From Bacteroidaceae bacterium (GTDB lineage Bacteria; Bacteroidota; Bacteroidia; Bacteroidales; Bacteroidaceae): 64,000 nt of DNA. The position numbers and the translations under genes were made by a program. Where the stretch lies: positions 18,065 through 82,064 of the forward strand of contig JAFUFW010000001.1 in assembly GCA_017469685.1 (NCBI GenBank), given 5' to 3'. The notes beneath the pieces were generated by a model that was not told where the DNA came from, ran no database searches, and saw only the letters and a program-made list of their open reading frames with translations. Shown here piece by piece: positions 1-64,000 of this stretch (its first letter is position 1; every line of letters begins with the position of its first letter).

Positions 1-1
1 T

Positions 2-1003
2 TTCGCTATCGTTCGCCCCATAGCAGCCCTCTTCACTGCAATGTTCGGAGGATGGATGGTAAACAAGTACGCACGCGAGGACGAAGCAATATCTGCACAA
101 GCTGCCAAGGATGGCGATCACGATCACTGCGACTGCGACGATGGCCACTGCCACCACGATGAGGCACAGCCCACGACCTTCATGGGCAAACTCTACGGAG
201 CGCTCGACTACGCCTTCGTTGACATGATGCAGGACGTTGGCAAGTGGCTCGTCATAGGCCTACTCATCGCCGCCCTCATAACCGTGGCCGTACCAAACGA
301 ATGGCTCGCCGCGCTACACGACTATAAGCTGTTGAACATGCTCATCGTCTTAGCCGTAGCCATTCCTATGTACGTCTGCGCCACAGGCAGTATCCCCATT
401 GCGGTGTCGCTAATGGCCAAGGGCCTTACGCCTGGGGCCGCCCTGGTCCTGCTCATGGCCGGTCCGGCTGTCAACTCTGCCTCGATGCTCGTCATTGGAA
501 AAGTATTCGGCCGTCGCACTCTGTGGCTCTATATCCTTTCCATAGTCATAGGAGCCATGCTCTTCGGTCTCGGCATCGACTACCTGCTGCCGCAAGACTG
601 GTTCTCGGTGCAAAGCGCCATAGCTGCTACAGGTGAGCACTGCACACACTGCCTCACCACGATGGATTGGATATGGATAGCCCTCCTCATTATTCTTCTT
701 GTCAACGCATTCGCACGCCAATGGTTTGGCCACGGACACCACCACAACCACGAGCATCATGAGCATCATCATGAGGACAAGCATCACGACCATGACGAGG
801 ATATCACCAGCTACTCTATCCAAGGCATGAACTGCAACCACTGCAAAGCCAACGTCGAGCGCGCCATTCGCAGCGTAGAAGGCGTTGAGGAGGTTGAGGT
901 CAGTCTGCACGAAGCTACGGCCACAGTCGCTGGCAAGCATGACTCATCAGCCCTCATTGAGCGTGTAAAAGCCATCGGCTACGAAGCCACGCTGAAGGAT
1001 TAA
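2..1003 (+). CDS. SO_0444/YraQ-type metal efflux permease with C-terminal HMA domain (5' end outside window)
   Basis: The reading frame is open from base 2, so the gene begins upstream of the window; an internal ATG at 41 is not convincing as a start. The visible part has several hydrophobic membrane segments of the DUF318/YraQ permease type. Two histidine-rich hydrophilic loops (around bases 110-165 and 730-795) look like metal-binding regions. A C-terminal heavy-metal-associated domain carries GMNCNHC (around residue 275 of the visible frame), the usual CxxC soft-metal site. Such proteins are predicted to export Cu, Zn or related metals across the inner membrane; the substrate is inferred. 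A strong terminator hairpin follows at 1022-1061. Confidence 0.85.
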   Translation, partial: FAIVRPIAALFTAMFGGWMVNKYAREDEAISAQAAKDGDHDHCDCDDGHCHHDEAQPTTFMGKLYGALDYAFVDMMQDVGKWLVIGLLIAALITVAVPNEWLAALHDYKLLNMLIVLAVAIPMYVCATGSIPIAVSLMAKGLTPGAALVLLMAGPAVNSASMLVIGKVFGRRTLWLYILSIVIGAMLFGLGIDYLLPQDWFSVQSAIAATGEHCTHCLTTMDWIWIALLIILLVNAFARQWFGHGHHHNHEHHEHHHEDKHHDHDEDITSYSIQGMNCNHCKANVERAIRSVEGVEEVEVSLHEATATVAGKHDSSALIERVKAIGYEATLKD

Positions 1004-1021
1004 ACAAGGTACTTTAGTTTG

Positions 1022-1061
1022 AACGTGCACATGGATTATCAGTCCAATGTGCACGTTTTTT
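1022..1061 (+). terminator. Intrinsic terminator after the metal permease
   Basis: An inverted repeat of about 14 bp (arms beginning AACGTGCACAT and ending ATGTGCACGTT) with a 7-nt loop is followed by a run of six T. It lies 18 bp after the permease stop codon. Confidence 0.9.
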
Positions 1062-1123
1062 GTATTTAGTCAACAATTATTTAGCATTATGCTGCTTTGT
1101 TTAAAGTTTTATATGCATTATGC

Positions 1124-1152
1124 TTTGATTTAATTGATAATACTTATCTTTG
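1124..1152 (+). promoter_or_regulatory. Bacteroidota-type promoter of the GH127 gene
   Basis: A -7 box TATCTTTG lies at 1145-1152 with TTTG at 1124-1127 (17 bp spacer, slightly short). The start codon is 27 bp further on at 1179. Confidence 0.6.
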
Positions 1153-1178
1153 TAGCGGTATAACAAACACAAATATTT

Positions 1179-3773
1179 ATGAGAAAGAACATGCTTGTTG
1201 GCATAGCATTATTATGCCTTATTACAGTGGAAGCTTTCGCACAAGGCGTCATCGATGCCGTGCCGTTTACCAGCGTACATGTCAGCGACGCCTTCTGGCG
1301 CCAACGACTTGACACGATGCAGCATCGCACCATCCGCTACGCCTTCTCCAAAGTAGACGCCGCCGGGCAGATCCGTAACTTCGAGTATGCGGGCAAAATC
1401 CTCTCCGGCGAAGCCAATGTGGGCAACCTACGTTTCCAAAGCGACAACCCTTACGACGACGCAGAAGTCTATAAAGTGCTCGAAGGAGCCTCCTACGTCC
1501 TCACAGTGAGCCCCGATCCTGAGCTGGAAGCCTACATCGACGGCGTCATCGACAAGATCTGCTCCGCCCAGGAGCCCGACGGCTACCTCCAGACCAACTG
1601 GACAATCCACAGCCCGCTGCACGAGTGGTACGGCGGACAGCAGTGGATGAACGACTGGAATCTCAGCCACGAGACCTTCAACGTCGGAGAGCTCGTCGAG
1701 TGCGCGATTGCCTACTACGCCGCCACAGGTAAGGACAAGCTGCTGAAATGCGCCATCCGCGCCGCCGACAACCTATGCGACAAGTTCAACGCCGGCGGAA
1801 TCCGCATGGCTCCCGGCCACGCCGTAGTGGAAATGGCCCTTGTACGCCTCTACGAGCTGACGGGCGACCGCCGCTATCTCGACGAGTGCAAATTCTTCCT
1901 CGACTGCCGAGGCATCCGCCAGTTCGATGCCTCGAGCAACGACCTGCGCGTCAACGGAAAGTACTGGCAGGACCATCTGCCCGCCACACAGCAGCGCGAA
2001 GCCGTGGGACACGCCGTGCGTGCCCTCTACTTCTACGCCGGCATGGCCGACTGGGTACGCTACTCTGGCGATGCCGCCTACCGCACAGCCGTGAACGCCA
2101 TATGGGACAACATCGCCTCCAAGAAACTCTATATTACCGGCGGACTGGGTGCACGCGACATCAACGAAGCATTCGGTGAGAACTACGAACTGCCCAACGC
2201 CTCTGCCTACTGCGAGACCTGCGCCAGTGTTGCCAACTGCTTCTTCAATCTCCGCATGTTCCGCCTCACCGGCAACGCCCGCTACATCGACGTGCTCGAG
2301 CGCTCGCTCTACAACACCGTGCTCGACGGTCTCTCGCTCGAGGGCGACCGCTTCTACTACCCCAACCGTCTCGAGACCAGTAAGCGCGGACAGGAACGCA
2401 GCGAGTGGTTCGGCACCTCCTGCTGCCCCACCAACCTCTGCCGTCTCATCCCTTCCGTGCCTGGCTACGTCTATGCCGTCAGTCCCGAGGGCGAGCTCTA
2501 TGTCAACCTATTCATCGGCTCAACCAGCGATTTCCTGCTGGGCGGCAAGCAGGTGAAGCTGACGCAGACTACCGACTACCCTTGGGAGGGTAAAGTTAGC
2601 ATCCGCGTGGACGCCAACGAAGCCGGCAGCTTCCCCTTGAAGGTGCGCATCCCCGGCTGGGCGCAGGGCCGACCCGTTGACAGCGACCTCTACACTTACC
2701 TCGACCAACCCACTGAGCATGCCACCTTAAGCGTGAATGGACAGCCCGTGGACATCACCCTCGACAGGGGCTACGCCACTATAGCCCGCACCTGGCAGGC
2801 TGGCGACGTCGTGGAACTCACGCTACCCATGAAGGCACATCAAGTGCGCTGCCACGAAGGCGTCACCACCAACCAGGGCAAACTGGCCGTGGAGCGCGGG
2901 CCGCTGGTCTACTGCGCCGAGTTTGCCGACAACGGAGGCACGTTGGCAACCACATTCCTGCCTGAAGGCACAACCTTCGAACTGGGAGAGCTGAGCAGCC
3001 ATATATTTAATAAAGTACGCACGCTACGCGCGGGAGAAGTTACTCTCATCCCCTATTTCGCACGCTCATATCGGGGCGACGGCGAGATGAAGATATGGAT
3101 TCCCACGGTGAAGCCTGAAGTTGTTGAGGACGCACGTCTGCTGGATGAAGTCTATGTCACCAACACAACCTCAGAACGAGCCCACAGCCTCAGCGGGAAG
3201 AACATGCGTACAGGCAACGATCTTGGCTGGCGCGATGCCACCGACGGCGGCTACATTCAGTACCACATGACCGTTGATCCCGACCGCCCCTGCGAGCTAA
3301 TCCTCACTCACTGGGGCAGCGACGGCGGCAATCGCCGTTTTCAGATACTATGCGACGGCAAGCAGTTCTCTGGCGACCACGTGAACAACAATGCTCCCAA
3401 CGAATATTATGAGCGCGTGCACCCCATCCCATTCGAGATGACCAAGGGCAAGACGCACGTCACAATCCGCCTGCAAGCAGAGCCAGGCAACATCGCCGGA
3501 GGCATCTTCGGCATCCGTACCGCCCTGCAGCGCGAGGTGCCCGTAGACGCCGCCGTGCAGGACTGGATGAACGTGGCAGACGAGGAGCAGATATTCTACG
3601 CCTACACATTCTCTAATCCTAATGCTACAGCTATTGACTCACCAAGGATGGATGCTTCCGACGACAACAGTCAGCAGAAAAGCTTCTATACCCTCAACGG
3701 CCTGCAGGCAGACCCTCTACGGCTGCATAAGCGTACCATTTTCGTTTCCAATGGGCGTAAGTTCATCCAGTAA
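1179..3773 (+). CDS. Glycoside hydrolase family 127 (probable beta-L-arabinofuranosidase)
   Basis: An 864-residue exported protein: residues 1-21 are a signal peptide ending SFAQ/FAQG. The (alpha/alpha)6 barrel matches GH127/DUF1680. The zinc-thiolate site of the family is intact: Glu346 and Cys348 in YCETCA, and Cys415-Cys416 in GTSCCPTN. In the characterised bifidobacterial enzyme the first Cys of the CC pair is the nucleophile and Glu, Cys and Cys hold zinc. A C-terminal extension after about residue 835 ends with FYTLNGLQ and RTIFVSNGRKF, resembling secretion-sorting tails of Prevotella-like secreted proteins. The likely role is release of beta-L-arabinofuranose from plant glycans in the periplasm or at the surface. 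It is monocistronic, between terminators, and convergent with the alpha-galactosidase gene. Substrate is from family knowledge. Confidence 0.9.
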   Translation: MRKNMLVGIALLCLITVEAFAQGVIDAVPFTSVHVSDAFWRQRLDTMQHRTIRYAFSKVDAAGQIRNFEYAGKILSGEANVGNLRFQSDNPYDDAEVYKVLEGASYVLTVSPDPELEAYIDGVIDKICSAQEPDGYLQTNWTIHSPLHEWYGGQQWMNDWNLSHETFNVGELVECAIAYYAATGKDKLLKCAIRAADNLCDKFNAGGIRMAPGHAVVEMALVRLYELTGDRRYLDECKFFLDCRGIRQFDASSNDLRVNGKYWQDHLPATQQREAVGHAVRALYFYAGMADWVRYSGDAAYRTAVNAIWDNIASKKLYITGGLGARDINEAFGENYELPNASAYCETCASVANCFFNLRMFRLTGNARYIDVLERSLYNTVLDGLSLEGDRFYYPNRLETSKRGQERSEWFGTSCCPTNLCRLIPSVPGYVYAVSPEGELYVNLFIGSTSDFLLGGKQVKLTQTTDYPWEGKVSIRVDANEAGSFPLKVRIPGWAQGRPVDSDLYTYLDQPTEHATLSVNGQPVDITLDRGYATIARTWQAGDVVELTLPMKAHQVRCHEGVTTNQGKLAVERGPLVYCAEFADNGGTLATTFLPEGTTFELGELSSHIFNKVRTLRAGEVTLIPYFARSYRGDGEMKIWIPTVKPEVVEDARLLDEVYVTNTTSERAHSLSGKNMRTGNDLGWRDATDGGYIQYHMTVDPDRPCELILTHWGSDGGNRRFQILCDGKQFSGDHVNNNAPNEYYERVHPIPFEMTKGKTHVTIRLQAEPGNIAGGIFGIRTALQREVPVDAAVQDWMNVADEEQIFYAYTFSNPNATAIDSPRMDASDDNSQQKSFYTLNGLQADPLRLHKRTIFVSNGRKFIQ

Positions 3774-3794
3774 AGTTACCCTGCAAGTATACAA

Positions 3795-3834
3795 AAAAGC
3801 GCAAACAGCTTGTTCAAGGGCTGTTTGCGCTTTT
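3795..3834. terminator. Bidirectional terminator between GH127 and GH36 genes
   Basis: Perfect 15-bp arms (AAAAGCGCAAACAGC and its complement, 3795-3809 and 3820-3834) end in T-runs on both strands, so one hairpin can serve both convergent genes. Confidence 0.9.
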
Positions 3835-3856
3835 CTTATTATATAATGGTAGGCCT

Positions 3857-6025
3857 TTAAATCTTTGTCAGGCGTATAACTCGGCTTGCGAATTGGCGGC
3901 TGAGGTAGGCATCGATGCCCATTTCCATGAGGAAGCGGCCGCTGAAGGTCTTGCCTTCAAAATAATGAGTGCGTTCTGTGCAAGCGAATTCGTTGAGGCG
4001 ATAAGTGGCGTCAGGGTCGAGGCCGGCCATGCGCCAGCGGGGCGTGTGAAGGTCTACGTAGTTCTCAAACTTGTAGCAGAAGAAGACCGCCTCGCTCTTA
4101 TCCTCAGTCACGAACATCTCGCTACAGAAGCCATTACCCTCGTAAGGCGAAAGGAGGCGATACTGGTCGCCGAGTTGGACTATGGGACGGATCTCCTTAT
4201 AGAACGCCACAGCCTTCTTGGCATACTCGCGCTCCTTATCGTTGAGGTCGCTGGGCTTCATCTCCATGCCGAAGCGACCGGTCATTGCAACGTCAAAGCG
4301 GAACTTGAGCGGGATGACGCGCCCTGTCTGATGGTTCGGCGAAGCGCTGACGTGCTGGGCCATAGCCATGGTCGGGAAAAAATGACTCGTGCCCCACTGT
4401 ATGAATAGACGCTGCTGGGCGTCAGTGTCATCAGACACCCAGAACTCGTCGAAGTAAGGCATGAAGCCCCAATTGACGCGACCTCCGCCACTGGCGCACA
4501 GCTGAATGACAAGGTTCGGATGAGCCTTACGGATGCGCTCGAGGGCACTACGAAGGCCGAGGTGATAGTCAATATAAAGGTGACTCTGACGATCGGCGCT
4601 GAGATAGCTGCTTCCGAAGTTGTTCATCGACATATTGCAGTCCCATTTGATGTAGTAAAGGTGTGGATTCTCCTTGACAAGATTGTCAACAACACCTACA
4701 ACAAAGTCTTGAACCTTGGGGTTTGACATATCCAGGACGAGCTGTGTGCCACCACGACCCATTGAGAGTTCACGCGTTGGATGAGCCACGACCCAGTCAG
4801 GGTGCGCTTCGTAGAGCTCGCTCTTGCTGTTTGTCATCGCCGGTTCAATCCAAATACCGAACTTGAGGCCACGATCCTCTGCAGCCTTAAGCAGTGCAGG
4901 GATGCCGTTGGGCAGTTTCTCGGTGTCGGTAATCCAGTCGCCCAGAGACTGGGAATCATTAGTGCGGCGGTATTTGCGGCCAAACCACCCGTCGTCGACT
5001 ACGAAGAGCTCACCGCCGAGTTCCTTGATGCCATCCATCATCTTCTCGCACACTTCCTGATTGACATTCATGTAGACGCCTTCCCAGGAGTTGAGGAGGA
5101 TGTCGCGGAGGGCTTTTCCGTTGTGGAGTTTACCGTTGCGTCCCCAACGATGGAAAGCACGGCTGACGCCCCCCTTGCCTTCCTCGCTGTAGGTGAGTGC
5201 CAGTTCGGGAGTCTGGAACGACTGACCGGGCTTCAGGGTATATGCTGTGTGCAGGTCGTCGATGCCGGCAATAAGAGTGTGGCGGTACTTGCCGCGTGTC
5301 TCCAGGCGAAGTTTGTAGTTGCCAGTCCAGCAGAGGGCTGCACCTATGACGCGCCCGCTGTTTTCCTGCGGTTTGCCGTCGAGCGAGATCATCACCTCTG
5401 CGCGGTCATTCATACCATTGCGGACGCCATCGTGGCTTACAATAGCCTTTAAGCCTGGTGCAAGAGGCTCCTCAGTCATCTGTCCTTCAGCGCCCCACGT
5501 ACCATGGAAGTGTGTAATCCAAGCGCCTTCTTGCCGAAGGGTCATTACGCCGCTGGCATACTGCTCCAACTTGATGGGCTTTTTCTCGCCGTTGCGGATG
5601 ACAGTCCATGTCTCGATTACATCGCTCTTGTCGTTGGCTTTATAGTAGAGGTCAACGAAGAAGTCATATTTCTTGTCCTTCATCGAAATGATGGTCAGGT
5701 CTCCTTCGGTGCGTGTACCTGTGATGGCAAGCTCTGTGGACATATTGCCATCGGCGTGGGTCACGCTGAGCGCCGTCTCGTCATAGCTGTCGCGCCCGAA
5801 AGCAGGATAGGCATCGTAGTTGATGCTCATGGCATCATAGATTTCCTGAGCTTGCGATGGCTTAACGCGCGAACCATAATAATGTATGCGGGGCGTGGAA
5901 CCTTCGTTCACTGAAAGCATCAGTGATGTCTTGGGAGTGTTGACGAACACGTCTTTGGCTACCGCTGGCAAGGCCATTAGCAATGCAGCGGCAACTAGTG
6001 CGGCTGAAGAAAGGATTCGTTTCAT
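3857..6025 (-). CDS. Alpha-galactosidase, glycoside hydrolase family 36
   Basis: A 722-residue protein with a signal peptide (MKRILSSAALVAAALLMALP...AVA). It has the GH36 architecture: an N-terminal beta-sandwich and a TIM barrel from about residue 300. The nucleophile motif KWDCN has Asp at about 462. The acid/base region WVSDDTDA is at about 530-535, preceded by CASGGGR, which corresponds to the family's SGGGRxD-like strand. It would hydrolyse terminal alpha-1,6-galactose from raffinose-type sugars or galactomannan, in the periplasm given the signal peptide. It has its own clear promoter (6073-6104). The start is fixed by the signal peptide and by a 47-bp distance from the -7 box. Confidence 0.93.
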   Translation of the reverse strand: MKRILSSAALVAAALLMALPAVAKDVFVNTPKTSLMLSVNEGSTPRIHYYGSRVKPSQAQEIYDAMSINYDAYPAFGRDSYDETALSVTHADGNMSTELAITGTRTEGDLTIISMKDKKYDFFVDLYYKANDKSDVIETWTVIRNGEKKPIKLEQYASGVMTLRQEGAWITHFHGTWGAEGQMTEEPLAPGLKAIVSHDGVRNGMNDRAEVMISLDGKPQENSGRVIGAALCWTGNYKLRLETRGKYRHTLIAGIDDLHTAYTLKPGQSFQTPELALTYSEEGKGGVSRAFHRWGRNGKLHNGKALRDILLNSWEGVYMNVNQEVCEKMMDGIKELGGELFVVDDGWFGRKYRRTNDSQSLGDWITDTEKLPNGIPALLKAAEDRGLKFGIWIEPAMTNSKSELYEAHPDWVVAHPTRELSMGRGGTQLVLDMSNPKVQDFVVGVVDNLVKENPHLYYIKWDCNMSMNNFGSSYLSADRQSHLYIDYHLGLRSALERIRKAHPNLVIQLCASGGGRVNWGFMPYFDEFWVSDDTDAQQRLFIQWGTSHFFPTMAMAQHVSASPNHQTGRVIPLKFRFDVAMTGRFGMEMKPSDLNDKEREYAKKAVAFYKEIRPIVQLGDQYRLLSPYEGNGFCSEMFVTEDKSEAVFFCYKFENYVDLHTPRWRMAGLDPDATYRLNEFACTERTHYFEGKTFSGRFLMEMGIDAYLSRQFASRVIRLTKI

Positions 6026-6072
6026 TGGTTTGGGTGAGTGTAAGTTGTTTGGTAAATAGTCTTATAGTGCTG

Positions 6073-6104
6073 CAAAGATATTAAAAAGTTGTAGGCAGAC
6101 CAAA
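6073..6104 (-). promoter_or_regulatory. Promoter of the GH36 gene
   Basis: On the minus strand TTTG (6101-6104), a 20-bp spacer and TATCTTTG (6073-6080) match the Bacteroidota -33/-7 consensus closely. Confidence 0.8.
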
Positions 6105-6171
6105 GCATAGTAGCTTTTTTTTGAGAAAAGGCTGCAGAAAAACCTATTTGGGTTAGGACGAATTAATAAGC

Positions 6172-6203
6172 AAAGGCGCAAGGATCTGACTCCTTGCGCC
6201 TTT
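6172..6203. terminator. Terminator hairpin downstream of the pheT-yebC-PH operon
   Basis: Perfect 13-bp arms (AAAGGCGCAAGGA at 6172-6184 and its complement at 6191-6203), 6-nt loop, T-run on the plus strand and an A/T-rich tail on the minus strand. The position fits the end of the minus-strand operon whose last stop is at 6267. Confidence 0.75.
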
Positions 6204-6266
6204 TTTGTTCTCACTAAGCCTTGAGGATGAGCAGCTGAAAGTCGTAGCCCCCTCCTGAGAGCGCCG

Positions 6267-6764
6267 TCATTCAGCTTTGTCGCGCGTGAGGCCATCGATC
6301 ATCTGATTGATCATGGTGCTGAAGCGCATTGGATTGCGGATGTAATCGTAGGTGTTGGTGACTTCGCCTGTGGTTACTGACACGGATCCGTAACCGAGGA
6401 TACGTCCTAAGATACTCTGCTCGGTCTGCACGCCTTCACACTTACGTAGAAGCAGTTCGTGGCTGCGACGACGCACAATGCCTCGCTTGAAGATGAGCCG
6501 GCGGTTGGTGACAACATAGCGCTTGCCGCCGTGTACCTCTATGGCACGTATGAGGGCGATGATCCATATAAACGACATCAGCCCTATGCGGGTTGCCCAC
6601 GCATGCTCAGTCAGCCACTGATTCTGGAGCTGTTCTATCGGCAGTAACAGAGAAGCGAAACCGAGAATAAAGAGCAGTATAGGTCCCCAGTAGACGACAG
6701 GATGAAACTGCGCCTCGAAGGTTACCTGCTCATCCTTCATTAGATTGCTCTCTATAAATCCCAT
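6267..6764 (-). CDS. Membrane-anchored bacterial PH-domain protein
   Basis: A protein of up to 165 residues. Two hydrophobic segments (about residues 26-42 and 60-78) precede a YdbS-type bacterial pleckstrin-homology domain, with YVVTNRRLIFKRGIVRRR (about 100-117) and a glycine-rich GRILGYGSVSV strand. The ATG at 6764 directly abuts the yebC stop codon; an alternative in-frame ATG at 6740 gives MKDEQV and may be the real start. Spacing implies translational coupling to yebC. The family is widespread and its biochemical role is unsettled, so no specific function is claimed. Confidence 0.75.
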   Translation of the reverse strand: MGFIESNLMKDEQVTFEAQFHPVVYWGPILLFILGFASLLLPIEQLQNQWLTEHAWATRIGLMSFIWIIALIRAIEVHGGKRYVVTNRRLIFKRGIVRRRSHELLLRKCEGVQTEQSILGRILGYGSVSVTTGEVTNTYDYIRNPMRFSTMINQMIDGLTRDKAE

Positions 6765-7493
6765 TTATGCTTCGGGCTTCATGTTGGTGTAGACGGTCTG
6801 CACATCGTCGAACTCTTCGAGACGCTCCACCATCTTGTCGATGCTTTCGCGCTGCTCGGGGGTGACGTCCTTCAGGTCGTTGGGGATATAGGTGAACTCA
6901 CCACCCACATCTTCGAAGCCGCTCTCTTCCAGATGTTTCTGTATGGCGCCGTAGCTCTTGGGGTCGCCGTAGATGGTCAGCGTGCCTTCTTCCTCGTCCT
7001 CATCGTACTCGTCTTCTACTCCGTAGTCGATGAGGTCCATAATGAGGTCGTCCATATCGATGCCATCCTTCTTCTTGAAGGTGAACACGCACTTGTGGTC
7101 GAAGAGGAAAGCCAGCGAGCCCATAGTGCCGAGGTTGCCGCCGAACTTATTGAAGACGGAGCGTACGTCAGCCACGGTGCGGGTGGGGTTGTCGGTAAGC
7201 GTATCTACGAAGACAGCGACGCCGTGTGGGCCGTAGCCCTCGTATGTCATGCCTTTGTAGTCGCTCTGGTCCTTTCCCATCGCATTCTTGATGGCACGGT
7301 CGATGTTGTCCTTGGGCATGTTCTCGCGCTTGCAGGTGGCGATGATACCACGCAGCGTGGGGTTCATGTCCGGGTCTGGGCCGCCAGCCTTGACGGCAAT
7401 GGCGATTTGCTTGCCCAACTTGGTGAAAGTCTTTGCCATGTGGCCCCAGCGCTTCAGTTTGGCGGCCTTACGGTATTCAAATGCTCTTCCCAT
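6765..7493 (-). CDS. yebC: YebC/PmpR/TACO1 family protein
   Basis: A 242-residue protein beginning MGRAFEYRKAAKLKRWGHMAKTF in outline (quoted up to the diagnostic RKAAKLKRWGHMAK). Its length and the acidic mid region (DEYDEDEEEGTL) fit YebC, described both as a DNA-binding regulator and, more recently, as a translation factor that helps ribosomes through polyproline stretches. It lies 80 bp downstream of pheT and immediately upstream of the PH-domain gene, probably in one operon. The gap to pheT holds loosely repeated ATTACGTTATT-like A/T-rich sequence. Confidence 0.92.
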   Translation of the reverse strand: MGRAFEYRKAAKLKRWGHMAKTFTKLGKQIAIAVKAGGPDPDMNPTLRGIIATCKRENMPKDNIDRAIKNAMGKDQSDYKGMTYEGYGPHGVAVFVDTLTDNPTRTVADVRSVFNKFGGNLGTMGSLAFLFDHKCVFTFKKKDGIDMDDLIMDLIDYGVEDEYDEDEEEGTLTIYGDPKSYGAIQKHLEESGFEDVGGEFTYIPNDLKDVTPEQRESIDKMVERLEEFDDVQTVYTNMKPEA

Positions 7494-7573
7494 AGTGTTC
7501 TTAATTATTTGTTATTACGTTATTTCTGTATTACGCTATTACATTATTAAATTATTTCTGCACTGCGAGGGTA

Positions 7574-10081
7574 TCACCGAAGCTCTGCTCCCAGTTGCTT
7601 CGTCAGGTTCTGAATCAGCTTCTGCATGATGGCGTCGATAGCCTTGTCGTTCAGCGTCTTGGATTCGTCCTGAAGGATGAAGTTGACGGCGTAGGACTTC
7701 TTGCCTGCGGGCAGGTTCTTGCCTTCGTAGACATCGAAGAGGCGGACTTCCTTCAGCAGCTTGCGCTCGGACTGATAGGCGATGGCCTCGATGCGGGCAA
7801 ACTCCACGCTCTTGTCGACGAGCAGGGCCAGATCGCGGCTCACGGCGGGGAACTTGGGCAGCTCGGTGTAGCTGACCTTCTCTTTGCGGATGAGCTTCAT
7901 CACCTGCTGCCAGGCGATGTCGGCGAAGTAAACCTCCGTGGGGATGTCGAAAGTCACCTGCAGGCGCTTGGCCACGATGCCGAGCTGGGCTATGGTCTTG
8001 CCTCCGCGGTTCTCGATGAGGATGCTCTTGGAGAAGATGTCATTAGTTCCTTCCTTAAAGACGAGCGCACCGAAGGGCACGCCGAGGCGCCGGAAGATGT
8101 TCAGCACCTGCGCCTTCAGGCCGTAGAACGTCTGGTCCTCGTCGGCGTGTGCCCACGAGCCGCTGACGCGCCTGCCGGTTGTCCAGAGGCCGAGGTGGTA
8201 GTCCTCGCTGTAGGCATCAAGCACGTGCTTGATGACCTCGGGATCGCGACTTGAACTGACGCCCGGAATGATGTCGGCGCACTTCTTCTCGGCATGGTAG
8301 TAGTAGCAGTTTCCGAACTCGAAGAGCTGGAGGTCTGCACGACGGCGGTTGACGTTGCGGCTGATGCTCTCGAGGCCCCCGAAGAGCAGCGTCTGGCGCA
8401 GCACAGCGAGGTCTTGTGAGAGCGGGTTGAGCAGGCGCACACAGTTCTCTGCCTTGTAGGAGTGCTCATTGTCGTAGTAGGCAGCCTTCGTCAGCGAGTT
8501 GTTGAGGATTTCGTTGAAGCCGGCTCCGACGAGCTGCTCGCCCACGAGGTTCTGCAACTTGTAGCTCTTGTCTGCTTCACCCTTCACGGAGAGGGCGCTG
8601 TTGATGCTTGAAGGTATCTCAACGTTGTTGTAGCCGTAGATGCGAAGGATGTCCTCGACAACGTCGCATGGGCGCTGCACGTCGACGCGGTAGGCAGGCA
8701 CGGTGAGCTTGAGTCCCTCAGCCGTCTCCTCGTCGATACGCATCTCTAAGGAGGTGACGATGCTCTTGACCGTCTCTGCAGGTATGTGCTTGCCTATGAG
8801 GTTGTCGACATAGTCGTACTTCAGGTCGACGGGGAAGTCCTTGATAGGCTCGGGATAGACATCGACGATCTCCATCGAAACCTTGCCTCCGGCCAGTTCC
8901 TGACACATCTTGGCCGCGAGCTTCAGGGCGTAGATCTGGCCGTTGGGGTCGATTCCGCGTTCGAAGCGGAACGAGGCATCGGTCTGCAGGCCGTGGCGAC
9001 GTGCGCTCTTGCGGATCCAAGTGGGATTGAAGTAGGCACTCTCGAGCAACACGTTCTTCGTCGTCTCGTAAGTGCCGCTGCCTTTGCCGCCATAGACGCC
9101 GCCGATGCACATTGGCTCCTCGGCGTTGCAGATCATCAGGTCATGGTCGCAGAGCTTACGGTCGATGCCGTCGAGGGTCTGGAACGGCGTACCCTCGGGC
9201 ATAGTCTTCACGATGATTTCTCCGCCCGTGATCATGTCTGCGTCAAAGCAGTGGAGGGGCAGCCCGAAGGCCATCATGACGTAGTTAGTTATGTCTACGA
9301 TATTGTTGATGGGGCGCAGGCCGATGGTGGTCAGGTGATCCTTGAGCCACTTGGGGCTCTCCTTCACTTCACACCCAGTCACGGTGACGGCGGCGTAGCG
9401 CGGGCAAGCCTCCGAGTTCTCGACGCGGATTGGAATCTGGAGGTCGTGATTGTCAACTTTGAAGTCATCGACGGACGGACGGTGCAAGGCTGTCTGCTTG
9501 CCGTTCTGTACGAGCCATGCGTAGAGGTCGCGAGCTACACCGTAGTGAGAGCATGCATCGGCGCGGTTGGCCGTTATGTCCACTTCAATGAGCCAGTCGC
9601 TCTCAAGGCCGTAGTACTCGGCTGCTGGCGTGCCAACAACAGCGTCGGCGGGGAGCACGATGATTCCGTCGTGGCTGGAGCCGATGCCTATCTCGTCCTC
9701 AGCACATATCATGCCGTTGCTCTCTATGCCACGCAGCTTCGAACGCTTGATGACAAACTCCTTGTCGCCATCGTAGAGTTTGGTGCCGAGCGTTGCCACG
9801 ATGACCTTTTGGCCTGCAGCTACGTTGGGGGCGCCGCATACTATTTGAGCGATGTCCGCTGAACCGACATCCACTGTGCATACGTGCATGTGGTCGCTAT
9901 CTGGGTGTGGCTCGCAGGTGAGCACTTCACCCACGACGAGGCCTTCGAGGCCACCACGTATGGCCTGCACTTCTTCCACGCCGTCCACCTCCAGGCCAGA
10001 GGAAGTGAGGGCGGCAGCTATCTCTTGAGCCGTCAGGTCTGTCTCGACGTACTCTCGGAGCCATTTATAGGAAATATTCAT
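7574..10081 (-). CDS. pheT: Phenylalanyl-tRNA synthetase beta subunit
   Basis: 835 residues starting MNISYKWLREYVE. The frame is open 40 codons further upstream, but the MNIS start is conserved and a -7 promoter box at 10126-10133 lies inside that extension. Domains in order: EMAP-like tRNA-binding domain (about 45-150), B3/B4 editing domain (about 210-390), B5 (about 410-480), the catalytic-like core, and a C-terminal ferredoxin-fold anticodon-binding domain (ELPKFPAVSRDLALL onward, about 740-835). It acts with PheS, which is not in this window, to charge tRNA-Phe in the cytoplasm. It leads the pheT-yebC-PH operon. Confidence 0.96.
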   Translation of the reverse strand: MNISYKWLREYVETDLTAQEIAAALTSSGLEVDGVEEVQAIRGGLEGLVVGEVLTCEPHPDSDHMHVCTVDVGSADIAQIVCGAPNVAAGQKVIVATLGTKLYDGDKEFVIKRSKLRGIESNGMICAEDEIGIGSSHDGIIVLPADAVVGTPAAEYYGLESDWLIEVDITANRADACSHYGVARDLYAWLVQNGKQTALHRPSVDDFKVDNHDLQIPIRVENSEACPRYAAVTVTGCEVKESPKWLKDHLTTIGLRPINNIVDITNYVMMAFGLPLHCFDADMITGGEIIVKTMPEGTPFQTLDGIDRKLCDHDLMICNAEEPMCIGGVYGGKGSGTYETTKNVLLESAYFNPTWIRKSARRHGLQTDASFRFERGIDPNGQIYALKLAAKMCQELAGGKVSMEIVDVYPEPIKDFPVDLKYDYVDNLIGKHIPAETVKSIVTSLEMRIDEETAEGLKLTVPAYRVDVQRPCDVVEDILRIYGYNNVEIPSSINSALSVKGEADKSYKLQNLVGEQLVGAGFNEILNNSLTKAAYYDNEHSYKAENCVRLLNPLSQDLAVLRQTLLFGGLESISRNVNRRRADLQLFEFGNCYYYHAEKKCADIIPGVSSSRDPEVIKHVLDAYSEDYHLGLWTTGRRVSGSWAHADEDQTFYGLKAQVLNIFRRLGVPFGALVFKEGTNDIFSKSILIENRGGKTIAQLGIVAKRLQVTFDIPTEVYFADIAWQQVMKLIRKEKVSYTELPKFPAVSRDLALLVDKSVEFARIEAIAYQSERKLLKEVRLFDVYEGKNLPAGKKSYAVNFILQDESKTLNDKAIDAIMQKLIQNLTKQLGAELR

Positions 10082-10125
10082 GTGTGTTGAAATTACTTTT
10101 GAGCGTTCATGCCCACAATTGCGCG

Positions 10126-10133
10126 CAAAGGTA
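10126..10133 (-). promoter_or_regulatory. -7 box of the pheT promoter
   Basis: On the minus strand TACCTTTG, 45 bp before the chosen pheT ATG. No clean TTTG is seen at -33. It supports the shorter start of pheT. Confidence 0.65.
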
Positions 10134-10173
10134 CAAAATATTTCAGAAAAAGGTAGCCAATATACATATTTTT

Positions 10174-10191
10174 TTTCGTGCGCGCGCGAAA
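10174..10191 (-). promoter_or_regulatory. Near-palindromic GC-rich motif upstream of pheT (possible operator)
   Basis: The 18-mer TTTCGTGCGCGCGCGAAA has 8 of 9 positions paired. Its 16-bp core is identical to the element in front of hisH at 63308-63325, in the same orientation relative to the gene. An operator role is inferred from symmetry and shared position only. Confidence 0.4.
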
Positions 10192-10269
10192 TATTCTGCA
10201 TCGGCAGCCCTGCCGGTTAAAAATAAGGGGGCAGGCACACAGAACTGCAGCGTTTAAAAATGTTAAATA

Positions 10270-10385
10270 AACCCTTAAGGGTTATGGCCTGAACCCTTAA
10301 GGGTTTTGCCGATAACCCTTAAGGGTTTTTGCAAAAAGGCTTAAGGGTTTCTGACGAAGGGTCTGAGAGATCCTTATGAAGGGTT
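10270..10385. repeat. 22-bp-periodic array of the palindrome AACCCTTAAGGGTT (locus 1)
   Basis: Perfect 14-bp palindromes start at 10270, 10292 and 10314. A one-arm-decayed copy (AAGGCTTAAGGGTT) starts at 10336. All starts are exactly 22 bp apart. Half-sites AAGGGTC (10357) and AAGGGTT (10379) follow. The array occupies the 400-bp gap between the dnaB terminator and the pheT promoter. The remaining gap sequence shows a small CGGCAG..GCCG hairpin near 10202 and nothing else recognisable. Confidence 0.9.
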
Positions 10386-10429
10386 GTGAGGCAGGTTCGT
10401 GTGAGGCCTAAGAATTAACGGGAACAAAA

Positions 10430-10469
10430 AAAGCCTCCGCAATGTTGAGGCTCACATTGCGGAGGCTTT
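10430..10469 (-). terminator. dnaB terminator
   Basis: Perfect 15-bp arms (AAAGCCTCCGCAATG and its complement, 10430-10444 and 10455-10469) with a 10-nt loop and seven T on the minus strand, 12 bp after the dnaB stop codon. Confidence 0.92.
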
Positions 10470-10480
10470 ATGCACTTAGC

Positions 10481-12067
10481 TTAGAAGGGAACATCGTTCA
10501 TCGATGGCGGCGGACCAAAAGGTGAGTCGGCATTGCTGGCGGGTCCGAGGGGCGCCCGGTCCGGAGCCTCGCTCGCAGGCAGCTCAGGTCCGTCTGGCGC
10601 AGGTTCATTGAGCTTTGAGTCCATAGGTCTGCTCTCGCCTGGCATAGGTATATAATCATCCTCGTCGAGGTCCTGGAAGCGAGCGTATTCGTTGCGAAAG
10701 CGCATGAGGATTGTGTCTACTGCGCCGTTGCGATGCTTTGCAATGATGAATTCAGCCATACCGCGCATGTTGTGTCCCTGCTCGTCGTTGTAGAGATGAT
10801 AGTACTCAGGTCGGTGAATGAAGCACACCATGTCAGCATCCTGCTCGATTGCTCCTGACTCGCGGAGGTCGCTGAGCTGTGGCCTCTTTCCTTCGTAGCC
10901 TTCGCGGCCTTCAACACCACGGTTGAGCTGGGAGAGAGCAATGATGGGAATGTTCAAGTCCTTAGCAAGTCCCTTGAGAGCGCGTGAGATGTTGGAGACT
11001 TCCTCCTGTCGCGAGCCGAAGCTGGTTCCAGAAGCGTTCATGAGTTGCAGATAGTCGATGAGGATAAGCTTCACGCCATGTTCCCGCACCAGTCGGCGAG
11101 CCTTAGTGCGCAACTCGAAGATAGAAAGCGAAGGGGTGTCGTCGATAAAGAATGGAGCATCGTAGAGCGTGCGTATGCGATTGCCAAGCTGTCCCCACTC
11201 ATAAGGCAGCAACTGCCCGTTCTTAATCTTGTCGCCGGTGATCTCGCAGACGTTGACCATCAGACGCTTGACCAACTGTACGTTGCTCATCTCGAGCGAG
11301 AACATGGCTACAGGTTCGCGCATGTCAACAGCTATCTTCTTTGCCATCGAGAGCACGAAGGCAGTCTTACCCATTGACGGGCGTGCGGCAATGATTATGA
11401 GGTCGGAATTCTGCCAGCCGCTGGTGATCTTGTCGAGATGAGAGAAGCCACTGGCAAGCCCTGAAAGGCCGTCCTGTCGTGCGGCAGCTTTCTGTAGCTC
11501 AGCATAGGCCTCATGGATCACCGGATTAATCTGCACGAAGTCTTTCTTAAGGTTTTGCTGCGAGATTTTAAAAAGCTTATCCTCAGCAGATTGCATCAAG
11601 TCCTCTACATCAATAGTCGAATCGAAGGCATCACGTGAAATCTCGCTGGAGAAAGTGATTAGCTGACGGGCAAGGGCCTTCTGAGCGATGATGCGCGCGT
11701 GGTACTCGATGTGGGCTGACGATGTCAGGTTAGATGAGAGCTGCACGAGATAAACCGGTCCGCCGGCCTCCTCAAGCAAGCCTTGGGAATCAAGGTAATC
11801 GCGCACGGTAAGTATGTCGACAGGCCTCTGCTGAACAACGAGGGAGCGAATGGCGTCGAAGATTACCTTATGGCGGTGGTCGTAGAACGAGTCGGGCTGG
11901 AGCACTTCGCTTACACGAGCAAAAGCGTCCTGCTCGATAAGCAGAGCGCCAAGCACAGCCTGCTCCATCTCTATATTCTGTGGTTGCTGGCGCCCGAAAG
12001 CATCCTCGGCCGGGACATTGACCTGCTTAGTGCGCGAGCGCGGACGGCGTGAATTATCTGAAGGCAT
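10481..12067 (-). CDS. dnaB: Replicative DNA helicase DnaB
   Basis: A 528-residue hexameric helicase. The N-terminal DnaG-interacting domain (about 30-135, starting PQNIEMEQAVLGALL) is followed by a RecA-like ATPase with Walker A ARPSMGKTAF (about 227-236), Walker B ILIDYLQLM, and DnaB motif SQLNRGVEGR. The C-terminal tail is Pro/acidic rich and poorly conserved. It unwinds DNA ahead of the replisome. No intein or insertion is visible. It appears monocistronic with its own terminator. A short A/T-rich region with ATTATGGATTAGAGATTATAG-like filler precedes the start. Confidence 0.97.
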   Translation of the reverse strand: MPSDNSRRPRSRTKQVNVPAEDAFGRQQPQNIEMEQAVLGALLIEQDAFARVSEVLQPDSFYDHRHKVIFDAIRSLVVQQRPVDILTVRDYLDSQGLLEEAGGPVYLVQLSSNLTSSAHIEYHARIIAQKALARQLITFSSEISRDAFDSTIDVEDLMQSAEDKLFKISQQNLKKDFVQINPVIHEAYAELQKAAARQDGLSGLASGFSHLDKITSGWQNSDLIIIAARPSMGKTAFVLSMAKKIAVDMREPVAMFSLEMSNVQLVKRLMVNVCEITGDKIKNGQLLPYEWGQLGNRIRTLYDAPFFIDDTPSLSIFELRTKARRLVREHGVKLILIDYLQLMNASGTSFGSRQEEVSNISRALKGLAKDLNIPIIALSQLNRGVEGREGYEGKRPQLSDLRESGAIEQDADMVCFIHRPEYYHLYNDEQGHNMRGMAEFIIAKHRNGAVDTILMRFRNEYARFQDLDEDDYIPMPGESRPMDSKLNEPAPDGPELPASEAPDRAPLGPASNADSPFGPPPSMNDVPF

Positions 12068-12165
12068 TCTTGGATTATGGATTAGAGATTATAGTTTACA
12101 GTTTATGAAATTGTGAAATGACGTTAATTCTTTTGTCATTTTTCTGCTATATGCTGAATTCTATT

Positions 12166-12173
12166 TATTTTTG
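12166..12173 (+). promoter_or_regulatory. -7 box immediately before folK
   Basis: TATTTTTG ends 8 bp before the folK ATG at 12182. Transcription from this box would start at or within a few bases of the ATG, implying a leaderless or nearly leaderless mRNA. Confidence 0.5.
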
Positions 12174-12181
12174 CAAGCGAA

Positions 12182-12580
12182 ATGAGTAGTCACACCCTTT
12201 ATATCGCATTGGGCAGCAATATGCTGACAGCTCCGCGCGTGCTTGAATGGGCGCGGCGGAAGATGCGCGCCATGTTCGGGCTGCTCAGGGCAAGCAAGCC
12301 TGTCTGGACGGAGCCTATTGACTACCCCTACCCTTTCCTCTTCCTGAATCAAGTCGTTGAAATCACTACCGAGCGGCCACTGGCAGTGCTGAGAGTTCTG
12401 CTCAAGACCCTGGAGGAGGAGATGATGGCTCGCAAGTCCGTCACAGAAGAAGGACGGAGGATCATAGACATCGACCTGCTGGCTTTTGACGGCGAGGTGC
12501 TGCGCCCCGACGACTGGCAACGGTCTTACGTCCAGGAAGGAGTGGCTGAGATTAATGCGATGAAGAGCCGCAGGCGCTAA
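12182..12580 (+). CDS. folK: HPPK, 6-hydroxymethyl-7,8-dihydropterin pyrophosphokinase
   Basis: A 132-residue enzyme that transfers pyrophosphate from ATP to 6-hydroxymethyl-dihydropterin in folate synthesis. The N-terminal strand YIALGSNM and the signature RRIIDIDLLAFDGEVL (about 97-112, with the two Mg-binding Asp) are intact. It is slightly short for the family, the C-terminus ending soon after the LRPDDW segment. It converges on the PBP1A gene with a 9-bp gap and no hairpin between them. It is a stand-alone gene, not fused to folB or folP. Confidence 0.9.
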   Translation: MSSHTLYIALGSNMLTAPRVLEWARRKMRAMFGLLRASKPVWTEPIDYPYPFLFLNQVVEITTERPLAVLRVLLKTLEEEMMARKSVTEEGRRIIDIDLLAFDGEVLRPDDWQRSYVQEGVAEINAMKSRRR

Positions 12581-12589
12581 CCCACCATT

Positions 12590-14929
12590 TTATTCGTCGC
12601 TGAACAAATCGTCGAGGCCAACGGCTTCGTCCACTTCCTCGTACTCGCTAACATCGTCGGTCACTGCACAGGGGTCGAAACCAGGAGGCAGGTCGAACTG
12701 CTCGCTCTGGGTATAGCTCAGGCTTGCGTCGGCAAACACTTTCTGGAGGAATTGCGCACATATTGGCAGTGAGGCTGCAGCGCCCTGTCCGTAGGACATG
12801 TTGTTGAAGTGAATGTCGCGCTCGTCGCCGCCGACCCAGGCCCCGAACGCCAGCGAAGGCGTGTAGCCGACGAACCAGCCGTCGGAATTGTCGTTGGTTG
12901 TACCTGTCTTGCCGCCCATTGGAGCGGTGATGCCATAGCGGCTGCGCATACGCTGGCCCGTACCTCCGTCTACGACACCGCGCATCAGCACAATCATCTT
13001 CGAAGCGCTCTCCTCGCTGATGACCTCATTCATGCGTGGTGCGAACTCGGCAAGGACGTTCCCGTCGGCGTCCTCAATGCGCGTCACATACATAGGCGAC
13101 AGACGAATACCCTTATTAGGGAAGGCTGTGTAGGCAGAGACCATCTCGAGAACGGATATGTCGCAGGGGCCGAGACACAATGACATCGACGGATGAATGT
13201 CCTGATTCAGGATTCCGAACTCATGGAGCAGGCGCACGAAGGCTGAGGGGCTGAGCTGGCTCATCAGGTAGGCAGAGATCCAGTTGTTGGACTGTGCCAG
13301 CCCCCACTTGAGTGTCACCATCTCGCCGTAGCGGGCACGGCTGCCGTTGCGGGGCGTCCATGTCTGCCCGCCAGGAATCTGATATGTCTGCTGCACGTTG
13401 GGCGCCACGTCGCAGGGGCTCCAGCCGTTCTCCATCGCAAGCGTGTAGAGGTAAGGTTTGATAGTAGAACCTACTTGGCGGCGTCCCACGCCTGCCATGT
13501 CATATTGAAAGTGGCGGAAATTGATGCCGCCCACGTAAGCTTTGACAGCTCCTGTGTGCGTGTCCATGCACACGAAGCCCGAGCGCAGGAAGCCTTTAGT
13601 GTACTTTATGCTGTCCATTGGCGTCATGGTGGTGTCCACATCGCCATTGGGCGAATAGAGGGTCATCTCAACGGGCGTATTGAAAGCCTTTTCAATCTCA
13701 GAGGAGCTGGCGCCATCGCTCTTCATCATCACATAGCGCTCGCTCTGACGCATGGCGCGGTCGAGGTCCTGACGGGCCTTCTCGGCACTGATGTTTGAGC
13801 CATAGGGTGCATTAGCCTTGCCACGGCGCTCGGCGTTGAAGAGCGGCTGCAGGTAACCTACGACATGGTTTGCCATAGCCTCCTCAGCATAGCGCTGCAT
13901 GCGACTGTCGATGGTTGTGTACACCTTCAGACCGTCAGTGTAAATATTGTAGGCCGTGCCGTCCTTCTTGCGGTTCTTGTTGCACCATCCGTAGAGCGGG
14001 TCTGTCTCCCATGCCAGGCTGTCCTCGAAATACTTCTGGCGCTGCCACGAGGCATAGTTCGAACGCTCCGGGCGCTTTGCCATAAGCATCGTGCGGAGGT
14101 GCTCGCGCAAGTAGGTGGCTTCGCCCTCCTTGTGGTCCACTCGGTGGAAGTCGAGCTCGATAGGCTGAGGTTGCAGCGAATCAACTTCAGCCTGAGTGAG
14201 ATAACCAGCCTTCTGCATCTGCGAAAGCACCGTGTTGCGGCGGGCCAGCGCACGTTCGGGGAAGCGCACAGGATTGTAGTAAGAGGGATTCTTGCAAAGA
14301 CCTATTAGCAGGGCACTCTCGTTCACCGTCAACGCTTTAGGCTCCTTATTGAAATAAGTCTTAGCTGCCGACTTAAGGCCCACGGCGTTGTGCAGGAAAT
14401 CAAAGTAGTTGAGGTACATTGTCAGGATTTCCTCCTTCGTATAAAGGCGCTCGAGCTGCACGGCGATGACCCACTCAATGGGCTTCTGCGAAAGACGTTC
14501 TTCAACACTGGTAGCCTGGGCCGAATAAACCTGCTTTGCCAGCTGCTGAGTGATTGTGGAACCGCCGCCCGCATTCTTCTGCCTCAGTAAGCCACGCTTG
14601 AAGATGGCGCGCAAAAGCGCACGGAGGTCTACGCCTGAATGGTCATAGAAACGAACGTCCTCGGTAGCCACAAGAGCCTGAACGGTCGATGGCGCTATAT
14701 CGTCGTAGCTCACGAACACACGGTTGGCACGCGTGTAGCTCCACGTGCCAAGGACATGCCCGTCAGCCGAGATAACCTGCGAGGCAAACTTATTCACAGG
14801 GTTCTCCAACTGCTGAAGGTCTGGCATATATCCGATATAGCCTTTTGCTATAGCCCAGAAAGCAGCAACGCCGCCGGCCAAGGCCAGGAAGAGCAGCACC
14901 CAAAGCAATATGATTATCTTCTTTCTCAT
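12590..14929 (-). CDS. Bifunctional penicillin-binding protein 1A
   Basis: 779 residues: a short cytoplasmic tail and one transmembrane anchor (about 5-28), then a GT51 glycosyltransferase domain with EDVRFYDHSGVD (about 91-102, catalytic Glu) and GGSTITQQLAKQ, and a transpeptidase domain. The latter has the serine motif GSTIKP, the second motif SNNW, and KTGTT (about 680). It polymerises and cross-links peptidoglycan on the outer face of the inner membrane. The C-terminus ends in an acidic tail. The promoter at 14993-15026 is divergent from pyrB. Confidence 0.95.
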   Translation of the reverse strand: MRKKIIILLWVLLFLALAGGVAAFWAIAKGYIGYMPDLQQLENPVNKFASQVISADGHVLGTWSYTRANRVFVSYDDIAPSTVQALVATEDVRFYDHSGVDLRALLRAIFKRGLLRQKNAGGGSTITQQLAKQVYSAQATSVEERLSQKPIEWVIAVQLERLYTKEEILTMYLNYFDFLHNAVGLKSAAKTYFNKEPKALTVNESALLIGLCKNPSYYNPVRFPERALARRNTVLSQMQKAGYLTQAEVDSLQPQPIELDFHRVDHKEGEATYLREHLRTMLMAKRPERSNYASWQRQKYFEDSLAWETDPLYGWCNKNRKKDGTAYNIYTDGLKVYTTIDSRMQRYAEEAMANHVVGYLQPLFNAERRGKANAPYGSNISAEKARQDLDRAMRQSERYVMMKSDGASSSEIEKAFNTPVEMTLYSPNGDVDTTMTPMDSIKYTKGFLRSGFVCMDTHTGAVKAYVGGINFRHFQYDMAGVGRRQVGSTIKPYLYTLAMENGWSPCDVAPNVQQTYQIPGGQTWTPRNGSRARYGEMVTLKWGLAQSNNWISAYLMSQLSPSAFVRLLHEFGILNQDIHPSMSLCLGPCDISVLEMVSAYTAFPNKGIRLSPMYVTRIEDADGNVLAEFAPRMNEVISEESASKMIVLMRGVVDGGTGQRMRSRYGITAPMGGKTGTTNDNSDGWFVGYTPSLAFGAWVGGDERDIHFNNMSYGQGAAASLPICAQFLQKVFADASLSYTQSEQFDLPPGFDPCAVTDDVSEYEEVDEAVGLDDLFSDE

Positions 14930-14992
14930 AGTCCTGTCATGAGCGAGGCGGCTTCACGCGCCTTGCATTTAACGAGCGGGGGAATTAGGTTG

Positions 14993-15026
14993 CAAATATA
15001 CGCCCTTTTTCGAAAAAGGATTCAAA
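14993..15026 (-). promoter_or_regulatory. Promoter of the PBP1A gene
   Basis: Minus-strand TATATTTG (14993-15000) with TTTG 22 bp upstream (15023-15026), about 64 bp before the start codon. Confidence 0.6.
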
Positions 15027-15105
15027 GAAACAGAGAAAAGTGTGAAAAAAATATTTGTTTCGTATTCTTTATGCCCTTCAATGGTGAAGAATAAAAACTT
15101 TAGCC

Positions 15106-15113
15106 TATATTTG
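15106..15113 (+). promoter_or_regulatory. -7 box of the pyrB-pyrI-glyA operon
   Basis: TATATTTG lies 53 bp before the pyrB ATG; no good -33 match is visible. No UMP-responsive leader hairpin was recognised in the short leader. Confidence 0.55.
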
Positions 15114-15166
15114 CGCGAGGAAATAAAAACTCTCACACAGCTCAACTCGATTATCAGCCCACAACT

Positions 15167-16111
15167 ATGAATCAAAGCTTGGTTTCTATTGCAGGCCATT
15201 CGCGCGAAAAAATAGAGTATCTGATCCGCATGGCGCAGGAGTTTGAGAAGCACCCCAACCGGCTACTGCTGCAGGGGCGCGTCGTCGCAACTCTTTTCTT
15301 CGAACCATCAACCCGCACACGCCTGAGTTTTGAAACGGCCGCCAACCGCCTCGGAGCCCGCGTCATTGGCTTCGCCGACCCTAAGGTGACCAGCGGCACC
15401 AAGGGCGAAACACTCAAGGACACAATCATGATGGTCTCTAACTACGCTGACATAATCGTAATGCGCCATCACCTCGAGGGCGCTGCACAGTATGCCAGCG
15501 AGGTCTCTCCTGTGCCCATCATCAATGCCGGCGACGGAGCCAACCAGCACCCTTCACAGACGATGCTCGACCTCTACACCATCTATCAGACGCAAGGCAC
15601 GCTGGACAACCTCAATATCTATCTCGTGGGCGATCTCAAATATGGCCGAACTGTTCACTCCCTACTCACAGCCATGCGACACTTCAACCCGACATTCCAC
15701 TTCATAGCACCAGACGAGTTGGCAATGCCTGAGAGTTACAAGCAATACTGTCGCGACAACGACATACGGTACATTGAACATCAGGACTTCGATGCCGACG
15801 TCATCGCAGGCGCTGACATATTATATATGACGCGCGTGCAACGCGAGCGCTTCACCGACCTGATGGAATACGAACGCGTCAAGGACCGCTACCTGCTCAA
15901 GCTCGACATGCTCGCAAAGGCGCGCCCGAACATGCGAATCCTTCATCCCCTTCCACGCGTAAACGAGATAGAATATTCTATCGACGATGACCCTCATGCT
16001 TACTATTTCCAACAGGCCCGCAATGGCCTCTTCGCCCGCGAGGCACTCATCTGCGACGCACTGGGCATCGGGCTCGAACAAGTACAAAACGACAAAACCA
16101 TAATCCTATGA
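15167..16111 (+). CDS. pyrB: Aspartate carbamoyltransferase catalytic subunit
   Basis: A 314-residue enzyme making N-carbamoyl-aspartate from carbamoyl phosphate and aspartate, the committed step of pyrimidine synthesis. The carbamoyl-phosphate loop [12 protein letters not shown] (about 45-56), the [11 protein letters not shown] loop (80s loop), HPSQTMLD and HPLPRV are all present. Its last four bases overlap the start of pyrI (ATGA, 16108-16111), so the two subunits are translationally coupled for a 2:3 holoenzyme. Confidence 0.97.
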
Positions 16112-16563
16112 AACGACAAGAATTGATCGTTTCCGCACTCGACCACGGAACAGTCATCGACCATATCCCCTGCGACCGTCTCTTCGAAGTCATCAATCTG
16201 CTTCACCTGCAGGACATGACCAGCAAGGTAACCATAGGCTTCAACCTTAAGTCGGCCAAGATGGGCACCAAGAGCATCATAAAGATAGCCGACCGCTTCT
16301 TCACCGATGAAGAGCTGAACCAACTCTCCGTAGTAGCCCCGAACGTAACGCTCGCCATCATACGCGACTACGAGGTCGTTGAGAAGCGCTCCGTGACTCT
16401 CCCAGAAGAGCTGCACGGGCTTGTGCGCTGCAACAATCCCAAGTGCATAACCAACAACGAGCCTATGAAGACCGTCTTCCACTTGAAAGACAGGCAGAAA
16501 GGTACAATCCGTTGCCACTATTGCAACCACGAACAGGAAATCCGTAAAGTGAAAATACAATGA
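16108..16563 (+). CDS. pyrI: Aspartate carbamoyltransferase regulatory subunit
   Basis: 151 residues: an N-terminal nucleotide-binding domain ([19 protein letters not shown]) and a C-terminal zinc domain with four cysteines (CNNPKC and CHYC). It binds the CTP/ATP effectors and links the PyrB trimers. The start overlaps pyrB by 4 bp and its end overlaps glyA by 4 bp (ATGA, 16560-16563). This points to allosteric enzyme control and coupled translation. Effector response is from family knowledge. Confidence 0.96.
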
Positions 16564-17840
16564 ACAGAGACTCAAAAATTTTCGAGCTCATCCAGCAGGA
16601 ACGTGCACGCCAGGAGCGCGGCATCGAGCTCATAGCATCTGAGAACTTCGTCAGCCCGCAGGTGATGGAAGCCATGGGGTCGCCACTCACGAATAAATAC
16701 GCCGAGGGCTATCCAGGCCATCGCTATTACGGCGGATGCCAGATTGTCGACCAAGTGGAACAACTTGCCATTGACCGCGTATGCGAGCTCTTCGGCGCCG
16801 AATATGCCAACGTGCAGCCCCACTCTGGCGCACAGGCTAACGCTGCCGTCTTTCTGGCCGTACTGAATCCCGGCGACACGTTCATGGGTCTGAACCTCGA
16901 CCACGGCGGTCACCTCTCCCACGGCTCCCTCGTCAACACCTCCGGTATCATCTATCGCCCCATAGGCTACAATCTGAACAAGGAGACAGGCCGCGTCGAC
17001 TATGACGAGATGGAGCGCCTCGCCATCGAGCACAAGCCCCGCCTCATCATCGGCGGCGGCTCGGCCTATAGCCGCGAGTGGGATTATAAGCGTATGCGCG
17101 AGATAGCCGACAAGGTCGGTGCCATATTCATGGTGGATATGGCTCACCCCGCAGGTCTCATAGCTGCCAGCCTCCTGGACAACCCGTTGAAGTACGCCCA
17201 CATCGTCACCTCCACAACCCACAAGACCCTCCGCGGCCCGCGCGGCGGCATCATCCTCATGGGCAAGGACTTCGACAATCCGTGGGGCAAGACCACCCCG
17301 AAGGGCGTCGTCAAGAAGATGTCGGCCCTCCTGAACTCTGCCGTCTTCCCCGGCATACAGGGCGGACCGCTCGAGCACGTCATCGCCGCCAAAGCCGTTG
17401 CCTTCGGCGAAGCCCTCACGCCCGAGTTCCGCGAGTATCAGGCACAAGTGAAGAAGAACGCCGCCTGCCTCGCAGCCGAACTCACTAAGCGCGGCTTCGA
17501 CATCGTCAGCGGCGGCACCGACAACCACTCCATGCTCGTCGACCTCCGCTCGAAATACCCCGACCTCACCGGCAAGGTCGCCGAGAATGCCCTCGTGGCA
17601 GCAGACATCACCGTCAACAAGAACATGGTGCCCTTCGACAGCCGCAGCGCCTTCCAAACCTCTGGCATACGCCTCGGCACGCCCGCCATCACCACGCGCG
17701 GCGCAAAGGAGGACCTGATGGTGAAGATTGCCGAGCTCATTGAGCGCGTCCTGAACGACCCGGAGAACGAACAGGTTATCGCCACCGTACGCGCCGAGGT
17801 TAATGCCACGATGAAGGACTATCCATTGTTTGCGTACTAA
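16560..17840 (+). CDS. glyA: Serine hydroxymethyltransferase
   Basis: A 426-residue PLP enzyme interconverting serine and glycine with transfer of a C1 unit to tetrahydrofolate. The lysine that binds PLP is Lys222 in [22 protein letters not shown] at the N-terminus and YYGGC (about 58) are family hallmarks. It is the third gene of an overlapping pyrB-pyrI-glyA operon, tying pyrimidine synthesis to C1/glycine supply for nucleotides. A long inverted repeat follows (17898-17958). Confidence 0.97.
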
Positions 17841-17897
17841 TAGTCGTGCACCGCCTCGAAGCCCAAGGGCATTACCTTGGTCTATGATTATAAAAAG

Positions 17898-17958
17898 CTG
17901 AAAGTTGGAAGAAAAGGCAAGCATTCATAATAGTGCAAAGCCTTCTTCCAACTTTCAG
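17898..17958 (+). terminator. Inverted repeat after glyA, probable terminator
   Basis: Arms CTGAAAGTTGGAAG (17898-17911) and CTTCCAACTTTCAG (17945-17958) are perfect. The loop is 33 nt and is followed by TTTTC, so this is a weaker terminator than the others. The arms resemble the low-complexity filler seen elsewhere in gaps. Confidence 0.55.
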
Positions 17959-18012
17959 TTTTCAACGTTCAGCTATGGGCAAAGTCCATGAAAAAACGTC
18001 TGTGGCAAAGCA

Positions 18013-18639
18013 TCATAGTTCTCCCAAATCCACAAGTCCGTTCATTACGGCGTAAACAATTATGTCTACGAGGGAACGGGCGTGAAGCTTTTCCATGATA
18101 TTCTTGCGGTGAGTGATGACGGTCGTGGTGCTGATGAACAGACGGTCGGCTATCTCCTTATTGATAAGCCCCTTGGCAAGCAGCACAGTGACTTCAATCT
18201 CGCGAGCCGTCAAGGACCTCCCCCCTGCCCCACCCTCTGAAGGGAGGGGAGTTGTATCTAATTGACCATTGTGATGGCTTTGGGGATGACCTTTGGGATG
18301 GGCCTGACGATGGAGGGCCATAATGGATTTGACGATCATTTTCTCATCTTGGCACACGTTAATTGTCGGTACTCCCTGAATCTGAAGCTCACCATTGACA
18401 AGCACTATGGTCCTGCGAGGTTGTGCGCGGAAGAAGGCTGTATGTTCAAAATAGATACGAGAAGCCACGAAATAGTGCACAAAACAATCCTCCGACGCTT
18501 CCAGATCGCTGAAAGTGACGAATATCTTGGTCTCTAACGCAGGCATCATGTCTGTCAGTATTTGCTGCAGGCCGAGCGCGGAAAGGATGTTAGAATCAAC
18601 AATAGCAATGGCTAAGGCGGGGGACTGACTTACCATCAT
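18013..18639 (-). CDS. LuxR-type regulator with a degenerate receiver-like domain
   Basis: About 208 residues. The frame is open further upstream, but a -7 box at 18658-18665 overlaps that region, so the start is one of two adjacent ATGs (18639 or 18636) with a leader of only about a dozen bases. Residues 5-100 resemble a response-regulator fold (AIAIVDSNILSALGLQQIL), yet the expected phospho-acceptor Asp region reads VHYFVASRIYFEH and lacks an obvious Asp. The C-terminal HTH_LuxR is intact (LTAREIEVTVLLAKGLINKE). A GC-rich palindrome-like element (18216-18253) adds a His/Pro/Gly-rich linker before the HTH. It is divergent from a TonB receptor gene, its likely target by context. Confidence 0.8.
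   Translation of the reverse strand: MMVSQSPALAIAIVDSNILSALGLQQILTDMMPALETKIFVTFSDLEASEDCFVHYFVASRIYFEHTAFFRAQPRRTIVLVNGELQIQGVPTINVCQDEKMIVKSIMALHRQAHPKGHPQSHHNGQLDTTPLPSEGGAGGRSLTAREIEVTVLLAKGLINKEIADRLFISTTTVITHRKNIMEKLHARSLVDIIVYAVMNGLVDLGEL
18216..18253 (-). repeat. In-frame GC-rich palindrome-like insertion in the LuxR-type gene
   Basis: A C-rich tract is followed by a G-rich tract (CCTCCC...GGGAGG arms), translating to TTPLPSEGGAGGR between receiver and HTH. The coding strand carries GGGTGGGGCAGGGGGGAGG (18217-18235), a possible G-quadruplex. Confidence 0.6.
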
Positions 18640-18657
18640 AAATCTCAAAATGCGGGG

Positions 18658-18665
18658 CAAAGATA
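18658..18665 (-). promoter_or_regulatory. -7 box of the LuxR-type gene
   Basis: Minus-strand TATCTTTG. Its place rules out the most upstream ATG (18660) as the start of translation. Confidence 0.65.
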
Positions 18666-18772
18666 AGAAAGATTAGATATAAAAGATTAGAAATCATGTT
18701 TTTTTTGAGTGCAATGCGCTTCTTTTCGATATTCATAAGGCTACGAAGCATAAAATTCCTAATAAATGAGGA

Positions 18773-18803
18773 TTGCAGGAACAAAGGGAAAACAGTACCT
18801 TTG
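18773..18803 (+). promoter_or_regulatory. Promoter of the TonB-dependent receptor
   Basis: TTG (18773-18775), a 20-bp spacer and TACCTTTG (18796-18803). The start codon is 49 bp downstream at 18853. Confidence 0.7.
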
Positions 18804-18852
18804 TCGCCGAAAAAAAGCACCAAAGCAGAGACTTAACACAAACCATAATACA

Positions 18853-21213
18853 ATGAAGAAAACATTATTAGCTATTGCACTAACACTTACGAGTATATCA
18901 GCTTTTGCTGAAGAACTTACGGACACCAGCCGCGTGGCTGACCTCGACGAACTCATTATCGTGTCGCAGCCAAAGGATCTGCACTTGCTGCGCCAGCAGC
19001 CGCTCAGCAGCACCTTGTTTGCTGCTGAGGATTTGAGCCAGCTGAATATCCAGACGATGGCTCAGCTGTCGGACTTCGTTCCTACTTTCGCTGTTCCGGC
19101 CTACGGCTCGCGCTACACATCTTCTATATACGTGCGCGGTATAGGCTCACGCGTGAACAGCCCCGCCGTGGGACTGTACATAGACAATATCCCCGTCGTT
19201 AGCAAGTCGATGCTCAACTTCCACCTCTACGAGCTGGAGCGCGCCGACGTGCTCCGCGGACCTCAAGGCACGCTCTACGGGCAGAACACCGAGGGGGGCC
19301 TCATTCGTATGTATACCCGCCAACCGCTGACCTACCAGGGCACCGACGTGAACCTCTCGTTCGGAACGGGCCTGCAGCGCAAGGCCGAGGTGGCTCACTA
19401 CAATAAGGTGAATGATCAGTTGGGCTTCTCGCTGGCGGCATTCTATCAAGGGCAGCAGGGCTTTTTCGACAACACCACCAACGGCGAACATGCCGACAAA
19501 ATGGACGAAGCTGGTGGCCGCGCACGCCTGCAGTGGAAACCGGCGAAGCGCTTCGGACTCGACCTGACGGCCGACTACCAGTACACCTCACAGAACGGTT
19601 TCCCTTATGGCGAGATGACTGCCAGCGAGACGCTCGACCCCTACTCCAACCGCCAAGGCAACTACAAGCGGCACATGCTGACCACGGGGCTTGCCATGAA
19701 CTACGCCTTAGACCGAGCAGAGCTTGGGAGTATGACCTCATGGCAGTACCTCAACGACGATATGCTCATGGACATCGACTACCGCCCACTGGATTATATG
19801 CACATGACGCAGGCACAGCTGCAGAACGCCATTACTCAGGAGTTCACAGCCAAGAGCAAGACCGACGGCATATGGCGATGGACCAACGGTGCCTTTTATA
19901 CCTATCAGGCTCTGAAAACCAACGCTCCTGTCTACTTCGACAGCGCCATGAACGACTACCTCTCGCAGACCATCGAGGACTACGCTTACTACGGGATGTT
20001 AAACTCCATGGCCAAGCGCATGGGCATGGAGGCGGCCAAGGCCACGATAGAGCGTGCGGGAGGCTGCCACATTAGGATGGACATGGCCACAGCGCCCGGC
20101 ATGTTCCGCACGCCGACACATAACTTCGGCCTCTTCCACCAGTCGGAGATAGACATCACGCCGCACCTCACAGCCACTCTTGGCCTGCGCTACGACCTCT
20201 CGCACGTAGCCATCGACTACAATACCGTAGGCGCCGTCAGTCTCGACGAGAGCGTCATGGGCGTAAATGTGAAAGCCAACGTACGCTCTGAGCTTAAGCA
20301 CAAGGAAAAAGCTACCTTTAACCAGCTGCTGCCAAAGGTGGGGCTAACCTACCGCCTCAGCGACTCCGGCAGCAACCTGTACGCCCTCGTAGCCAAGGGC
20401 TACCGCGCCGGAGGCTATAATATTCAGATGTTCAGCGATATTCTTCAGACCGAGCTGCAGGGCGTAGCCCAGACGGCACGCGGGGATATGGAGATAGAGC
20501 ACACCGAGGCCGACTACGAAAATATGCGCCATACAATAGCTTTCAAGCCCGAGGAGAGCTGGAACTACGAGTTCGGTACACACCTGAACCTATTCGACTC
20601 GAAAGTGCAGTTTGACTTCGCTGGCTACTATATGCAGATTCGCAACCAACAGCTTAGCGTAATGGCCGGCAACTATGGCTTCGGGCGCATGATGGTGAAC
20701 GCGGGCAGGAGCTACAGCTGTGGAATAGAAGCTGCGCTGCGCGGCCGTGCGCTCGACAATCATTTGGCGTGGGGCATCAACTACGGCTACACCCGTGCCG
20801 TGTTCAAGGAGTACACCGACAGCATTAGCGGCGACGAAGGCATGGTGGCTGTCGACTACAAGGACAAGCGCGTGCCCTTCGTGCCCGAGCACACGCTGGC
20901 CGCGAACGTAGACTATCAGATAGACTTCAGCAGCCCCGTGCTTCGCAGCTTGACCATAGGCGCTAACCTCACGATGCGCGGCAAGACCTACTGGGACAAT
21001 GACAACCTCCACTCACAGCCCATCTACGCTCTGCTGGGCGCTCGCATAGACGCCGACTTCGGCAAGGCGGTGCTCAGCCTGTGGGGACGCAACATCACAA
21101 ACACAACATATAATACTTTTGCCACCGATAGCCGAATGGCCGGCGAGACGCTTTACTTCGCCCAGCGTGGCAATCCCCTGCAAGTGGGCATAGACCTGAG
21201 AATTCACTTTTAG
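18853..21213 (+). CDS. TonB-dependent outer-membrane receptor
   Basis: 786 residues starting MKKTLLAIALTLTSISAFA, a clean signal peptide; the frame is open further upstream but crosses the promoter. There is no carboxypeptidase-like N-terminal domain, so this is a classical receptor and not SusC-type. A TonB-box-like segment DELIIVSQPKD precedes the plug domain (about 45-160: DFVPTFAVPAYGSR, YVRGIGSR, LRGPQGTLYG). The barrel follows, ending in GIDLRIHF with the terminal Phe of outer-membrane proteins. It probably imports an iron complex or other scarce cofactor; the ligand is unknown. The divergent LuxR-type gene is a likely regulator. Confidence 0.9.
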   Translation: MKKTLLAIALTLTSISAFAEELTDTSRVADLDELIIVSQPKDLHLLRQQPLSSTLFAAEDLSQLNIQTMAQLSDFVPTFAVPAYGSRYTSSIYVRGIGSRVNSPAVGLYIDNIPVVSKSMLNFHLYELERADVLRGPQGTLYGQNTEGGLIRMYTRQPLTYQGTDVNLSFGTGLQRKAEVAHYNKVNDQLGFSLAAFYQGQQGFFDNTTNGEHADKMDEAGGRARLQWKPAKRFGLDLTADYQYTSQNGFPYGEMTASETLDPYSNRQGNYKRHMLTTGLAMNYALDRAELGSMTSWQYLNDDMLMDIDYRPLDYMHMTQAQLQNAITQEFTAKSKTDGIWRWTNGAFYTYQALKTNAPVYFDSAMNDYLSQTIEDYAYYGMLNSMAKRMGMEAAKATIERAGGCHIRMDMATAPGMFRTPTHNFGLFHQSEIDITPHLTATLGLRYDLSHVAIDYNTVGAVSLDESVMGVNVKANVRSELKHKEKATFNQLLPKVGLTYRLSDSGSNLYALVAKGYRAGGYNIQMFSDILQTELQGVAQTARGDMEIEHTEADYENMRHTIAFKPEESWNYEFGTHLNLFDSKVQFDFAGYYMQIRNQQLSVMAGNYGFGRMMVNAGRSYSCGIEAALRGRALDNHLAWGINYGYTRAVFKEYTDSISGDEGMVAVDYKDKRVPFVPEHTLAANVDYQIDFSSPVLRSLTIGANLTMRGKTYWDNDNLHSQPIYALLGARIDADFGKAVLSLWGRNITNTTYNTFATDSRMAGETLYFAQRGNPLQVGIDLRIHF

Positions 21214-21237
21214 GAGTAGGCCCGTATGTGCAAAAAG

Positions 21238-21276
21238 AAAAGGGACTGTGTCGTTTGTCATGACACAGTCCCTTTT
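21238..21276. terminator. Bidirectional terminator between the receptor gene and rlmD
   Basis: Perfect 15-bp arms (AAAAGGGACTGTGTC at 21238-21252 and complement at 21262-21276) end in T-runs on both strands. Confidence 0.9.
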
Positions 21277-21340
21277 TTCTGCGTAAGTTCCGCTTGCTTA
21301 GAAGTTAAATGAGTTCCTTAACTTCTTTAACTTCATTAAC

Positions 21341-22897
21341 TCACTTTTTGCGTGTTAGCAGCACTACATTCTCTACGTGCTGTGTGTGAGGAAACATATC
21401 CACGGGCTGCACCTTCTCGACCTTGTAGTCAACATCGAGCAGGGCGAGGTCACGAGCCTGCGTGGCTGGATTGCAGCTGACGTATACGATGCGCTGCGGA
21501 GCGGCCTTGAGGATTACGTCAACCACGTCGGCGTGCATACCTGCACGAGGGGGGTCAGTGATGATGATGTCCGGGCGGCCATGCTCGCTGATGAAGTCCT
21601 CTGTGAGTATATCTTTCATATCGCCGGCAAAGAACTTTGTGTTGGTGATGCCGTTTATCTGGCTGTTCACCTTTGCGTCCTCTATGGCTTCGGGGACATA
21701 TTCTATGCCTATGACCTCACGTGCGCCGCGGGCGACAAAGTTGGCAATCGTGCCAGTGCCCGTGTAGAGGTCGTAGACGAGAGGAAGACCCTCTCTCCGA
21801 TCCCCTGTGAGAGGGAGAACTTCGCTACCGCTCGAAAGCTGCGTGCCATCTTTCTCTTCCGCCTTAGGGGAGGCTGGGAGGGGGCTGTAGGCCATCTCCC
21901 TTGCCACGCTGTACAATTCGTAGGCTTGCTCGGTGTTGGTCTGATAGAAGCTCTTGGGCCCCACTTTGAAGCGGAGGCCTTCCATGTGAAGGAATATATG
22001 GTCGTCGCCGGTAAAGACATGAACGGGCAGGTCGCCAAAGGTGTCATTGAACTTCGTGTTGTTGACGTAGAGAAGGGAGGTCACTTCGGGGAAGCTCGCG
22101 TGCAGGTGCTCCATCAGCGCTTCGGCCTGCCGCTGCTCCTCTGGCGTAGTGATGCAGAACTGCATGAGCAGCATCAGCCCTCGTTCGCCATTAATAGCCC
22201 CACTCTCGTCGCTCCCCGATCCATGTTCATCGTTCCCAAGCCTTATCATCATCCCTCGCAGCAGCCCAGTGTGCTCGCGGGCATCGAAGAAGGTGAGTCC
22301 GTGGGAATAGGCGTAGTCGCGTACGGCGAGTCGCAGGCGGTCGTTTACGGGGTCCATCAAGTGGCACTCCTCGATGGGCAGGATCTTGTCCCACGTGCCG
22401 CCAGCGTGGTAACCGACGCTCTCCTGGCGCTCAAACTGCTCGCCCGAACGGATCTGTTCCTTCGTGAGCCAGCGACGATTGGCAAATCCGAACTCCAGTT
22501 TGTTGCGGTACTCCAGCGTCTTCTTGGATCCAAGGATAGGAGTGCACTCGGGCAGCTCTACCTTCCCAATCCGCTTCAACGCGTCGACCACCTGTTGCTG
22601 TTTAGCAGCCAGCTGCAGTTCGTAGGGTAACATCTGCCATTTGCAGCCACCGCAGACGCCGAAGTGAGGGCAGAAAGGCTCCGTGCGGTCGGGGCTGGGG
22701 CTGACCATACGCACCACTTCTGCCTCGGCATAAGAGTGCTTCTTACGCGTCACCTGCAGGTCCACCACATCACCCGGCACGGCGAAGGGCACGAACACCA
22801 CCAGATCATTGACACGCACGAGCGACTTACCTTCGGCAGCCACTGCTTCTATCCTTACACTCTCCAACAAGGGCAGCTCTTTCTTCTTTCTTGACAT
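21341..22897 (-). CDS. rlmD: 23S rRNA (uracil-5-)-methyltransferase, RlmD/TrmA family, with two in-frame insertions
   Basis: 518 residues, longer than the usual 430-470. Order: TRAM domain (about 12-70), an iron-sulfur cluster motif with CPHFGVCGGC and a later Cys in EECHLMD, then the methyltransferase domain with VYDLYTGTGT (SAM binding), TDPPRAGMH, and VSCNPAT (catalytic Cys). Two segments look added. One is about 15-18 residues (EHGSGSDESGAINGERG, coded near 22174-22240). The other is a 36-residue segment (bases 21779-21886) between AREMAY and VYDLY, where relatives have a short linker. Both sit in loops, so the enzyme is probably active. The exact target U is inferred. Confidence 0.9.
   Translation of the reverse strand: MSRKKKELPLLESVRIEAVAAEGKSLVRVNDLVVFVPFAVPGDVVDLQVTRKKHSYAEAEVVRMVSPSPDRTEPFCPHFGVCGGCKWQMLPYELQLAAKQQQVVDALKRIGKVELPECTPILGSKKTLEYRNKLEFGFANRRWLTKEQIRSGEQFERQESVGYHAGGTWDKILPIEECHLMDPVNDRLRLAVRDYAYSHGLTFFDAREHTGLLRGMMIRLGNDEHGSGSDESGAINGERGLMLLMQFCITTPEEQRQAEALMEHLHASFPEVTSLLYVNNTKFNDTFGDLPVHVFTGDDHIFLHMEGLRFKVGPKSFYQTNTEQAYELYSVAREMAYSPLPASPKAEEKDGTQLSSGSEVLPLTGDRREGLPLVYDLYTGTGTIANFVARGAREVIGIEYVPEAIEDAKVNSQINGITNTKFFAGDMKDILTEDFISEHGRPDIIITDPPRAGMHADVVDVILKAAPQRIVYVSCNPATQARDLALLDVDYKVEKVQPVDMFPHTQHVENVVLLTRKK
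21779..21886 (-). repeat. In-frame repeat-like insertion in rlmD
   Basis: The insert codes for SPLPASPKAEEKDG followed by a second block ending LTGDRREGLPL. The second block contains CCCTCTC...GAGAGGG inverted arms (about 21786-21813), and the first has a C-rich tract like those at 18216 and 34608. It appears to be a mobile or expanded palindromic element tolerated in a linker. Confidence 0.55.
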
Positions 22898-22916
22898 AAG
22901 TTCTAAATTTTGGCCG

Positions 22917-22924
22917 CAAAGTTA
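22917..22924 (-). promoter_or_regulatory. -7 box of rlmD
   Basis: Minus-strand TAACTTTG, about 20 bp before the rlmD start codon. The 385-bp gap between rlmD and the peroxidase gene otherwise holds only A/T-rich sequence with no recognisable gene. Confidence 0.6.
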
Positions 22925-23180
22925 CGAAGAAATGATGAAGAATGAACGAAGAATGTGCTTTTTTTATAAGTATTGCCGCTTCAAACGTATAGAATTGCAA
23001 AAGGGAGAGACCAAAACATATAGGCATACCACATCAAAATGTTTGTTGAAGGCTATCAAAGTGCAAGTCAAAGTACATACGCACCCCATTGATGACACTA
23101 ATCTCTCCTGTATGAATCGCTATTTGCTTATTACATACTTCTTTTTTCAAATCCTAATGCTTATATCAAAAAAAAATGCA

Positions 23181-23188
23181 TACCTTTG
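23181..23188 (+). promoter_or_regulatory. -7 box of the glutathione peroxidase operon
   Basis: TACCTTTG, with about 95 bp of leader before the ATG at 23284; no clear -33 match. Confidence 0.55.
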
Positions 23189-23283
23189 CAACGTTGGAAA
23201 GAAGACAGCCAGTATCTACGATACCGCAGACTATCAGCCGTCTATAAACCTAACTCACATTAACGTTAAAACACAACAACACG

Positions 23284-23838
23284 ATGGAAACAATTTTCAA
23301 CTTCAAAGCCCTCTCAAGCAGAGGGCAGGAGATTGACTTCAAGCAGTTTGAAGGCAAAGCACTACTTATCGTAAACACCGCCAGCAAGTGCGGCTTCACG
23401 CCACAGTTCGAAGCTTTGGAAGCGCTCAATCAGAAGTTCAAGGACCGCGGACTCGTAGTCATCGGTTTCCCATGCAACCAGTTCAAGGAGCAGGACCCAG
23501 GCACCGACAGTGAGATTGAAGGCTTCTGCCAACTCAACTACGGCGTCACCTTCCAAATTATGAAGAAGTGCGACGTCAACGGACCAGCCGCCGAACCCAT
23601 CTTCGAATACCTCAAAGCGCAGGCGCCCACCGAGGAGTTCCACGGCCTCAAGGCAAAGGCCACGGCCGTGATGCTCAAGAAGCTGAGCAAGAGCGTAGAG
23701 AAGGAGAGCGACATCCTTTGGAATTTCACCAAGTTCCTCGTCTCGCGCGACGGACTCACCGTCAAGCGCTACGCCCCCACCACTAAGCCCGAGGACATGG
23801 AAGCAGACATTGAGCAGTTCATCGCACAGACCATTTAA
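23284..23838 (+). CDS. Glutathione peroxidase family protein (cytoplasmic)
   Basis: A 184-residue thioredoxin-fold peroxidase without signal peptide. The peroxidatic Cys lies in NTASKCGFTPQFEALEAL (about residue 37). FPCNQFKEQDPG supplies the conserved Gln region and WNFTKFLV the conserved Trp/Asn. Bacterial members usually reduce peroxides with thioredoxin instead of glutathione. It is followed after 22 bp by a related exported fusion protein, so the pair probably handles peroxide on both sides of the inner membrane. Confidence 0.93.
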   Translation: METIFNFKALSSRGQEIDFKQFEGKALLIVNTASKCGFTPQFEALEALNQKFKDRGLVVIGFPCNQFKEQDPGTDSEIEGFCQLNYGVTFQIMKKCDVNGPAAEPIFEYLKAQAPTEEFHGLKAKATAVMLKKLSKSVEKESDILWNFTKFLVSRDGLTVKRYAPTTKPEDMEADIEQFIAQTI

Positions 23839-23860
23839 TGAACCGCAAAAGCGTACAGCA

Positions 23861-24994
23861 ATGAAACACCTACTCACAATAGCATTCCTGGCCATAGCCG
23901 TAGTAAGCACCTCGGCACAAGGCATCTACAACTTCACGGTGAAGGACGGCAACGGAAAGGACGTCTCGCTCGCCGACTACAAAGGCCGCGTGCTCCTCAT
24001 CGTAAACACCGCCACGCGCTGTGGCTTCACACCTCAGTACACCGAACTCGAAGCACTCTACAAGAAGTACCGCACCGCCGGACTCGAAATCCTCGACTTC
24101 CCCTGCAACCAGTTTGGCGAGCAGGCACCAGGCACTATAGAGGAGATTCACCAATTCTGCACGGCAAACTACGATATCGAGTTTCCGCAGTTCGACAAAA
24201 TCGACGTCAACGGCCCTGAGGCATCGCCTCTCTTCACCTACCTCAAGCAACAACAAGGCTTCAAAGGCTTCGACACCAGCGAGCAGATGGGCAAGCTCCT
24301 CGACGGGATGATGCGCAAGCGCGACCCCGACTACGACAAGAATCCCGACGTGAAATGGAATTTCACCAAGTTCCTCGTCGCCCGCGACGGACGAATCGTA
24401 GAACGCTACGAGCCAACGGAAAAGATTGCTAACATTGAAGCCGACATACAAATGGAGCTGAACCCCGTACTCAGCACCATCATGGCCCGCAGAAGCGTGC
24501 GACACTACCTCGACAAACCCGTAGAGCACGAGAAGCTGGCCCTCATCGCACGCTGCGGCATCAACGCCCCAAACGGTATGAACCGCCAGCCTTGGATAGT
24601 GCGCGTTGTTGAAGACCAGAAGCTAATTGCCGACGTCACCGACGTCTACAAGCGCGCCAATGCCGAGCAGGTCAGCCGCGAGTCAGGCTTCAAGAATATG
24701 TTCCGCAATGCGCCCAACATCATTTGCGTCTGCTCCCCCAACCAAGGCGGCGACCTTGATGCTGGCCTGCTGGGCGAAAACATGATGCTTGCCGCCCAAG
24801 CTCTGGGCCTCAGCACCTGCTGCCTCGGCGGTCCCGTGCGCTTCCTGACCTCCAACCCCGACGCCCGCTTTTTCCTCGACCGCATCAACATACCCGAAGG
24901 CTACCGCCTCAACTACATCATCGCCGTAGGCTACCCCGACGAGCAACCCGCCGCACGCCCGCGTGATGCCAGCAAGGTGGAGTTCGTGAAGTAA
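23861..24994 (+). CDS. Exported glutathione peroxidase-nitroreductase fusion
   Basis: 377 residues. Start at MKHLLTIAFLAIAVVSTSAQ, a signal peptide; the frame is open earlier but overlaps the previous gene's end. Residues about 22-190 form a glutathione-peroxidase domain (NTATRCGFTPQY, FPCNQFGEQAPG, WNFTKFLV). Residues about 200-377 form a nitroreductase-like flavoprotein domain (MARRSVRHYLDKPV, NAPNGMNRQPW, GLSTCCLG, AVGYPDE). An FMN enzyme behind a Sec signal is unusual; the flavin domain may feed electrons to the peroxidase or act separately. Co-transcribed with the cytoplasmic peroxidase, and followed by a strong terminator. The reaction is inferred. Confidence 0.88.
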   Translation: MKHLLTIAFLAIAVVSTSAQGIYNFTVKDGNGKDVSLADYKGRVLLIVNTATRCGFTPQYTELEALYKKYRTAGLEILDFPCNQFGEQAPGTIEEIHQFCTANYDIEFPQFDKIDVNGPEASPLFTYLKQQQGFKGFDTSEQMGKLLDGMMRKRDPDYDKNPDVKWNFTKFLVARDGRIVERYEPTEKIANIEADIQMELNPVLSTIMARRSVRHYLDKPVEHEKLALIARCGINAPNGMNRQPWIVRVVEDQKLIADVTDVYKRANAEQVSRESGFKNMFRNAPNIICVCSPNQGGDLDAGLLGENMMLAAQALGLSTCCLGGPVRFLTSNPDARFFLDRINIPEGYRLNYIIAVGYPDEQPAARPRDASKVEFVK

Positions 24995-25007
24995 GAGTAC
25001 GTATTAT

Positions 25008-25053
25008 AGAAGAGAGGCTGTGTTACCAATAGCGATAACACAGCCTCTCTTCT
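25008..25053. terminator. Bidirectional terminator between the fusion gene and the S41 protease gene
   Basis: Perfect 18-bp arms (AGAAGAGAGGCTGTGTTA, 25008-25025, complement 25036-25053) around a 10-nt loop. Confidence 0.92.
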
Positions 25054-25083
25054 ATTGTCGGCATAAGATCTGACGCCTGAGCC

Positions 25084-26724
25084 TCACTTCACGTTGGGCT
25101 TCTGTGGGAAGGCGGCACCTTGGTGGAAGATTTCCAGGGCCTTCTGCACTGCGGGGTCAAAGGCTGATAGATATTGCATTCTCCACTCCTGCTCCTGAGT
25201 GTTGTAGATGATGTTTGCCGTGAGGTTACGCTCGAGAAGCGGTGCGCTGTGCTGAATCATTCGGTTGCGTCGCTTCAGGCCGTGTTCGTCGGCGAACTGG
25301 GCGAATTGCTCAACAATATTCTGCTGCTTCAGGTACTGCGCAATCTGCTGCGGAGTCTTGAACTGCTGCAATTGCTGGCGATTGCGGTCGGCATAAGTCA
25401 TCGCGAACTGAATCGTAAGACCCATGTAAATGGCTTCCTTGAAGTATGACGTGTAGAGTGTTGTATCTTCCGGCACAAAGATGTCGGGGACAATACCACC
25501 TCCGCCGTAGACTGTCCGCCCCAAGCGCGTCTTGAACTCTGGACCGCTGTGCTGAATGCTGTCTTGCGAGAAAAATTCGCCGCGCTCGTAACGCTGTATC
25601 AGCTCATTCTCATACTCCTCGCCGCGGCCCTTCTGGTAAGGCTTCTGTATTGAGCGGCCCGAAGGGGTGTAGTAGCGGGCTATGGTAAGACGTACGATGC
25701 TGTGGTCCTTGAACTCAATAGGCTGCTGCACAAGACCTTTGCCGAATGTGCGCCGGCCAATGATTGTGCCACGGTCATTGTCCTGCACCGCCCCCGCGAA
25801 AATCTCAGAGGCTGACGCTGAAACCTCGTCAACGAGCACTACGAGAGGTATCTTCTGGAACGAGCCATGGCCGTCGGCATTAAACTCCTGGCGAGGCGAC
25901 TTACGCCCTTCGGTATAGAGAATCAGCTGCCCCGAAGGCAGGAACTCGTTGGCAATGAGGATGGCCGTCTGCATATAACCGCCTCGGTTACCGCGAAGGT
26001 CAATAATCAGGTTCTGAAGGTTGTGCGCCGAGAGTTCGGCCAGCGCCGCCAGCATCTGCGGGTAGGTGGTCTCGCCGAAGCTTTCAATAGCCAGGTAGCC
26101 TGTGTTGTCAGATAGCATGAAAGCCGCTTCGACGCTTTCTACTGGCACATCGTCGCGGTCGACCGTGAACTTGAGCGTGCCATCGTCCTTCGAGCCGTTG
26201 TTCTTCCTGCCTGGACGTACCACCGTAAGCCTCACTTTCGAGTGCTTAGGACCGCGCAGTTTCTTAATGATATCATGGTTGGGCAGACCTATGAGCGTCG
26301 AATCGTCGGCTGCGATAATACGGTCGCCAGCCAGAATACCGACCTTCTCTGCCGGACCACGCTTAATGGTGCTGATGACGTTGACAGTGTCGTCTTGCAA
26401 TGCAAAGCGCACGCCTATGCCTGAGAATGAACCTTTCAGTTCTTCGGTGCTCTCCTCGGCCTGGTCAGAGCTGATATAGCTCGAGTGAGGGTCGAGTTCT
26501 GAGAGTATCTGAGGCATTGCACTCTCGATGAGTTCTTGCGTATTGACAGTGTCTACATAGTTGTTGTCAATAATCTGCAACAAGTAGTTTAGCTTGTTGC
26601 TGCCGGTATTGATTATGTTCAAACGCTTGCCTGAGAAGTGGCTTGTATAGAATGTACCGATGACTATACCGATGACAACAGCCACGGCCAGCAGTAGTGG
26701 CATGAGTCGCGACTTGGATTTCAT
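25084..26724 (-). CDS. C-terminal processing peptidase, S41 family
   Basis: A 546-residue protein anchored by an N-terminal hydrophobic segment (about 8-28). It has a PDZ domain (about 90-170, GIGVRFALQDDTVNV) and an S41 serine protease domain. The nucleophile Ser lies in VDEVSASASEIFAGA and the Lys in FGKGLVQQP. It likely trims periplasmic proteins. The C-terminal 120 residues are Gln-rich. It is the last gene of a minus-strand run with the dCMP deaminase and M3 peptidase genes; the 66-bp gap upstream allows co-transcription. Confidence 0.92.
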   Translation of the reverse strand: MKSKSRLMPLLLAVAVVIGIVIGTFYTSHFSGKRLNIINTGSNKLNYLLQIIDNNYVDTVNTQELIESAMPQILSELDPHSSYISSDQAEESTEELKGSFSGIGVRFALQDDTVNVISTIKRGPAEKVGILAGDRIIAADDSTLIGLPNHDIIKKLRGPKHSKVRLTVVRPGRKNNGSKDDGTLKFTVDRDDVPVESVEAAFMLSDNTGYLAIESFGETTYPQMLAALAELSAHNLQNLIIDLRGNRGGYMQTAILIANEFLPSGQLILYTEGRKSPRQEFNADGHGSFQKIPLVVLVDEVSASASEIFAGAVQDNDRGTIIGRRTFGKGLVQQPIEFKDHSIVRLTIARYYTPSGRSIQKPYQKGRGEEYENELIQRYERGEFFSQDSIQHSGPEFKTRLGRTVYGGGGIVPDIFVPEDTTLYTSYFKEAIYMGLTIQFAMTYADRNRQQLQQFKTPQQIAQYLKQQNIVEQFAQFADEHGLKRRNRMIQHSAPLLERNLTANIIYNTQEQEWRMQYLSAFDPAVQKALEIFHQGAAFPQKPNVK

Positions 26725-26790
26725 GTGTTGATGAGAAATTGTGTTGATTAAAACATTATGTTGAGCTGCTTGCGCTGAAAATCGTTGCGC

Positions 26791-27216
26791 CTATTGCTCT
26801 GGGATAGGCAGGTGCAGGACCTCTATGCCAGCACGTTTAAGCAGGTCTATACCGTCTGTAAGGCGGTAGTCGCGGGCATACACCACGCGCTTAATGCCTG
26901 CCTGAATGATCAGTTTCGAACATTCTATACAGGGCGAATCGGTGACATAAAGCGTGGCGCCTTCCGAATTGTTGCCCGAGCGTGCTATCTTTGTGATAGC
27001 GTTTGCTTCGGCGTGCAGCACGTAAGGCTTCGTCACGCCGTCCTCTTCGCAAACGTTTTCGAAGCCTGAAGGCGTGCCATTATAGCCGTCGCTGATAATC
27101 ATTTTGTTCTTCACGATGAGCGCGCCCACCTGCCGTCGCTGGCAGTAGCTGTTCTCGCTCCAGATGCGGGCCATGCGCAGATAGCGCAGGTCAAGGGGTT
27201 TATTTTTTGATTCCAT
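26791..27216 (-). CDS. Deoxycytidylate deaminase (ComEB-like)
   Basis: A 141-residue zinc deaminase with the paired motifs HAEANAI (catalytic Glu) and PCIECSKLI (zinc Cys). RWMARIWSENSYCQRRQVGALIV-like N-terminal sequence (core SENSYCQRRQVGA) is typical of dCMP deaminases. It turns dCMP into dUMP for thymidylate synthesis. The start codon lies inside the end of the M3 peptidase gene (17-bp overlap), so translation is probably coupled. Confidence 0.92.
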   Translation of the reverse strand: MESKNKPLDLRYLRMARIWSENSYCQRRQVGALIVKNKMIISDGYNGTPSGFENVCEEDGVTKPYVLHAEANAITKIARSGNNSEGATLYVTDSPCIECSKLIIQAGIKRVVYARDYRLTDGIDLLKRAGIEVLHLPIPEQ

Positions 27217-29320
27217 TACGTATGAGTAAAGCTTCTATTGTTGGTTTGCCTTGGCGGAAACGCTCGTAAAGCACCGAGGGGTGCTCCGTGCCGCCGCGAG
27301 AGAGCACTTCGTCTCGGAAGCGCTGCGCCGTGGCACGGTCGAAGATGCCGGCACGCTTGAACACAGCAAAGGCGTCGGCATCGAGCACTTCGGCCCATTT
27401 ATATGAATAGTAACCGGCGGCATAACCGCCCGACATAATGTGAGAGAACTGCACAGACATACATGCGCCCTCGCTTTCGGGCAGGAGCGTGGCAGCCTTC
27501 CAGGCCTCGCGCTCGAAAGTCACGATATCCTCAGTGAGCGGTTCTGTGCGAGTGTAGTAAGCCATATCAAGCAGGCAGAAGCTCACCTGCCGCACGCAAG
27601 CGTAGGCTACGTTGAAGTTGCGGCTCGCTATAATACGGTCAATAAGTTCCTGTGGCAGCGGCTCACCAGTCTCGTAGTGGCGCGCAAAAGTAGCCAGGAA
27701 CTCAGGCTCCACGGCGAAATTCTCCATCAGCTGCGACGGAAGTTCCACAAAATCCCAGTAAACGTTAGTGCCCGAAAGGGATGCGTAGCGAGTGTTGGCA
27801 AACATGCCATGCAGTGCATGTCCGAACTCGTGCAGGAAAGTCTCCACTTCCCCGAGTGTCAGCAGCGCAGGCTTCGTAGGCGTAGGCTTGGTGAAGTTCA
27901 TTACCAACGAGACATGCGGGCGGCTGTTCACCATCGGGGCCGCGTCACCTTTGAGTTCAGCAGTCTCCTCGCGGCCTATCCATTGCTCCTTGAAAGATGT
28001 CATCCAAGCACCGCCCTGCTTGCCCTCGCGAGGATAGAAATCAGTGAAGAGAACGGCCAAGAACGAGCCGTCGGCGTCAATGACCTCGTAGGCTTCCACG
28101 TCAGGGTGATAGACAGGGATGTCCTTGTTGCGCTTGAAGGTGATACCATACAAGCGCGTGGCCAAACCAAACACACCCTCGCTGACGCGCGAGAGTTCGA
28201 AGTAAGGCCTCAGCATCTCAGAGTCTATATTGTAGCGCTCCATCTTAAGCTTGTGCCCGTAGTATGAGAAATCCCAAGGCTCCATCTCAAACGCCTCTCC
28301 TTCCATGCGGCGAGCCAGGGCTGTTATTTCCTCAATCTCGCGCCGTGCCGGTTCGAGGTATGCGTCGAGCAGCTGGTTCTGTAGGTCATACACGTGCTCA
28401 GAAGTCTCGGCCATTCGATGCACGAGCACGTAGTCGGCATAGCTCTTGTAGCCCAACAGCTGGGCGCGCTCCATTCGCAGGTTCACTATCTGGCGCACTA
28501 TTTCGCGGTTGTCCAGCTCTCCACCCTTACAGCAAATGGTATTCTTTGCCTCATACATCTGCCGGCGTAGCTCACGGTTGTCAGCATAAGTCATGAAAGG
28601 CCCGTATGAGGGGGCTTTCAGCGTGAATAACCAACCCTCATAGCCCTTCTCTGCTGCAGCTGCAGCGGCAGCCTCTATGGCCGTTTCTGTAAGTCCGGCG
28701 AGCTGCTCACGATCGGTGATACGGAGTTCGTAGGCGTTAGTATCTTTCAGCACATTTTGCGAGAATTGCAGCGTGAGCAGACTCAACTGCATGTTCAACT
28801 CGCGAAGGCGCTTCTGCTGGTCTTCCGGCAGTGCCACACCGGCACGCAGGAAGCCTTCGTAAGCATTCCTGAGCAACATCATATCCTCAGCCTTCCGCTC
28901 TGGCTTGACACCCTCGACCTGCGACGAACCTGCCTCTTCCCCGGCGGCAAATTCCTTTTCATAAACAGCCTTCACGCGCTCAAAATAGGCGCGGTTGAAC
29001 ATGATGTTGTTGGCATGCTCAGTCAGTATCGGCGAGAGCTTCTGCGCCAGTTCGTCCATCGCATCGTTGGTGTTGGCCGAGAGGAGATTGAAGAAAATCT
29101 TCGTCACGCGCTCGAGCATATCATCGGGCGTTGTTATGGCTATCGTGTTCTCGAAGGTCGGAGCCTCTGGGTTCGAGACGATGCGGTCTATGAAAGCCTT
29201 GTCGCGTTCGAGAGCCTCCATAATCGCAGGTTCATAGTCCTCGAAGCGGATGCGGTCAAACGGCGGCGTATTGTGAGGCGTGCCGTAATCTTTATTGAAT
29301 AAGGGATTTATGTGTTCCAA
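27200..29320 (-). CDS. M3 family metallopeptidase (oligopeptidase A / dipeptidyl carboxypeptidase type)
   Basis: 706 residues, with the zinc motif HEFGHALH (about 495-502) and the helical clamshell pattern of the M3 family. There is no signal peptide (MEHINPLFNKDYGTPHNTPP), so it is probably a cytoplasmic enzyme degrading short peptides. It overlaps the following deaminase gene by 17 bp. Family assignment is firm; the choice between Dcp and OpdA cannot be settled here. Confidence 0.95.
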   Translation of the reverse strand: MEHINPLFNKDYGTPHNTPPFDRIRFEDYEPAIMEALERDKAFIDRIVSNPEAPTFENTIAITTPDDMLERVTKIFFNLLSANTNDAMDELAQKLSPILTEHANNIMFNRAYFERVKAVYEKEFAAGEEAGSSQVEGVKPERKAEDMMLLRNAYEGFLRAGVALPEDQQKRLRELNMQLSLLTLQFSQNVLKDTNAYELRITDREQLAGLTETAIEAAAAAAAEKGYEGWLFTLKAPSYGPFMTYADNRELRRQMYEAKNTICCKGGELDNREIVRQIVNLRMERAQLLGYKSYADYVLVHRMAETSEHVYDLQNQLLDAYLEPARREIEEITALARRMEGEAFEMEPWDFSYYGHKLKMERYNIDSEMLRPYFELSRVSEGVFGLATRLYGITFKRNKDIPVYHPDVEAYEVIDADGSFLAVLFTDFYPREGKQGGAWMTSFKEQWIGREETAELKGDAAPMVNSRPHVSLVMNFTKPTPTKPALLTLGEVETFLHEFGHALHGMFANTRYASLSGTNVYWDFVELPSQLMENFAVEPEFLATFARHYETGEPLPQELIDRIIASRNFNVAYACVRQVSFCLLDMAYYTRTEPLTEDIVTFEREAWKAATLLPESEGACMSVQFSHIMSGGYAAGYYSYKWAEVLDADAFAVFKRAGIFDRATAQRFRDEVLSRGGTEHPSVLYERFRQGKPTIEALLIRNGIKK

Positions 29321-29366
29321 ACTTTTAATTGTTTAACTTTTGACAACTTATGGGTTCCACTTTCTT

Positions 29367-30038
29367 TTAACCATTCAGCAATCTTTCAAAGGAATCAATT
29401 GCCACCGCTCTGCGATACAGCTGCACAAGGCCCTCGTCGGCCATGCTGTGCAGAGCCTTGCTAATCCGGCGCTGATCCTCGCTCAGATATTGACCGAGCA
29501 AGGCCATCGAGATCTTGAAGCGTTTGCGGCCAGCCGGGCGCAGAACATGACAGAGCATGAAATGCTTGATCCTGTCGACGAGTGTCTGGGCCGGCGGTAG
29601 CCACAGCAAACGGTCGCGTTGCGCAATCTCAGTCGTAAGCATGTTGAAAGCGCTCATCTGCATAACCTCGAAAAAACGAAACAGCGCCCCAATCGTATGC
29701 TTGTCTATCGTCACAAGGCGAGTGGGTTCCAGCGCCGTGTATGTATTGGCGTAAGTGCGGCGGCGGCCGTAGAGCACATCCAACCCCACGACGCCATGTT
29801 CAGGAAGATCTTCTTCAACAGCCCAAGAGCGGTCGGCCGAAAGCGTGCGAACGCCCAAACGGCCGCTAATGCCGATATGGACAGCATCGCACACCGCATC
29901 TTGTTTACAGAGCAGCTCGCCTGGGTGCAGGGTCGAGAATTCCAAGCGTGTGGACTCAACTATGCGTGTCACATCTTCGTACCCTAACCCCTGGAACAGG
30001 GGCAAGGACAGGAGGGTTGTAAACATTGACTCTTCCAT
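29367..30038 (-). CDS. Crp/Fnr family transcriptional regulator
   Basis: 223 residues: a cyclic-nucleotide-binding-like beta-roll (about 15-130; SGRLGVRTLSADRSW) and a C-terminal winged helix (about 150-223; YLSEDQRRISKALHSMADEG). There is no cysteine cluster of the Fnr type. The conserved cNMP phosphate-binding Arg/Ser signature is not obvious, as in many Bacteroidota members. It is 41 bp downstream of queF and may be the last gene of the nan-queF run. Its effector and targets are unknown. Confidence 0.85.
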   Translation of the reverse strand: MEESMFTTLLSLPLFQGLGYEDVTRIVESTRLEFSTLHPGELLCKQDAVCDAVHIGISGRLGVRTLSADRSWAVEEDLPEHGVVGLDVLYGRRRTYANTYTALEPTRLVTIDKHTIGALFRFFEVMQMSAFNMLTTEIAQRDRLLWLPPAQTLVDRIKHFMLCHVLRPAGRKRFKISMALLGQYLSEDQRRISKALHSMADEGLVQLYRRAVAIDSFERLLNG

Positions 30039-30079
30039 AAAGTCCGCTTTCGAGCGAAAAATAAAACCTACATCTATCT

Positions 30080-30538
30080 TTAAAGGTCGTGGTGCAGAAG
30101 ACGATAGTTGGCCATCTCCTCATACTTTGTGCCCGGACGGCCATAGTTGGCATAGGGATAGATACTAATGCCACCACGGGGTGTAAAGAGTCCTATGACC
30201 TCAATGTATTTAGGATCCATCAACTTGATAAGATCCTTCATGATCGTGTTCACGCAGTCTTCGTGGAAGTCGCCGTGGTTGCGGAAGCTGAAGAGGTATA
30301 GCTTCAGTGACTTTGACTCCACCATACGTTCTCCGGGCAGATAGTTGATGCGAATCTCGGCGAAGTCTGGCTGTCCTGTAATGGGGCATAGAGAAGTGAA
30401 TTCGGGGCAGTTGAAGCGCACCCAGTAGTCATTGTCTGGATGCTTGTTCTCAAATGTCTCCAATACTTCTGGGGCATAGTCGCTCTTGTATTCGGTCTTG
30501 CGGCCGAGGGCTGAAAGCTTGTCTTGCAGTCTATTCAT
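30080..30538 (-). CDS. queF: NADPH-dependent 7-cyano-7-deazaguanine reductase
   Basis: A 152-residue type I QueF of T-fold type that reduces preQ0 to preQ1 for queuosine. The nucleophile Cys and general acid Asp are in [12 protein letters not shown] (about 51-62), and [15 protein letters not shown] is the NADPH/substrate signature. It lies 56 bp after the epimerase gene and 41 bp before the Crp/Fnr gene. No other queuosine gene is nearby. Confidence 0.95.
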
Positions 30539-30594
30539 ATTATGATGTAAGAAGTCCCGTCGGCAAAACCGTCGGGCACACTATGAGAGGGTTA

Positions 30595-31794
30595 TTAATC
30601 TTGCTTGCTACTGAGGTCTTCGAGGATTTTCCAAACGTTGAGGAGGCCGCGGGGGACGTGGAAGCAGCCTTTCCACTTGCCGCCCTTGAGGGGCAGGAGG
30701 ACTTCGCCCTGGCGGTTGAGGTAGCCGTACCACTCGGGGTATTCGGCATCGCGGAAGTGGCTCCAGGTGTAGTCGTGGACGCGCTGGAACCAATCGAGGC
30801 AACGCTGGTAGCCGGTGAGCTGGTAGCCCTTGATGAGGGAGATGAGGGTCTCGAGGTGCACCCACCAGAGCTTCTGGTCCCACTCGAGTTCGTGGCGGGG
30901 ATGGCCGAGGCGGTCCATGAAGTAGAAGATGCCGCCGAACTCCTTGTCCCAACCGTACTCCACTTCCTGGAGGCAGATGTCCACGGCCTGCTGGATGAGC
31001 TCGGGACGGCCGAGACGCTTGCCGAGATCCATGACGAACCACATGGCTTCGATGGCGTGGCCGGGGTTGAGCTTGCGACCGTCGAAACAGTCAACGAGGT
31101 TGCCGTCCTTACCTAAGGCTTCGACGATGAGGCCGAGCTCGGGACGGTAGAAGACATCAATGACTTCGTGGAGGCAGTCGTCGATGGCTTTCTGCAGGAA
31201 AGCGGGGTCGAGAAGGGATTCTATCTCGAGGGCGACATTGCAAAGGATCATGGGAAGGTCGAAGGTTTTGAGGGAGCGGGCACCCGCGGCGGCTTTGTTC
31301 CAGCGGCCTTTGGGGTTGTCGGTCTTGGAGAGGACGATGTCGAAGGTGCGGCGGGCGATGGAGGCGTACTCCTCGCTCCTCTCCTGTTGTCCGGCAGCAG
31401 CGAGGGCGATGGAGAGCTGGCCGAAGGCGATGGTGGCGAAGGTGTAGGAGAAGATGTTGTATGGCTCCACGAGGGGGTGGCCTTCGCGGTCGAGGGCGAA
31501 GTACCAGTTGAGGTTGCCGTCGTGGCCGTGCTGCTTCAGGAACTCGGCACCCTGGACGGCGGCTTCGAGCCATTCCTGACGGGGTTCGACGGTGTTGTAG
31601 AGCTTGGCGAACATCCACACTTCGCGGCCTTGCAGCCAGATGAACTTGTCGGTGTCATAGACGCTGCCGTCGCGGTCAAGGCAGGTGAAGTAGCCGCCGA
31701 AGTCGAGGTCCTGGGACTTCGTGAGCCAGAAGGGGACGACGCGGTCGAGGAGTTCGGAACGATATTGTTCCGCTAATTGCTTGAAATCTAACAT
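30595..31794 (-). CDS. N-acylglucosamine 2-epimerase (AGE family)
   Basis: A 399-residue (alpha/alpha)6-barrel epimerase with the AGE/renin-binding protein pattern: GREVWMFAKLYN, NPGHAIEAMWFVMD and conserved His near the end (WWVHLETL). In this context it should convert N-acetylmannosamine, made by NanA, into N-acetylglucosamine, replacing the NanK/NanE kinase route; Bacteroides nan operons are known to do this. By sequence alone a cellobiose 2-epimerase is an alternative. It follows the transporter gene after a 132-bp gap filled by a long hairpin (31827-31917). Confidence 0.88.
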   Translation of the reverse strand: MLDFKQLAEQYRSELLDRVVPFWLTKSQDLDFGGYFTCLDRDGSVYDTDKFIWLQGREVWMFAKLYNTVEPRQEWLEAAVQGAEFLKQHGHDGNLNWYFALDREGHPLVEPYNIFSYTFATIAFGQLSIALAAAGQQERSEEYASIARRTFDIVLSKTDNPKGRWNKAAAGARSLKTFDLPMILCNVALEIESLLDPAFLQKAIDDCLHEVIDVFYRPELGLIVEALGKDGNLVDCFDGRKLNPGHAIEAMWFVMDLGKRLGRPELIQQAVDICLQEVEYGWDKEFGGIFYFMDRLGHPRHELEWDQKLWWVHLETLISLIKGYQLTGYQRCLDWFQRVHDYTWSHFRDAEYPEWYGYLNRQGEVLLPLKGGKWKGCFHVPRGLLNVWKILEDLSSKQD

Positions 31795-31826
31795 ATAAAC
31801 TAAAATAACATTAAACTATTTTATTC

Positions 31827-31917
31827 TTTACACGAATGGTCATGAATGGATACATGTAATGGTCATGAATATATTTATGGTTATTATATGTCCCCCATTC
31901 ATGGCCATTCGTGTAAA
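31827..31917. repeat. Long inverted repeat with a third internal copy, in the nan operon
   Basis: Arms at 31827-31849 and 31895-31917 match at 22 of 23 positions (TTTACACGAATGG...). The core AATGGTCATGAAT recurs at about 31858-31870 in the loop. It lies between the symporter and epimerase genes and could form an RNA hairpin within the operon transcript. Confidence 0.8.
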
Positions 31918-31926
31918 AAAACCTTT

Positions 31927-34713
31927 TCATGTATTCAATGTCTTCCACGTCAGCCCTTTCTGCTCCTGCTTCTGCGGCATGAAGATGCTGAGGAGAAGGG
32001 CGACGAGGACGCTGACGAGCATGGAGACGAAGCCGAATAGGAGGAAGTTGGCCTGGGTGAAGAAGTTCATGTAAAGGACTGTGGCGGTGCCACAGAGGAA
32101 GCCGATGATGGCTGCACCTGAACCAATGCGGGGGAAGAAGATGCCCATCAGGAACAGACCGCCAATGGCTCCGCTGAGGAGGCCAAGGATGGTGTTGAAA
32201 TAGTCGAGGAGCGACTGGATGTCAACGGTGGCCATGAGCCAGGCGATGGCCATGCCGAGGAGACCGGCACAGATGCCTGCGATGCGGGCGGTGCGGACTG
32301 TAGAGCCACTGGCGGGCCGAATTTTGCTCCACAAGTCCACTGTGAATGCCGTGCTGATGCTGTTGATGTTGGAGGCGATGGTGGACATCGTGGCGGCGAA
32401 GACGGCAGCGATGAGCAGGCCGGCAAGACCAGCGGGGAGCTGGCTCATCATGAAGAAGGGGAAGATGGCATCGCCCTTGGCCATGGTGATGTCGAGCTCG
32501 GTGGGATGGGTCTTGAAGAAGGTGTAGAGACCAGTGCCGATGGTGAAGAACGCAATGGTCACGATGACGGACATGAGGCCATTGGTGAGGATGCCACGGG
32601 CAGCGCTCTTCTCGTCGGAAGTGGTGAGGTAGCGCTGGATGACGGTCTGGTCGGAAGTGTAGCTGATGAGGTTGTTGGCCAGTCCTCCGAGGATTACAAC
32701 CCACCAGGTGGCGTTGACAAAGTCGAACGGATGCTCCGGGTCGAAGAGGAAGAGGCGGAACTTGTCGTGGTCGGTGGCTATCTGCCAGAAGTCGCTGGCA
32801 CCATTGTCGCCCGTATTAATAATAAGGTAAACGGCCGCAAGGACGGCACCGCCCACGAGGATGATGCCCTGGATGACGTCGCCCCAGACTACGGCTTCGA
32901 CACCGCCCATTGTGCAGTAGAGGATGGTGATGAGGGCCATCAGGGCGATGCAGATATAGATATTGATGCCCGTGACGGCGGTCATAGTCAGCGATGGCAG
33001 GAAGAGGACGAGGGCTGTGCGGGCCACCATGAAGACGATGAAGAGGATGGAGGCCATGAGGCGTGTGGCCGAGTTGAAGCGGCGCTCAAGGTACTCGTAG
33101 GCGGTGGTGACGTTCAGACGGCGGAAAAAAGGCAGGTAGTACTTAATGACGGGGAACGACACCAGCAGGATGCAGATCTGCATCGGATAGTAGGTCCAGT
33201 CGGTGGCGTAGGCCTTGGCGGGGATGCTCATGTAGGTGATGGCGGAGAGCATGGTGGCGAAGATGCTGATGCCTGCTGCCCACCAAGGGATGCGGCCGCC
33301 GCCCTTGAAAAAGTCGTCGCTGGAGTTCGAGGCGCGCTTCATGAAGTAGTAGCCGAGATAGACCATGCCGAGGAGGTAGAGGATGAGGACCGTCCAGTTC
33401 AGCCATCCGAAGTGGGCTGTGTAGGAGATATCCACGCGGGTGACGTCGGAGGAACGCACGCCGGGCTTCTCCTCGCCATTGATTATGAGGGCGGAGAATG
33501 AACCAGAGCCCATTGCTGACGGGACGGGCACTACGGCAGCACCAGCGCGAGCTATGAGGGGCGAGTCGAAGAGCTCTGCCCATGAATCGGTGACGGTGTG
33601 ATAGACGAGGATTCTTCGGCGGAACTGGTACCAAGCGGGCTCCTGTGTCATATAGGAACGGGCTTCTTCGCGGAGTTCCTCAAGGCGTTGGGCTGTGGTG
33701 GCGGTGTCGGCAATGAGGGCATTGCGCTCCAAAGCGCTCTCGAAGATGCCCTTGTTGACGCCGCCGAAGCAGAGGATGTGAGCGGCACCTGATGGGATGG
33801 CGGAGGCGCCGACCAAAGAAATATCCTCTTGCATCAGGCTGGTTGCTGCCCACTCCTTTTTCCTTGGATCATAAACAGCACCGTTAGTTACAGCTTTTCC
33901 ATAGCGTGGGTCGTAGCCTCCGAGGAGATAGAAGTTGGAACCAATGGCACCTTTCTGGACAGCGGCAGAGGGCTGCACGCGAGCAGGGCCAATAAGGTCG
34001 GGAAGTTCTTCCCAGGCAGCGCCAAGCGGCCAACGCAGGCGGAAAGCCTTACGATTGGGCATTCCGTTGTGCAGACCTCCTGCTACATAAATATATCCGT
34101 CGCCATAAGCGGCTGCAAAGTTATCGAGAGCAATGGGCAGCAAGGGGATGTCCTGGGCTGTGACCTCAGAGCTCGTGCCCATCGACAACAGTACGGCAAA
34201 GTCCTCGCTCTTCTGTCCGTCGGACGTTCCGCCAAGGCAGATGACACCCTCGGGCACCGTAACGCTTGCACCATAAGCGAGTCCGCAAGGCAGAGAACCA
34301 TCACGCGACCATCCCGGCAGAGGTTCCCCATCATGCTTACTGTCCTTAGGCCAGGCTGCCTGCCCTTTTGTGGCGTCAAAGAATGAAGAAGCTTCAAGAC
34401 TGATGACGTAAATATCTGTGTAGAAAGTCTTCTGACCGCCTTCGGACGCAGGAGTGTCGGGAAAGTTGCAGCCGCCAGCCACCACGACGAAAGGCGCGCC
34501 TGTAAGTGGTTCTTTTACGATGCCGGCAAAGGCTCCGCTGACGCCTTGTTCTGCGAAAGCGCCAAGAGGAATGGCTGGCGTGAAAGCAGCCGTGTTGAAG
34601 CGGTGGGACTCACCCCCATCTCCTCTTACCGAAGAGATGGAGGTAGTATCTTGAGCTATTGAGAGACTTAATGAGACAAATATTAAGGCGAGGAGCGAGG
34701 TCAGTTTTCTCAT
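31927..34713 (-). CDS. Kelch-type sialic acid mutarotase fused to a sodium:solute symporter
   Basis: 928 residues. A signal peptide (1-20) is followed by a six-bladed kelch-like domain of the cyclically permuted NanM mutarotase type (about 40-420; motifs such as YVAGGLHNGMPN and YLLGGYDPRYG). About 13 transmembrane segments of the SSS family follow (about 435-920; GGRIPWWAAGISIFATMLSA). The exported beta-propeller would sit in the periplasm, delivering the alpha/beta-equilibrated sugar to the Na+-driven transporter. Context (nanA, epimerase) points to N-acetylneuraminate. Residues about 22-36 come from a palindrome-like insertion (34608-34645). Confidence 0.87.
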   Translation of the reverse strand: MRKLTSLLALIFVSLSLSIAQDTTSISSVRGDGGESHRFNTAAFTPAIPLGAFAEQGVSGAFAGIVKEPLTGAPFVVVAGGCNFPDTPASEGGQKTFYTDIYVISLEASSFFDATKGQAAWPKDSKHDGEPLPGWSRDGSLPCGLAYGASVTVPEGVICLGGTSDGQKSEDFAVLLSMGTSSEVTAQDIPLLPIALDNFAAAYGDGYIYVAGGLHNGMPNRKAFRLRWPLGAAWEELPDLIGPARVQPSAAVQKGAIGSNFYLLGGYDPRYGKAVTNGAVYDPRKKEWAATSLMQEDISLVGASAIPSGAAHILCFGGVNKGIFESALERNALIADTATTAQRLEELREEARSYMTQEPAWYQFRRRILVYHTVTDSWAELFDSPLIARAGAAVVPVPSAMGSGSFSALIINGEEKPGVRSSDVTRVDISYTAHFGWLNWTVLILYLLGMVYLGYYFMKRASNSSDDFFKGGGRIPWWAAGISIFATMLSAITYMSIPAKAYATDWTYYPMQICILLVSFPVIKYYLPFFRRLNVTTAYEYLERRFNSATRLMASILFIVFMVARTALVLFLPSLTMTAVTGINIYICIALMALITILYCTMGGVEAVVWGDVIQGIILVGGAVLAAVYLIINTGDNGASDFWQIATDHDKFRLFLFDPEHPFDFVNATWWVVILGGLANNLISYTSDQTVIQRYLTTSDEKSAARGILTNGLMSVIVTIAFFTIGTGLYTFFKTHPTELDITMAKGDAIFPFFMMSQLPAGLAGLLIAAVFAATMSTIASNINSISTAFTVDLWSKIRPASGSTVRTARIAGICAGLLGMAIAWLMATVDIQSLLDYFNTILGLLSGAIGGLFLMGIFFPRIGSGAAIIGFLCGTATVLYMNFFTQANFLLFGFVSMLVSVLVALLLSIFMPQKQEQKGLTWKTLNT
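34608..34645 (-). repeat. In-frame palindrome at the mature N-terminus of the kelch-symporter
   Basis: The coding strand reads CCTCCATCTCTT, a CGGT loop, then AAGAGGAGATGGGGG, a hairpin with one bulge. It translates to about SISSVRGDGGES just after the signal peptide. It shares the pyrimidine-tract/GAA/purine-tract layout with the insertions at 18216 and 21779. Confidence 0.6.
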
Positions 34714-34740
34714 ACAGCTAAGGAAAGTTGATAAAAATGA

Positions 34741-35223
34741 TTAGAATCTATAGATTAATGTCAGGTCTATTCCTGAGATACCTACTCCAAAAGCAGGAGT
34801 TGCAGGGTCATTGTCGATGTCAACGCCAAGGAGGCCCATGTCAGCCGACAATTGGAGATGATTATTAACGGCAAGACGCAGGGAAGGGCGCAGACCGATG
34901 AATGCATTGGCGTCGCCTTGGCCGAAACTGATTTCCGTAGTACCCTTCAAATCAACGAATACCAACTTGTTGTTCCAACAGTTGAATCGAACGTACGGAT
35001 TGGTAAGGCCTTTGGCTTCCTCGCCAAAGTATGTAAGGCCAAGACCAGCGCCCACGGCCCAGCGGTCATTGAATTCATAACCTACGCCCGGAAGGATGGT
35101 CATTCCGAAATTCTCGTTCCGATAGACAAAACTTGCCGATCCCGATACAAAGAACTGGGCACTTGCATTGGCACAGAAGCCAACGAAGAGAAGCACTACG
35201 AATAATAGTTTTTTCATAATCAT
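34741..35223 (-). CDS. Small outer-membrane beta-barrel protein in the nan operon
   Basis: 160 residues (or 158 from the ATG at 35217): a signal peptide ending ANASAQ, then alternating hydrophobic strands with Gly and aromatic residues, ending in LTLIYRF with the terminal Phe expected by the BAM machinery. It resembles opacity/OmpX-like eight-stranded barrels. The place between nanA and the transporter suggests a role with sialic acid uptake or a structural role, but no homologue of known function is recognised. Confidence 0.75.
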   Translation of the reverse strand: MIMKKLLFVVLLFVGFCANASAQFFVSGSASFVYRNENFGMTILPGVGYEFNDRWAVGAGLGLTYFGEEAKGLTNPYVRFNCWNNKLVFVDLKGTTEISFGQGDANAFIGLRPSLRLAVNNHLQLSADMGLLGVDIDNDPATPAFGVGISGIDLTLIYRF

Positions 35224-35247
35224 AGATATTATTTAATTGTTTGACTT

Positions 35248-36168
35248 TTACTTATTGCAATGATTGAAGAAGTCGATGGCTTCGAGTTCCTTGCGCAGCT
35301 GCACTTCTTCCTCGTCTGTGACGTTCTGGAAGGGGGTGCGGTTGGGGCCGAGGTCGAGGCCGATGAGCTTCATGATGCGCTTGCCGCCCACGATGTTGCC
35401 GCGGAAGTGGCAGATGACGTCGATGACATCCTGAGCGTAGTTCTGGAGCTGGCGGGCTTTTTCAAGGTCGCCCTCTTCCCAAGCCTTGATGATGCCGGTG
35501 AGGCAGCGCCCGTTGTAGTTGGTGGTGCCGCCGATGCCGCCCTGCGCGCCGCCCATTGCGAGGCACGGAAGGATGGTCTCGTCCTGGCCGTGGAGCATAT
35601 CGAACTTGCCGTCCTTGTAGCGGCGGCAGCGGTTGTACTCATATAGGCTCTCGAAGGTGTACTTGATGCCTGCGAAGTTGGGGATGCGGCCATCAACGGC
35701 CTGCAGGAAGTCGTACATCGAGAGGAAGGCGCCGTTGAAGGCGGGGATGTGGTAGAAGTAGAAGGGGAGGTCTGGAGCTCCGCAGGCGATTTCCTCGCAG
35801 TACTTCACGAGTTCTTCGATGCGACCCACCGTGGGGAATGGAGGTGCCATGGCTCCGATGCCGAAGGCACCGATTGCCTGAGCGTGCTCGGACAGGGCAC
35901 GAGAAGAGCGGACGCATGTGCTACCTACGTGCACGATGACCTTGAAGTCCTCAAAATCCTTGGTGGCATCCATCCAGGCTTCGGCAATCTGCTTGCGTTC
36001 GTCCTCGGTAAGCATATACCCCTCGCCGCTGGAACCGTTGATAAACACTCCCTTGAGCCCGTTGCGCTTCAGCAGAGCTGCATATTCGGGAATGACAGAG
36101 AGATTGATGCTGCCGTCGGCGTGCATCGGTGTGAATGGAGCGTCAATAAGACCTTTGATCTTTTCCAT
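35248..36168 (-). CDS. nanA: N-acetylneuraminate lyase
   Basis: A 306-residue class I aldolase of the DHDPS/NAL superfamily. NGSSGEGYMLTEDE (about 44-57) is the carboxylate-binding GxxGE loop, FYFYHIPA holds the catalytic Tyr, and AGIKYT holds the Schiff-base Lys. FYHIPAFNG is characteristic of lyases and not of dihydrodipicolinate synthases. It cleaves sialic acid to ManNAc and pyruvate. It is the first gene of the operon, with a well-formed promoter at 36220-36250. Confidence 0.93.
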   Translation of the reverse strand: MEKIKGLIDAPFTPMHADGSINLSVIPEYAALLKRNGLKGVFINGSSGEGYMLTEDERKQIAEAWMDATKDFEDFKVIVHVGSTCVRSSRALSEHAQAIGAFGIGAMAPPFPTVGRIEELVKYCEEIACGAPDLPFYFYHIPAFNGAFLSMYDFLQAVDGRIPNFAGIKYTFESLYEYNRCRRYKDGKFDMLHGQDETILPCLAMGGAQGGIGGTTNYNGRCLTGIIKAWEEGDLEKARQLQNYAQDVIDVICHFRGNIVGGKRIMKLIGLDLGPNRTPFQNVTDEEEVQLRKELEAIDFFNHCNK

Positions 36169-36219
36169 TTTTCTTCAGTATAAATAATGGTGAATATTTC
36201 AAGATATTTTATTTCGGTG

Positions 36220-36250
36220 CAAAGTTAGCGATTATCTGTTAAGGTGCAAA
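36220..36250 (-). promoter_or_regulatory. Promoter of the nan operon
   Basis: Minus-strand TTTG (36247-36250), 19-bp spacer, TAACTTTG (36220-36227). No recognisable operator was found beside it. Confidence 0.8.
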
Positions 36251-36273
36251 GTTTTAAGAGCATTATTTTTCAA

Positions 36274-36316
36274 CAAAAAAAGCCCTAAGGGTCCAGAAAT
36301 GGATACTTAGGGCTTT
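36274..36316 (-). terminator. Terminator of the DUF6055-GH97 gene
   Basis: Perfect arms AAAGCCCTAAG (36279-36289) and complement (36306-36316), with seven T at the minus-strand end. It lies about 190 bp after the GH97 stop codon; the palindromic array 36362-36463 is between them and would be in the transcript's 3' UTR. Confidence 0.8.
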
Positions 36317-36361
36317 CTTCGTTTGAGAGGATTGATTGAAATGCTAAAGGGGTCTAACAAA

Positions 36362-36463
36362 AAGGGCCAAGGGTTATGCCCAAAACCCTTAAGGGTTATT
36401 GGCAAAACCCTTAAGGGTTATCGCCAAAAGGGTCAAGGGTTCTGAGCGGAACCCTTGACCCTT
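36362..36463. repeat. 22-bp-periodic array of AACCCTTAAGGGTT-type units (locus 2)
   Basis: Five 14-bp units start at 36362, 36384, 36406, 36428 and 36450, exactly 22 bp apart. Units 2 and 3 are perfect palindromes. Units 1, 4 and 5 (AAGGGCCAAGGGTT, AAGGGTCAAGGGTT, AACCCTTGACCCTT) put the half-sites as direct repeats. This array fills most of the 340-bp gap between nanA and the GH97 gene. Confidence 0.92.
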
Positions 36464-36508
36464 TTTCTACGATAGTCTCAGACCGTTTGTTGACGGGGGT
36501 ATAATTCT

Positions 36509-39500
36509 TCAGTTTATTCTCAGCACGAAGCCACCGCCGGGAGCCATCACGACTTCCACTGGCTTACGGCCATCGAGGCGGAATTCGCTGACGGTGTAGT
36601 CCTCGGCGAAGTTCTCGGCATTCGGTCCGTCGGCGTAGAGCACGGCTTTGTTCTCTCTGCCGCGGTCGAGTCCAAGGGCTTCATAGAGGTCGGGGAGCTT
36701 AAGCCCGCGCGCCTGCCAGTTAGTCTGTCCGCCAATCCACCAGACCTCTCCCTTGCGGCGGGCTACTACGATGTACTCGCCGAGCCTACCGAGCAGCACG
36801 CGCGTCTCGTCGACATCGTTGGGTATCGAGGCGAGGAAGCGGGTGTAGTCTGGCTCTGCCTCATAACTGGTGGCAGCATCGGCAAGCATTGTCAGTGGCG
36901 AGTCGTGGACGACGTAAGCGGCGAGCTGGTGGCAACGCGTGCCCATCGACATGGGGTGATAGTAAATATCCTTGAAGTCCTTCAGTTGGGCATTGCGCAT
37001 GGCTCCTGGTGTGTAGTCCACGGAGCCAGCCATGCCGCGGATGAAGGGGAAGGTGACATCATACTGCGGCATGTCCTTCTTGTCGGAATTCCATTTCACT
37101 TCCTCCATGCCGAACACGCTCTCGAAGTTGATAATGTTGGGGTAGGTACGGTTCAGGCCCGTGGGTTTGTAGAAGCCGTGGTAGTCGAGCACGAGGTGGT
37201 GGCGGGCTGCAGCCTCTGCTATGCGGTAGGCCATCTCCACGGCTGTCTGGTCGTCACGGTCGAGGAAGTCGACCTTGAAGCCAGCCACGCCCAGATCTGA
37301 ATATTTCTTACAAGCCTCCTCGAGGTGCTCGTCCAGCACGTTGAAGACCGTCCAGAGGATGATTTTCACACCCTTGCCACGTGCATAGTCAACGAGCGCC
37401 TTGATGTCGATCTCCGGAATGGAGTTCATGATGTCGGCCTTCGCTGGCTCGTACCAGCCTTCGTCAAGGATAACGTACTCAAGCCCAAAGCGCTGAGCAT
37501 AATCTATGTAGTATTTATACGTCTCCTGGTTTATGCCTGCCTTGAAAGGCACTCCGCGCAGTGTCCAGGCATTCCACCAGTCCCATGCGCTCTTACCACC
37601 CCGGATCCAAGATGTAGCCCCGATGCGATTGGGCGAGGCGAGGGCATAGACGAGGTTGTTGACCGGCATCTGGCGGTCGTCGGTAGTGACGGTGAAGATG
37701 CGCCAGGGGAATGTGCGGCGGCCGCTGGTCTTAGCTATGAACTCTTCAGTCTGTGCCACGTGGCTCATGCCGCGGTGGTTGTAGTACTCCATAGTCCTCG
37801 GGTAGCGGGCAAACGCTCCGCTGAGCTTGCCTTCAGCCGGGCGCACGAACATGCCCGGATAAGCCTCAAGGTCAGCTTCGATGATGGTCACTTTGGCTGA
37901 TTTGAAGTCGAGGGTGACGGGCAGGAACGCCCATTGGTCAGAGAGCTGCGATAGCGGTGCAGAGGTATAGATGTTCTGGAACGCCATAGCTTCCGGCTTT
38001 TTCTCGTTGGTAGTGTAGGCCAGATAAGTCAAGGCATCGGCAGCAGGACTGAGCTGAAAGCGTTCGTCGTTAATCTGTAGCGGGCGCTTAGCGGTCTGGA
38101 CGAAGCGATAGGCGAGTCCTTCGTCGTAGATGCGCACCTCGAGGTCGAAGAGATTGTTAAAGCGATAAGTGGCCAGATTACATACGACATCGAATGCTGA
38201 CTGGCGATAGGCGAAGGCATCGATGTGCTCGCGCAGAGTCTCGCGCTTGAGAAGGCGGAGCGATGGCTTGCTTTGGCTGACGTCGGTAAGCAGGCAGCCC
38301 CCTACCCTCTCAATAAGCTTCTGGCCATCGAGTGTGATGTCTAAGGCCAAAGCGCCGTCGACGACCTTTGGCACTGCGGTGAGGCGCCCGTTGGGCGAAG
38401 TGAGTGCACCAGAGCTTGTGACCACAATCTCGTAGGGGAAACGTTCGCTGACTGTGCGCTCGGGAGCGGGCTCCTGGCTTTCGCGAGCACCCTGGCCGCC
38501 ACGTCGGCCTCTTCGGCTCTGCACGGCCGGATCATGGCGCTGCGTTGGCGCCCCCATGACTACAAAATAAAGCTCGCGCACATCGGCATCGCGGGGAGCA
38601 GTGAACGTAGTCCTGCTCTTGAGTGCCTTGCTGGCTTGCGAGTAGAGACACCGGCCGTCAGACAGCTGAGCAACGAAACCATAACGCCAGCCATCGGTGG
38701 AGAGAGCCTGACGTGCGGCAAAGTCAACAGAAACGCTCTCACCACGCTTGGGAGTAGGCATCAGGCGGGCATCAAAACCTCCGGCCTCGGGCGCCCCGGC
38801 CTCGTTGAGCTGCGGCCAATGTCCGGCGTACTGCCGGGTGTTTCCGTAGGCGTGGCGGAAATCGAGGAAGACAGTGTGGCGATGAGCTTCGAAGAGTTCG
38901 TCGTTGAACTGCTCAGTAGTAAGCCCCGTGAGACGCATGTAAGCGTCAGCCGGGTCCTCGGGATTCTCGGCTGTCTGATAGATTTTGGCCATGATGTCGA
39001 GCCCACGTTGCTGGCTCCACCACTCGAGAACGTAGGGCGTATGGTAGACGTTCTCCCACGAGAAGAGCGCCTTGTGTGGCTGGCGCTGGTAGGCTTGCCA
39101 GTGGAACAGTTCGTCGCGGATCCAGTCGGGGTTCACATGCCAGAGCATCCATTGCGACGTCATCTCGAAGAAGCCGCCGCCAAACCAGCGGGGAACGTCC
39201 TCCTGCTGACTATCCTGAGTATCAATAAACTGCGATGTAGCATCGGACGCCTGCCGCTCCGTGTCGGGGAGAATGCCCGCGCGCGCACGGCGGTCGCAGT
39301 GGACTTGCATCTGGAAGCTGTGCCCAAGCTCGTGGGCTACGCAGTTGAGGCGGCGGTCCTGAATGCGGTTCGGCGCCACCCAGAAGGCACCTATGACTTC
39401 GTCGTAGTCGCCGCCATAGGCAGTGCCTTCGAGCGAATAGTTGAGCATCACCATCATGCGATAGCGGTCGGCCACGGAACCCTCATGGATGAAGCGCAGC

Positions 39501-39799
39501 GAGTCGCGGTAGAAAGCGTAGAACTCTTCCAACCGGGCGGCCAGATTGTCGATGTCCACACGCGTGGGGTGGCCGTCCAGTTGTGGGGGATTGCTGAGGT
39601 CGGCCCCGAAACCGCGCTGCCAGAAGATGGCGAAGTTAGGCGTGAGACGCATACGCGAATAGCTCCACTGGGCCGAGTCGCTCTCAAAATCATTCGAGCG
39701 CAGTTCGCTTGGGATGTAGATTTGCTTGCCTGGAATGTCTGCCGCACTGGCGCCAATGGCAAGAACGAATGAAAAAACGCATGTGAGAAATCTTGTCAT
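36509..39799 (-). CDS. Secreted two-domain protein: DUF6055 metallopeptidase-like domain plus glycoside hydrolase family 97
   Basis: 1096 residues with a signal peptide (1-19, ASA/AD). Residues about 20-330 match DUF6055, with the zinc motif HELGHS at about 156-161 and a downstream GGGFFEMTSQW helix. Residues about 445-1096 are GH97: an N-terminal beta-sandwich, then a barrel with ILDEGWYEP, GFKVDFLDRDDQ (around 840), and FESVFGMEEVKW. The Asp after VDFL suggests the retaining alpha-galactosidase-like subgroup, not the inverting SusB subgroup; this is inference. A peptidase-like domain joined to a glycosidase hints at a glycoprotein substrate. It has its own promoter. Confidence 0.87.
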   Translation of the reverse strand: MTRFLTCVFSFVLAIGASAADIPGKQIYIPSELRSNDFESDSAQWSYSRMRLTPNFAIFWQRGFGADLSNPPQLDGHPTRVDIDNLAARLEEFYAFYRDSLRFIHEGSVADRYRMMVMLNYSLEGTAYGGDYDEVIGAFWVAPNRIQDRRLNCVAHELGHSFQMQVHCDRRARAGILPDTERQASDATSQFIDTQDSQQEDVPRWFGGGFFEMTSQWMLWHVNPDWIRDELFHWQAYQRQPHKALFSWENVYHTPYVLEWWSQQRGLDIMAKIYQTAENPEDPADAYMRLTGLTTEQFNDELFEAHRHTVFLDFRHAYGNTRQYAGHWPQLNEAGAPEAGGFDARLMPTPKRGESVSVDFAARQALSTDGWRYGFVAQLSDGRCLYSQASKALKSRTTFTAPRDADVRELYFVVMGAPTQRHDPAVQSRRGRRGGQGARESQEPAPERTVSERFPYEIVVTSSGALTSPNGRLTAVPKVVDGALALDITLDGQKLIERVGGCLLTDVSQSKPSLRLLKRETLREHIDAFAYRQSAFDVVCNLATYRFNNLFDLEVRIYDEGLAYRFVQTAKRPLQINDERFQLSPAADALTYLAYTTNEKKPEAMAFQNIYTSAPLSQLSDQWAFLPVTLDFKSAKVTIIEADLEAYPGMFVRPAEGKLSGAFARYPRTMEYYNHRGMSHVAQTEEFIAKTSGRRTFPWRIFTVTTDDRQMPVNNLVYALASPNRIGATSWIRGGKSAWDWWNAWTLRGVPFKAGINQETYKYYIDYAQRFGLEYVILDEGWYEPAKADIMNSIPEIDIKALVDYARGKGVKIILWTVFNVLDEHLEEACKKYSDLGVAGFKVDFLDRDDQTAVEMAYRIAEAAARHHLVLDYHGFYKPTGLNRTYPNIINFESVFGMEEVKWNSDKKDMPQYDVTFPFIRGMAGSVDYTPGAMRNAQLKDFKDIYYHPMSMGTRCHQLAAYVVHDSPLTMLADAATSYEAEPDYTRFLASIPNDVDETRVLLGRLGEYIVVARRKGEVWWIGGQTNWQARGLKLPDLYEALGLDRGRENKAVLYADGPNAENFAEDYTVSEFRLDGRKPVEVVMAPGGGFVLRIN

Positions 39800-39830
39800 A
39801 CTGAAAATGTTGTTAGTAAGTTTCTGCCTG

Positions 39831-39860
39831 CAAAAATACTATATTAATCTCAAACCACAA
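39831..39860 (-). promoter_or_regulatory. Promoter of the GH97 gene
   Basis: Minus-strand TATTTTTG (39831-39838) with TTG 19 bp upstream. The 347-bp gap to the SusC gene has no other recognisable feature apart from the SusC promoter. Confidence 0.5.
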
Positions 39861-40112
39861 GATAAAAAGCCATTTTTCATGCAGCCTTTTCAAGGTTTTT
39901 TAGCAGGCTGAAGCAGTAATGCAAACAGCCTGACGCAACAACACGAACGGGTAGTACAAGGTTTTCCGAACGGCTCAATAACCAAGATCCACAGGTGGGA
40001 CACAAACTGGAATACAGGAGTCTTTTTCAGAACGCACCTCGTAAGGGAGAAAAAACACGAATGAGCGCTCAAAAAAACACAAATTGTTGGCCTATATATT
40101 ATAATTAATGTG

Positions 40113-40120
40113 TACTTTTG
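40113..40120 (+). promoter_or_regulatory. -7 box of the SusC operon
   Basis: TACTTTTG, 27 bp before the SusC start codon; TTGG about 23 bp upstream is a weak -33 candidate. Confidence 0.55.
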
Positions 40121-40146
40121 GCGCACAAAACATAAAACATGACTGA

Positions 40147-43100
40147 ATGAGAAATAACGGGAATAACTATATAGCAAGCGCAATGCCTATGGTTCGCGTG
40201 GCGCGGTTCGCCCGCGCCATGGGATTGATTGCGGCATTGTCTTTGACAGCAACAACAGCCTTCGCACAGGACGACAAGAGCAAGGAGCAACAGTCTGTGC
40301 CCATGCAACAGGTGTCGCCACAACGGCCGCAAGGCCAGCTGCCTGCAGGCGAACTGCTGGTGCAGGGCACCGTCAAGGACACTCAAGGCGAGACGCTCCC
40401 CGGCGCCAGCGTGCGCGTTCGCGAGACTAAAGCCGGCGCCGTGGCCGATGCCGACGGCAACTTCGTCATCGGCGTGCCACGCGGGCAGGCCGTGACGCTC
40501 GATTTCTCATACGCTGGCATGAAACCGACATCGAAGCGCTACGATGGCAAACGCTCCTACACGAAAGAAATAATCGTGCTGCAAGAGAGCGGCGACCTGG
40601 ACGAGGTGGTGGTCACGGGATTGTTCGACTACAAGTCGTCGACCTTCACCGGCTCGGCTGTCAGCTACACGCAGGAGGATCTGAAGCTCGTAGGCAACTC
40701 CAACGTGCTGAAAGTCATACAGGCTATCGACCCGTCGTTCATCGTCGACATGAACAGCATCAACGGCTCCAACCCCAACTACATGGCCGACATCACCATC
40801 CGCGGCAAGGCGTCGTTCGGCGGCTTGCAGGGCGAGTATAGCGGCAACCCGAACGCTCCGCTCTTCATACTCGACGGCTTCGAAGCCACGCAGCAGCAGA
40901 TTTTCGACCTCGACATGAACCGCATCAAGAGCGTCACCATACTCAAGGACGGCGCCGCCAAAGCCATCTACGGCTCAAAGGCCAGCAACGGTGTGATTGT
41001 AGTTGAGACTATCCTGCCCGAAGCCGGACGCCTGCGCATAACCTACACGGGCGACGTCAGCGTCGAACTGCCCGACCTCACAAGCTACGACCTTTGTAAC
41101 GCCGAGGAGAAACTGCGCGTGGAGCAGAACTCAGGTCGCTACACTTCGACTTCGCCCTACTATCAGGCGCTGCTCGACGAGCAGTACAACGCCATAGCCG
41201 CAAACATAGCACGCGGCGTGGACACCTACTGGCTCTCTCAACCCCTGCGCTCGGGAGTAGGCAACAAGCACACGGCCTACATCGAGGGCGGCACCGAGGA
41301 GATGCGCTACGCAGCAAGTCTGATGTACAACAACGTCGCCGGCGTAATGAAAGAGATCGGCCGACGCACACTTTCCGGCAACATAAACCTGAGCTACCGC
41401 TACAAGCAAGGGATGTTCCGCAACTCTCTCTCGGTCAACGGCAACAAGGCCGACGACAGCCCCTACGGCACATTCTCCGACTACGTCACGGTTAACCCTT
41501 ATTTCACCTCGACGGATGCCTTCGGCAACGTGCAGAAAGTGCTGGGCACATACACCTCTCCGGGCGCTAACGGCAGCACTACGACCTACTACAACCCGCT
41601 CTACAACGCCACCATCGGCACCAAGAACTTCTCGAACTACACGGAGATGGTCGAGAATTTCTACCTCGAGTACCGCCCCGTTGACGACCTGCGCTTTACG
41701 GCCCGAATGGGCTATACCCACCAGAACAACAAGCGCGAGGACTTCTATCCCGGCGACCACACGCGCTTCAACGACTGGACGGGCGACCGCTACTTCCAAC
41801 GAGGAAGCTACCACATCAACAACGGCGAGACAAACAGCCTCAGCATGGACATCACTGGCAACTACTCTCACACTTGGGACAAGCATCTCCTGCTGGCCAA
41901 CGCGGCCTATTCGATGCAGAAATCTGACAGCGACTCTGAGGGCATGACGGCCTGGGGATTCCTCAACAACCACGTCGACCACATCACTTTCGCCAAGCAA
42001 TATGCCGAAGGCGGCAAGCCATCGGGCTCTGAGAGCACGACCCGCTCGCTCGGTATCACAGGCGCTGCAAACTACAGCTACGACGAACGCTACCTCTTCG
42101 ACGCAAGCCTGCGCTTCAACGGCTCGTCGGTGTTCGGCGCAGACAACCGTTGGGGCACCTTCTGGAGCGCAGGTGCAGGATGGAACCTCCACAATGAACA
42201 TTTCATGAGCAGCGTCACGTGGCTCAACCTCTGCAAGTTCCGAATCACCTATGGCCTCACAGGAAACCAGAATTTCTCGCCCTATCAGGCCAAGGCGACA
42301 TATAAGTTCTACGACAACATCATCTACGACAACATCTCAGGAGCCTACCTCATGGGGATGCCCAACCCGAACCTCAAATGGCAGCAGACGGGCGACTTCA
42401 CCGTTGGCCTCGACCTGGGCCTGTGGAAACGCATTAACGTGCGCTTCGACTACTACGACAGCCGCACGCGCGACGCCCTCATTGCCATGTCTATTCCCAC
42501 GTCGACAGGCTTCACATCCTACATGGAGAACCTCGGCAACGTGCAGAACCGTGGTGTCGAGGCCACGGCCAACTGGCGTTTCTACCAGAGCGGGCAGTCG
42601 TACATGAGCCTCACGGGAAGCATCGCCCACAACGTCAACAAGGTGACAAAGATCAGCGACGCACTCTCGACCTTCAACCGCGAACAGGACGCCGAAAACA
42701 CTACATCGCCCATCATTCGCTACGAAGAAGGGCAGTCGATGAGCGTCATCTGGGCCGTGAAGTCGCTCGGCATTGACCCCGCCACCGGACGCGAGATGTT
42801 CGTTAAGAAGGATGGCACCACGACCTACGACTACACCACCGACGACTACATCATAGGTGGCGACTCAAATCCCAAGGTACACGGCACGCTCGGCCTCAAC
42901 GGCGAAGTGAAGGGCATAGGCCTCAGCCTACTTTTCAGCTATCAGATGGGTGGCGACTACTATAACCAGACACTCGTAGACCGCGTCGAGAACGTCAACA
43001 TAGCCGGCAACGTGGACCGCCGCGTCTTCTCCGACACATGGAGCCAGCCGGGCGACGTGGCGCTCTACAAGCACATCTCTGCCACACCTACCACGACGTA

Positions 43101-43326
43101 TGCCTCCACGCGCTTCATACAGCGCAACAACATGCTTGACCTCACAACGCTCTCAGCCTACTACGACTTCAAATACTGCGGCTGGTTGCAGCGCAGCAAG
43201 CTCGAGCGCCTGCGCCTGACGGCCTACATGAACGATGTCTTCCACCTCGCTACCATAAAGGCTGAGCGCGGTCTCAACTACCCCTACGCCCGAACCTTCT
43301 CACTATCGCTCACGGCGACGTTCTAA
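40147..43326 (+). CDS. SusC/RagA family TonB-linked outer-membrane transporter
   Basis: 1059 residues. A long, positively charged N-region precedes the signal core (about 24-40, ending AFAQDD). A carboxypeptidase-regulatory-like domain follows (about 68-140, VKDTQGETLPGASVRV), then the SusC TonB-box-like DEVVVTG (152-158), plug, and 22-strand barrel ending LSLTATF. It works with the SusD lid to import oligomers. The gene set SusC, SusD, DUF4843, PKD-like matches the layout of B. thetaiotaomicron BT2264-2261, a complex shown to bind peptides, so peptide import is a fair guess. No carbohydrate enzyme or regulator is attached to the locus. Confidence 0.95.
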   Translation: MRNNGNNYIASAMPMVRVARFARAMGLIAALSLTATTAFAQDDKSKEQQSVPMQQVSPQRPQGQLPAGELLVQGTVKDTQGETLPGASVRVRETKAGAVADADGNFVIGVPRGQAVTLDFSYAGMKPTSKRYDGKRSYTKEIIVLQESGDLDEVVVTGLFDYKSSTFTGSAVSYTQEDLKLVGNSNVLKVIQAIDPSFIVDMNSINGSNPNYMADITIRGKASFGGLQGEYSGNPNAPLFILDGFEATQQQIFDLDMNRIKSVTILKDGAAKAIYGSKASNGVIVVETILPEAGRLRITYTGDVSVELPDLTSYDLCNAEEKLRVEQNSGRYTSTSPYYQALLDEQYNAIAANIARGVDTYWLSQPLRSGVGNKHTAYIEGGTEEMRYAASLMYNNVAGVMKEIGRRTLSGNINLSYRYKQGMFRNSLSVNGNKADDSPYGTFSDYVTVNPYFTSTDAFGNVQKVLGTYTSPGANGSTTTYYNPLYNATIGTKNFSNYTEMVENFYLEYRPVDDLRFTARMGYTHQNNKREDFYPGDHTRFNDWTGDRYFQRGSYHINNGETNSLSMDITGNYSHTWDKHLLLANAAYSMQKSDSDSEGMTAWGFLNNHVDHITFAKQYAEGGKPSGSESTTRSLGITGAANYSYDERYLFDASLRFNGSSVFGADNRWGTFWSAGAGWNLHNEHFMSSVTWLNLCKFRITYGLTGNQNFSPYQAKATYKFYDNIIYDNISGAYLMGMPNPNLKWQQTGDFTVGLDLGLWKRINVRFDYYDSRTRDALIAMSIPTSTGFTSYMENLGNVQNRGVEATANWRFYQSGQSYMSLTGSIAHNVNKVTKISDALSTFNREQDAENTTSPIIRYEEGQSMSVIWAVKSLGIDPATGREMFVKKDGTTTYDYTTDDYIIGGDSNPKVHGTLGLNGEVKGIGLSLLFSYQMGGDYYNQTLVDRVENVNIAGNVDRRVFSDTWSQPGDVALYKHISATPTTTYASTRFIQRNNMLDLTTLSAYYDFKYCGWLQRSKLERLRLTAYMNDVFHLATIKAERGLNYPYARTFSLSLTATF

Positions 43327-43360
43327 GAATGAAAAGTGAAAAGTGAAAAGTGAAAAATAA
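43327..43360 (+). repeat. GTGAAAA-type simple repeat after SusC
   Basis: ATGAAAAGTGAAAAGTGAAA and onward, continuing to 43360 with a 9-bp period. It is complementary to the SusD signal-peptide coding region (43447-43480). Confidence 0.85.
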
Positions 43361-43381
43361 AAATTTCTATTGCATATAACG

Positions 43382-44869
43382 ATGAATCATAAAGAACATA
43401 GTAATAATAATATAAGAACGTGGAAAGGTAGAGTGAAGAGTAATTCTTATTTTTCACTTTTCATTCTTTCACTTTTCACTCTCGCTATGGCGAGCTGCAA
43501 CGACTGGCTCGACGTGCAGCCCCGCTCACAGGTCGAGGACACCGAGCTCTTCGAGACCGAGAGCGGCTTCAAGGAGGCTCTGGCCGGCATCTACTCATCC
43601 ATGGTGAGCACCTCGACCTATACAAAGGAAGCGACCTACGGCTTCATTGGTGTTCTCGCTCACGAATGGGATTTCTTCTATGCCAGCCAGTACGACGACG
43701 CTGCCGCCTTCAACTACGATGCCTCATACCCCACTGGATATATCCGTTCGATATGGGCTAACAGCTACAGCGGCATTGCCAACGCTAACAACCTGCTGGC
43801 GCACATCGACGAAAACCCCAACATGTTTTCTACCGACAACCACGACGTTATCAAGGGTGAAGCCCTGGCGTTGCGCGCGTTCCTCCACTTCGACCTCCTA
43901 CGTTGTTTTGGCGTGAGTTTTGCCGTCAACCCAGAACAACCTGCAATACCCTACTCCACCGCACTCTCCTACCGCGTCTTCCCACAGCTCACTGTGCAGG
44001 AAGTGGCCGACGCCGTGCTTGCCGACCTCAAGACAGCCGAGGCACTGCTGGAAAAAGCCGACCCGATTGTCACCGGTCGCGAAATAACCGAGAGCATCGA
44101 CAACGGATACATGCTCAACCGACAGCTGCACCTCAACTACTATGCCGTCAAGGCCCTCGAGGCACGCGTCTACATGTGGACAGGCAATTACGACCTGGCG
44201 CTCGAGGCCGCCGACGTGGTCATCAACGCCGACCTCTTCCCCTGGGCCACCGTAGCCAACCTGCAGGCTGGCTACGACCGCTCGCTCGCGACCGAGCACC
44301 TCTTCGCGCTCAACAACCTGACGATGCAGGCCGACATCGCCGACCGCTTCTTCGACGATGGCTCGCAGTACAGCTTCGCCGTCACACGCGACCGCCTGCT
44401 CGACTATTTCGACAACGCCACACAGGACTACCGCTACACCTTCCTCTTCAAGTCCGGCTCGGCCACCCACGCCAACAACCGATACCTGATGAAGTACGAC
44501 GCTCCGGCCGGCTCAACAACATACTATAATTATAAGATGCCACTACTGCGCATCGCCGAGCCTGTGCTCATTCGTGCCGAAGTTCTATACCGCCAAGGCG
44601 ACACAGACGGCGCACGCGCTGCACTCAACCAGCTACGCGTGGCACGCAACCTGCCCGCCTTGACGGAGCTGCCATCAGACTTCTACCTCGAACTCATACG
44701 TGAATATCGCCGCGAATTCCTCGGCGAGGGCCAGCTCTTCTTCCTCTACAAACGCTTGAACCGCCAGACAATACTCTACTCCGACGTTGATGCTGTGGCC
44801 GAAAAGGTCTACACCTTCCCACTGCCCATCACCGAGACGGAGGCCGCTCAGAGGGAGGATAATAAGTGA
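43382..44869 (+). CDS. SusD/RagB family surface lipoprotein
   Basis: About 495 residues from the ATG at 43382 (MNHKEHSN). The lipobox LAMASC puts the acylated Cys at about residue 39, giving an unusually long signal peptide whose hydrophobic core SYFSLFILSLFTL is encoded by the TTTTCAC repeat. The mature part has SusD features: CNDWLDVQPRSQVEDTELFE, TPR-like helices, ALRAFLHFDLLRCFG, and the C-terminal YRREFLGEGQLFFLYKR. It forms the lid over SusC and helps bind ligand. The stop codon lies inside the next GTGAAAAATGAAAA repeat. Confidence 0.95.
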   Translation: MNHKEHSNNNIRTWKGRVKSNSYFSLFILSLFTLAMASCNDWLDVQPRSQVEDTELFETESGFKEALAGIYSSMVSTSTYTKEATYGFIGVLAHEWDFFYASQYDDAAAFNYDASYPTGYIRSIWANSYSGIANANNLLAHIDENPNMFSTDNHDVIKGEALALRAFLHFDLLRCFGVSFAVNPEQPAIPYSTALSYRVFPQLTVQEVADAVLADLKTAEALLEKADPIVTGREITESIDNGYMLNRQLHLNYYAVKALEARVYMWTGNYDLALEAADVVINADLFPWATVANLQAGYDRSLATEHLFALNNLTMQADIADRFFDDGSQYSFAVTRDRLLDYFDNATQDYRYTFLFKSGSATHANNRYLMKYDAPAGSTTYYNYKMPLLRIAEPVLIRAEVLYRQGDTDGARAALNQLRVARNLPALTELPSDFYLELIREYRREFLGEGQLFFLYKRLNRQTILYSDVDAVAEKVYTFPLPITETEAAQREDNK

Positions 44870-44935
44870 AAAATGAAAAGTGAAAAATGAAAAGTGAAAA
44901 ATGAAAAGTGAAAAATGAAAAGTGAAAAATGAAAA
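44866..44935 (+). repeat. Tandem 14-bp repeat GTGAAAAATGAAAA x5 between SusD and DUF4843 genes
   Basis: Units start at 44866, 44880, 44894, 44908 and 44922. The first holds the SusD stop codon. The array ends 26 bp before the ATG at 44961. Its reverse complement encodes the signal peptide of the next gene (about 45018-45052). Confidence 0.92.
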
Positions 44936-44960
44936 ATCATAATCTCTATAGCAAATAACT

Positions 44961-45785
44961 ATGAATCATCAAGAACGATATAATATAAAAATGTGGAAAG
45001 GTCGAGTGAAGAGTATATCTTATTTTTCACTTTTCACTCTTTCACTTTTCACTTTTGCCTGTCTGACTGGCTGCTCCCATGAGGAAGTTTCGACCTACGA
45101 CACCAGCCACACAAGCCTGAACATCTGGGTTGGCAACCCTGCCGGCGTAGTCTTTGAGTCCACCACCTACAACTATTCCTACGCCTACGAAGAAGGTGCC
45201 GTAACATTCTATGCGCAAATAAGCGGGACGCCCGCCGACTACGACCGCACGTTCCGCATAGAACCTTTCGGCGACGACTCCGTCCTCGTGGCCCCGACCG
45301 TACGCACAGAGGACTATGTCATTCCTGCCGGGCAGATTGGAGGCACCTACCAGGTCTACTTCAACAGCAAGCAACTATCTTCGCCCGACCTCTTCACCAA
45401 GAGCGACGGACGCATCAACTTCCGCGTTGTACCTAACGACATCTTCGACCTCGGCACCGAACATCATCAGCAGTTCACAGTCGTGCTGAAAAACTATCTG
45501 GCCAAGCCCGACAACTGGGACGCAGCCAACTTCCCACGCATCCCGCTCTCGCGCTACTTCGGCACCTACAGCCGTGTGAAGTATCAGTTCATGATTGAGC
45601 ACCTCGGCCTCGTAGACTTCGAAATAAACTATAACACTCAGACGGCTTACGACGAGGAGACCAACATTATCTCTGCCGTCTATGCCGTACATCTCCAACA
45701 GGTGATGCAGCGGGCCCTCAACGAATACAACGAAACTCACGACGAGCCTCTGACCGATGAATTCGGGAATCCTGTGACGTTCTGA
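44961..45785 (+). CDS. DUF4843 domain lipoprotein of the SusC/D locus
   Basis: 274 residues. N-terminus MNHQERYN is nearly identical to that of the flanking lipoproteins; lipobox CLTGC gives the acylated Cys at about residue 35. The mature protein fits DUF4843 (DTSHTSLNIWVGN, IEHLGLVDFEINYN, ending NPVTF). Members are beta-sandwich lipoproteins encoded beside SusC/D and thought to be extra surface subunits of the importer. The signal core SYFSLFTLSLFTF comes from the repeat described at 44866. Confidence 0.85.
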   Translation: MNHQERYNIKMWKGRVKSISYFSLFTLSLFTFACLTGCSHEEVSTYDTSHTSLNIWVGNPAGVVFESTTYNYSYAYEEGAVTFYAQISGTPADYDRTFRIEPFGDDSVLVAPTVRTEDYVIPAGQIGGTYQVYFNSKQLSSPDLFTKSDGRINFRVVPNDIFDLGTEHHQQFTVVLKNYLAKPDNWDAANFPRIPLSRYFGTYSRVKYQFMIEHLGLVDFEINYNTQTAYDEETNIISAVYAVHLQQVMQRALNEYNETHDEPLTDEFGNPVTF

Positions 45786-45834
45786 TTAGTGAAAAATGAA
45801 AGAGTGAAAAGTGAAAAATGAAAAGTGAAAAATA
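45785..45834 (+). repeat. GTGAAAA-type simple repeat between DUF4843 and PKD-like genes
   Basis: Irregular GTGAAAAATGAAAGAGTGAA-like units; the reverse complement encodes the next signal peptide (about 45915-45950). Confidence 0.85.
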
Positions 45835-45856
45835 ATAATTTCTATTGCAAAGAACA

Positions 45857-47533
45857 ATGAATCATCAAGAACGATATAATATAAGAATGTGGAAAGGTCG
45901 AGTGAAAAATAAATCTCATTTTTCACTTTTCACTCTTTCACTTTTCATTTTCGCTTTGGTCTCTTGCTACGACGACCTTGGCAACTACGACTACCACGAA
46001 CTCGATGCCGTAGAGATCGACACCACCGACGCTGGCATACAGGCTGAGTATGCCATCATGCGCTTCGACACGCTCGTGCTGGAGCCTAAAGTGCTCTTCC
46101 GAGGCGTAGAGGTCCTGGCTGACGAGGCTCCGCTCGACTACACGTGGACAATCTTCAGCGCCACATCCGGCTCTGGGGCCAGCGCCGCCATTGACACCAT
46201 TGGCACCGAGCGCAAGCTTAACACCGTCATAAGCCGGACGGGCGGCAATTACTTCGTGCAACTTGTTGTGCAAAACCGCAACGACGGCATACGTCAGTTC
46301 TGGCGGGTGCCCGTAGCCATCAGCGAAGTGTTCGACGGCGGGTGGATGGTGTTTTACGAACGTGCCGACCAGCCAGGCTACTCTGACCTTGCCCTCATCT
46401 ACAACCCATGGACGAAGCTCAACGTTAACTACAATCGTTACTACACAAACCTCTACGAGACAACCAATGGCGAGCCGCTGCAAGGACATCCCATACGCAG
46501 CCTCGACATTGCCGTATCCCTCGCATCGGGCAACAACTACGTAGGTCTTTGCACCGACTATACCCTCGTGGGCGTAAGCGAGAACGGGATAATGAAAGCT
46601 CTCGAGTTCAATGAGTTCTTCCACGAGCCGCCTGCTACGATGCATCCGACATGGTATGGTCAACACGGCTCGGGCGTCATGAGCGGACAAAGCTCGGAAG
46701 TGCTGCTCAACGACAACGCTATCTACACCAACACATACTCATTCAGCGCCACCGAAGGACGTGCCACTAAGTTTGGCGTGCCCAAGTTTGCCAGCGGAAT
46801 AGGAGAACTTGCACCATGGAACGCTGAGGTACCCAACACGCTTAACTATGGAATCGTCGTTTACGACAACACCTACCACCGCTTCCGCTATGCAGCATAC
46901 AACGCGGCTCAGCTCGAGGAGTTTGCCGAACAGGACCTTTCCATCGCGGCTTTCGACATAAATAATACCGACATGGCCTTCGTAATGGCCGACTGGGGCA
47001 AGGGCACCAGCCAAGGCGTAGGCCTAAGGCCCTATGATTATATTATTATGGAACGCGCGGGCACGCGTTACCTTGCCGTCACAAACTTCTCCTCATCCTA
47101 TCCTTCAGACCTCAACATCGGCGTCGGCCTCTACCCCATGGATGCCCTTTGCCCTGACATCTCCACAGCAACAACCATGTCGGCCAGCCACGTCGGCAGT
47201 TTCATCTACTACGGCGCAGGCAACAAAGTTTACACTTTTGCCTACGACAGCCAGCAACCAGCCAGCGTGGCTTGGGAAGCACCATCGGCTGACGAGGAAG
47301 TCACCTGCGTGCGCATCATGAAGTACTACCACGGCACTATCTATGGCTACGGCATGGTGCCGATGTCTGACCGCCTTGTGCACATAGCCACTTGGAATGC
47401 TTCGAAAGGCGAAGGACGTGTATACCAATATCTCATCAACCCTGCCAGCGGCATACTTGCAACCGACAGACACTACGAGTACCCCATACCGGGGCGTGTA
47501 AAGGATATGGCCTGGAAATTCTCAATGCAATAG
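45857..47533 (+). CDS. PKD-like family lipoprotein of the SusC/D locus
   Basis: 558 residues from the ATG at 45857; a TTG four codons earlier is less likely. It again starts MNHQERYN and has a repeat-encoded signal core SHFSLFTLSLFIF, with the lipobox at ALVSC. The mature start CYDDLGNYDYHELD is typical of the PKD-like lipoproteins found after DUF4843 genes. An Ig/PKD-like domain (about 45-150) precedes a beta-propeller-like region (about 155-555). It is probably a large surface subunit of the same importer. Function is inferred from gene order. Confidence 0.85.
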   Translation: MNHQERYNIRMWKGRVKNKSHFSLFTLSLFIFALVSCYDDLGNYDYHELDAVEIDTTDAGIQAEYAIMRFDTLVLEPKVLFRGVEVLADEAPLDYTWTIFSATSGSGASAAIDTIGTERKLNTVISRTGGNYFVQLVVQNRNDGIRQFWRVPVAISEVFDGGWMVFYERADQPGYSDLALIYNPWTKLNVNYNRYYTNLYETTNGEPLQGHPIRSLDIAVSLASGNNYVGLCTDYTLVGVSENGIMKALEFNEFFHEPPATMHPTWYGQHGSGVMSGQSSEVLLNDNAIYTNTYSFSATEGRATKFGVPKFASGIGELAPWNAEVPNTLNYGIVVYDNTYHRFRYAAYNAAQLEEFAEQDLSIAAFDINNTDMAFVMADWGKGTSQGVGLRPYDYIIMERAGTRYLAVTNFSSSYPSDLNIGVGLYPMDALCPDISTATTMSASHVGSFIYYGAGNKVYTFAYDSQQPASVAWEAPSADEEVTCVRIMKYYHGTIYGYGMVPMSDRLVHIATWNASKGEGRVYQYLINPASGILATDRHYEYPIPGRVKDMAWKFSMQ

Positions 47534-47598
47534 CGGGGATGGACATTTTTAAGATTTATAGGTTAAAGGTTTATATGTTTAATAAAAATAAGTATGCA

Positions 47599-48753
47599 AT
47601 GAAAAGAATGATTACATGGATGATGTGCATGATGACCACAGCGGTTATGATGGCACAGGGCGTGGCTTTCGAGCCCGAAGGCACAACACTTGAGCAGGCT
47701 TCTGCCAAGGCTAAAGCCGAGAACAAGCTTATCTTCCTTGACTGCTACACACAGTGGTGTGGCCCGTGCAAGAAGATGTCGAAGGAAGTGTTCCCGCAGG
47801 AAAAGGTGGGAGAGTTCATGAATCCCAAGTTCGTAAGCATTAAAATTGACATGGAAAGCGAGTATGGTGCTCCGCTTGCAAAGAAGCTGCAGATTCAAGC
47901 CTACCCGACGTTCGTTATCTTCAACGCCAACGCTCAGGAGATCTCCCGCTTCCTCGGCTACCATGCCACCGACGCTTTCATAGATGTCGTCAAGGAGAAG
48001 AGCGCCGACAACACATCGTCGTCACTCGAACAACGTTGGAAGAACGGCGACCGCGACCCGCAGTTCCTCATGGAATACCTGCAGACGCTCACCGCATCCT
48101 ACAAAGGTGACGAGGCTAACGACGTTGCCGAAGCTATCCTCGAAGGCAAGGAAGAGACCTTTTCAGCTGACAGCACACTGCGCACAATCTTCTTCCGTAA
48201 CATTAACAACCCATTTGCAAAATCGTTTGTCTACACAGCACAGCACCCTGAAGCCCTCTCAGCAGTCACGGGTGAGTTCCCTGTTAAGATGAAGATCCAG
48301 AGCGTGCTTTCTGGTTTCCAACGCCAGATAATCAACGAAGCAGACGGTACCGCGACCCTCGACGAGGATGCTTTCGGGCGTTTCCTCGCCCTGCTGGCTG
48401 TGCTTGGAGTGGAGAATGCTGACCACTATCGGCTCTCGACACTCATCACGCTGACAGAGAAGCAAAAGAACTACGACGCCTACCTCAACTACATCCGCGA
48501 ATACCTATCGAATCCTAAGCTCGATGCCGACGACATGCAGCTGGCAAACTGGACAAAGCCTTTCGCCGATCCAAATGCCGACAATACTTATAAGGAACAG
48601 ATGAAGGGCATACTGCAAAAGCGCGTCGACGAAATAAAGGCGGGCCGTCGCCAAGCACAAAGAAAGGTTGGCAATATGATGCTCTCACGCCCCACCGACG
48701 AGCTCCTTGAGATGATTATCAGTGCCCTTGACGGCAAGATGCCCGGACAATAA
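47599..48753 (+). CDS. Exported thioredoxin-fold protein
   Basis: About 384 residues from MKRMITWMMCMMTTAVMMAQ (signal peptide); upstream in-frame ATG 47575 is an alternative. A thioredoxin domain (about 25-140) has the active site WCGPCKKM and cis-Pro YPTFVIF. The C-terminal 240 residues are helical, with a TPR-like look, and unassigned. Last gene of the SusC operon, 65 bp after the PKD-like gene. It may keep the lipoproteins' or cargo's thiols reduced; this is inference. Confidence 0.88.
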   Translation: MKRMITWMMCMMTTAVMMAQGVAFEPEGTTLEQASAKAKAENKLIFLDCYTQWCGPCKKMSKEVFPQEKVGEFMNPKFVSIKIDMESEYGAPLAKKLQIQAYPTFVIFNANAQEISRFLGYHATDAFIDVVKEKSADNTSSSLEQRWKNGDRDPQFLMEYLQTLTASYKGDEANDVAEAILEGKEETFSADSTLRTIFFRNINNPFAKSFVYTAQHPEALSAVTGEFPVKMKIQSVLSGFQRQIINEADGTATLDEDAFGRFLALLAVLGVENADHYRLSTLITLTEKQKNYDAYLNYIREYLSNPKLDADDMQLANWTKPFADPNADNTYKEQMKGILQKRVDEIKAGRRQAQRKVGNMMLSRPTDELLEMIISALDGKMPGQ

Positions 48754-48780
48754 AGGAAATTTCCTCTTCATCAAACAAAA

Positions 48781-48825
48781 AGCCCCACTTTAGCCACGCC
48801 ATGATTGGCCAGCTGAAGTGGGGCT
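48781..48825. terminator. Terminator hairpin after the thioredoxin-fold gene
   Basis: Arms AGCCCCACTTTAGC (48781-48794) and GCTGAAGTGGGGCT (48812-48825) pair with one mismatch. The minus-strand end is followed by T-rich sequence, so it may serve rplT as well. Confidence 0.75.
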
Positions 48826-48836
48826 AATATAAAGTG

Positions 48837-48866
48837 AAAGCCTCTCACGCGATGTGAGAGGCTTTT
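48837..48866. terminator. Second terminator hairpin, convergent region before rplT
   Basis: Arms AAAGCCTCTCAC (48837-48848) and GTGAGAGGCTTT (48854-48865) are perfect with a short loop and T-rich end. Confidence 0.85.
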
Positions 48867-48895
48867 CTTTTCAGTCGGATGAAAGAGCGCCGGAC

Positions 48896-49240
48896 TTACT
48901 TAACCTTTGCTACGATAGCCTTGAAAGCCTCGAAGTGGTTCATGGCCAGGTCGGCGAGCACCTTGCGGTTGATCTCGATGCCAGCCTTGTGCAGAGCGCC
49001 CATGAGCTGGCTGTAGCTCATGCCTTCCATGCGGGCAGCAGCGTTAATACGCTGAATCCACAGAGCGCGGAACGAACGCTTCTTGTTCTTGCGGTCGCGA
49101 TAGGCATATGTCAGGCCCTTCTCCCAAGTGTTCTTGGCAACGGTCCAGACGTTCTTGCGGGCACCATAGTAGCCGCGGGTGAGCTTCAGGATTCTCTTTC
49201 TTTTTGCACGTGAAGCAACGTGATTAACTGATCTTGGCAT
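48896..49240 (-). CDS. rplT: 50S ribosomal protein L20
   Basis: 114 residues beginning [18 protein letters not shown], a basic N-terminal helix that enters 23S rRNA during early large-subunit assembly. Last gene of thrS-infC-rpmI-rplT. The gap to rpmI is 187 bp, long for this pair, and is filled with GATTGATAATTGAAG-like A/T-rich filler plus a possible leader; no known L20 leader was recognised. Confidence 0.97.
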
Positions 49241-49427
49241 AATTTTGTTTGTTTTTGAACGATGGCGGATTAAACTGTGGAAGATTGATAATTGAAGATT
49301 TAAGATAAAATCTCTAATCCATCATCTCTAACCAATAATCTCTTTAATGCACATGCGTTCGGTTAATGACTTTGGGTGATTTCTCTTAGAAGAAATACTT
49401 GTTTAACTCTCTATCCTGAACAGGAGA

Positions 49428-49625
49428 TTAGCGGAGAAGGAGGAGTTCGCGAACCTGCTTGCGATTGGCAGTAACGACGAGGTCGCTGTGCTGCAGATTA
49501 CGCTTCTGCTTCTTGGTTTTCTTTGTCAGGATGTGGCTGTGATAAGCGTGGTGACGCTTAATCTTACCCGTTCCGGTGAGCGTAAAACGCTTCTTTGCGC
49601 CGGAATTAGTCTTTACTTTTGGCAT
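49428..49625 (-). CDS. rpmI: 50S ribosomal protein L35
   Basis: 65 residues starting [14 protein letters not shown], the universal L35 start; the frame is open 16 codons further upstream, but that part is not conserved. [20 protein letters not shown] is the family core. It sits between infC and rplT as in most bacteria. Confidence 0.96.
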
Positions 49626-49767
49626 TTTTTGTTTGTTTTTAATTGTTATTAATGAACGGACGCGGCAACGCATATACCGGGCGCAGCGCGCAATCCTTAT
49701 TTTCCGAAGTCTGAGAGTTCAAGGTTACTCTTATGCTTCACTTTTTACTCTTTAATCGTTCACACTT

Positions 49768-50427
49768 TCAGTCGTCCCAGTCTTCACCTTCAACCTTGGG
49801 ACCTGTGTACTCCTTGCGCTCCTTTTGCTGAGGCTTCTTGCGAATGGGTTCCTCGGGGAGTTCGTCGTCATCATCGTCGTCGAGTGCGACGTCTTTCTTC
49901 GGAGCGACCTTTTTCGGAGCTATGAACATGGTCATGCGCTTTCCTTCAAGCACGGGCATGGACTCAACCTTACCATATTCCTCCAGATCCTGCGCGAAAC
50001 GCAGCAGAAGAACTTCACCTTGCTCCTTGAAGAGAATCGAGCGGCCGCGGAAGAAGACGTAGGCTTTCACCTTGTCGCCGTCGGAGAGGAAGCCTTGAGC
50101 GTGCTTGAGCTTGAAGTTGTAGTCGTGGTCGTCGGTCTGCGGACCGAAACGTATTTCCTTGACCTCCACCTTCACTTGCTTGGCTTTCATCTCCTTCTGC
50201 CTTTTCTTCTGCTGGTAGATGAACTTGGAGTAGTCAATCAGTCGGCACACCGGGGGATCTGCGTTAGGCGAAATCTCTACGAGGTCTACGCCTTTCTGTT
50301 CAGCCAGATGAATGGCGTCACGTGTTGGCAGGACTTGGGATTCGATGTCGTCGCCGACAATTCGCACCTCGTGCACACGAATCTGCTCGTTGACACGATA
50401 TTGGCTTTTGAGATTGTTTTTCTTCAT
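49768..50427 (-). CDS. infC: Translation initiation factor IF-3
   Basis: 219 residues: an N-domain ([17 protein letters not shown], about 10-80), a linker helix, and a C-domain ([20 protein letters not shown] onward). A C-terminal acidic/charged extension ([12 protein letters not shown], about 180-219) is longer than in E. coli and typical of Bacteroidota. The start is ATG, so the AUU-type autocontrol of E. coli infC is not implied. A -7 box overlaps the thrS stop codon. Confidence 0.96.
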
Positions 50428-50446
50428 TAACTTAAAATTGCGGGCG

Positions 50447-50454
50447 CAAAGTTA
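50447..50454 (-). promoter_or_regulatory. Internal -7 box before infC
   Basis: Minus-strand TAACTTTG overlaps the end of thrS, about 20 bp before infC. It would let infC-rpmI-rplT be expressed apart from thrS. No -33 partner is clear. Confidence 0.45.
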
Positions 50455-52404
50455 ATACTTTTCTGTCATACTCCGCACTTCTTCGTTGATTTTCTTTGCA
50501 AAATCTTCGATTTTCATGCTTCCTTGGTCGCCCTGACCCTGTTTTCTTACGCTCACAAGTCCATCGGCTGATTCCTTTTCGCCTACGATGAGCAGATAAG
50601 GGATGTGTTTTATCTCGTTGTCGCGTATCTTACGGCCAATCTTTTCAGAGCGGTCGTCGAGGATAGCACGGACATCGCTCTGTTCGAGGACTTCCTTAAC
50701 GTGCTGGGCATACTCGTTGAACTTGTCAGAGATAGGCAGGATGGCCACCTGGTCGGGTGTGAGCCAGAGGGGGAAGTGTCCTGCGGTGTGCTCAATGAGC
50801 ACGGCCACGAAGCGCTCCATGGAACCGAAGGGGGCTCGGTGAATCATGACGGGGCGATGCTTCTGGTTGTCCTCACCAGTGTACTCGAGCTGGAAACGCT
50901 GCGGCAGCTGATAGTCGACCTGAATGGTTCCGAGCTGCCAGCGACGTCCGATGGCGTCCTTCACCATGAAGTCGAGCTTGGGGCCATAGAAGGCAGCCTC
51001 GCCGATTTCCTTATGAGCCTTCATGCCCTTCTCTTCACAAGCATCTACAATTGCCTGCTCGGCTGTTGCCCAGTCCTCGTCCGAACCGATATACTTTTTC
51101 TTATCTTTTGGATCACGCAGCGATATCTGCACCTCCACGTTCTCCTCACTGAAGTTGAAGGTGGAGAATACACGCTGTATGATGTCTATCACGTTAGTGA
51201 ATTCCTTCTTCACCTGATCGGGGCGGCAGAAGATGTGGGCATCGTCCTGAGTAAAGCAGCGCACGCGGGTCAGGCCGTGCAGCTCGCCGCTCATCTCGTA
51301 GCGGTACACTGTGCCGAACTCGGCGCAGCGGAAAGGCAGCTCCTTGTACGAACGCGGACGGTTAGCAAATATCTCGCAGTGGTGGGGGCAGTTCATCGGC
51401 TTGAGCAGGTACTCCTCGCCTTCCTCGGGAGTCTGAATGGGCTGGAAGCTGTCCTTGCCGTAATGGTCCCAGTGGCCAGAGGTCTGATAGAGGTTCTTGC
51501 CACCTATGTTCGGCGTAATCACCTCTTGATAGCCATACTGCTTCTGAATCTTGCGCAGCATCTCCTGCAGGCGCAGGCGCAGGTCGGTGCCCTTCGGCAG
51601 CCAGATGGGCAGTCCCTTGCCCACACGGTCGCTGAACATGAAGAGTTCCATCTCCTTGCCAATCTTGCGGTGGTCGCGCTTCTTAGCCTCTTCGAGCATG
51701 AGTAGGTAGTCGTCGAGCATCTTCTTCTTTGGGAAGCTGATGCCGTAGAGACGCTGCATACTCTCGCGCTCAGCGTCGCCGCGCCAGAAGCAGCCGGCAA
51801 CGCTGGTCAGCTTTACGACCTTGATGTCGCCCGTATTCACGAGGTGCGGGCCACGGCAGAGGTCCGTGAAGCTGCCCTGTGTGTAGGTTGTGATGGTGCC
51901 GTCTTCAAGGTCCTGGTCAATATGCTCCACCTTAAATGTCTGCCCCGCAGCTGCAAACTCCTTGATAGCGTCGGCCTTCGACACTTCACGGCGGACGACA
52001 GGCTCTTTCTTGCCTGCCAGCTCCTTCATCTTATTCTCAATGGTGGCAAAGTCGCTTTCGCTGATTTGCTTGCCGTCGGGTAGCACTACATCGTAGTAGA
52101 AACCATTCTCAATAGCAGGGCCGAATCCGAACTGAACGCCAGGATAGAGCTCCTGCAGAGCCTCTGCCAACAGGTGAGCACTGGTGTGCCAGAAGGTGTG
52201 CTTGCCCTGTTCGTCATCAAACTTGTAGAGCACGAACTCAGCGTCCTCGTTGATGGGGCGGTTCAGCTCCACAATCTCGCCGTTCACGCCACAACTTACG
52301 ACGCTACGGGCCAGTGCCGGTGAAATACTTTCAGCAATTTCATAGCCCGTCACGCCAGCCTCACGCTCGAGCACTGTGCCGTCGGGAAGAGTAATCTTAA
52401 TCAT
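50452..52404 (-). CDS. thrS: Threonyl-tRNA synthetase
   Basis: 650 residues: TGS domain (1-62, [13 protein letters not shown]), editing domain with [11 protein letters not shown] (about 74-84) and a later zinc-editing Cys/His pair, class II catalytic core (about 245-540, with [10 protein letters not shown] zinc Cys and [11 protein letters not shown] motif 2), and the anticodon-binding domain (about 545-650). Charges tRNA-Thr. First gene of the thrS-infC-rpmI-rplT cluster; -7 box at 52448-52455. Confidence 0.97.
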
Positions 52405-52447
52405 GATTGTTATCTTGTTTTTCTTTTTGGATTTCAGAACACGGCCG

Positions 52448-52455
52448 CAAAGTTA
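52448..52455 (-). promoter_or_regulatory. -7 box of thrS
   Basis: Minus-strand TAACTTTG, 44 bp before the thrS start; no clear -33 element. Confidence 0.55.
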
Positions 52456-52566
52456 CAACATTATTTTTTAACAGCCGCACGTTTTCTGCCATTATTTCGA
52501 CTAAAGCACATCAAAAACTGGTTTTGGTCACTTCGTCTCACCTGTAACAAACTACGTTGTTATTAT

Positions 52567-52669
52567 AAACTACGGATTTTACAGATTTTACGGTTCCCGT
52601 CCTGTAGCGCTGCCTTAGAGAGGGAATGCAAGAGGACAAGAACCGTAAAATCCGTAAAAACCGTAGTTT
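52567..52669. repeat. 37-bp inverted repeat upstream of thrS
   Basis: Arms 52567-52603 and 52633-52669 match at 33 of 37 positions, around a 29-nt loop. Each arm itself contains two copies of a GGATTTTAC-like unit. It borders the degenerate gene remnants that begin at 52672, so it may be the end of a lost mobile element or a terminator relic. Confidence 0.8.
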
Positions 52670-52671
52670 AA

Positions 52672-53335
52672 TTAATATGTCAACGTGCGCGAAATGCCTT
52701 GCAGATTATATGTTCGGCCGTCGGGCGCTACGATGAGCAGTTGACCGTCAACGAGCACCTTACGTGAGCCAACTACTTCACCCTGTGCCTACAGCGATGG
52801 CTGTCACCGTGCCGTCTGCCGATATGGTGGCAACGACCTCGTTGCTGCTCTTCCATTGCGTCTCAGCAATAGGCGACACCTCGGTCTACATACGGGGGTA
52901 GCACTGCAGGCCCTGCTCATCCTTATAGATGTAGAAACCATAGACGTTGCGGAAGACAGGCACGAGGCCCTTCATCTTCACATCCCACTGGCTGCTGGTG
53001 ATGATGACATCCACCACCTCAGCATCTTCTGCCTTAGCTACGGCCAAGGCTTGCGCCTTAAGTAATGGAGTGAGCCAGCTGCAGGACGGGGCTTACGCTC
53101 GATGTTCTATGGCATATTGGCCTTGCAGGCCTCATCCACGGCGTCGGCATGCATGCCCGAAATGGCATAGATGTTCTTCGGTTGCGCGTTCTGGCCGTAG
53201 CCACACTCCTCAACAAGTTCATACACCCCCTTGGAGAGCAGCCGTACTCCTGCTCGCAGAGACTATCACTGGCACCTGCATCGGTACCACTTCACCGTTC
53301 TCTCTTGGTAGGTTTTCTTTAATCCAAGTTGCCAT
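52672..53335 (-). pseudogene. Gene graveyard: remnants of a DUF1848-like gene and of a BIG2-domain secreted protein
   Basis: No intact gene spans this stretch, but the minus strand has readable fragments. From 53335 a frame starts MATWIKENLPRENG and reaches VPVIVSASRST, like the N-terminus of DUF1848 proteins, then stops at 53219 after a sudden change. Another fragment (about 52905-53040) reads VVDVIITSSQWDVKMKG and VYGFYIYKDEQG and ends in a stop. At 52778-52855 the text TISADGTVTAIAVGTG is a BIG2 Ig-like repeat, ending in a stop. A shifted frame then gives KVLVDGQLLIVAPDGRTYNL and a stop at 52672, a typical C-terminal tail of secreted proteins. Frameshifts and stops separate all pieces. Family matches are by eye. 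Confidence 0.65.
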
Positions 53336-53508
53336 ACATCTGATGATTAAAAAACTTTTGCCTACATCTTTCAATAGGCCTTCGGGACAAATATAGTAAA
53401 ATGTTTTGTTCGTGGAAGCAAGAAGGATAGAAAAAAGTGAGGTTCGCATGCAAATTTGGCCGGCCGAGTTTTGATATTAGGCCAGCCGTTCTCGCTTTTC
53501 TCTTAAGT

Positions 53509-53937
53509 TTATTGGCTTTCATTCTTCCTCACATACAGATACTTGGGGTACTCGCCCAGGACGAAAAGGGTCACGGGGCAGAGCCAGATGGTGCCGGAGA
53601 AGGTTGGGAGGTTGGTGACTTCGTAAGTGCTGCCGCCTGCGAGGGAGGACTGGAGCTGGGTGAGCTTGGCATAGTCTGGCAGGTCGAGTTCCTTGGAGGA
53701 GGGGATGACTTCGACTCGGGCTACGCGGTTGTCGTCAGAAAGGACCTCGCAGAGACGGTCGGCTCCTGAAACCATCATCAGGTTGTGGTGGTCGAAGGGC
53801 CAGTTGGGATAATCAACGTACCAGCAGCCGTCGTCTTCGTGGTTGAACTGCAGCACGTACTTCTCGCGCTTGCCGAAAACGCTGGTTGCGAGCTTGCTTG
53901 CGCCATTTACAAGGTCATTGATGGAATACATTTTCAT
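53509..53937 (-). CDS. Hypothetical protein, 142 residues
   Basis: A soluble protein with no signal peptide or membrane segment, starting MKMYSINDLVNGASKLATSV. The aromatic-rich block CWYVDYPNWPFDHHNLMMVS and GADRLCEVL are its most distinctive parts. I do not recognise the family. It has its own -7 box (53975-53982), a sensible codon pattern and no overlap, so it is likely a real gene. It stands alone between the gene graveyard and the A1S_2505/DUF1810 fusion. Confidence 0.7.
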   Translation of the reverse strand: MKMYSINDLVNGASKLATSVFGKREKYVLQFNHEDDGCWYVDYPNWPFDHHNLMMVSGADRLCEVLSDDNRVARVEVIPSSKELDLPDYAKLTQLQSSLAGGSTYEVTNLPTFSGTIWLCPVTLFVLGEYPKYLYVRKNESQ

Positions 53938-53974
53938 AGGTTCAGAGTTTTAGTTGTTTTGCAAAATTGCGCTG

Positions 53975-53982
53975 CAAAGGTA
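53975..53982 (-). promoter_or_regulatory. -7 box of the 142-residue hypothetical gene
   Basis: Minus-strand TACCTTTG, 38 bp before the start codon. Confidence 0.55.
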
Positions 53983-54035
53983 AGGCTAAAAACTCTGGCC
54001 TGCAAGAGCTAAGGCGTCCACAAGCCTTGTGGAGG

Positions 54036-55286
54036 CTACAATTCAGAGGGGCTCTGCTCCCACGTCACTAATGCCGGCGACAAGGCAATCCGCCTCGGTT
54101 CACCCGGATTGCCGTCGACGACATAGATTGCTGCCAGCTCCTCGCCGACGACATTTGTGAAAGCCTGACGGATGCGTGAGCACTTCTCGTTGATGGAGTT
54201 ATGCAAAGGATCCGTGAGGTCGTCGATGCTTTTCTGAACTTTGCTTGTCAAGCCATTGGGCTTCAGCAACTGATAGATGCTGGTTAGTTCAGCTCGATAG
54301 TCCGTCAGGCACTTAAAAGCTATGCCTTCGGGGTGGCGAAGGAAGAGGAAGTATACCGCCTTGTTGAGCGGTTCCATACGTACTTCAGCGTTGTCGTAGT
54401 CAGTAAGCAGTATGCGATAGTCGCTCGTAATGAGCATACGGCTGACGGTCTTACGATTCTTCTGCACCTCCTCTTTGCGCAGAAGTAGGAAGAGAGTCTG
54501 TTTGCAGCGCTCGCCATCGTAGAACTTTTCCAGCACCTGGGCGAAGATATCATCTGGCGCAACCATATCGAAGAGAGTCATGCACGACTGCACCTTCAGC
54601 ACATCGGGGTAGCCAAGTATGTCGTGGGCGCTGGCTTCAAGTTGCAGAAAGGCTGTTGTGATTTCTCTTAAACGTGTTCCTAACACCGTGTGTTCGAGGT
54701 AAGCCTTAGCCTCTTCTACTCCTTCAAGGCCGTAATACTCTGAGTTGGAGCTACGGCCTAAGCCCTTTATTTGCGGGAAGATGTACCATATCCAATGGCT
54801 TTGTTTCTGCCCAGAACGTATCTCAGAGAGTGCTTCCTGATAAGAACCGTAGGTTCCCTCTTGAGCACGGATGAAACGCTGGAGGTCAAATTGTCGCTCA
54901 CGCCCAAGCAGAACGTCAACGAAACTTCGTGGCAGGCTCACATTATCCATCGCCAGAGCCTCGCGGAAATAAGGCGCTATCATCTCGTCCGTGTTTCCTG
55001 CTATACCACATCCTATGCGCGTGACGAGGAAATGCAGTTCGGGATGCGAGTTGGCAAACTGCAGGAAACGGTTGATATATGGAGAGAGATCTTCCTGACC
55101 CTGAATCCCAAAATCAGTGGGAATGGCGTAAGTCTGGCCTTGCAGCCCTTCGGCCTGTCCTCGCACGGCGCCGAAGCCCAATGCGGTCAAGGCAGCGCCA
55201 CCAGCATGGTACCCCAAAATATTGCTGCCGAACACAAAAATCTCATTCGGCTGCAAGCTGTCGATAAAGTCGGGAGTGGTGTTCAT
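54036..55286 (-). CDS. Three-domain protein: A1S_2505-type phage domain, DUF1810, and a Bacteroidales C-terminal domain
   Basis: 416 residues, no signal peptide. Residues 1-130 match the phage-associated A1S_2505 family (IFVFGSNILGYHAGGAALTA, GLQGQTYAIPT, FLVTRIGCGIAG), a macro-like nucleotide-binding pattern. Residues about 135-270 match DUF1810 (FIRAQEGTYGSYQEALSEI, SHWIWYIFPQIKGLG). Residues about 275-416 form a third unit (LLTDYDNAEVRMEPLNKAVY, SINEKCSRIRQAF, ending ALVTWEQ) that I know only as a recurrent uncharacterised Bacteroidales domain. The ATG overlaps the stop of the TPR gene (ATGA, 55283-55286), so the two are coupled. A role in nucleotide or NAD-derivative handling is a guess. 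Confidence 0.75.
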   Translation of the reverse strand: MNTTPDFIDSLQPNEIFVFGSNILGYHAGGAALTALGFGAVRGQAEGLQGQTYAIPTDFGIQGQEDLSPYINRFLQFANSHPELHFLVTRIGCGIAGNTDEMIAPYFREALAMDNVSLPRSFVDVLLGRERQFDLQRFIRAQEGTYGSYQEALSEIRSGQKQSHWIWYIFPQIKGLGRSSNSEYYGLEGVEEAKAYLEHTVLGTRLREITTAFLQLEASAHDILGYPDVLKVQSCMTLFDMVAPDDIFAQVLEKFYDGERCKQTLFLLLRKEEVQKNRKTVSRMLITSDYRILLTDYDNAEVRMEPLNKAVYFLFLRHPEGIAFKCLTDYRAELTSIYQLLKPNGLTSKVQKSIDDLTDPLHNSINEKCSRIRQAFTNVVGEELAAIYVVDGNPGEPRRIALSPALVTWEQSPSEL

Positions 55287-57298
55287 TTTCTATCTTTGGA
55301 GTAGCGCTTAATGAGGTTGTAAGCGCTATAGATACCATATTCCCCTGCCTGGGAAAGGTCGGAGAGGCCGAGCTGAGTCTGACCGTCGAGGATGCAGGCG
55401 AGCCCACGGTTGAAGTATGCCTCGGGGAAACGGGGCTCGGCGTTCAATGCCTTGGAGAAGGATTTGCGGGCATCGCCATAGTCGTGGAGCGCCATCTGTA
55501 TGCAACCTATATTGTACCAGGCGTAGGCAAAGTCAGAGGCGAGATCTATGGCTCGCTTGAAATCGTCAATAGCACGTTGGTAGCCTATGCGCACGCTGGT
55601 GGCTGTAGCATCCACTCCCCCACTCTGGGCTTCCATTTGCCGACAACGTACTTGAGCCATGACAAAGGGCACGATAGCATCCTTAGGTGCCAGCACTTCG
55701 GCACGGCCAAGGTCAGCGAGTGCACTTTCGAAGTCGCGCACGTGGTAGTAGTCGATGGCGCGGCTAATGTAGAGGCTTGCTGACGGCGCAGCAGCTTGCT
55801 CAATTTGCTGCGACGTAAGCTCTATGCTGGTGAAATGAAGCTGCAACTGGGCTGCATCGAGCTGAGGTTCTGTGGTTGTAAGGCATAGAGCTATGCCCTG
55901 AGCGAGCTGCGAGTTGAGATCATCCACGCAACGATGAAAGGGTTTGTAGCGATTGGTGACGCTCTGGCGGGAGTGACGCGCCAGCACAACGATGGATTGC
56001 GGCAGCTCCTCTACACGCCTGTCCTGGACGCGGCCGCGGTAGTCGCTTGCGTACTCGCGCTCAGGCTCGTCGGTGTCGTCCTCGACGATGCTGGCATAGT
56101 CCTCGATGTTGTGGGCGCTCTTCTTACGCGTCTTAGTCGCATGATGCTTGATGCCTGCACGGGAGTCGAGGCGGGCTTTCAGCACACGGAACTCGTCGCG
56201 CTCAGCACCATAAGAGTCTCCTATCTTGCGCCGTATAGCTGCCCGCTGCTGATAGCCTACGAGGAAGTCGGGGTATTCCTCAAGCACACGGGAGATGTCG
56301 CGTAGGGCGGCACGGTAGTCGCCAGTCTGGTCGAGCAGCAGGGCACGGTTGAAGAGGGCTATCATATTGTCGGGCTCTACGGAGAGTACGAAGTCGAAGT
56401 CCTCAATGGCACGGTTGTCGTCGCCCACCTGGGCGCGCATCAGGCCGCGGTTGAAGTGGCCGAGATAGTTGCGGGGGTCTATCTCAAGGGCCTGGTCATA
56501 GTCGGTCATGGCACCGCGAAGGTTGTTCTGGTGGTAGCGTGCGAGTGCCCGGTTGATGTAGTTGCCTGCCACACGGGGGCGCTGGATGATAGCTTTGTCT
56601 ATTTCGGATTCGGCTTGAGCATACTCTCCCCTATTGAGGCTTATCATCGAGCGCATGGTCCAGGCCTGAGCATCGTAGGCGTCGACGACGAGGGCTGAAT
56701 CGACGAGAGCGAGCCCGCGCACGGTGTCGGCCTGCTGAATCGCCACCTGCGCTTTCATCGTCAGGTTCTCGGCATCGTGCGGCCAGTAGCGTATCATTTG
56801 GTCAAGTGCGGAGTCTGCCTGTGCATACTGCTTCAGCTCAAAATAGCAGAGGACGAGGTTGTGCCACGAAGGGCGGTTCTTTGGCTCCATAGAGATCACA
56901 CGACGGTAGTCGACGATGGCGCCTTCGTAGTCTTTCATATTGACGCGGCAGAGGCCACGGAGCTGGTAGTTGTCGGCTACGTAGGGATTCAGGTCGATGC
57001 TCTCTGAGCAGTCCTGCACCGCACCTGCAAAGTCCTCAAGATAGAACTTCGCCAGCCCGCGGAAGAAGTAAGGCTCATGGAGGTAGGGCTTGGCATTAAT
57101 GACCATATTGAACCGCTGTATGGCCAGCACATAGTCCTCATAGTAAAGAGCATTGCGCCCCATGAGCATGACACGGTCGGTGTTGATTTGGGCTTTAGAG
57201 TGAAAAATGAAAGAGTGAAAAATGAAAAATATAAATATATAGCGCAAGCTTGAAAACCTACACTTCCACACAACTGGAATGAAACTCTTATTTTTCAC
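55283..57298 (-). CDS. Tetratricopeptide-repeat protein, probably exported
   Basis: Up to 671 residues. About ten TPR units run through residues 50-380 and 520-660 (for example GDDNRAIEDFDFVLSVEPDN), separated by a charged low-complexity linker. The N-terminus is uncertain: a GTG at 57298 lies in the GTGAAAA repeat, and the hydrophobic core FIFFIFHSFIFHS before SKAQ is itself encoded by the repeat. The pattern VWKCRFSS mirrors MWKGRVKS of the SusD-locus lipoproteins. TPR proteins are scaffolds; the partner may be the coupled downstream fusion protein. Confidence 0.8.
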   Translation of the reverse strand: MKNKSFIPVVWKCRFSSLRYIFIFFIFHSFIFHSKAQINTDRVMLMGRNALYYEDYVLAIQRFNMVINAKPYLHEPYFFRGLAKFYLEDFAGAVQDCSESIDLNPYVADNYQLRGLCRVNMKDYEGAIVDYRRVISMEPKNRPSWHNLVLCYFELKQYAQADSALDQMIRYWPHDAENLTMKAQVAIQQADTVRGLALVDSALVVDAYDAQAWTMRSMISLNRGEYAQAESEIDKAIIQRPRVAGNYINRALARYHQNNLRGAMTDYDQALEIDPRNYLGHFNRGLMRAQVGDDNRAIEDFDFVLSVEPDNMIALFNRALLLDQTGDYRAALRDISRVLEEYPDFLVGYQQRAAIRRKIGDSYGAERDEFRVLKARLDSRAGIKHHATKTRKKSAHNIEDYASIVEDDTDEPEREYASDYRGRVQDRRVEELPQSIVVLARHSRQSVTNRYKPFHRCVDDLNSQLAQGIALCLTTTEPQLDAAQLQLHFTSIELTSQQIEQAAAPSASLYISRAIDYYHVRDFESALADLGRAEVLAPKDAIVPFVMAQVRCRQMEAQSGGVDATATSVRIGYQRAIDDFKRAIDLASDFAYAWYNIGCIQMALHDYGDARKSFSKALNAEPRFPEAYFNRGLACILDGQTQLGLSDLSQAGEYGIYSAYNLIKRYSKDRK

Positions 57299-57325
57299 TT
57301 TTCACTCTTTCACTTTTCACTCATT
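57190..57325. repeat. GTGAAAA-type repeat and its inverted copy around the TPR gene start
   Basis: GAGTGAAAAATGAAAGAGTG-like sequence at about 57199-57229 and its inverted form at about 57289-57322 flank the start region. They can pair as a hairpin in the transcript. Confidence 0.8.
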
Positions 57326-57326
57326 A

Positions 57327-57884
57327 TTATCTCTTCACTTTAACCTTATAGTCGCAAGAGAAGCGGCCTTTGATAATGTCGTTGAGTTTGCCTTTGATCA
57401 TCTGCTTGCGCAGACCTACGATGTGGTCGGTGTAGACTTTGCCATCGAGGTGGTCGAACTCGTGCTGCATGACGCGCGCGAGGTAGCCGTCGACCCATTC
57501 GTCGTGCTCCAGCCCATTCTCGTCTTCATAAGAGACTCGGATTCGTGTGGGGCGTTTCACTTTCTCACTCATGCCAGGCAGCGAGAGACATCCTTCGTCC
57601 ATCGTCTCCTGATTGGTCTTGTCGTACTCTTCGATGTAGGGATTGAAGAAGACGTGGCGGTAGCCGTCGTACTCGGGATAATCGTCCTTGATGGGGTTGA
57701 GATCGATTACTACTACGCGCGCAGAGCGGCCGACCTGCGGAGCGGCAAGGCCTATGCCAGAGGAGCGGTCGAGGGTGTCGAACATGTCCTGGACGAATTG
57801 CTGTATCTCTGGATCTTGAGGGTCAACATCTTCTGCAACCTTGCGAAGGACGGGCTGGCCAAGAGTATAAATGGGTAAAATCAT
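57327..57884 (-). CDS. def: Peptide deformylase
   Basis: A 185-residue metalloenzyme removing the N-formyl group from new proteins. The three motifs are intact: GIGLAAPQVG, EGCLSLPG and QHEFDHLDG, giving Cys and two His metal ligands plus catalytic Glu. It follows ruvX on the minus strand after 31 bp of GATTAGTGATTAGTGATTAG filler. Confidence 0.96.
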   Translation of the reverse strand: MILPIYTLGQPVLRKVAEDVDPQDPEIQQFVQDMFDTLDRSSGIGLAAPQVGRSARVVVIDLNPIKDDYPEYDGYRHVFFNPYIEEYDKTNQETMDEGCLSLPGMSEKVKRPTRIRVSYEDENGLEHDEWVDGYLARVMQHEFDHLDGKVYTDHIVGLRKQMIKGKLNDIIKGRFSCDYKVKVKR

Positions 57885-57915
57885 TGATTTTGGAGTTTGA
57901 ATTAGAGATTAGTGA

Positions 57916-58335
57916 TTAGTGATTAGGCCGTCTCGCCTCCATCCATCCCTGCAGGATAATGGTGGCAGAGATTTCATCGACGAGAGCCTTGTTCTGCCGT
58001 GCCTTGCGCCCAATACCGCTTTCGAGCATTGTGCGATGAGCCATGACACTGGTGAAGCGTTCGTCGAAGAGTTCTACGGGGGTGTCGGGCAGCAGCTTGC
58101 GCAGACGATTCACGAATGGCACGATGCGGCACATATTCTCGCTGTCCTCACCGTTCATCTGGCGAGGCTGCCCCACTATGATGCGCTCTATGGGCTCGCG
58201 GTTGACGTAGTCGAGGATGAAGGCTTCGAGATTCTTAGTCTCAACAGTGGTCAGACCGTTAGCTATGAGCTGCAGAGGGTCGGTGGCAGCCAGGCCCGTA
58301 CGCTTTTTTCCGTAGTCTATTGCGAGGACACGCAT
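57916..58335 (-). CDS. ruvX: Holliday junction resolvase-like RNase, YqgF/RuvX
   Basis: 139 residues with an RNase-H fold: RVLAIDYGKKRTGLA (catalytic Asp), IVGQPRQMNGE, and DERFTSV at about 90-96 with a final KALVDEISATIILQ Asp. Family members process the 5' end of pre-16S rRNA; resolvase activity was the first proposal. It is next to def, a common pairing in Bacteroidota. Confidence 0.94.
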   Translation of the reverse strand: MRVLAIDYGKKRTGLAATDPLQLIANGLTTVETKNLEAFILDYVNREPIERIIVGQPRQMNGEDSENMCRIVPFVNRLRKLLPDTPVELFDERFTSVMAHRTMLESGIGRKARQNKALVDEISATIILQGWMEARRPNH

Positions 58336-58402
58336 ATTCTAATTGAGAATTGAGTATAGAGAAGAGTATTGTAAAAGATGTGGAGCGAGGAATGGGTTCA
58401 AA

Positions 58403-58436
58403 AAACAGGGGTTAGCTTCACAGCCTACCCCTGTTT
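58403..58436 (-). terminator. Terminator after the SPOR lipoprotein gene
   Basis: Arms AAACAGGGGT (58403-58412) and ACCCCTGTTT (58427-58436) with a minus-strand T-run. Confidence 0.8.
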
Positions 58437-58504
58437 ACAAAAATCTTACATATATTCACTTTACCAAAAAGAAATGCCTAATTTGGTGTTGTGATGCCTG
58501 CAGC

Positions 58505-58978
58505 TTACTTGCGCAGCAGCCAAGCATCAGGATACTGAGAGCGCAGGTTGTTGCGGCTCTGAACGGCGCTGCCGAGGTCGTCGTATGTTGAAGCGATGAC
58601 ACGGAACATGCCCTGAGGATTGGTAGCAATCTGGGCGGCATAGCCACTGTTGGAGAGTGTGCGTTGCAGTTTGTCGGCATTAGCACGGATGCTGAAGCTG
58701 CCTACAACGACGCTATATGCTTTCAAGCCGGCGCCGCTGACGAGTGTGAGGTTCTCAGTGCGAGTGTTCTCGTTGGTAGCAACGGGGGCTGTGGTAACGG
58801 TCTGAACTGGGGTAACGGTGGTTGGCTGAGCCACTACGGTGGGCTGAGTCTGAACGACGGTTGTCTGTTGTGCCTTGGCTTTCTCATAGGCTTTTTTGTA
58901 AGCACTCTCGCTGCTCTTGCAGGAAACCATAGACATAGCCACGCATACGGCGGCACCCAAGATAAGATAGTTTTTCAT
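58505..58978 (-). CDS. SPOR-domain lipoprotein
   Basis: 157 residues. Lipobox SMVSC makes Cys20 the lipid-modified residue. A Thr/Gln/Val-rich low-complexity linker (about 35-70) leads to a SPOR domain (about 78-150, KAYSVVVGSFSIRANAD and QGMFRVIAS). SPOR domains bind denuded peptidoglycan at division sites. A good promoter (59022-59051) and terminator make this a single-gene unit. Confidence 0.92.
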   Translation of the reverse strand: MKNYLILGAAVCVAMSMVSCKSSESAYKKAYEKAKAQQTTVVQTQPTVVAQPTTVTPVQTVTTAPVATNENTRTENLTLVSGAGLKAYSVVVGSFSIRANADKLQRTLSNSGYAAQIATNPQGMFRVIASTYDDLGSAVQSRNNLRSQYPDAWLLRK

Positions 58979-59021
58979 TGTTTTTTTACTCCTTTATTGT
59001 TTGTGAATACTAAATTCGCCG

Positions 59022-59051
59022 CAAATATACAAAGTTTTTCGTTCCCGCAAA
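59022..59051 (-). promoter_or_regulatory. Promoter of the SPOR lipoprotein gene
   Basis: Minus-strand TTTG (59048-59051), 18-bp spacer, TATATTTG (59022-59029). Confidence 0.65.
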
Positions 59052-59144
59052 AGACTTTTCCCGTAAAAAACGTTAAATATTCGCTTTTTAGCCTATATTC
59101 CTTAAAAAACATGTATAAAAGAGTAGCGGGCAATGGAAAAAACG

Positions 59145-59152
59145 TATATTTG
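59145..59152 (+). promoter_or_regulatory. -7 box of the YtxH/holin-like operon
   Basis: TATATTTG, 40 bp before the ATG at 59192 and 76 bp before the alternative ATG at 59228. Confidence 0.55.
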
Positions 59153-59191
59153 CACACAGAAAAACAATATTATTAAGTATAACCAGAGCTG

Positions 59192-59443
59192 ATGGCCAAA
59201 AGCGCAGCTCACAACGACAGAAAAACTATGAAAGCATTCAACTATTTCGCAGCATTCCTCAGTGGAGTAATCATAGGTTCAGCCGCCGGCCTCCTGCTGG
59301 CCCCGGAGAAGGGTTCTGACACACGCGAGCGCATCGCCGAAGCCCTGCGCAAGCGTGGCATACGCCTCGACCGCAAGGAGATGGACGCCCTCGTCGACGA
59401 TATCACCGAGGAGCTCACCAACGCCTCCAAGGACGAGGAATAA
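59192..59443 (+). CDS. YtxH domain-containing protein
   Basis: 83 residues, or 71 from ATG 59228 (MKAFNYF), which is the better start by homology. One membrane segment AFLSGVIIGSAAGLLLAPEK followed by a charged helix is the YtxH pattern. It pairs with the next gene (28-bp gap). Such pairs are linked to envelope stress in Bacteroidota, but no defined role is known. Confidence 0.85.
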   Translation: MAKSAAHNDRKTMKAFNYFAAFLSGVIIGSAAGLLLAPEKGSDTRERIAEALRKRGIRLDRKEMDALVDDITEELTNASKDEE

Positions 59444-59470
59444 AGACTTCACAGAAGACTATTCAAGGCC

Positions 59471-60085
59471 ATGCTTTTCGACAAAGGACAGACTACCGAG
59501 CAGATGACGACCCTCATCACTGAGGCGCGCAACTACTGGAATCTGCAACGCAAGAACATCTCGCTTGAGACCACCGAGGTGCTCACGCGCCTGCTAACAG
59601 CCATAGCGCTCTGGGGCATCATCATTCTTGTGGGCGCCTTAGTGCTGCTCTTTGCCAGTTTCGCACTGGCTTACCTCTTGGGCGTATGGCTTGGCAGCGA
59701 GGTGTGGGGCTTTGCTATCATCGCCGGCGTGCTGCTGTTCATCACGTTGCTGATCTACGTCAACCGGACGGCATGGATTGCTGCACCCGTAGGCAAGTTC
59801 ATGGTAAGCCTCTTCGCATCGCAGATGCAAGACCCGACGCGCGAAGCCGTGGCTATGGAGAAGGCGCACGTGAAGGAGAAGCTCGACGAGAGCCAGACGC
59901 TCATGCGCACCACGGCAAGCTCGCTGTTCTCGCCTAAGCCGCAGTCGAAGGACCGGTGGGATCGAGCTACGCGTCTGCTTGCAAACGGAGTCGACATCTA
60001 CCGTGCAGTTCAGTTTGGCCTCAGTGCCGTTACAGCCGTTGCCACCGTATTCGGCCTCGGGCGCCGCAAGCGTCGTCGCAGATAA
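59471..60085 (+). CDS. Phage-holin-family (DUF1469/YqjE-like) membrane protein
   Basis: 204 residues: an amphipathic N-terminus, two strongly hydrophobic segments (about 45-72 and 78-96) in a hairpin, then a soluble basic C-terminus ending RRKRRRR. The pattern is the Actinobacterial phage holin/YqjE family, which despite the name is chromosomal and has no phage context here. It is co-transcribed with the YtxH gene. Confidence 0.85.
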   Translation: MLFDKGQTTEQMTTLITEARNYWNLQRKNISLETTEVLTRLLTAIALWGIIILVGALVLLFASFALAYLLGVWLGSEVWGFAIIAGVLLFITLLIYVNRTAWIAAPVGKFMVSLFASQMQDPTREAVAMEKAHVKEKLDESQTLMRTTASSLFSPKPQSKDRWDRATRLLANGVDIYRAVQFGLSAVTAVATVFGLGRRKRRRR

Positions 60086-60102
60086 GAAAGCATATGGCTG
60101 AA

Positions 60103-60204
60103 TAAGGCCGGGCTTATGCGGAAAAACCCTTAAGGGTTCCGGGCATAACCCTTAAGGGTTTTGCAGGAAACCCTTAAGGGTTATTTCATGAACGCCCGGA
60201 AGCA
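60103..60204. repeat. 22-bp-periodic array of AACCCTTAAGGGTT (locus 3)
   Basis: Three perfect 14-bp palindromes start at 60125, 60147 and 60169. A partial palindrome TAAGGCCGGGCTTA sits one period earlier at 60103, and a weak unit one period later at 60191. It lies in the 308-bp gap between two convergent genes, just before a terminator hairpin. Confidence 0.9.
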
Positions 60205-60230
60205 TACGAGAGGAGGTATGCAAGGACAAA

Positions 60231-60274
60231 GAAAAAGCCTTAACGGCCGGGAGTCCGGTCCTTAAGGCTTTTTC
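60231..60274. terminator. Bidirectional terminator between holin-like and DUF2264 genes
   Basis: Perfect 13-bp arms GAAAAAGCCTTAA (60231-60243) and complement (60262-60274), with U-rich ends on both strands and an inner CCGGG/CCGG pairing. Confidence 0.9.
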
Positions 60275-60393
60275 TATTGTCAGGCTGTTAGTTTATCGCT
60301 TTAGGCCTATGCTTGTCACGCGCGCATACGCATACAAATATATAATGTACTGCTGCGGGCAAGGACCTTTCCGCACTTGACGCCCAAAAGGCC

Positions 60394-61707
60394 TCACTCC
60401 CAGTAGAGTTCTTGGCGGTTGATGTTCCATTTATGATCCTTCGGGAAGTCGTCGCCCTCCCATGCTTTCTTCGAGGTCCACTTCTCAGGCGCATCTGTCC
60501 AGAAAGGATCGTCAGCTGGCAGGCCGAGGGGCATGAAGGCAAGCGACGTCATGTAGAGCGACCCGTTATTCGTGTACCAGTCGGCCACATTAGGATGTGA
60601 GCCCACGAAACCTATCGTCAGGTAGCCATCCTCGGTGAAATTGCTTTTCCCCTTACCCTCGAACATTCGCTTCATCACGGCAGTGATGCCAGCGCGCACC
60701 TGCCCGTTGGAGAGTTCCTTCGGCAGTTGCTTCTGCCATGCCAGCATAGCCAGTGGCTGCAGTACAGCGAGGCGGTAGGGAATTGAGCGGCCGACGACGG
60801 GGAAAGTGCCTTCGGGCGAGATGAAACGCTCGAGTATGACGCTGTACTTCTGCATACGCTCAGTAACTACTTCCAGACGGTTCTTGGCTCCGTTGCGCTT
60901 GTCGCCGTGCGAGCGTATGAGGTAGGTGTTGTTGGGCTGACGCGCAGCGACCATCTGCAGGCACTCGCTGTACATGGGCTGAATGACGAAGGCATTGTAG
61001 TAGTCGAAGGCGAATGAGGGGCCGTCAGAGTATAGGCCATCGCCGATATACCATTCCTCTGCCTTGCTCATAGCCATCTTTATGCGGAAGGCGTCATAAC
61101 CACCGCCGGCATACATCAGGAAAGCCTCTTCCATGCCCACAAACAGGAGCCAGTTAGTATAAGGAGGGTCATAGCGGCGCAGACCCTGTAGCTCCTTAAA
61201 ATAACGCTGCTTGGTCTCATCGGAAAGAGGCTCCCACAAAGCTTTATAGCCGCGGAAAAGACTCTCCACAACGTAGGCTGCGTCGACGAGCGTCTGACCA
61301 CCACTTCCCCACCCCAGATAGTCGGGGCTCTCGGGATCTACGGCATTGGTGTAAGCTTTAATGGCCCATTCGCGCAGCTGGCGACGCTTCTGCCCCTCGG
61401 GCGTATCGTCGTCAGGCAGCGTGAGCCAAGGCGCGATGCCCGCCATCAGGCGCCCGAAGCATTCCATATAGGCCACCTTCTTGTCGCGGTTGTCCCACGT
61501 GGGTGAGAGCTCCAGTTTCATATTCTTCTGCAGCGTGCCATTGGCCATGTTCTCCAGCACAGGCGCTGCCATAGTGTAGGCCAGTTCCGTCCAATAGTCG
61601 CGGTCGCTCTGCCCGTCGCCCAGCGGGTTTGCCGGCTGCTTCTTGGCCTTGGCGGAAGCTACGGCAGCAACAGCCACCAAGGCTATAAGAATGAGATGTC
61701 TTTTCAT
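60394..61707 (-). CDS. DUF2264 domain protein, exported
   Basis: 437 residues from ATG 61707 (MKRHLILIALVAVAAVASAKA), a signal peptide; an earlier in-frame GTG would overlap the upstream gene's stop. The whole mature protein matches DUF2264, an (alpha/alpha)-barrel family (RDYWTELAYTMAAPVLENMA, ECFGRLMAGIAPWL, FAFDYYNAFVIQPMY). Family members occur with polysaccharide lyases and hydrolases, so a glycan role is likely but the substrate is unknown. It follows the DUF1573 gene after 11 bp. Confidence 0.85.
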   Translation of the reverse strand: MKRHLILIALVAVAAVASAKAKKQPANPLGDGQSDRDYWTELAYTMAAPVLENMANGTLQKNMKLELSPTWDNRDKKVAYMECFGRLMAGIAPWLTLPDDDTPEGQKRRQLREWAIKAYTNAVDPESPDYLGWGSGGQTLVDAAYVVESLFRGYKALWEPLSDETKQRYFKELQGLRRYDPPYTNWLLFVGMEEAFLMYAGGGYDAFRIKMAMSKAEEWYIGDGLYSDGPSFAFDYYNAFVIQPMYSECLQMVAARQPNNTYLIRSHGDKRNGAKNRLEVVTERMQKYSVILERFISPEGTFPVVGRSIPYRLAVLQPLAMLAWQKQLPKELSNGQVRAGITAVMKRMFEGKGKSNFTEDGYLTIGFVGSHPNVADWYTNNGSLYMTSLAFMPLGLPADDPFWTDAPEKWTSKKAWEGDDFPKDHKWNINRQELYWE

Positions 61708-61718
61708 TGCCCTGTAAC

Positions 61719-62156
61719 TCACTTAGCTTCCGCCATCGTGCCCTCGATGCTCAGGCGCACCACGGCGGACTCCTTGGCGTTGGTTCTTACGGTGATAGTC
61801 TTGCGGAACTTGCCCGGGAACTTGCCCTGGCCGTTGTAGGTCACGTCAATAGAACCCTTCTCGCCGGGCTTGATGGGATCTTTCGTGTACGTCGGCACCG
61901 TGCAGCCGCAGCTGGCAATGGCCTGATGAATGATCAGGGGAGCCGTGCCTACGTTAGTGAACGTGAAAGTGCACTGCACAATGGGGTCTTTTTCGGAGAA
62001 GATGCCGAAGTCATGCGACAGCGTGTCGAACTTTATCTCGGCAGCCTTGGCTGCACTCTGAGCCGAAGCCACGCTGACCGATGTCTTCTGCGTCTGTGCC
62101 TGTACGCCAATCGTAGCGGCGAGCACGAGAAGAGCTGAAAGGATGATTTTCTTCAT
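61719..62156 (-). CDS. DUF1573 domain protein, exported
   Basis: 145 residues from ATG 62156 (MKKIILSALLVLAATIGVQA, a signal peptide); the frame is open earlier but crosses the promoter. Mature part is an Ig-like beta-sandwich of the DUF1573 family (IKFDTLSHDFGIFSEKDPI, FTNVGTAPLII, ASCGCTVPTY, KPGEKGSIDVTYN). It is probably periplasmic, and its role is not known. It heads a two-gene unit with DUF2264. Confidence 0.88.
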   Translation of the reverse strand: MKKIILSALLVLAATIGVQAQTQKTSVSVASAQSAAKAAEIKFDTLSHDFGIFSEKDPIVQCTFTFTNVGTAPLIIHQAIASCGCTVPTYTKDPIKPGEKGSIDVTYNGQGKFPGKFRKTITVRTNAKESAVVRLSIEGTMAEAK

Positions 62157-62198
62157 AGTCTTTATAGCGTTAATAGTAAATATTCGCGTATCTGCCTG

Positions 62199-62206
62199 CA
62201 AAAATA
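62199..62206 (-). promoter_or_regulatory. -7 box of the DUF1573-DUF2264 unit
   Basis: Minus-strand TATTTTTG, 43 bp before the DUF1573 start; it supports the shorter start. Confidence 0.55.
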
Positions 62207-62314
62207 GCACCTTTTAGCGGAATAAGCAGCAAAAGAAGTCTTAAAAAAAGAGAAAAAATAAGGCTAAACCGAATTTCATGCACCCCCTGTCAATAATCTT
62301 TAATCTTTATTGCT

Positions 62315-62322
62315 TACTTTTG
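62315..62322 (+). promoter_or_regulatory. -7 box next to the DUF4286 start codon
   Basis: TACTTTTG ends 4 bp before the ATG at 62327; the expected start of transcription falls on or just after the ATG. Confidence 0.55.
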
Positions 62323-62326
62323 CAGC

Positions 62327-62650
62327 ATGATTATCTACAACACCACCTACCACGTGCCCCTTGCCGATGCCCGCGACTTTGTCATTTGGGTCAGCCAGGC
62401 TGTGCTGCCACGCCTCGGACAGACTTCCTACGTCAGCAGCGCCCGACTCTCACGCATCCTCTCTCACCGCGACGACGAGAGCGAATGTTTTGCCCTGCAG
62501 TTTGAGGTCGAGAGCACAGCACGACTCCACTACTGGCTCATCCACGAGGGCAAACAGATCGACAACGAACTCGCGAAAACCTTCAACAACCGCATACTCG
62601 GTTTTGCTACAATGATGGAAGAGGTGGAGACAATTAAAGCAGCAAATTAA
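62327..62650 (+). CDS. DUF4286 family protein
   Basis: 107 residues, [20 protein letters not shown], small and soluble. The family is Bacteroidota-specific, of ferredoxin-like size and of unknown role, and is often encoded directly before ruvC, as here (4-bp gap). Probably leaderless; the next in-frame ATG would remove most of the protein. Confidence 0.85.
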
Positions 62651-62654
62651 AAGT

Positions 62655-63218
62655 TTGGAAAACGAACGTATCATATTAGGCATAGACCCTGGCACCACCA
62701 TCATGGGCTACGGTGTTATTAAGATCACAGGCCGGCGGGCTGAGATGGTCACGATGGGCGTCATCGACCTGCGCAAATATGGCGACCACTACCTCAAGCT
62801 GGGCCGTATCTTCGAGCGCGTCACTGGCATCATCGAGAGCTATTTGCCCGACGAGCTCGCCATCGAAGCCCCATTCTTCGGGAAGAACGTACAGTCCATG
62901 CTCAAGCTCGGGCGCGCACAGGGCGTAGCCATGGCTGCAGCCATCAGCCGACAAGTGCCCATCCACGAATATGCCCCCATGCAGATAAAGATGGCCATCA
63001 CCGGCAACGGCTCAGCCTCTAAGGAACAGGTGGCATACATGCTTCGACAGATGATGAAAATACCTGACGAAGCAATGCTACCATGGCTCGATGCCACCGA
63101 CGGCCTTGCCGCTGCCTACTGCCACTTCATCGAAAGCTCACGCCCCACTGTAGCCGGCGGAGCCAAATCGTGGAAGGACTTCGCGAAGAAGAACAAAGAC
63201 AAGGTGCATGGGATGTAG
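62655..63218 (+). CDS. ruvC: Crossover junction endodeoxyribonuclease RuvC
   Basis: 187 residues starting at a TTG (frame [15 protein letters not shown]); no ATG exists upstream in frame. The catalytic acidic residues are in [16 protein letters not shown] and [13 protein letters not shown]. It cuts Holliday junctions. It is coupled to the DUF4286 gene. Confidence 0.95.
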
Positions 63219-63307
63219 GGATTTGATAAATTGAGTTATTGAAGACGCTATAGCCGCTTGACATAAATCGTCTTTTTGGCCATTATGTTGTAAAAAGGAG
63301 CAGGAAA

Positions 63308-63325
63308 GTTCGCGCGCGCACGAAC
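63308..63325 (+). promoter_or_regulatory. Near-palindromic GC-rich motif before hisH (possible operator)
   Basis: GTTCGCGCGCGCACGAAC (8 of 9 pairs) ends 8 bp before the -7 box, covering the -33 region. The 16-bp core is the exact reverse complement of that at 10175-10190 before pheT, so each is read in the same sense as its gene. Confidence 0.4.
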
Positions 63326-63333
63326 ATTTTTAT

Positions 63334-63341
63334 TATATTTG
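63334..63341 (+). promoter_or_regulatory. -7 box of hisH
   Basis: TATATTTG ends 9 bp before the ATG at 63351, leaving a leader of only a few bases at most. Confidence 0.55.
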
Positions 63342-63350
63342 CAGCCGATT

Positions 63351-63932
63351 ATGAAGGTAGCTATCGTCAAATACAATGCCGGAAACGTATATTCGGTGGT
63401 TCATGCGCTGAAGCGTCTGGGCGTAGAACCTGTGGTCACTGACGATGCGGCTCAGCTGCGCTCGGCAGACCGCGTGCTGTTCCCCGGACAAGGCGAGGCG
63501 AGCCAGGCGATGAGCTACCTGCGCAGCCACGGCCTCGACAGTGTCATCCGCTCGCTCCGTCAGCCCGTGTTGGGAATCTGCATAGGCCAGCAGCTTATGT
63601 GCCGCCACTCTGAGGAGGGCGACACAACCTGCCTCGGCATATTCCCCGTCGACGTGCTGCGCTTCCAGCCACAACGACATGAGGACAAGGTGCCGCACAT
63701 GGGGTGGAACGCCATAAAGCATACCGCCAACAGCAGTATTCTTGACGACTCGTTTGTTTACTTCATCCACAGCTTCTACGTACCTGTGTGCGAGTTCACT
63801 ACGGCGACGTGTGACTACATAGTGCCCTTCAGTGCAGCCCTTCGCAAAGACAACTTCTTCGCCACACAGTTCCACCCCGAGAAGAGCGGGAGCGTGGGCG
63901 AGAACATACTACGGAGGTTCCTTGAAAATTGA
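63351..63932 (+). CDS. hisH: Imidazole glycerol phosphate synthase glutaminase subunit
   Basis: 193 residues from ATG 63351. Class I glutamine amidotransferase: YNAGNVYSVVHAL at the N-terminus, PGQGEASQAM oxyanion region, nucleophile Cys in GICIGQQLMC (about 77-86), and the His/Glu of FHPEKSG near residue 180. It feeds ammonia to HisF in histidine biosynthesis. A TTG 12 bp upstream lies in the -7 box, so ATG 63351 is preferred. Confidence 0.95.
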   Translation: MKVAIVKYNAGNVYSVVHALKRLGVEPVVTDDAAQLRSADRVLFPGQGEASQAMSYLRSHGLDSVIRSLRQPVLGICIGQQLMCRHSEEGDTTCLGIFPVDVLRFQPQRHEDKVPHMGWNAIKHTANSSILDDSFVYFIHSFYVPVCEFTTATCDYIVPFSAALRKDNFFATQFHPEKSGSVGENILRRFLEN

Positions 63933-63987
63933 CAATTGAAGATTGACAATTGAAGAATAAAATATCTAAACATCGAAATAACGCTAA

Positions 63988-64000
63988 ATGATCCTTATTC
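63988..64000 (+). CDS. hisA: Start of a probable hisA (cut by window end)
   Basis: ATG ATC CTT ATT gives MILI, matching the usual HisA start (M-I-x-I-P-A-I-D). It follows hisH, as expected in his operons, after a gap of ATTGACAATTGAAGATTGAC-like repeats. Only four codons are visible, so this rests mainly on gene order. Confidence 0.45.

Follow-up and report, generated by a model that had tools for sequence, protein, structure and literature searches.

Palindromic repeats as start codons and predicted signal peptides of neighbouring lipoprotein genes in a Bacteroidaceae bacterium

New signal peptides are usually credited to point mutation or fusion. How, then, do three adjacent genes whose mature products are unrelated come to begin with much the same DNA? 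The genes, encoding SusD, a DUF4843 protein and a PKD-like protein, lie in one operon of the Bacteroidaceae stretch analysed here (the window, 64 kb). An earlier note had suggested that a repeat unit carrying a start codon and a secretion signal was copied in front of three unrelated domains. The start of each gene is held within an inverted repeat of ~150 bp, running from a (GTGAAAA)n gap through a spacer with the start codon and basic region to a (TTTTCAC)n hydrophobic core and the lipobox Cys. The features are as follows:

43330..43368, + strand: left arm (RTGAAAA)n before SusD, immediately after the SusC stop
43382..43495, + strand: 38 codons for the SusD signal peptide, from the ATG up to but excluding the lipobox Cys (Pfam SusD-like_3, SusD_RagB)
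~43442-43483, + strand: SusD right arm, TTTTCAC
44865..44941, + strand: left arm before DUF4843, the longest array of the three, overlapping the SusD stop
44961..45071, + strand: DUF4843 signal-peptide coding part, 37 codons (Pfam DUF4843)
~45018-45056, + strand: DUF4843 right arm
45789..45837, + strand: left arm before the PKD-like gene
45857..45964, + strand: PKD-like signal-peptide coding part, 36 codons (Pfam PKD_2)
~45914-45950, + strand: PKD-like right arm
57200..57321, unstranded: fourth both-arm copy in the window, with a different spacer, between a putative peptide deformylase gene and a TPR gene

With at most one mismatch, TTTTTCACTTTTCA matches 19 times in the window, where shuffles lead one to expect 0.05; the three gene starts account for 16 of the matches and positions 57216-57319 for the other three. 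The signal-peptide DNA of the three genes agrees at 94/108, 92/105 and 98/106 aligned positions (87–92%), and in the next 120 nt just 15–34 positions are pairable. When the three regions are aligned the match runs their full length and takes in the ATG with its non-repetitive spacer, so it persists outside low-complexity DNA. The repeats that the earlier note had placed at the three starts are thus real and its coordinates right. Its description of the first codons as near-identical fits the shared DNA but overstates the identity, and the SusD spacer is 6 nt longer than the other two. Likewise, it derived the signal peptides from the gap repeat read in reverse complement; the complementarity is there, exact over 17, 15 and 25 nt in the three genes, but a single inverted repeat with the start codon in its spacer describes it better. 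Might hydrophobic codons and A-rich gaps simply have come to look alike, by chance or selection? FSLFTLSLF would make a plausible core, and A is indeed frequent in the gaps, but the match count, the spacer common to the three starts and the in-frame copies in cytosolic proteins described below make such convergence extremely improbable. Chance low complexity is rejected by the spacer alignment and the same count. Rfam had no match in window positions 36000-60000.

All three predicted signal peptides have lipoprotein features, with 5–6 K/R ahead of the core, a 14-residue hydropathy of 1.98–2.47 and the Cys; the SusD lipobox has Met at -3, which is less usual. The SusD stop codon is part of the DUF4843 left arm (TAATAAGTGAAAAATG). 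DUF4843 and the PKD-like gene also have an in-frame ATG at codon 11 (MWKGRVK), a possible start that would retain the repeat-encoded core. Among 12 cassettes with a common MN start, gaps are 2, 7 or 11 nt before the ATG and 6 or 3 nt behind it, a pattern that we count as modest evidence for translation from that ATG because the rows had been chosen as open frames with one start.

Judged by sequence, the arms are part of a dispersed palindromic repeat, which we call class A, and not of a cassette specific to exported proteins. Class A copies are ~100–170 bp long, have terminal inverted repeats and arms of GTGAAAA/TTTTCAC, and in several cases have inner ends near GAGTTACT. The element translates to a charged linker (KVKSEKVKNEK) on one strand and to a hydrophobic stretch (FSLFTLSLF) on the opposite one, and the arms are also found in gaps and within cytosolic proteins. 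Among the matches listed for the window genome (G000) there are 41 arm clusters, with ragged outer ends; 12 have both orientations, and GTGAAAA comes first and TTTTCAC second in 11 of these. A reversed-pattern control was left unused, since a reversed heptamer array resembles itself and is no valid null. The class A query is present in 68 of 399 family genomes and 8 of 30 genera. In the fourth window copy, one arm probably encodes the signal peptide of the TPR protein (FIFFIFHSFIFHSKAQ), whose start codon is uncertain. Of the neighbours of this copy, the deformylase was assigned by eye and the TPR protein, on the minus strand, by Pfam.

Repeat copies also lie in frame in a UvrA-like linker, a HATPase loop and a hybrid regulator linker, and further ones in flippase, M56, MutS2, GH32, RNB, DegT and FGGY genes; an extra GGEAD block is common to the MutS2, UvrA-like and M56 copies. 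Nine orthologues of the HATPase differ at one loop: G000 holds class A, G088 and G003 hold class B (a second family, described below), G042 has class A and an additional insert, G077 has both classes, G015 half an element and G016 a remnant, and G075 and G136 have none. Such a pattern recalls the Rickettsia palindromic elements (RPEs) and their Wolbachia equivalent (Ogata et al.), which are described in PMC2229807 and PMC6649704 as 105–146 bp long with long stem-loops and inverted ends, occurring both in gaps and in frame within conserved protein genes. Like RPEs, class A is a dispersed palindrome of ~100–150 bp (some copies ~170 bp), inserted in frame in conserved genes and missing from some orthologues. 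It differs in that the host belongs to another phylum, the arms look different by eye, start-spanning copies form predicted signal peptides, and different families share one slot in orthologues.

The earlier note had expected the same cassette before other lipoproteins, but no fourth copy with the spacer appeared in the window genome, where 40 of 74 candidates were scored. When the spacer alone was searched for in 139 genus genomes, with all candidates scored in each genome listed, six matches in three genomes came up, all in this operon; a longer cassette query gave 11 matches in eight genomes, including G063, also in this operon (at most six candidates scored per genome). A genome-wide portable class A cassette with spacer is rejected, the scored spacer matches being confined to the operon. 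What stands of the proposed copied unit is that it carries a start codon, a basic n-region and a hydrophobic core and was likely copied within the operon; a genome-wide cassette for exported proteins does not. In a tree the three window-genome cassettes cluster together (89/86, short of the star threshold). Across 15 class A cassettes genome labels change eight times, the minimum possible with nine genomes and as low in 1 of 300 shuffles, and gene labels change seven times, as low in 224 of 300. The cassettes thus group by genome and not by gene, and copying among the operon genes is likely from these sequences. Two counter-examples exist: in L199 the cassettes of SusD and DUF4843 share 58% identity, against 97% between the SusD cassettes of L199 and L200, and the two L249 cassettes stand apart in the tree.

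Complementarity between gap and signal-peptide DNA, with a score of at least 14, was found for the three genes at 30 of 64 starts from the genus and at 1 of 122 from elsewhere. For a thioredoxin-like neighbour, the control gene, the counts were 2 of 22 and 0 of 39; five loci have a class-B-like thioredoxin start, so the control itself carries some elements. Almost all of the compared genomes are MAGs, and class labels and signal-peptide readings of the compared loci were assigned by eye. The orthologues within the genus often hold, in the start slot, either class A or class B, an unrelated palindrome rich in GC whose arms also bracket the start codon, so that related species have ordinary, class A or class B signal peptides on the same genes. 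Class B occurs in 55 of 139 genus genomes. Its arm reads as a signal peptide in 14 of 30 loci (one per genome), eight of them outside this operon, and class B likely encodes signal peptides of other proteins too, to judge from these readings; it also forms N-terminal tags of cytosolic proteins.

If the inverted arms were instead a selected mRNA hairpin controlling translation or stability of the three messages, the signal peptide would merely have been dragged along. The bracketing of the start codon in both classes fits this, as does folding, in which the three regions exceed all 200 shuffles each (z -5.1, -4.2 and -4.1); good folding is, however, expected of any palindrome, whatever its role. 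Since 121 of 122 starts outside the genus, and 34 of 64 within it, lack the complementarity, near relatives carry unrelated sequence in the slot, and the same palindromes occur within coding loops, we regard the hairpin as quite unlikely to be the explanation. Palindromes might also have formed locally, with no mobile element, through a template switch between the gap and the start of the gene and later slippage of the heptamers. The tandem heptamer-like arms with ragged ends would suit such an origin, and class B arms are more alike within elements (0.802) than between them (0.781; reached in 458 of 10,000 permutations), but the excess is small. The recurrence of the same arms and inner ends at unrelated loci and in 8 of 30 genera, together with the common GGEAD block, argues against it, and we consider local formation unlikely.

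REPINs and BIMEs are inverted doublets of REP hairpins. Class B resembles them as an inverted pair of REP-like hairpins, GC-rich and with a spacer of variable length, but its copies also lie within genes, and no consistent PF01797 (Y1_Tnp) partner was found for them. PF01797 had no match in the window genome (assembly 87% complete) or in the class-B-rich G103, G015, G018 and G105 (RAYT-checked assemblies 72–88% complete), while a RAYT gene is present in G138, G055 and G094; a RAYT link to class B is unsupported. For 17 arm pairings, inspection of the 12-nt flanks by eye showed no target-site duplication, and orthologous empty sites were too divergent. Exact patterns of class A and class B had no match in viral contigs, nor did class A in plasmids or phages.

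Other known repeats share some of these properties. According to PMC2759123 and PMC2229807, the RU-2/YPAL repeats of Yersinia (YPO1552; Delihas) are similar in that relatives' signal peptides are unrelated, but those are single cases, whereas here three adjacent genes and other loci are concerned, the start codon lies in the spacer and orthologues hold different families. BrickBuilt, a MITE known from Porphyromonas gingivalis and P. gulae, is likewise a Bacteroidota repeat of tandem units with inverted ends; according to PMC4596501, its units are of 23 nt and always intergenic, unlike the heptamer-like units here, which also occur within genes. PARCEL (PMC2996958) is likewise coding palindromic DNA, which gives repeats in membrane-targeted proteins, but these are 25-residue tandem domains and not signal peptides. 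A literature search, with subscription papers mostly outside it, gave no recognised report of signal-peptide-encoding palindromic repeats in Bacteroidota, which is no proof of absence.

The architecture, dispersal, in-frame placement and different families in orthologues are visible in the sequences. Our preferred reading, to which we give a probability of roughly three in four, is that RPE-like palindromic DNA has repeatedly been recruited as a start codon and predicted signal peptide and then copied between neighbouring genes. Class A would act like the Rickettsia elements, settling in gaps, in frame within conserved proteins at their loops and linkers, and over the starts of genes. In a start-spanning copy the spacer would give the start codon and basic n-region, and the second arm the hydrophobic core of a lipoprotein signal peptide up to the lipobox Cys. 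A class A cassette may have replaced an ordinary signal peptide in the operon of this lineage and then spread among neighbouring genes via duplication or gene conversion, while in other species of the genus class B, the GC-rich doublet, may have taken the slot. We infer insertion as the original event, conversion as the mode of copying, and working secretion. Signal-peptide making would be one outcome of repeat spread, and not evidently its purpose.

It thus looks as if, in these Prevotella-related gut bacteria, many of them from ruminants, short palindromes have spread genome-wide, sometimes into the middle of genes, and one half encodes an apparent export signal in several proteins. We hold more tentatively, at a little short of even odds, that unrelated palindrome families form a genus-wide shared reservoir of interchangeable gene starts, each family giving a start codon with a secretion signal or a soluble tag, and that N-termini are renewed when one repeat is swapped for another, not through point mutation; this would include the signal peptides of surface lipoproteins for glycan uptake. 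For annotation, a start that reads, for example, FSLFTLSLF or TPLPTREGQGGGS could, in these genomes, be either a real repeat-derived N-terminus or a sign of a wrong start. The orthologues, whose signal peptides are ordinary or of class A or B, form a natural series in which to ask how selfish repeats turn into working protein parts.

The starts of the SusD, DUF4843 and PKD-like lipoprotein genes (43327..45960) share a common layout. In an alignment of the three, a left array of RTGAAAA units is followed by a spacer of ~75 nt, in which the start codon lies, and then by a right array of TTTTCAC units. The two arrays are reverse complements of each other, so that together they make an inverted repeat with the start codon in its spacer; we refer to palindromes with such arms as class A, and to a copy around a gene start as a cassette. 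With at most one mismatch, the 14-mer TTTTTCACTTTTCA occurred 19 times in the window versus 0.05 times in shuffles. Across the three genes, the DNA encoding the signal peptides was 87–92% identical, and among the 120 nt that follow it only 15–34 positions were pairable. The earlier note had proposed that a repeat unit carrying a start codon and a secretion signal was copied before three unrelated domains. The likeness of the starts held up, as the aligned regions have more in common than the heptamer repeat, and so did the unrelatedness of what lies behind them: the mature parts belong to different Pfam families (SusD-like_3/SusD_RagB, DUF4843 and PKD_2). All three starts fold better as RNA than shuffles, as any palindrome would; such folding is a weak argument for regulation unless the hairpin is also conserved. 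The left arm of the following repeat takes in the SusD stop codon (44865–44869), and an NK-stop end is kept before other gaps in several relatives.

Of 139 genus genomes, 22 had a match to the PKD-like protein, the window's own (G000) among them. Gene starts were read in 20 upstream regions; G105 was left out, and G119 gave no SusD start and a partial DUF4843. A wider set of 63 loci came mostly from MAGs of ruminant and other animal gut origin; Xylanibacter brevis ATCC 19188 was the sole named culture-collection strain. Using 62 of these loci (without L260) and the window, we scored complementarity between the gap and the signal-peptide DNA at 186 starts of the three genes; two SusD starts (one at an edge, one without a hit), one partial DUF4843 and two thioredoxin-like starts (one without a hit, one partial) were dropped. 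A score of 14 was reached by 13/61 SusD, 11/62 DUF4843 and 7/63 PKD-like starts, compared with 2/61 in the downstream thioredoxin-like control (Fisher p 0.008, uncorrected for relatedness). Within the window's genus (21 loci and the window), 30 of 64 starts of the three genes scored at least 14, versus 1 of 122 outside it (DUF4843 of L219); for the thioredoxin-like gene the counts were 2/22 and 0/39. Among the loci listed, most of those outside the genus had ordinary signal peptides; one exception is the thioredoxin-like start FFILHFSLFLFSLSL of L237.

Classed by eye, the starts within the genus comprised 15 of class A and about 25 of class B, a GC-rich palindrome built as an inverted doublet of REP-like hairpins. 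The control gene is itself not element-free, with a class-B-like start (PSLLREGSGVSLAQG) in five loci. DUF4843 or PKD-like starts of L116, L118 and L119 carry a further type, TTATACAT-like repeats (NYTLYIIHHTLSIVIAMAM) that are non-palindromic by complementarity score. In L108 (genome G016) the SusD and DUF4843 starts are near-identical (MSMRI.HSLYIRYSFIAIMAAMLASC) and the gaps hold GTGCCCCTTCCGTCAGGAAGGG repeats, another case suggestive of copying within the operon.

Twelve class A cassettes share the same MN start. Their alignment gaps measure 2, 7 or 11 nt upstream of the ATG and 6 or 3 nt downstream, a pattern that fits translation from that ATG; the remaining three class A cassettes start differently, and two of these show a 2-nt gap in a mixed alignment. 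Mean cassette identity was 0.82 for different genes of one genome (n=8 pairs), 0.73 for the same gene in different genomes (n=34 pairs) and 0.69 for other pairs (n=63). In a tree, the three G000 cassettes clustered together (89/86, not starred), and those of L227, also three, did so weakly (43/88). Genome labels changed 8 times, the minimum for nine genomes, a count as low in 1 of 300 shuffles; gene labels changed 7 times, as low in 224 of 300. The cassettes therefore track genome, not gene, which strengthens the case for copying; L199, whose two cassettes are 58% identical, and L249 are exceptions. A wider role as a genome-wide export cassette, spacer included, was not borne out. Searched with the spacer alone, the 139 genus genomes yielded 6 matches, which lie in 3 genomes and all within this operon, and a longer query gave at least 11 matches in at least 8 genus genomes (best 6 or fewer candidates per genome), again in this operon and including G063; the three G000 copies fell below the cut-off of both queries.

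In G000 (2.83 Mb, 87% complete), a similarity search for class A found at least 100 matches among the best 40 of 74 candidates. We counted 41 clusters, a number that omits at least one further array (C58:54894) and two exact pattern matches (C19, C92) and includes at least two clusters with one imperfect match that may be chance (C43:16190, C80:12327). Both orientations occurred in 12, with GTGAAAA preceding TTTTCAC in 11. By reading, seven of the 41 encode signal peptides: SusD, DUF4843, PKD-like, L016, L014, L031 and a TPR protein with a putative start, whose signal peptide is probably supplied by a fourth window copy. Reading frames were examined for 22 of the 41 clusters, and Pfam was run on 10 resulting proteins.

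Class A elements at other genes (proteins by Pfam)
57200-57321: fourth window copy, both arms, between a peptide-deformylase-like gene (named by eye) and the TPR protein
TPR protein: tenth of the proteins run through Pfam
Polysaccharide flippase: array/element in frame
HATPase: element in frame, residues 225-257; domain match 196-320
M56 protein: array/element in frame
MutS2: in frame, 517-552, between MutS_V and MSSS
GH32 protein: array/element in frame
RNB protein: array/element in frame
DegT aminotransferase: in frame, behind the matched domain stretch
FGGY protein: array/element in frame
Hybrid two-component regulator: in frame, between HATPase_c and Response_reg
UvrA-like ABC ATPase (Pfam ABC_tran; "UvrA-like" is our name): element in linker

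Five single-array loops (L035, L037, L042, L043, L045) use the charged reading KVKSEK. L036 uses the opposite one, FSFFTFHFSF within a protein, and L034 was assigned to neither. We compared nine orthologues over the HATPase loop, which is bounded by the conserved motifs NAVEAGA and ISNNG. It holds class A in G000, class B in G088 and G003, class A plus a further insert in G042, class B adjoining class A in G077, one class B arm only in G015 and a remnant in G016, and is short and without any palindrome in G075 and G136. Different palindromes have thus come to occupy a single tolerant loop again and again, in frame. The G042 HATPase/sensor-kinase loop and the G016 UvrA-like linker have an extra peptide in common, VNFRSSE.NQA.LN.RVVTKVSKAKSEKY (L186, L171; VNFRSSESNQ... 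in G042), which is apparently another, third element lying nested within class A.

A class B query matched at least 55 of 139 genus genomes (best 6 or fewer candidates per genome). In 14 of the 30 loci retrieved, one from each genome, a signal peptide can be read from the arm, a biased sample since the query included a signal-peptide arm; 12 were read via the longest reading frame, and L138 and L139 are DUF4843 starts of this operon on the other strand. Six of the 14 lie in this operon and eight elsewhere, in other genes. An exported role is supported by Pfam for L141 (SusD), L142 (GH32, BT1760-like) and L160 (DUF4973, BT_3044-like), and the match of L157 (PD40) is compatible with one; export of the PmbA/TldD-like L162 is doubtful, and L144, L148 and L151 had no Pfam match.

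In genome G138, the best 40 of 184 candidates, in 33 stretches, gave at least 48 class B arm clusters. Because stop-free GC-rich arms can make the longest overlapping frame antisense, we relied on domain-bearing frames. The arm forms an N-terminal tag, TPLPTREGQGGGS or similar, on proteins (loci including L313, L316, L306, L310 and L314) matching the cytosolic gyrase B, cytidylyltransferase, YgbB/IspF, PyrI, amino acid kinase and glycerol-3-phosphate dehydrogenase, and an aminotransferase. A like tag occurs on L154 of G118, which is a class I tRNA synthetase, and on L146 of G015, a phage-type integrase. Sixteen starts were chosen by eye, 14 of them in G138 and the other two being L154 and L146; seven had an upstream complementary arm scoring at least 26: L317, whose start is only putative as no Met lies between stop and arm, L314, L307, L323, L319, L154 and L146. 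The arms-around-start layout is therefore not restricted to exported proteins.

Among known repeats, BrickBuilt of P. gingivalis differs in being always intergenic (PMC4596501), and PARCELs are protein-domain repeats (PMC2996958); in the literature searched we recognised no account of Bacteroidota signal peptides that are encoded by palindromes. Viral contigs contained no exact match to the pattern of either class, and no class A element turned up in plasmid and phage collections. PF01797 was matched by 62 of the 139 genus genomes but neither by G000 nor by several class-B-rich genomes, all incomplete assemblies, and no mobilising enzyme was found. With the fourth window copy as query, at least 68 of 399 family genomes and at least 8 of 30 genera matched (best 2 or fewer candidates per genome). 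Three of these matches lie in genomes of 99% completeness and 10–20 contigs; the arms are thus not peculiar to fragmented MAGs. Over 17 arm pairings of class B in G138, two of which share an arm, likeness was 0.802 between arms of the same element versus 0.781 between arms of different elements, a difference reached in 458 of 10000 permutations. Conversion between arms is compatible with these values; because arms of the same element are barely more alike than those of different elements, the comparison favours the spread of a common element over palindromes arising in place.
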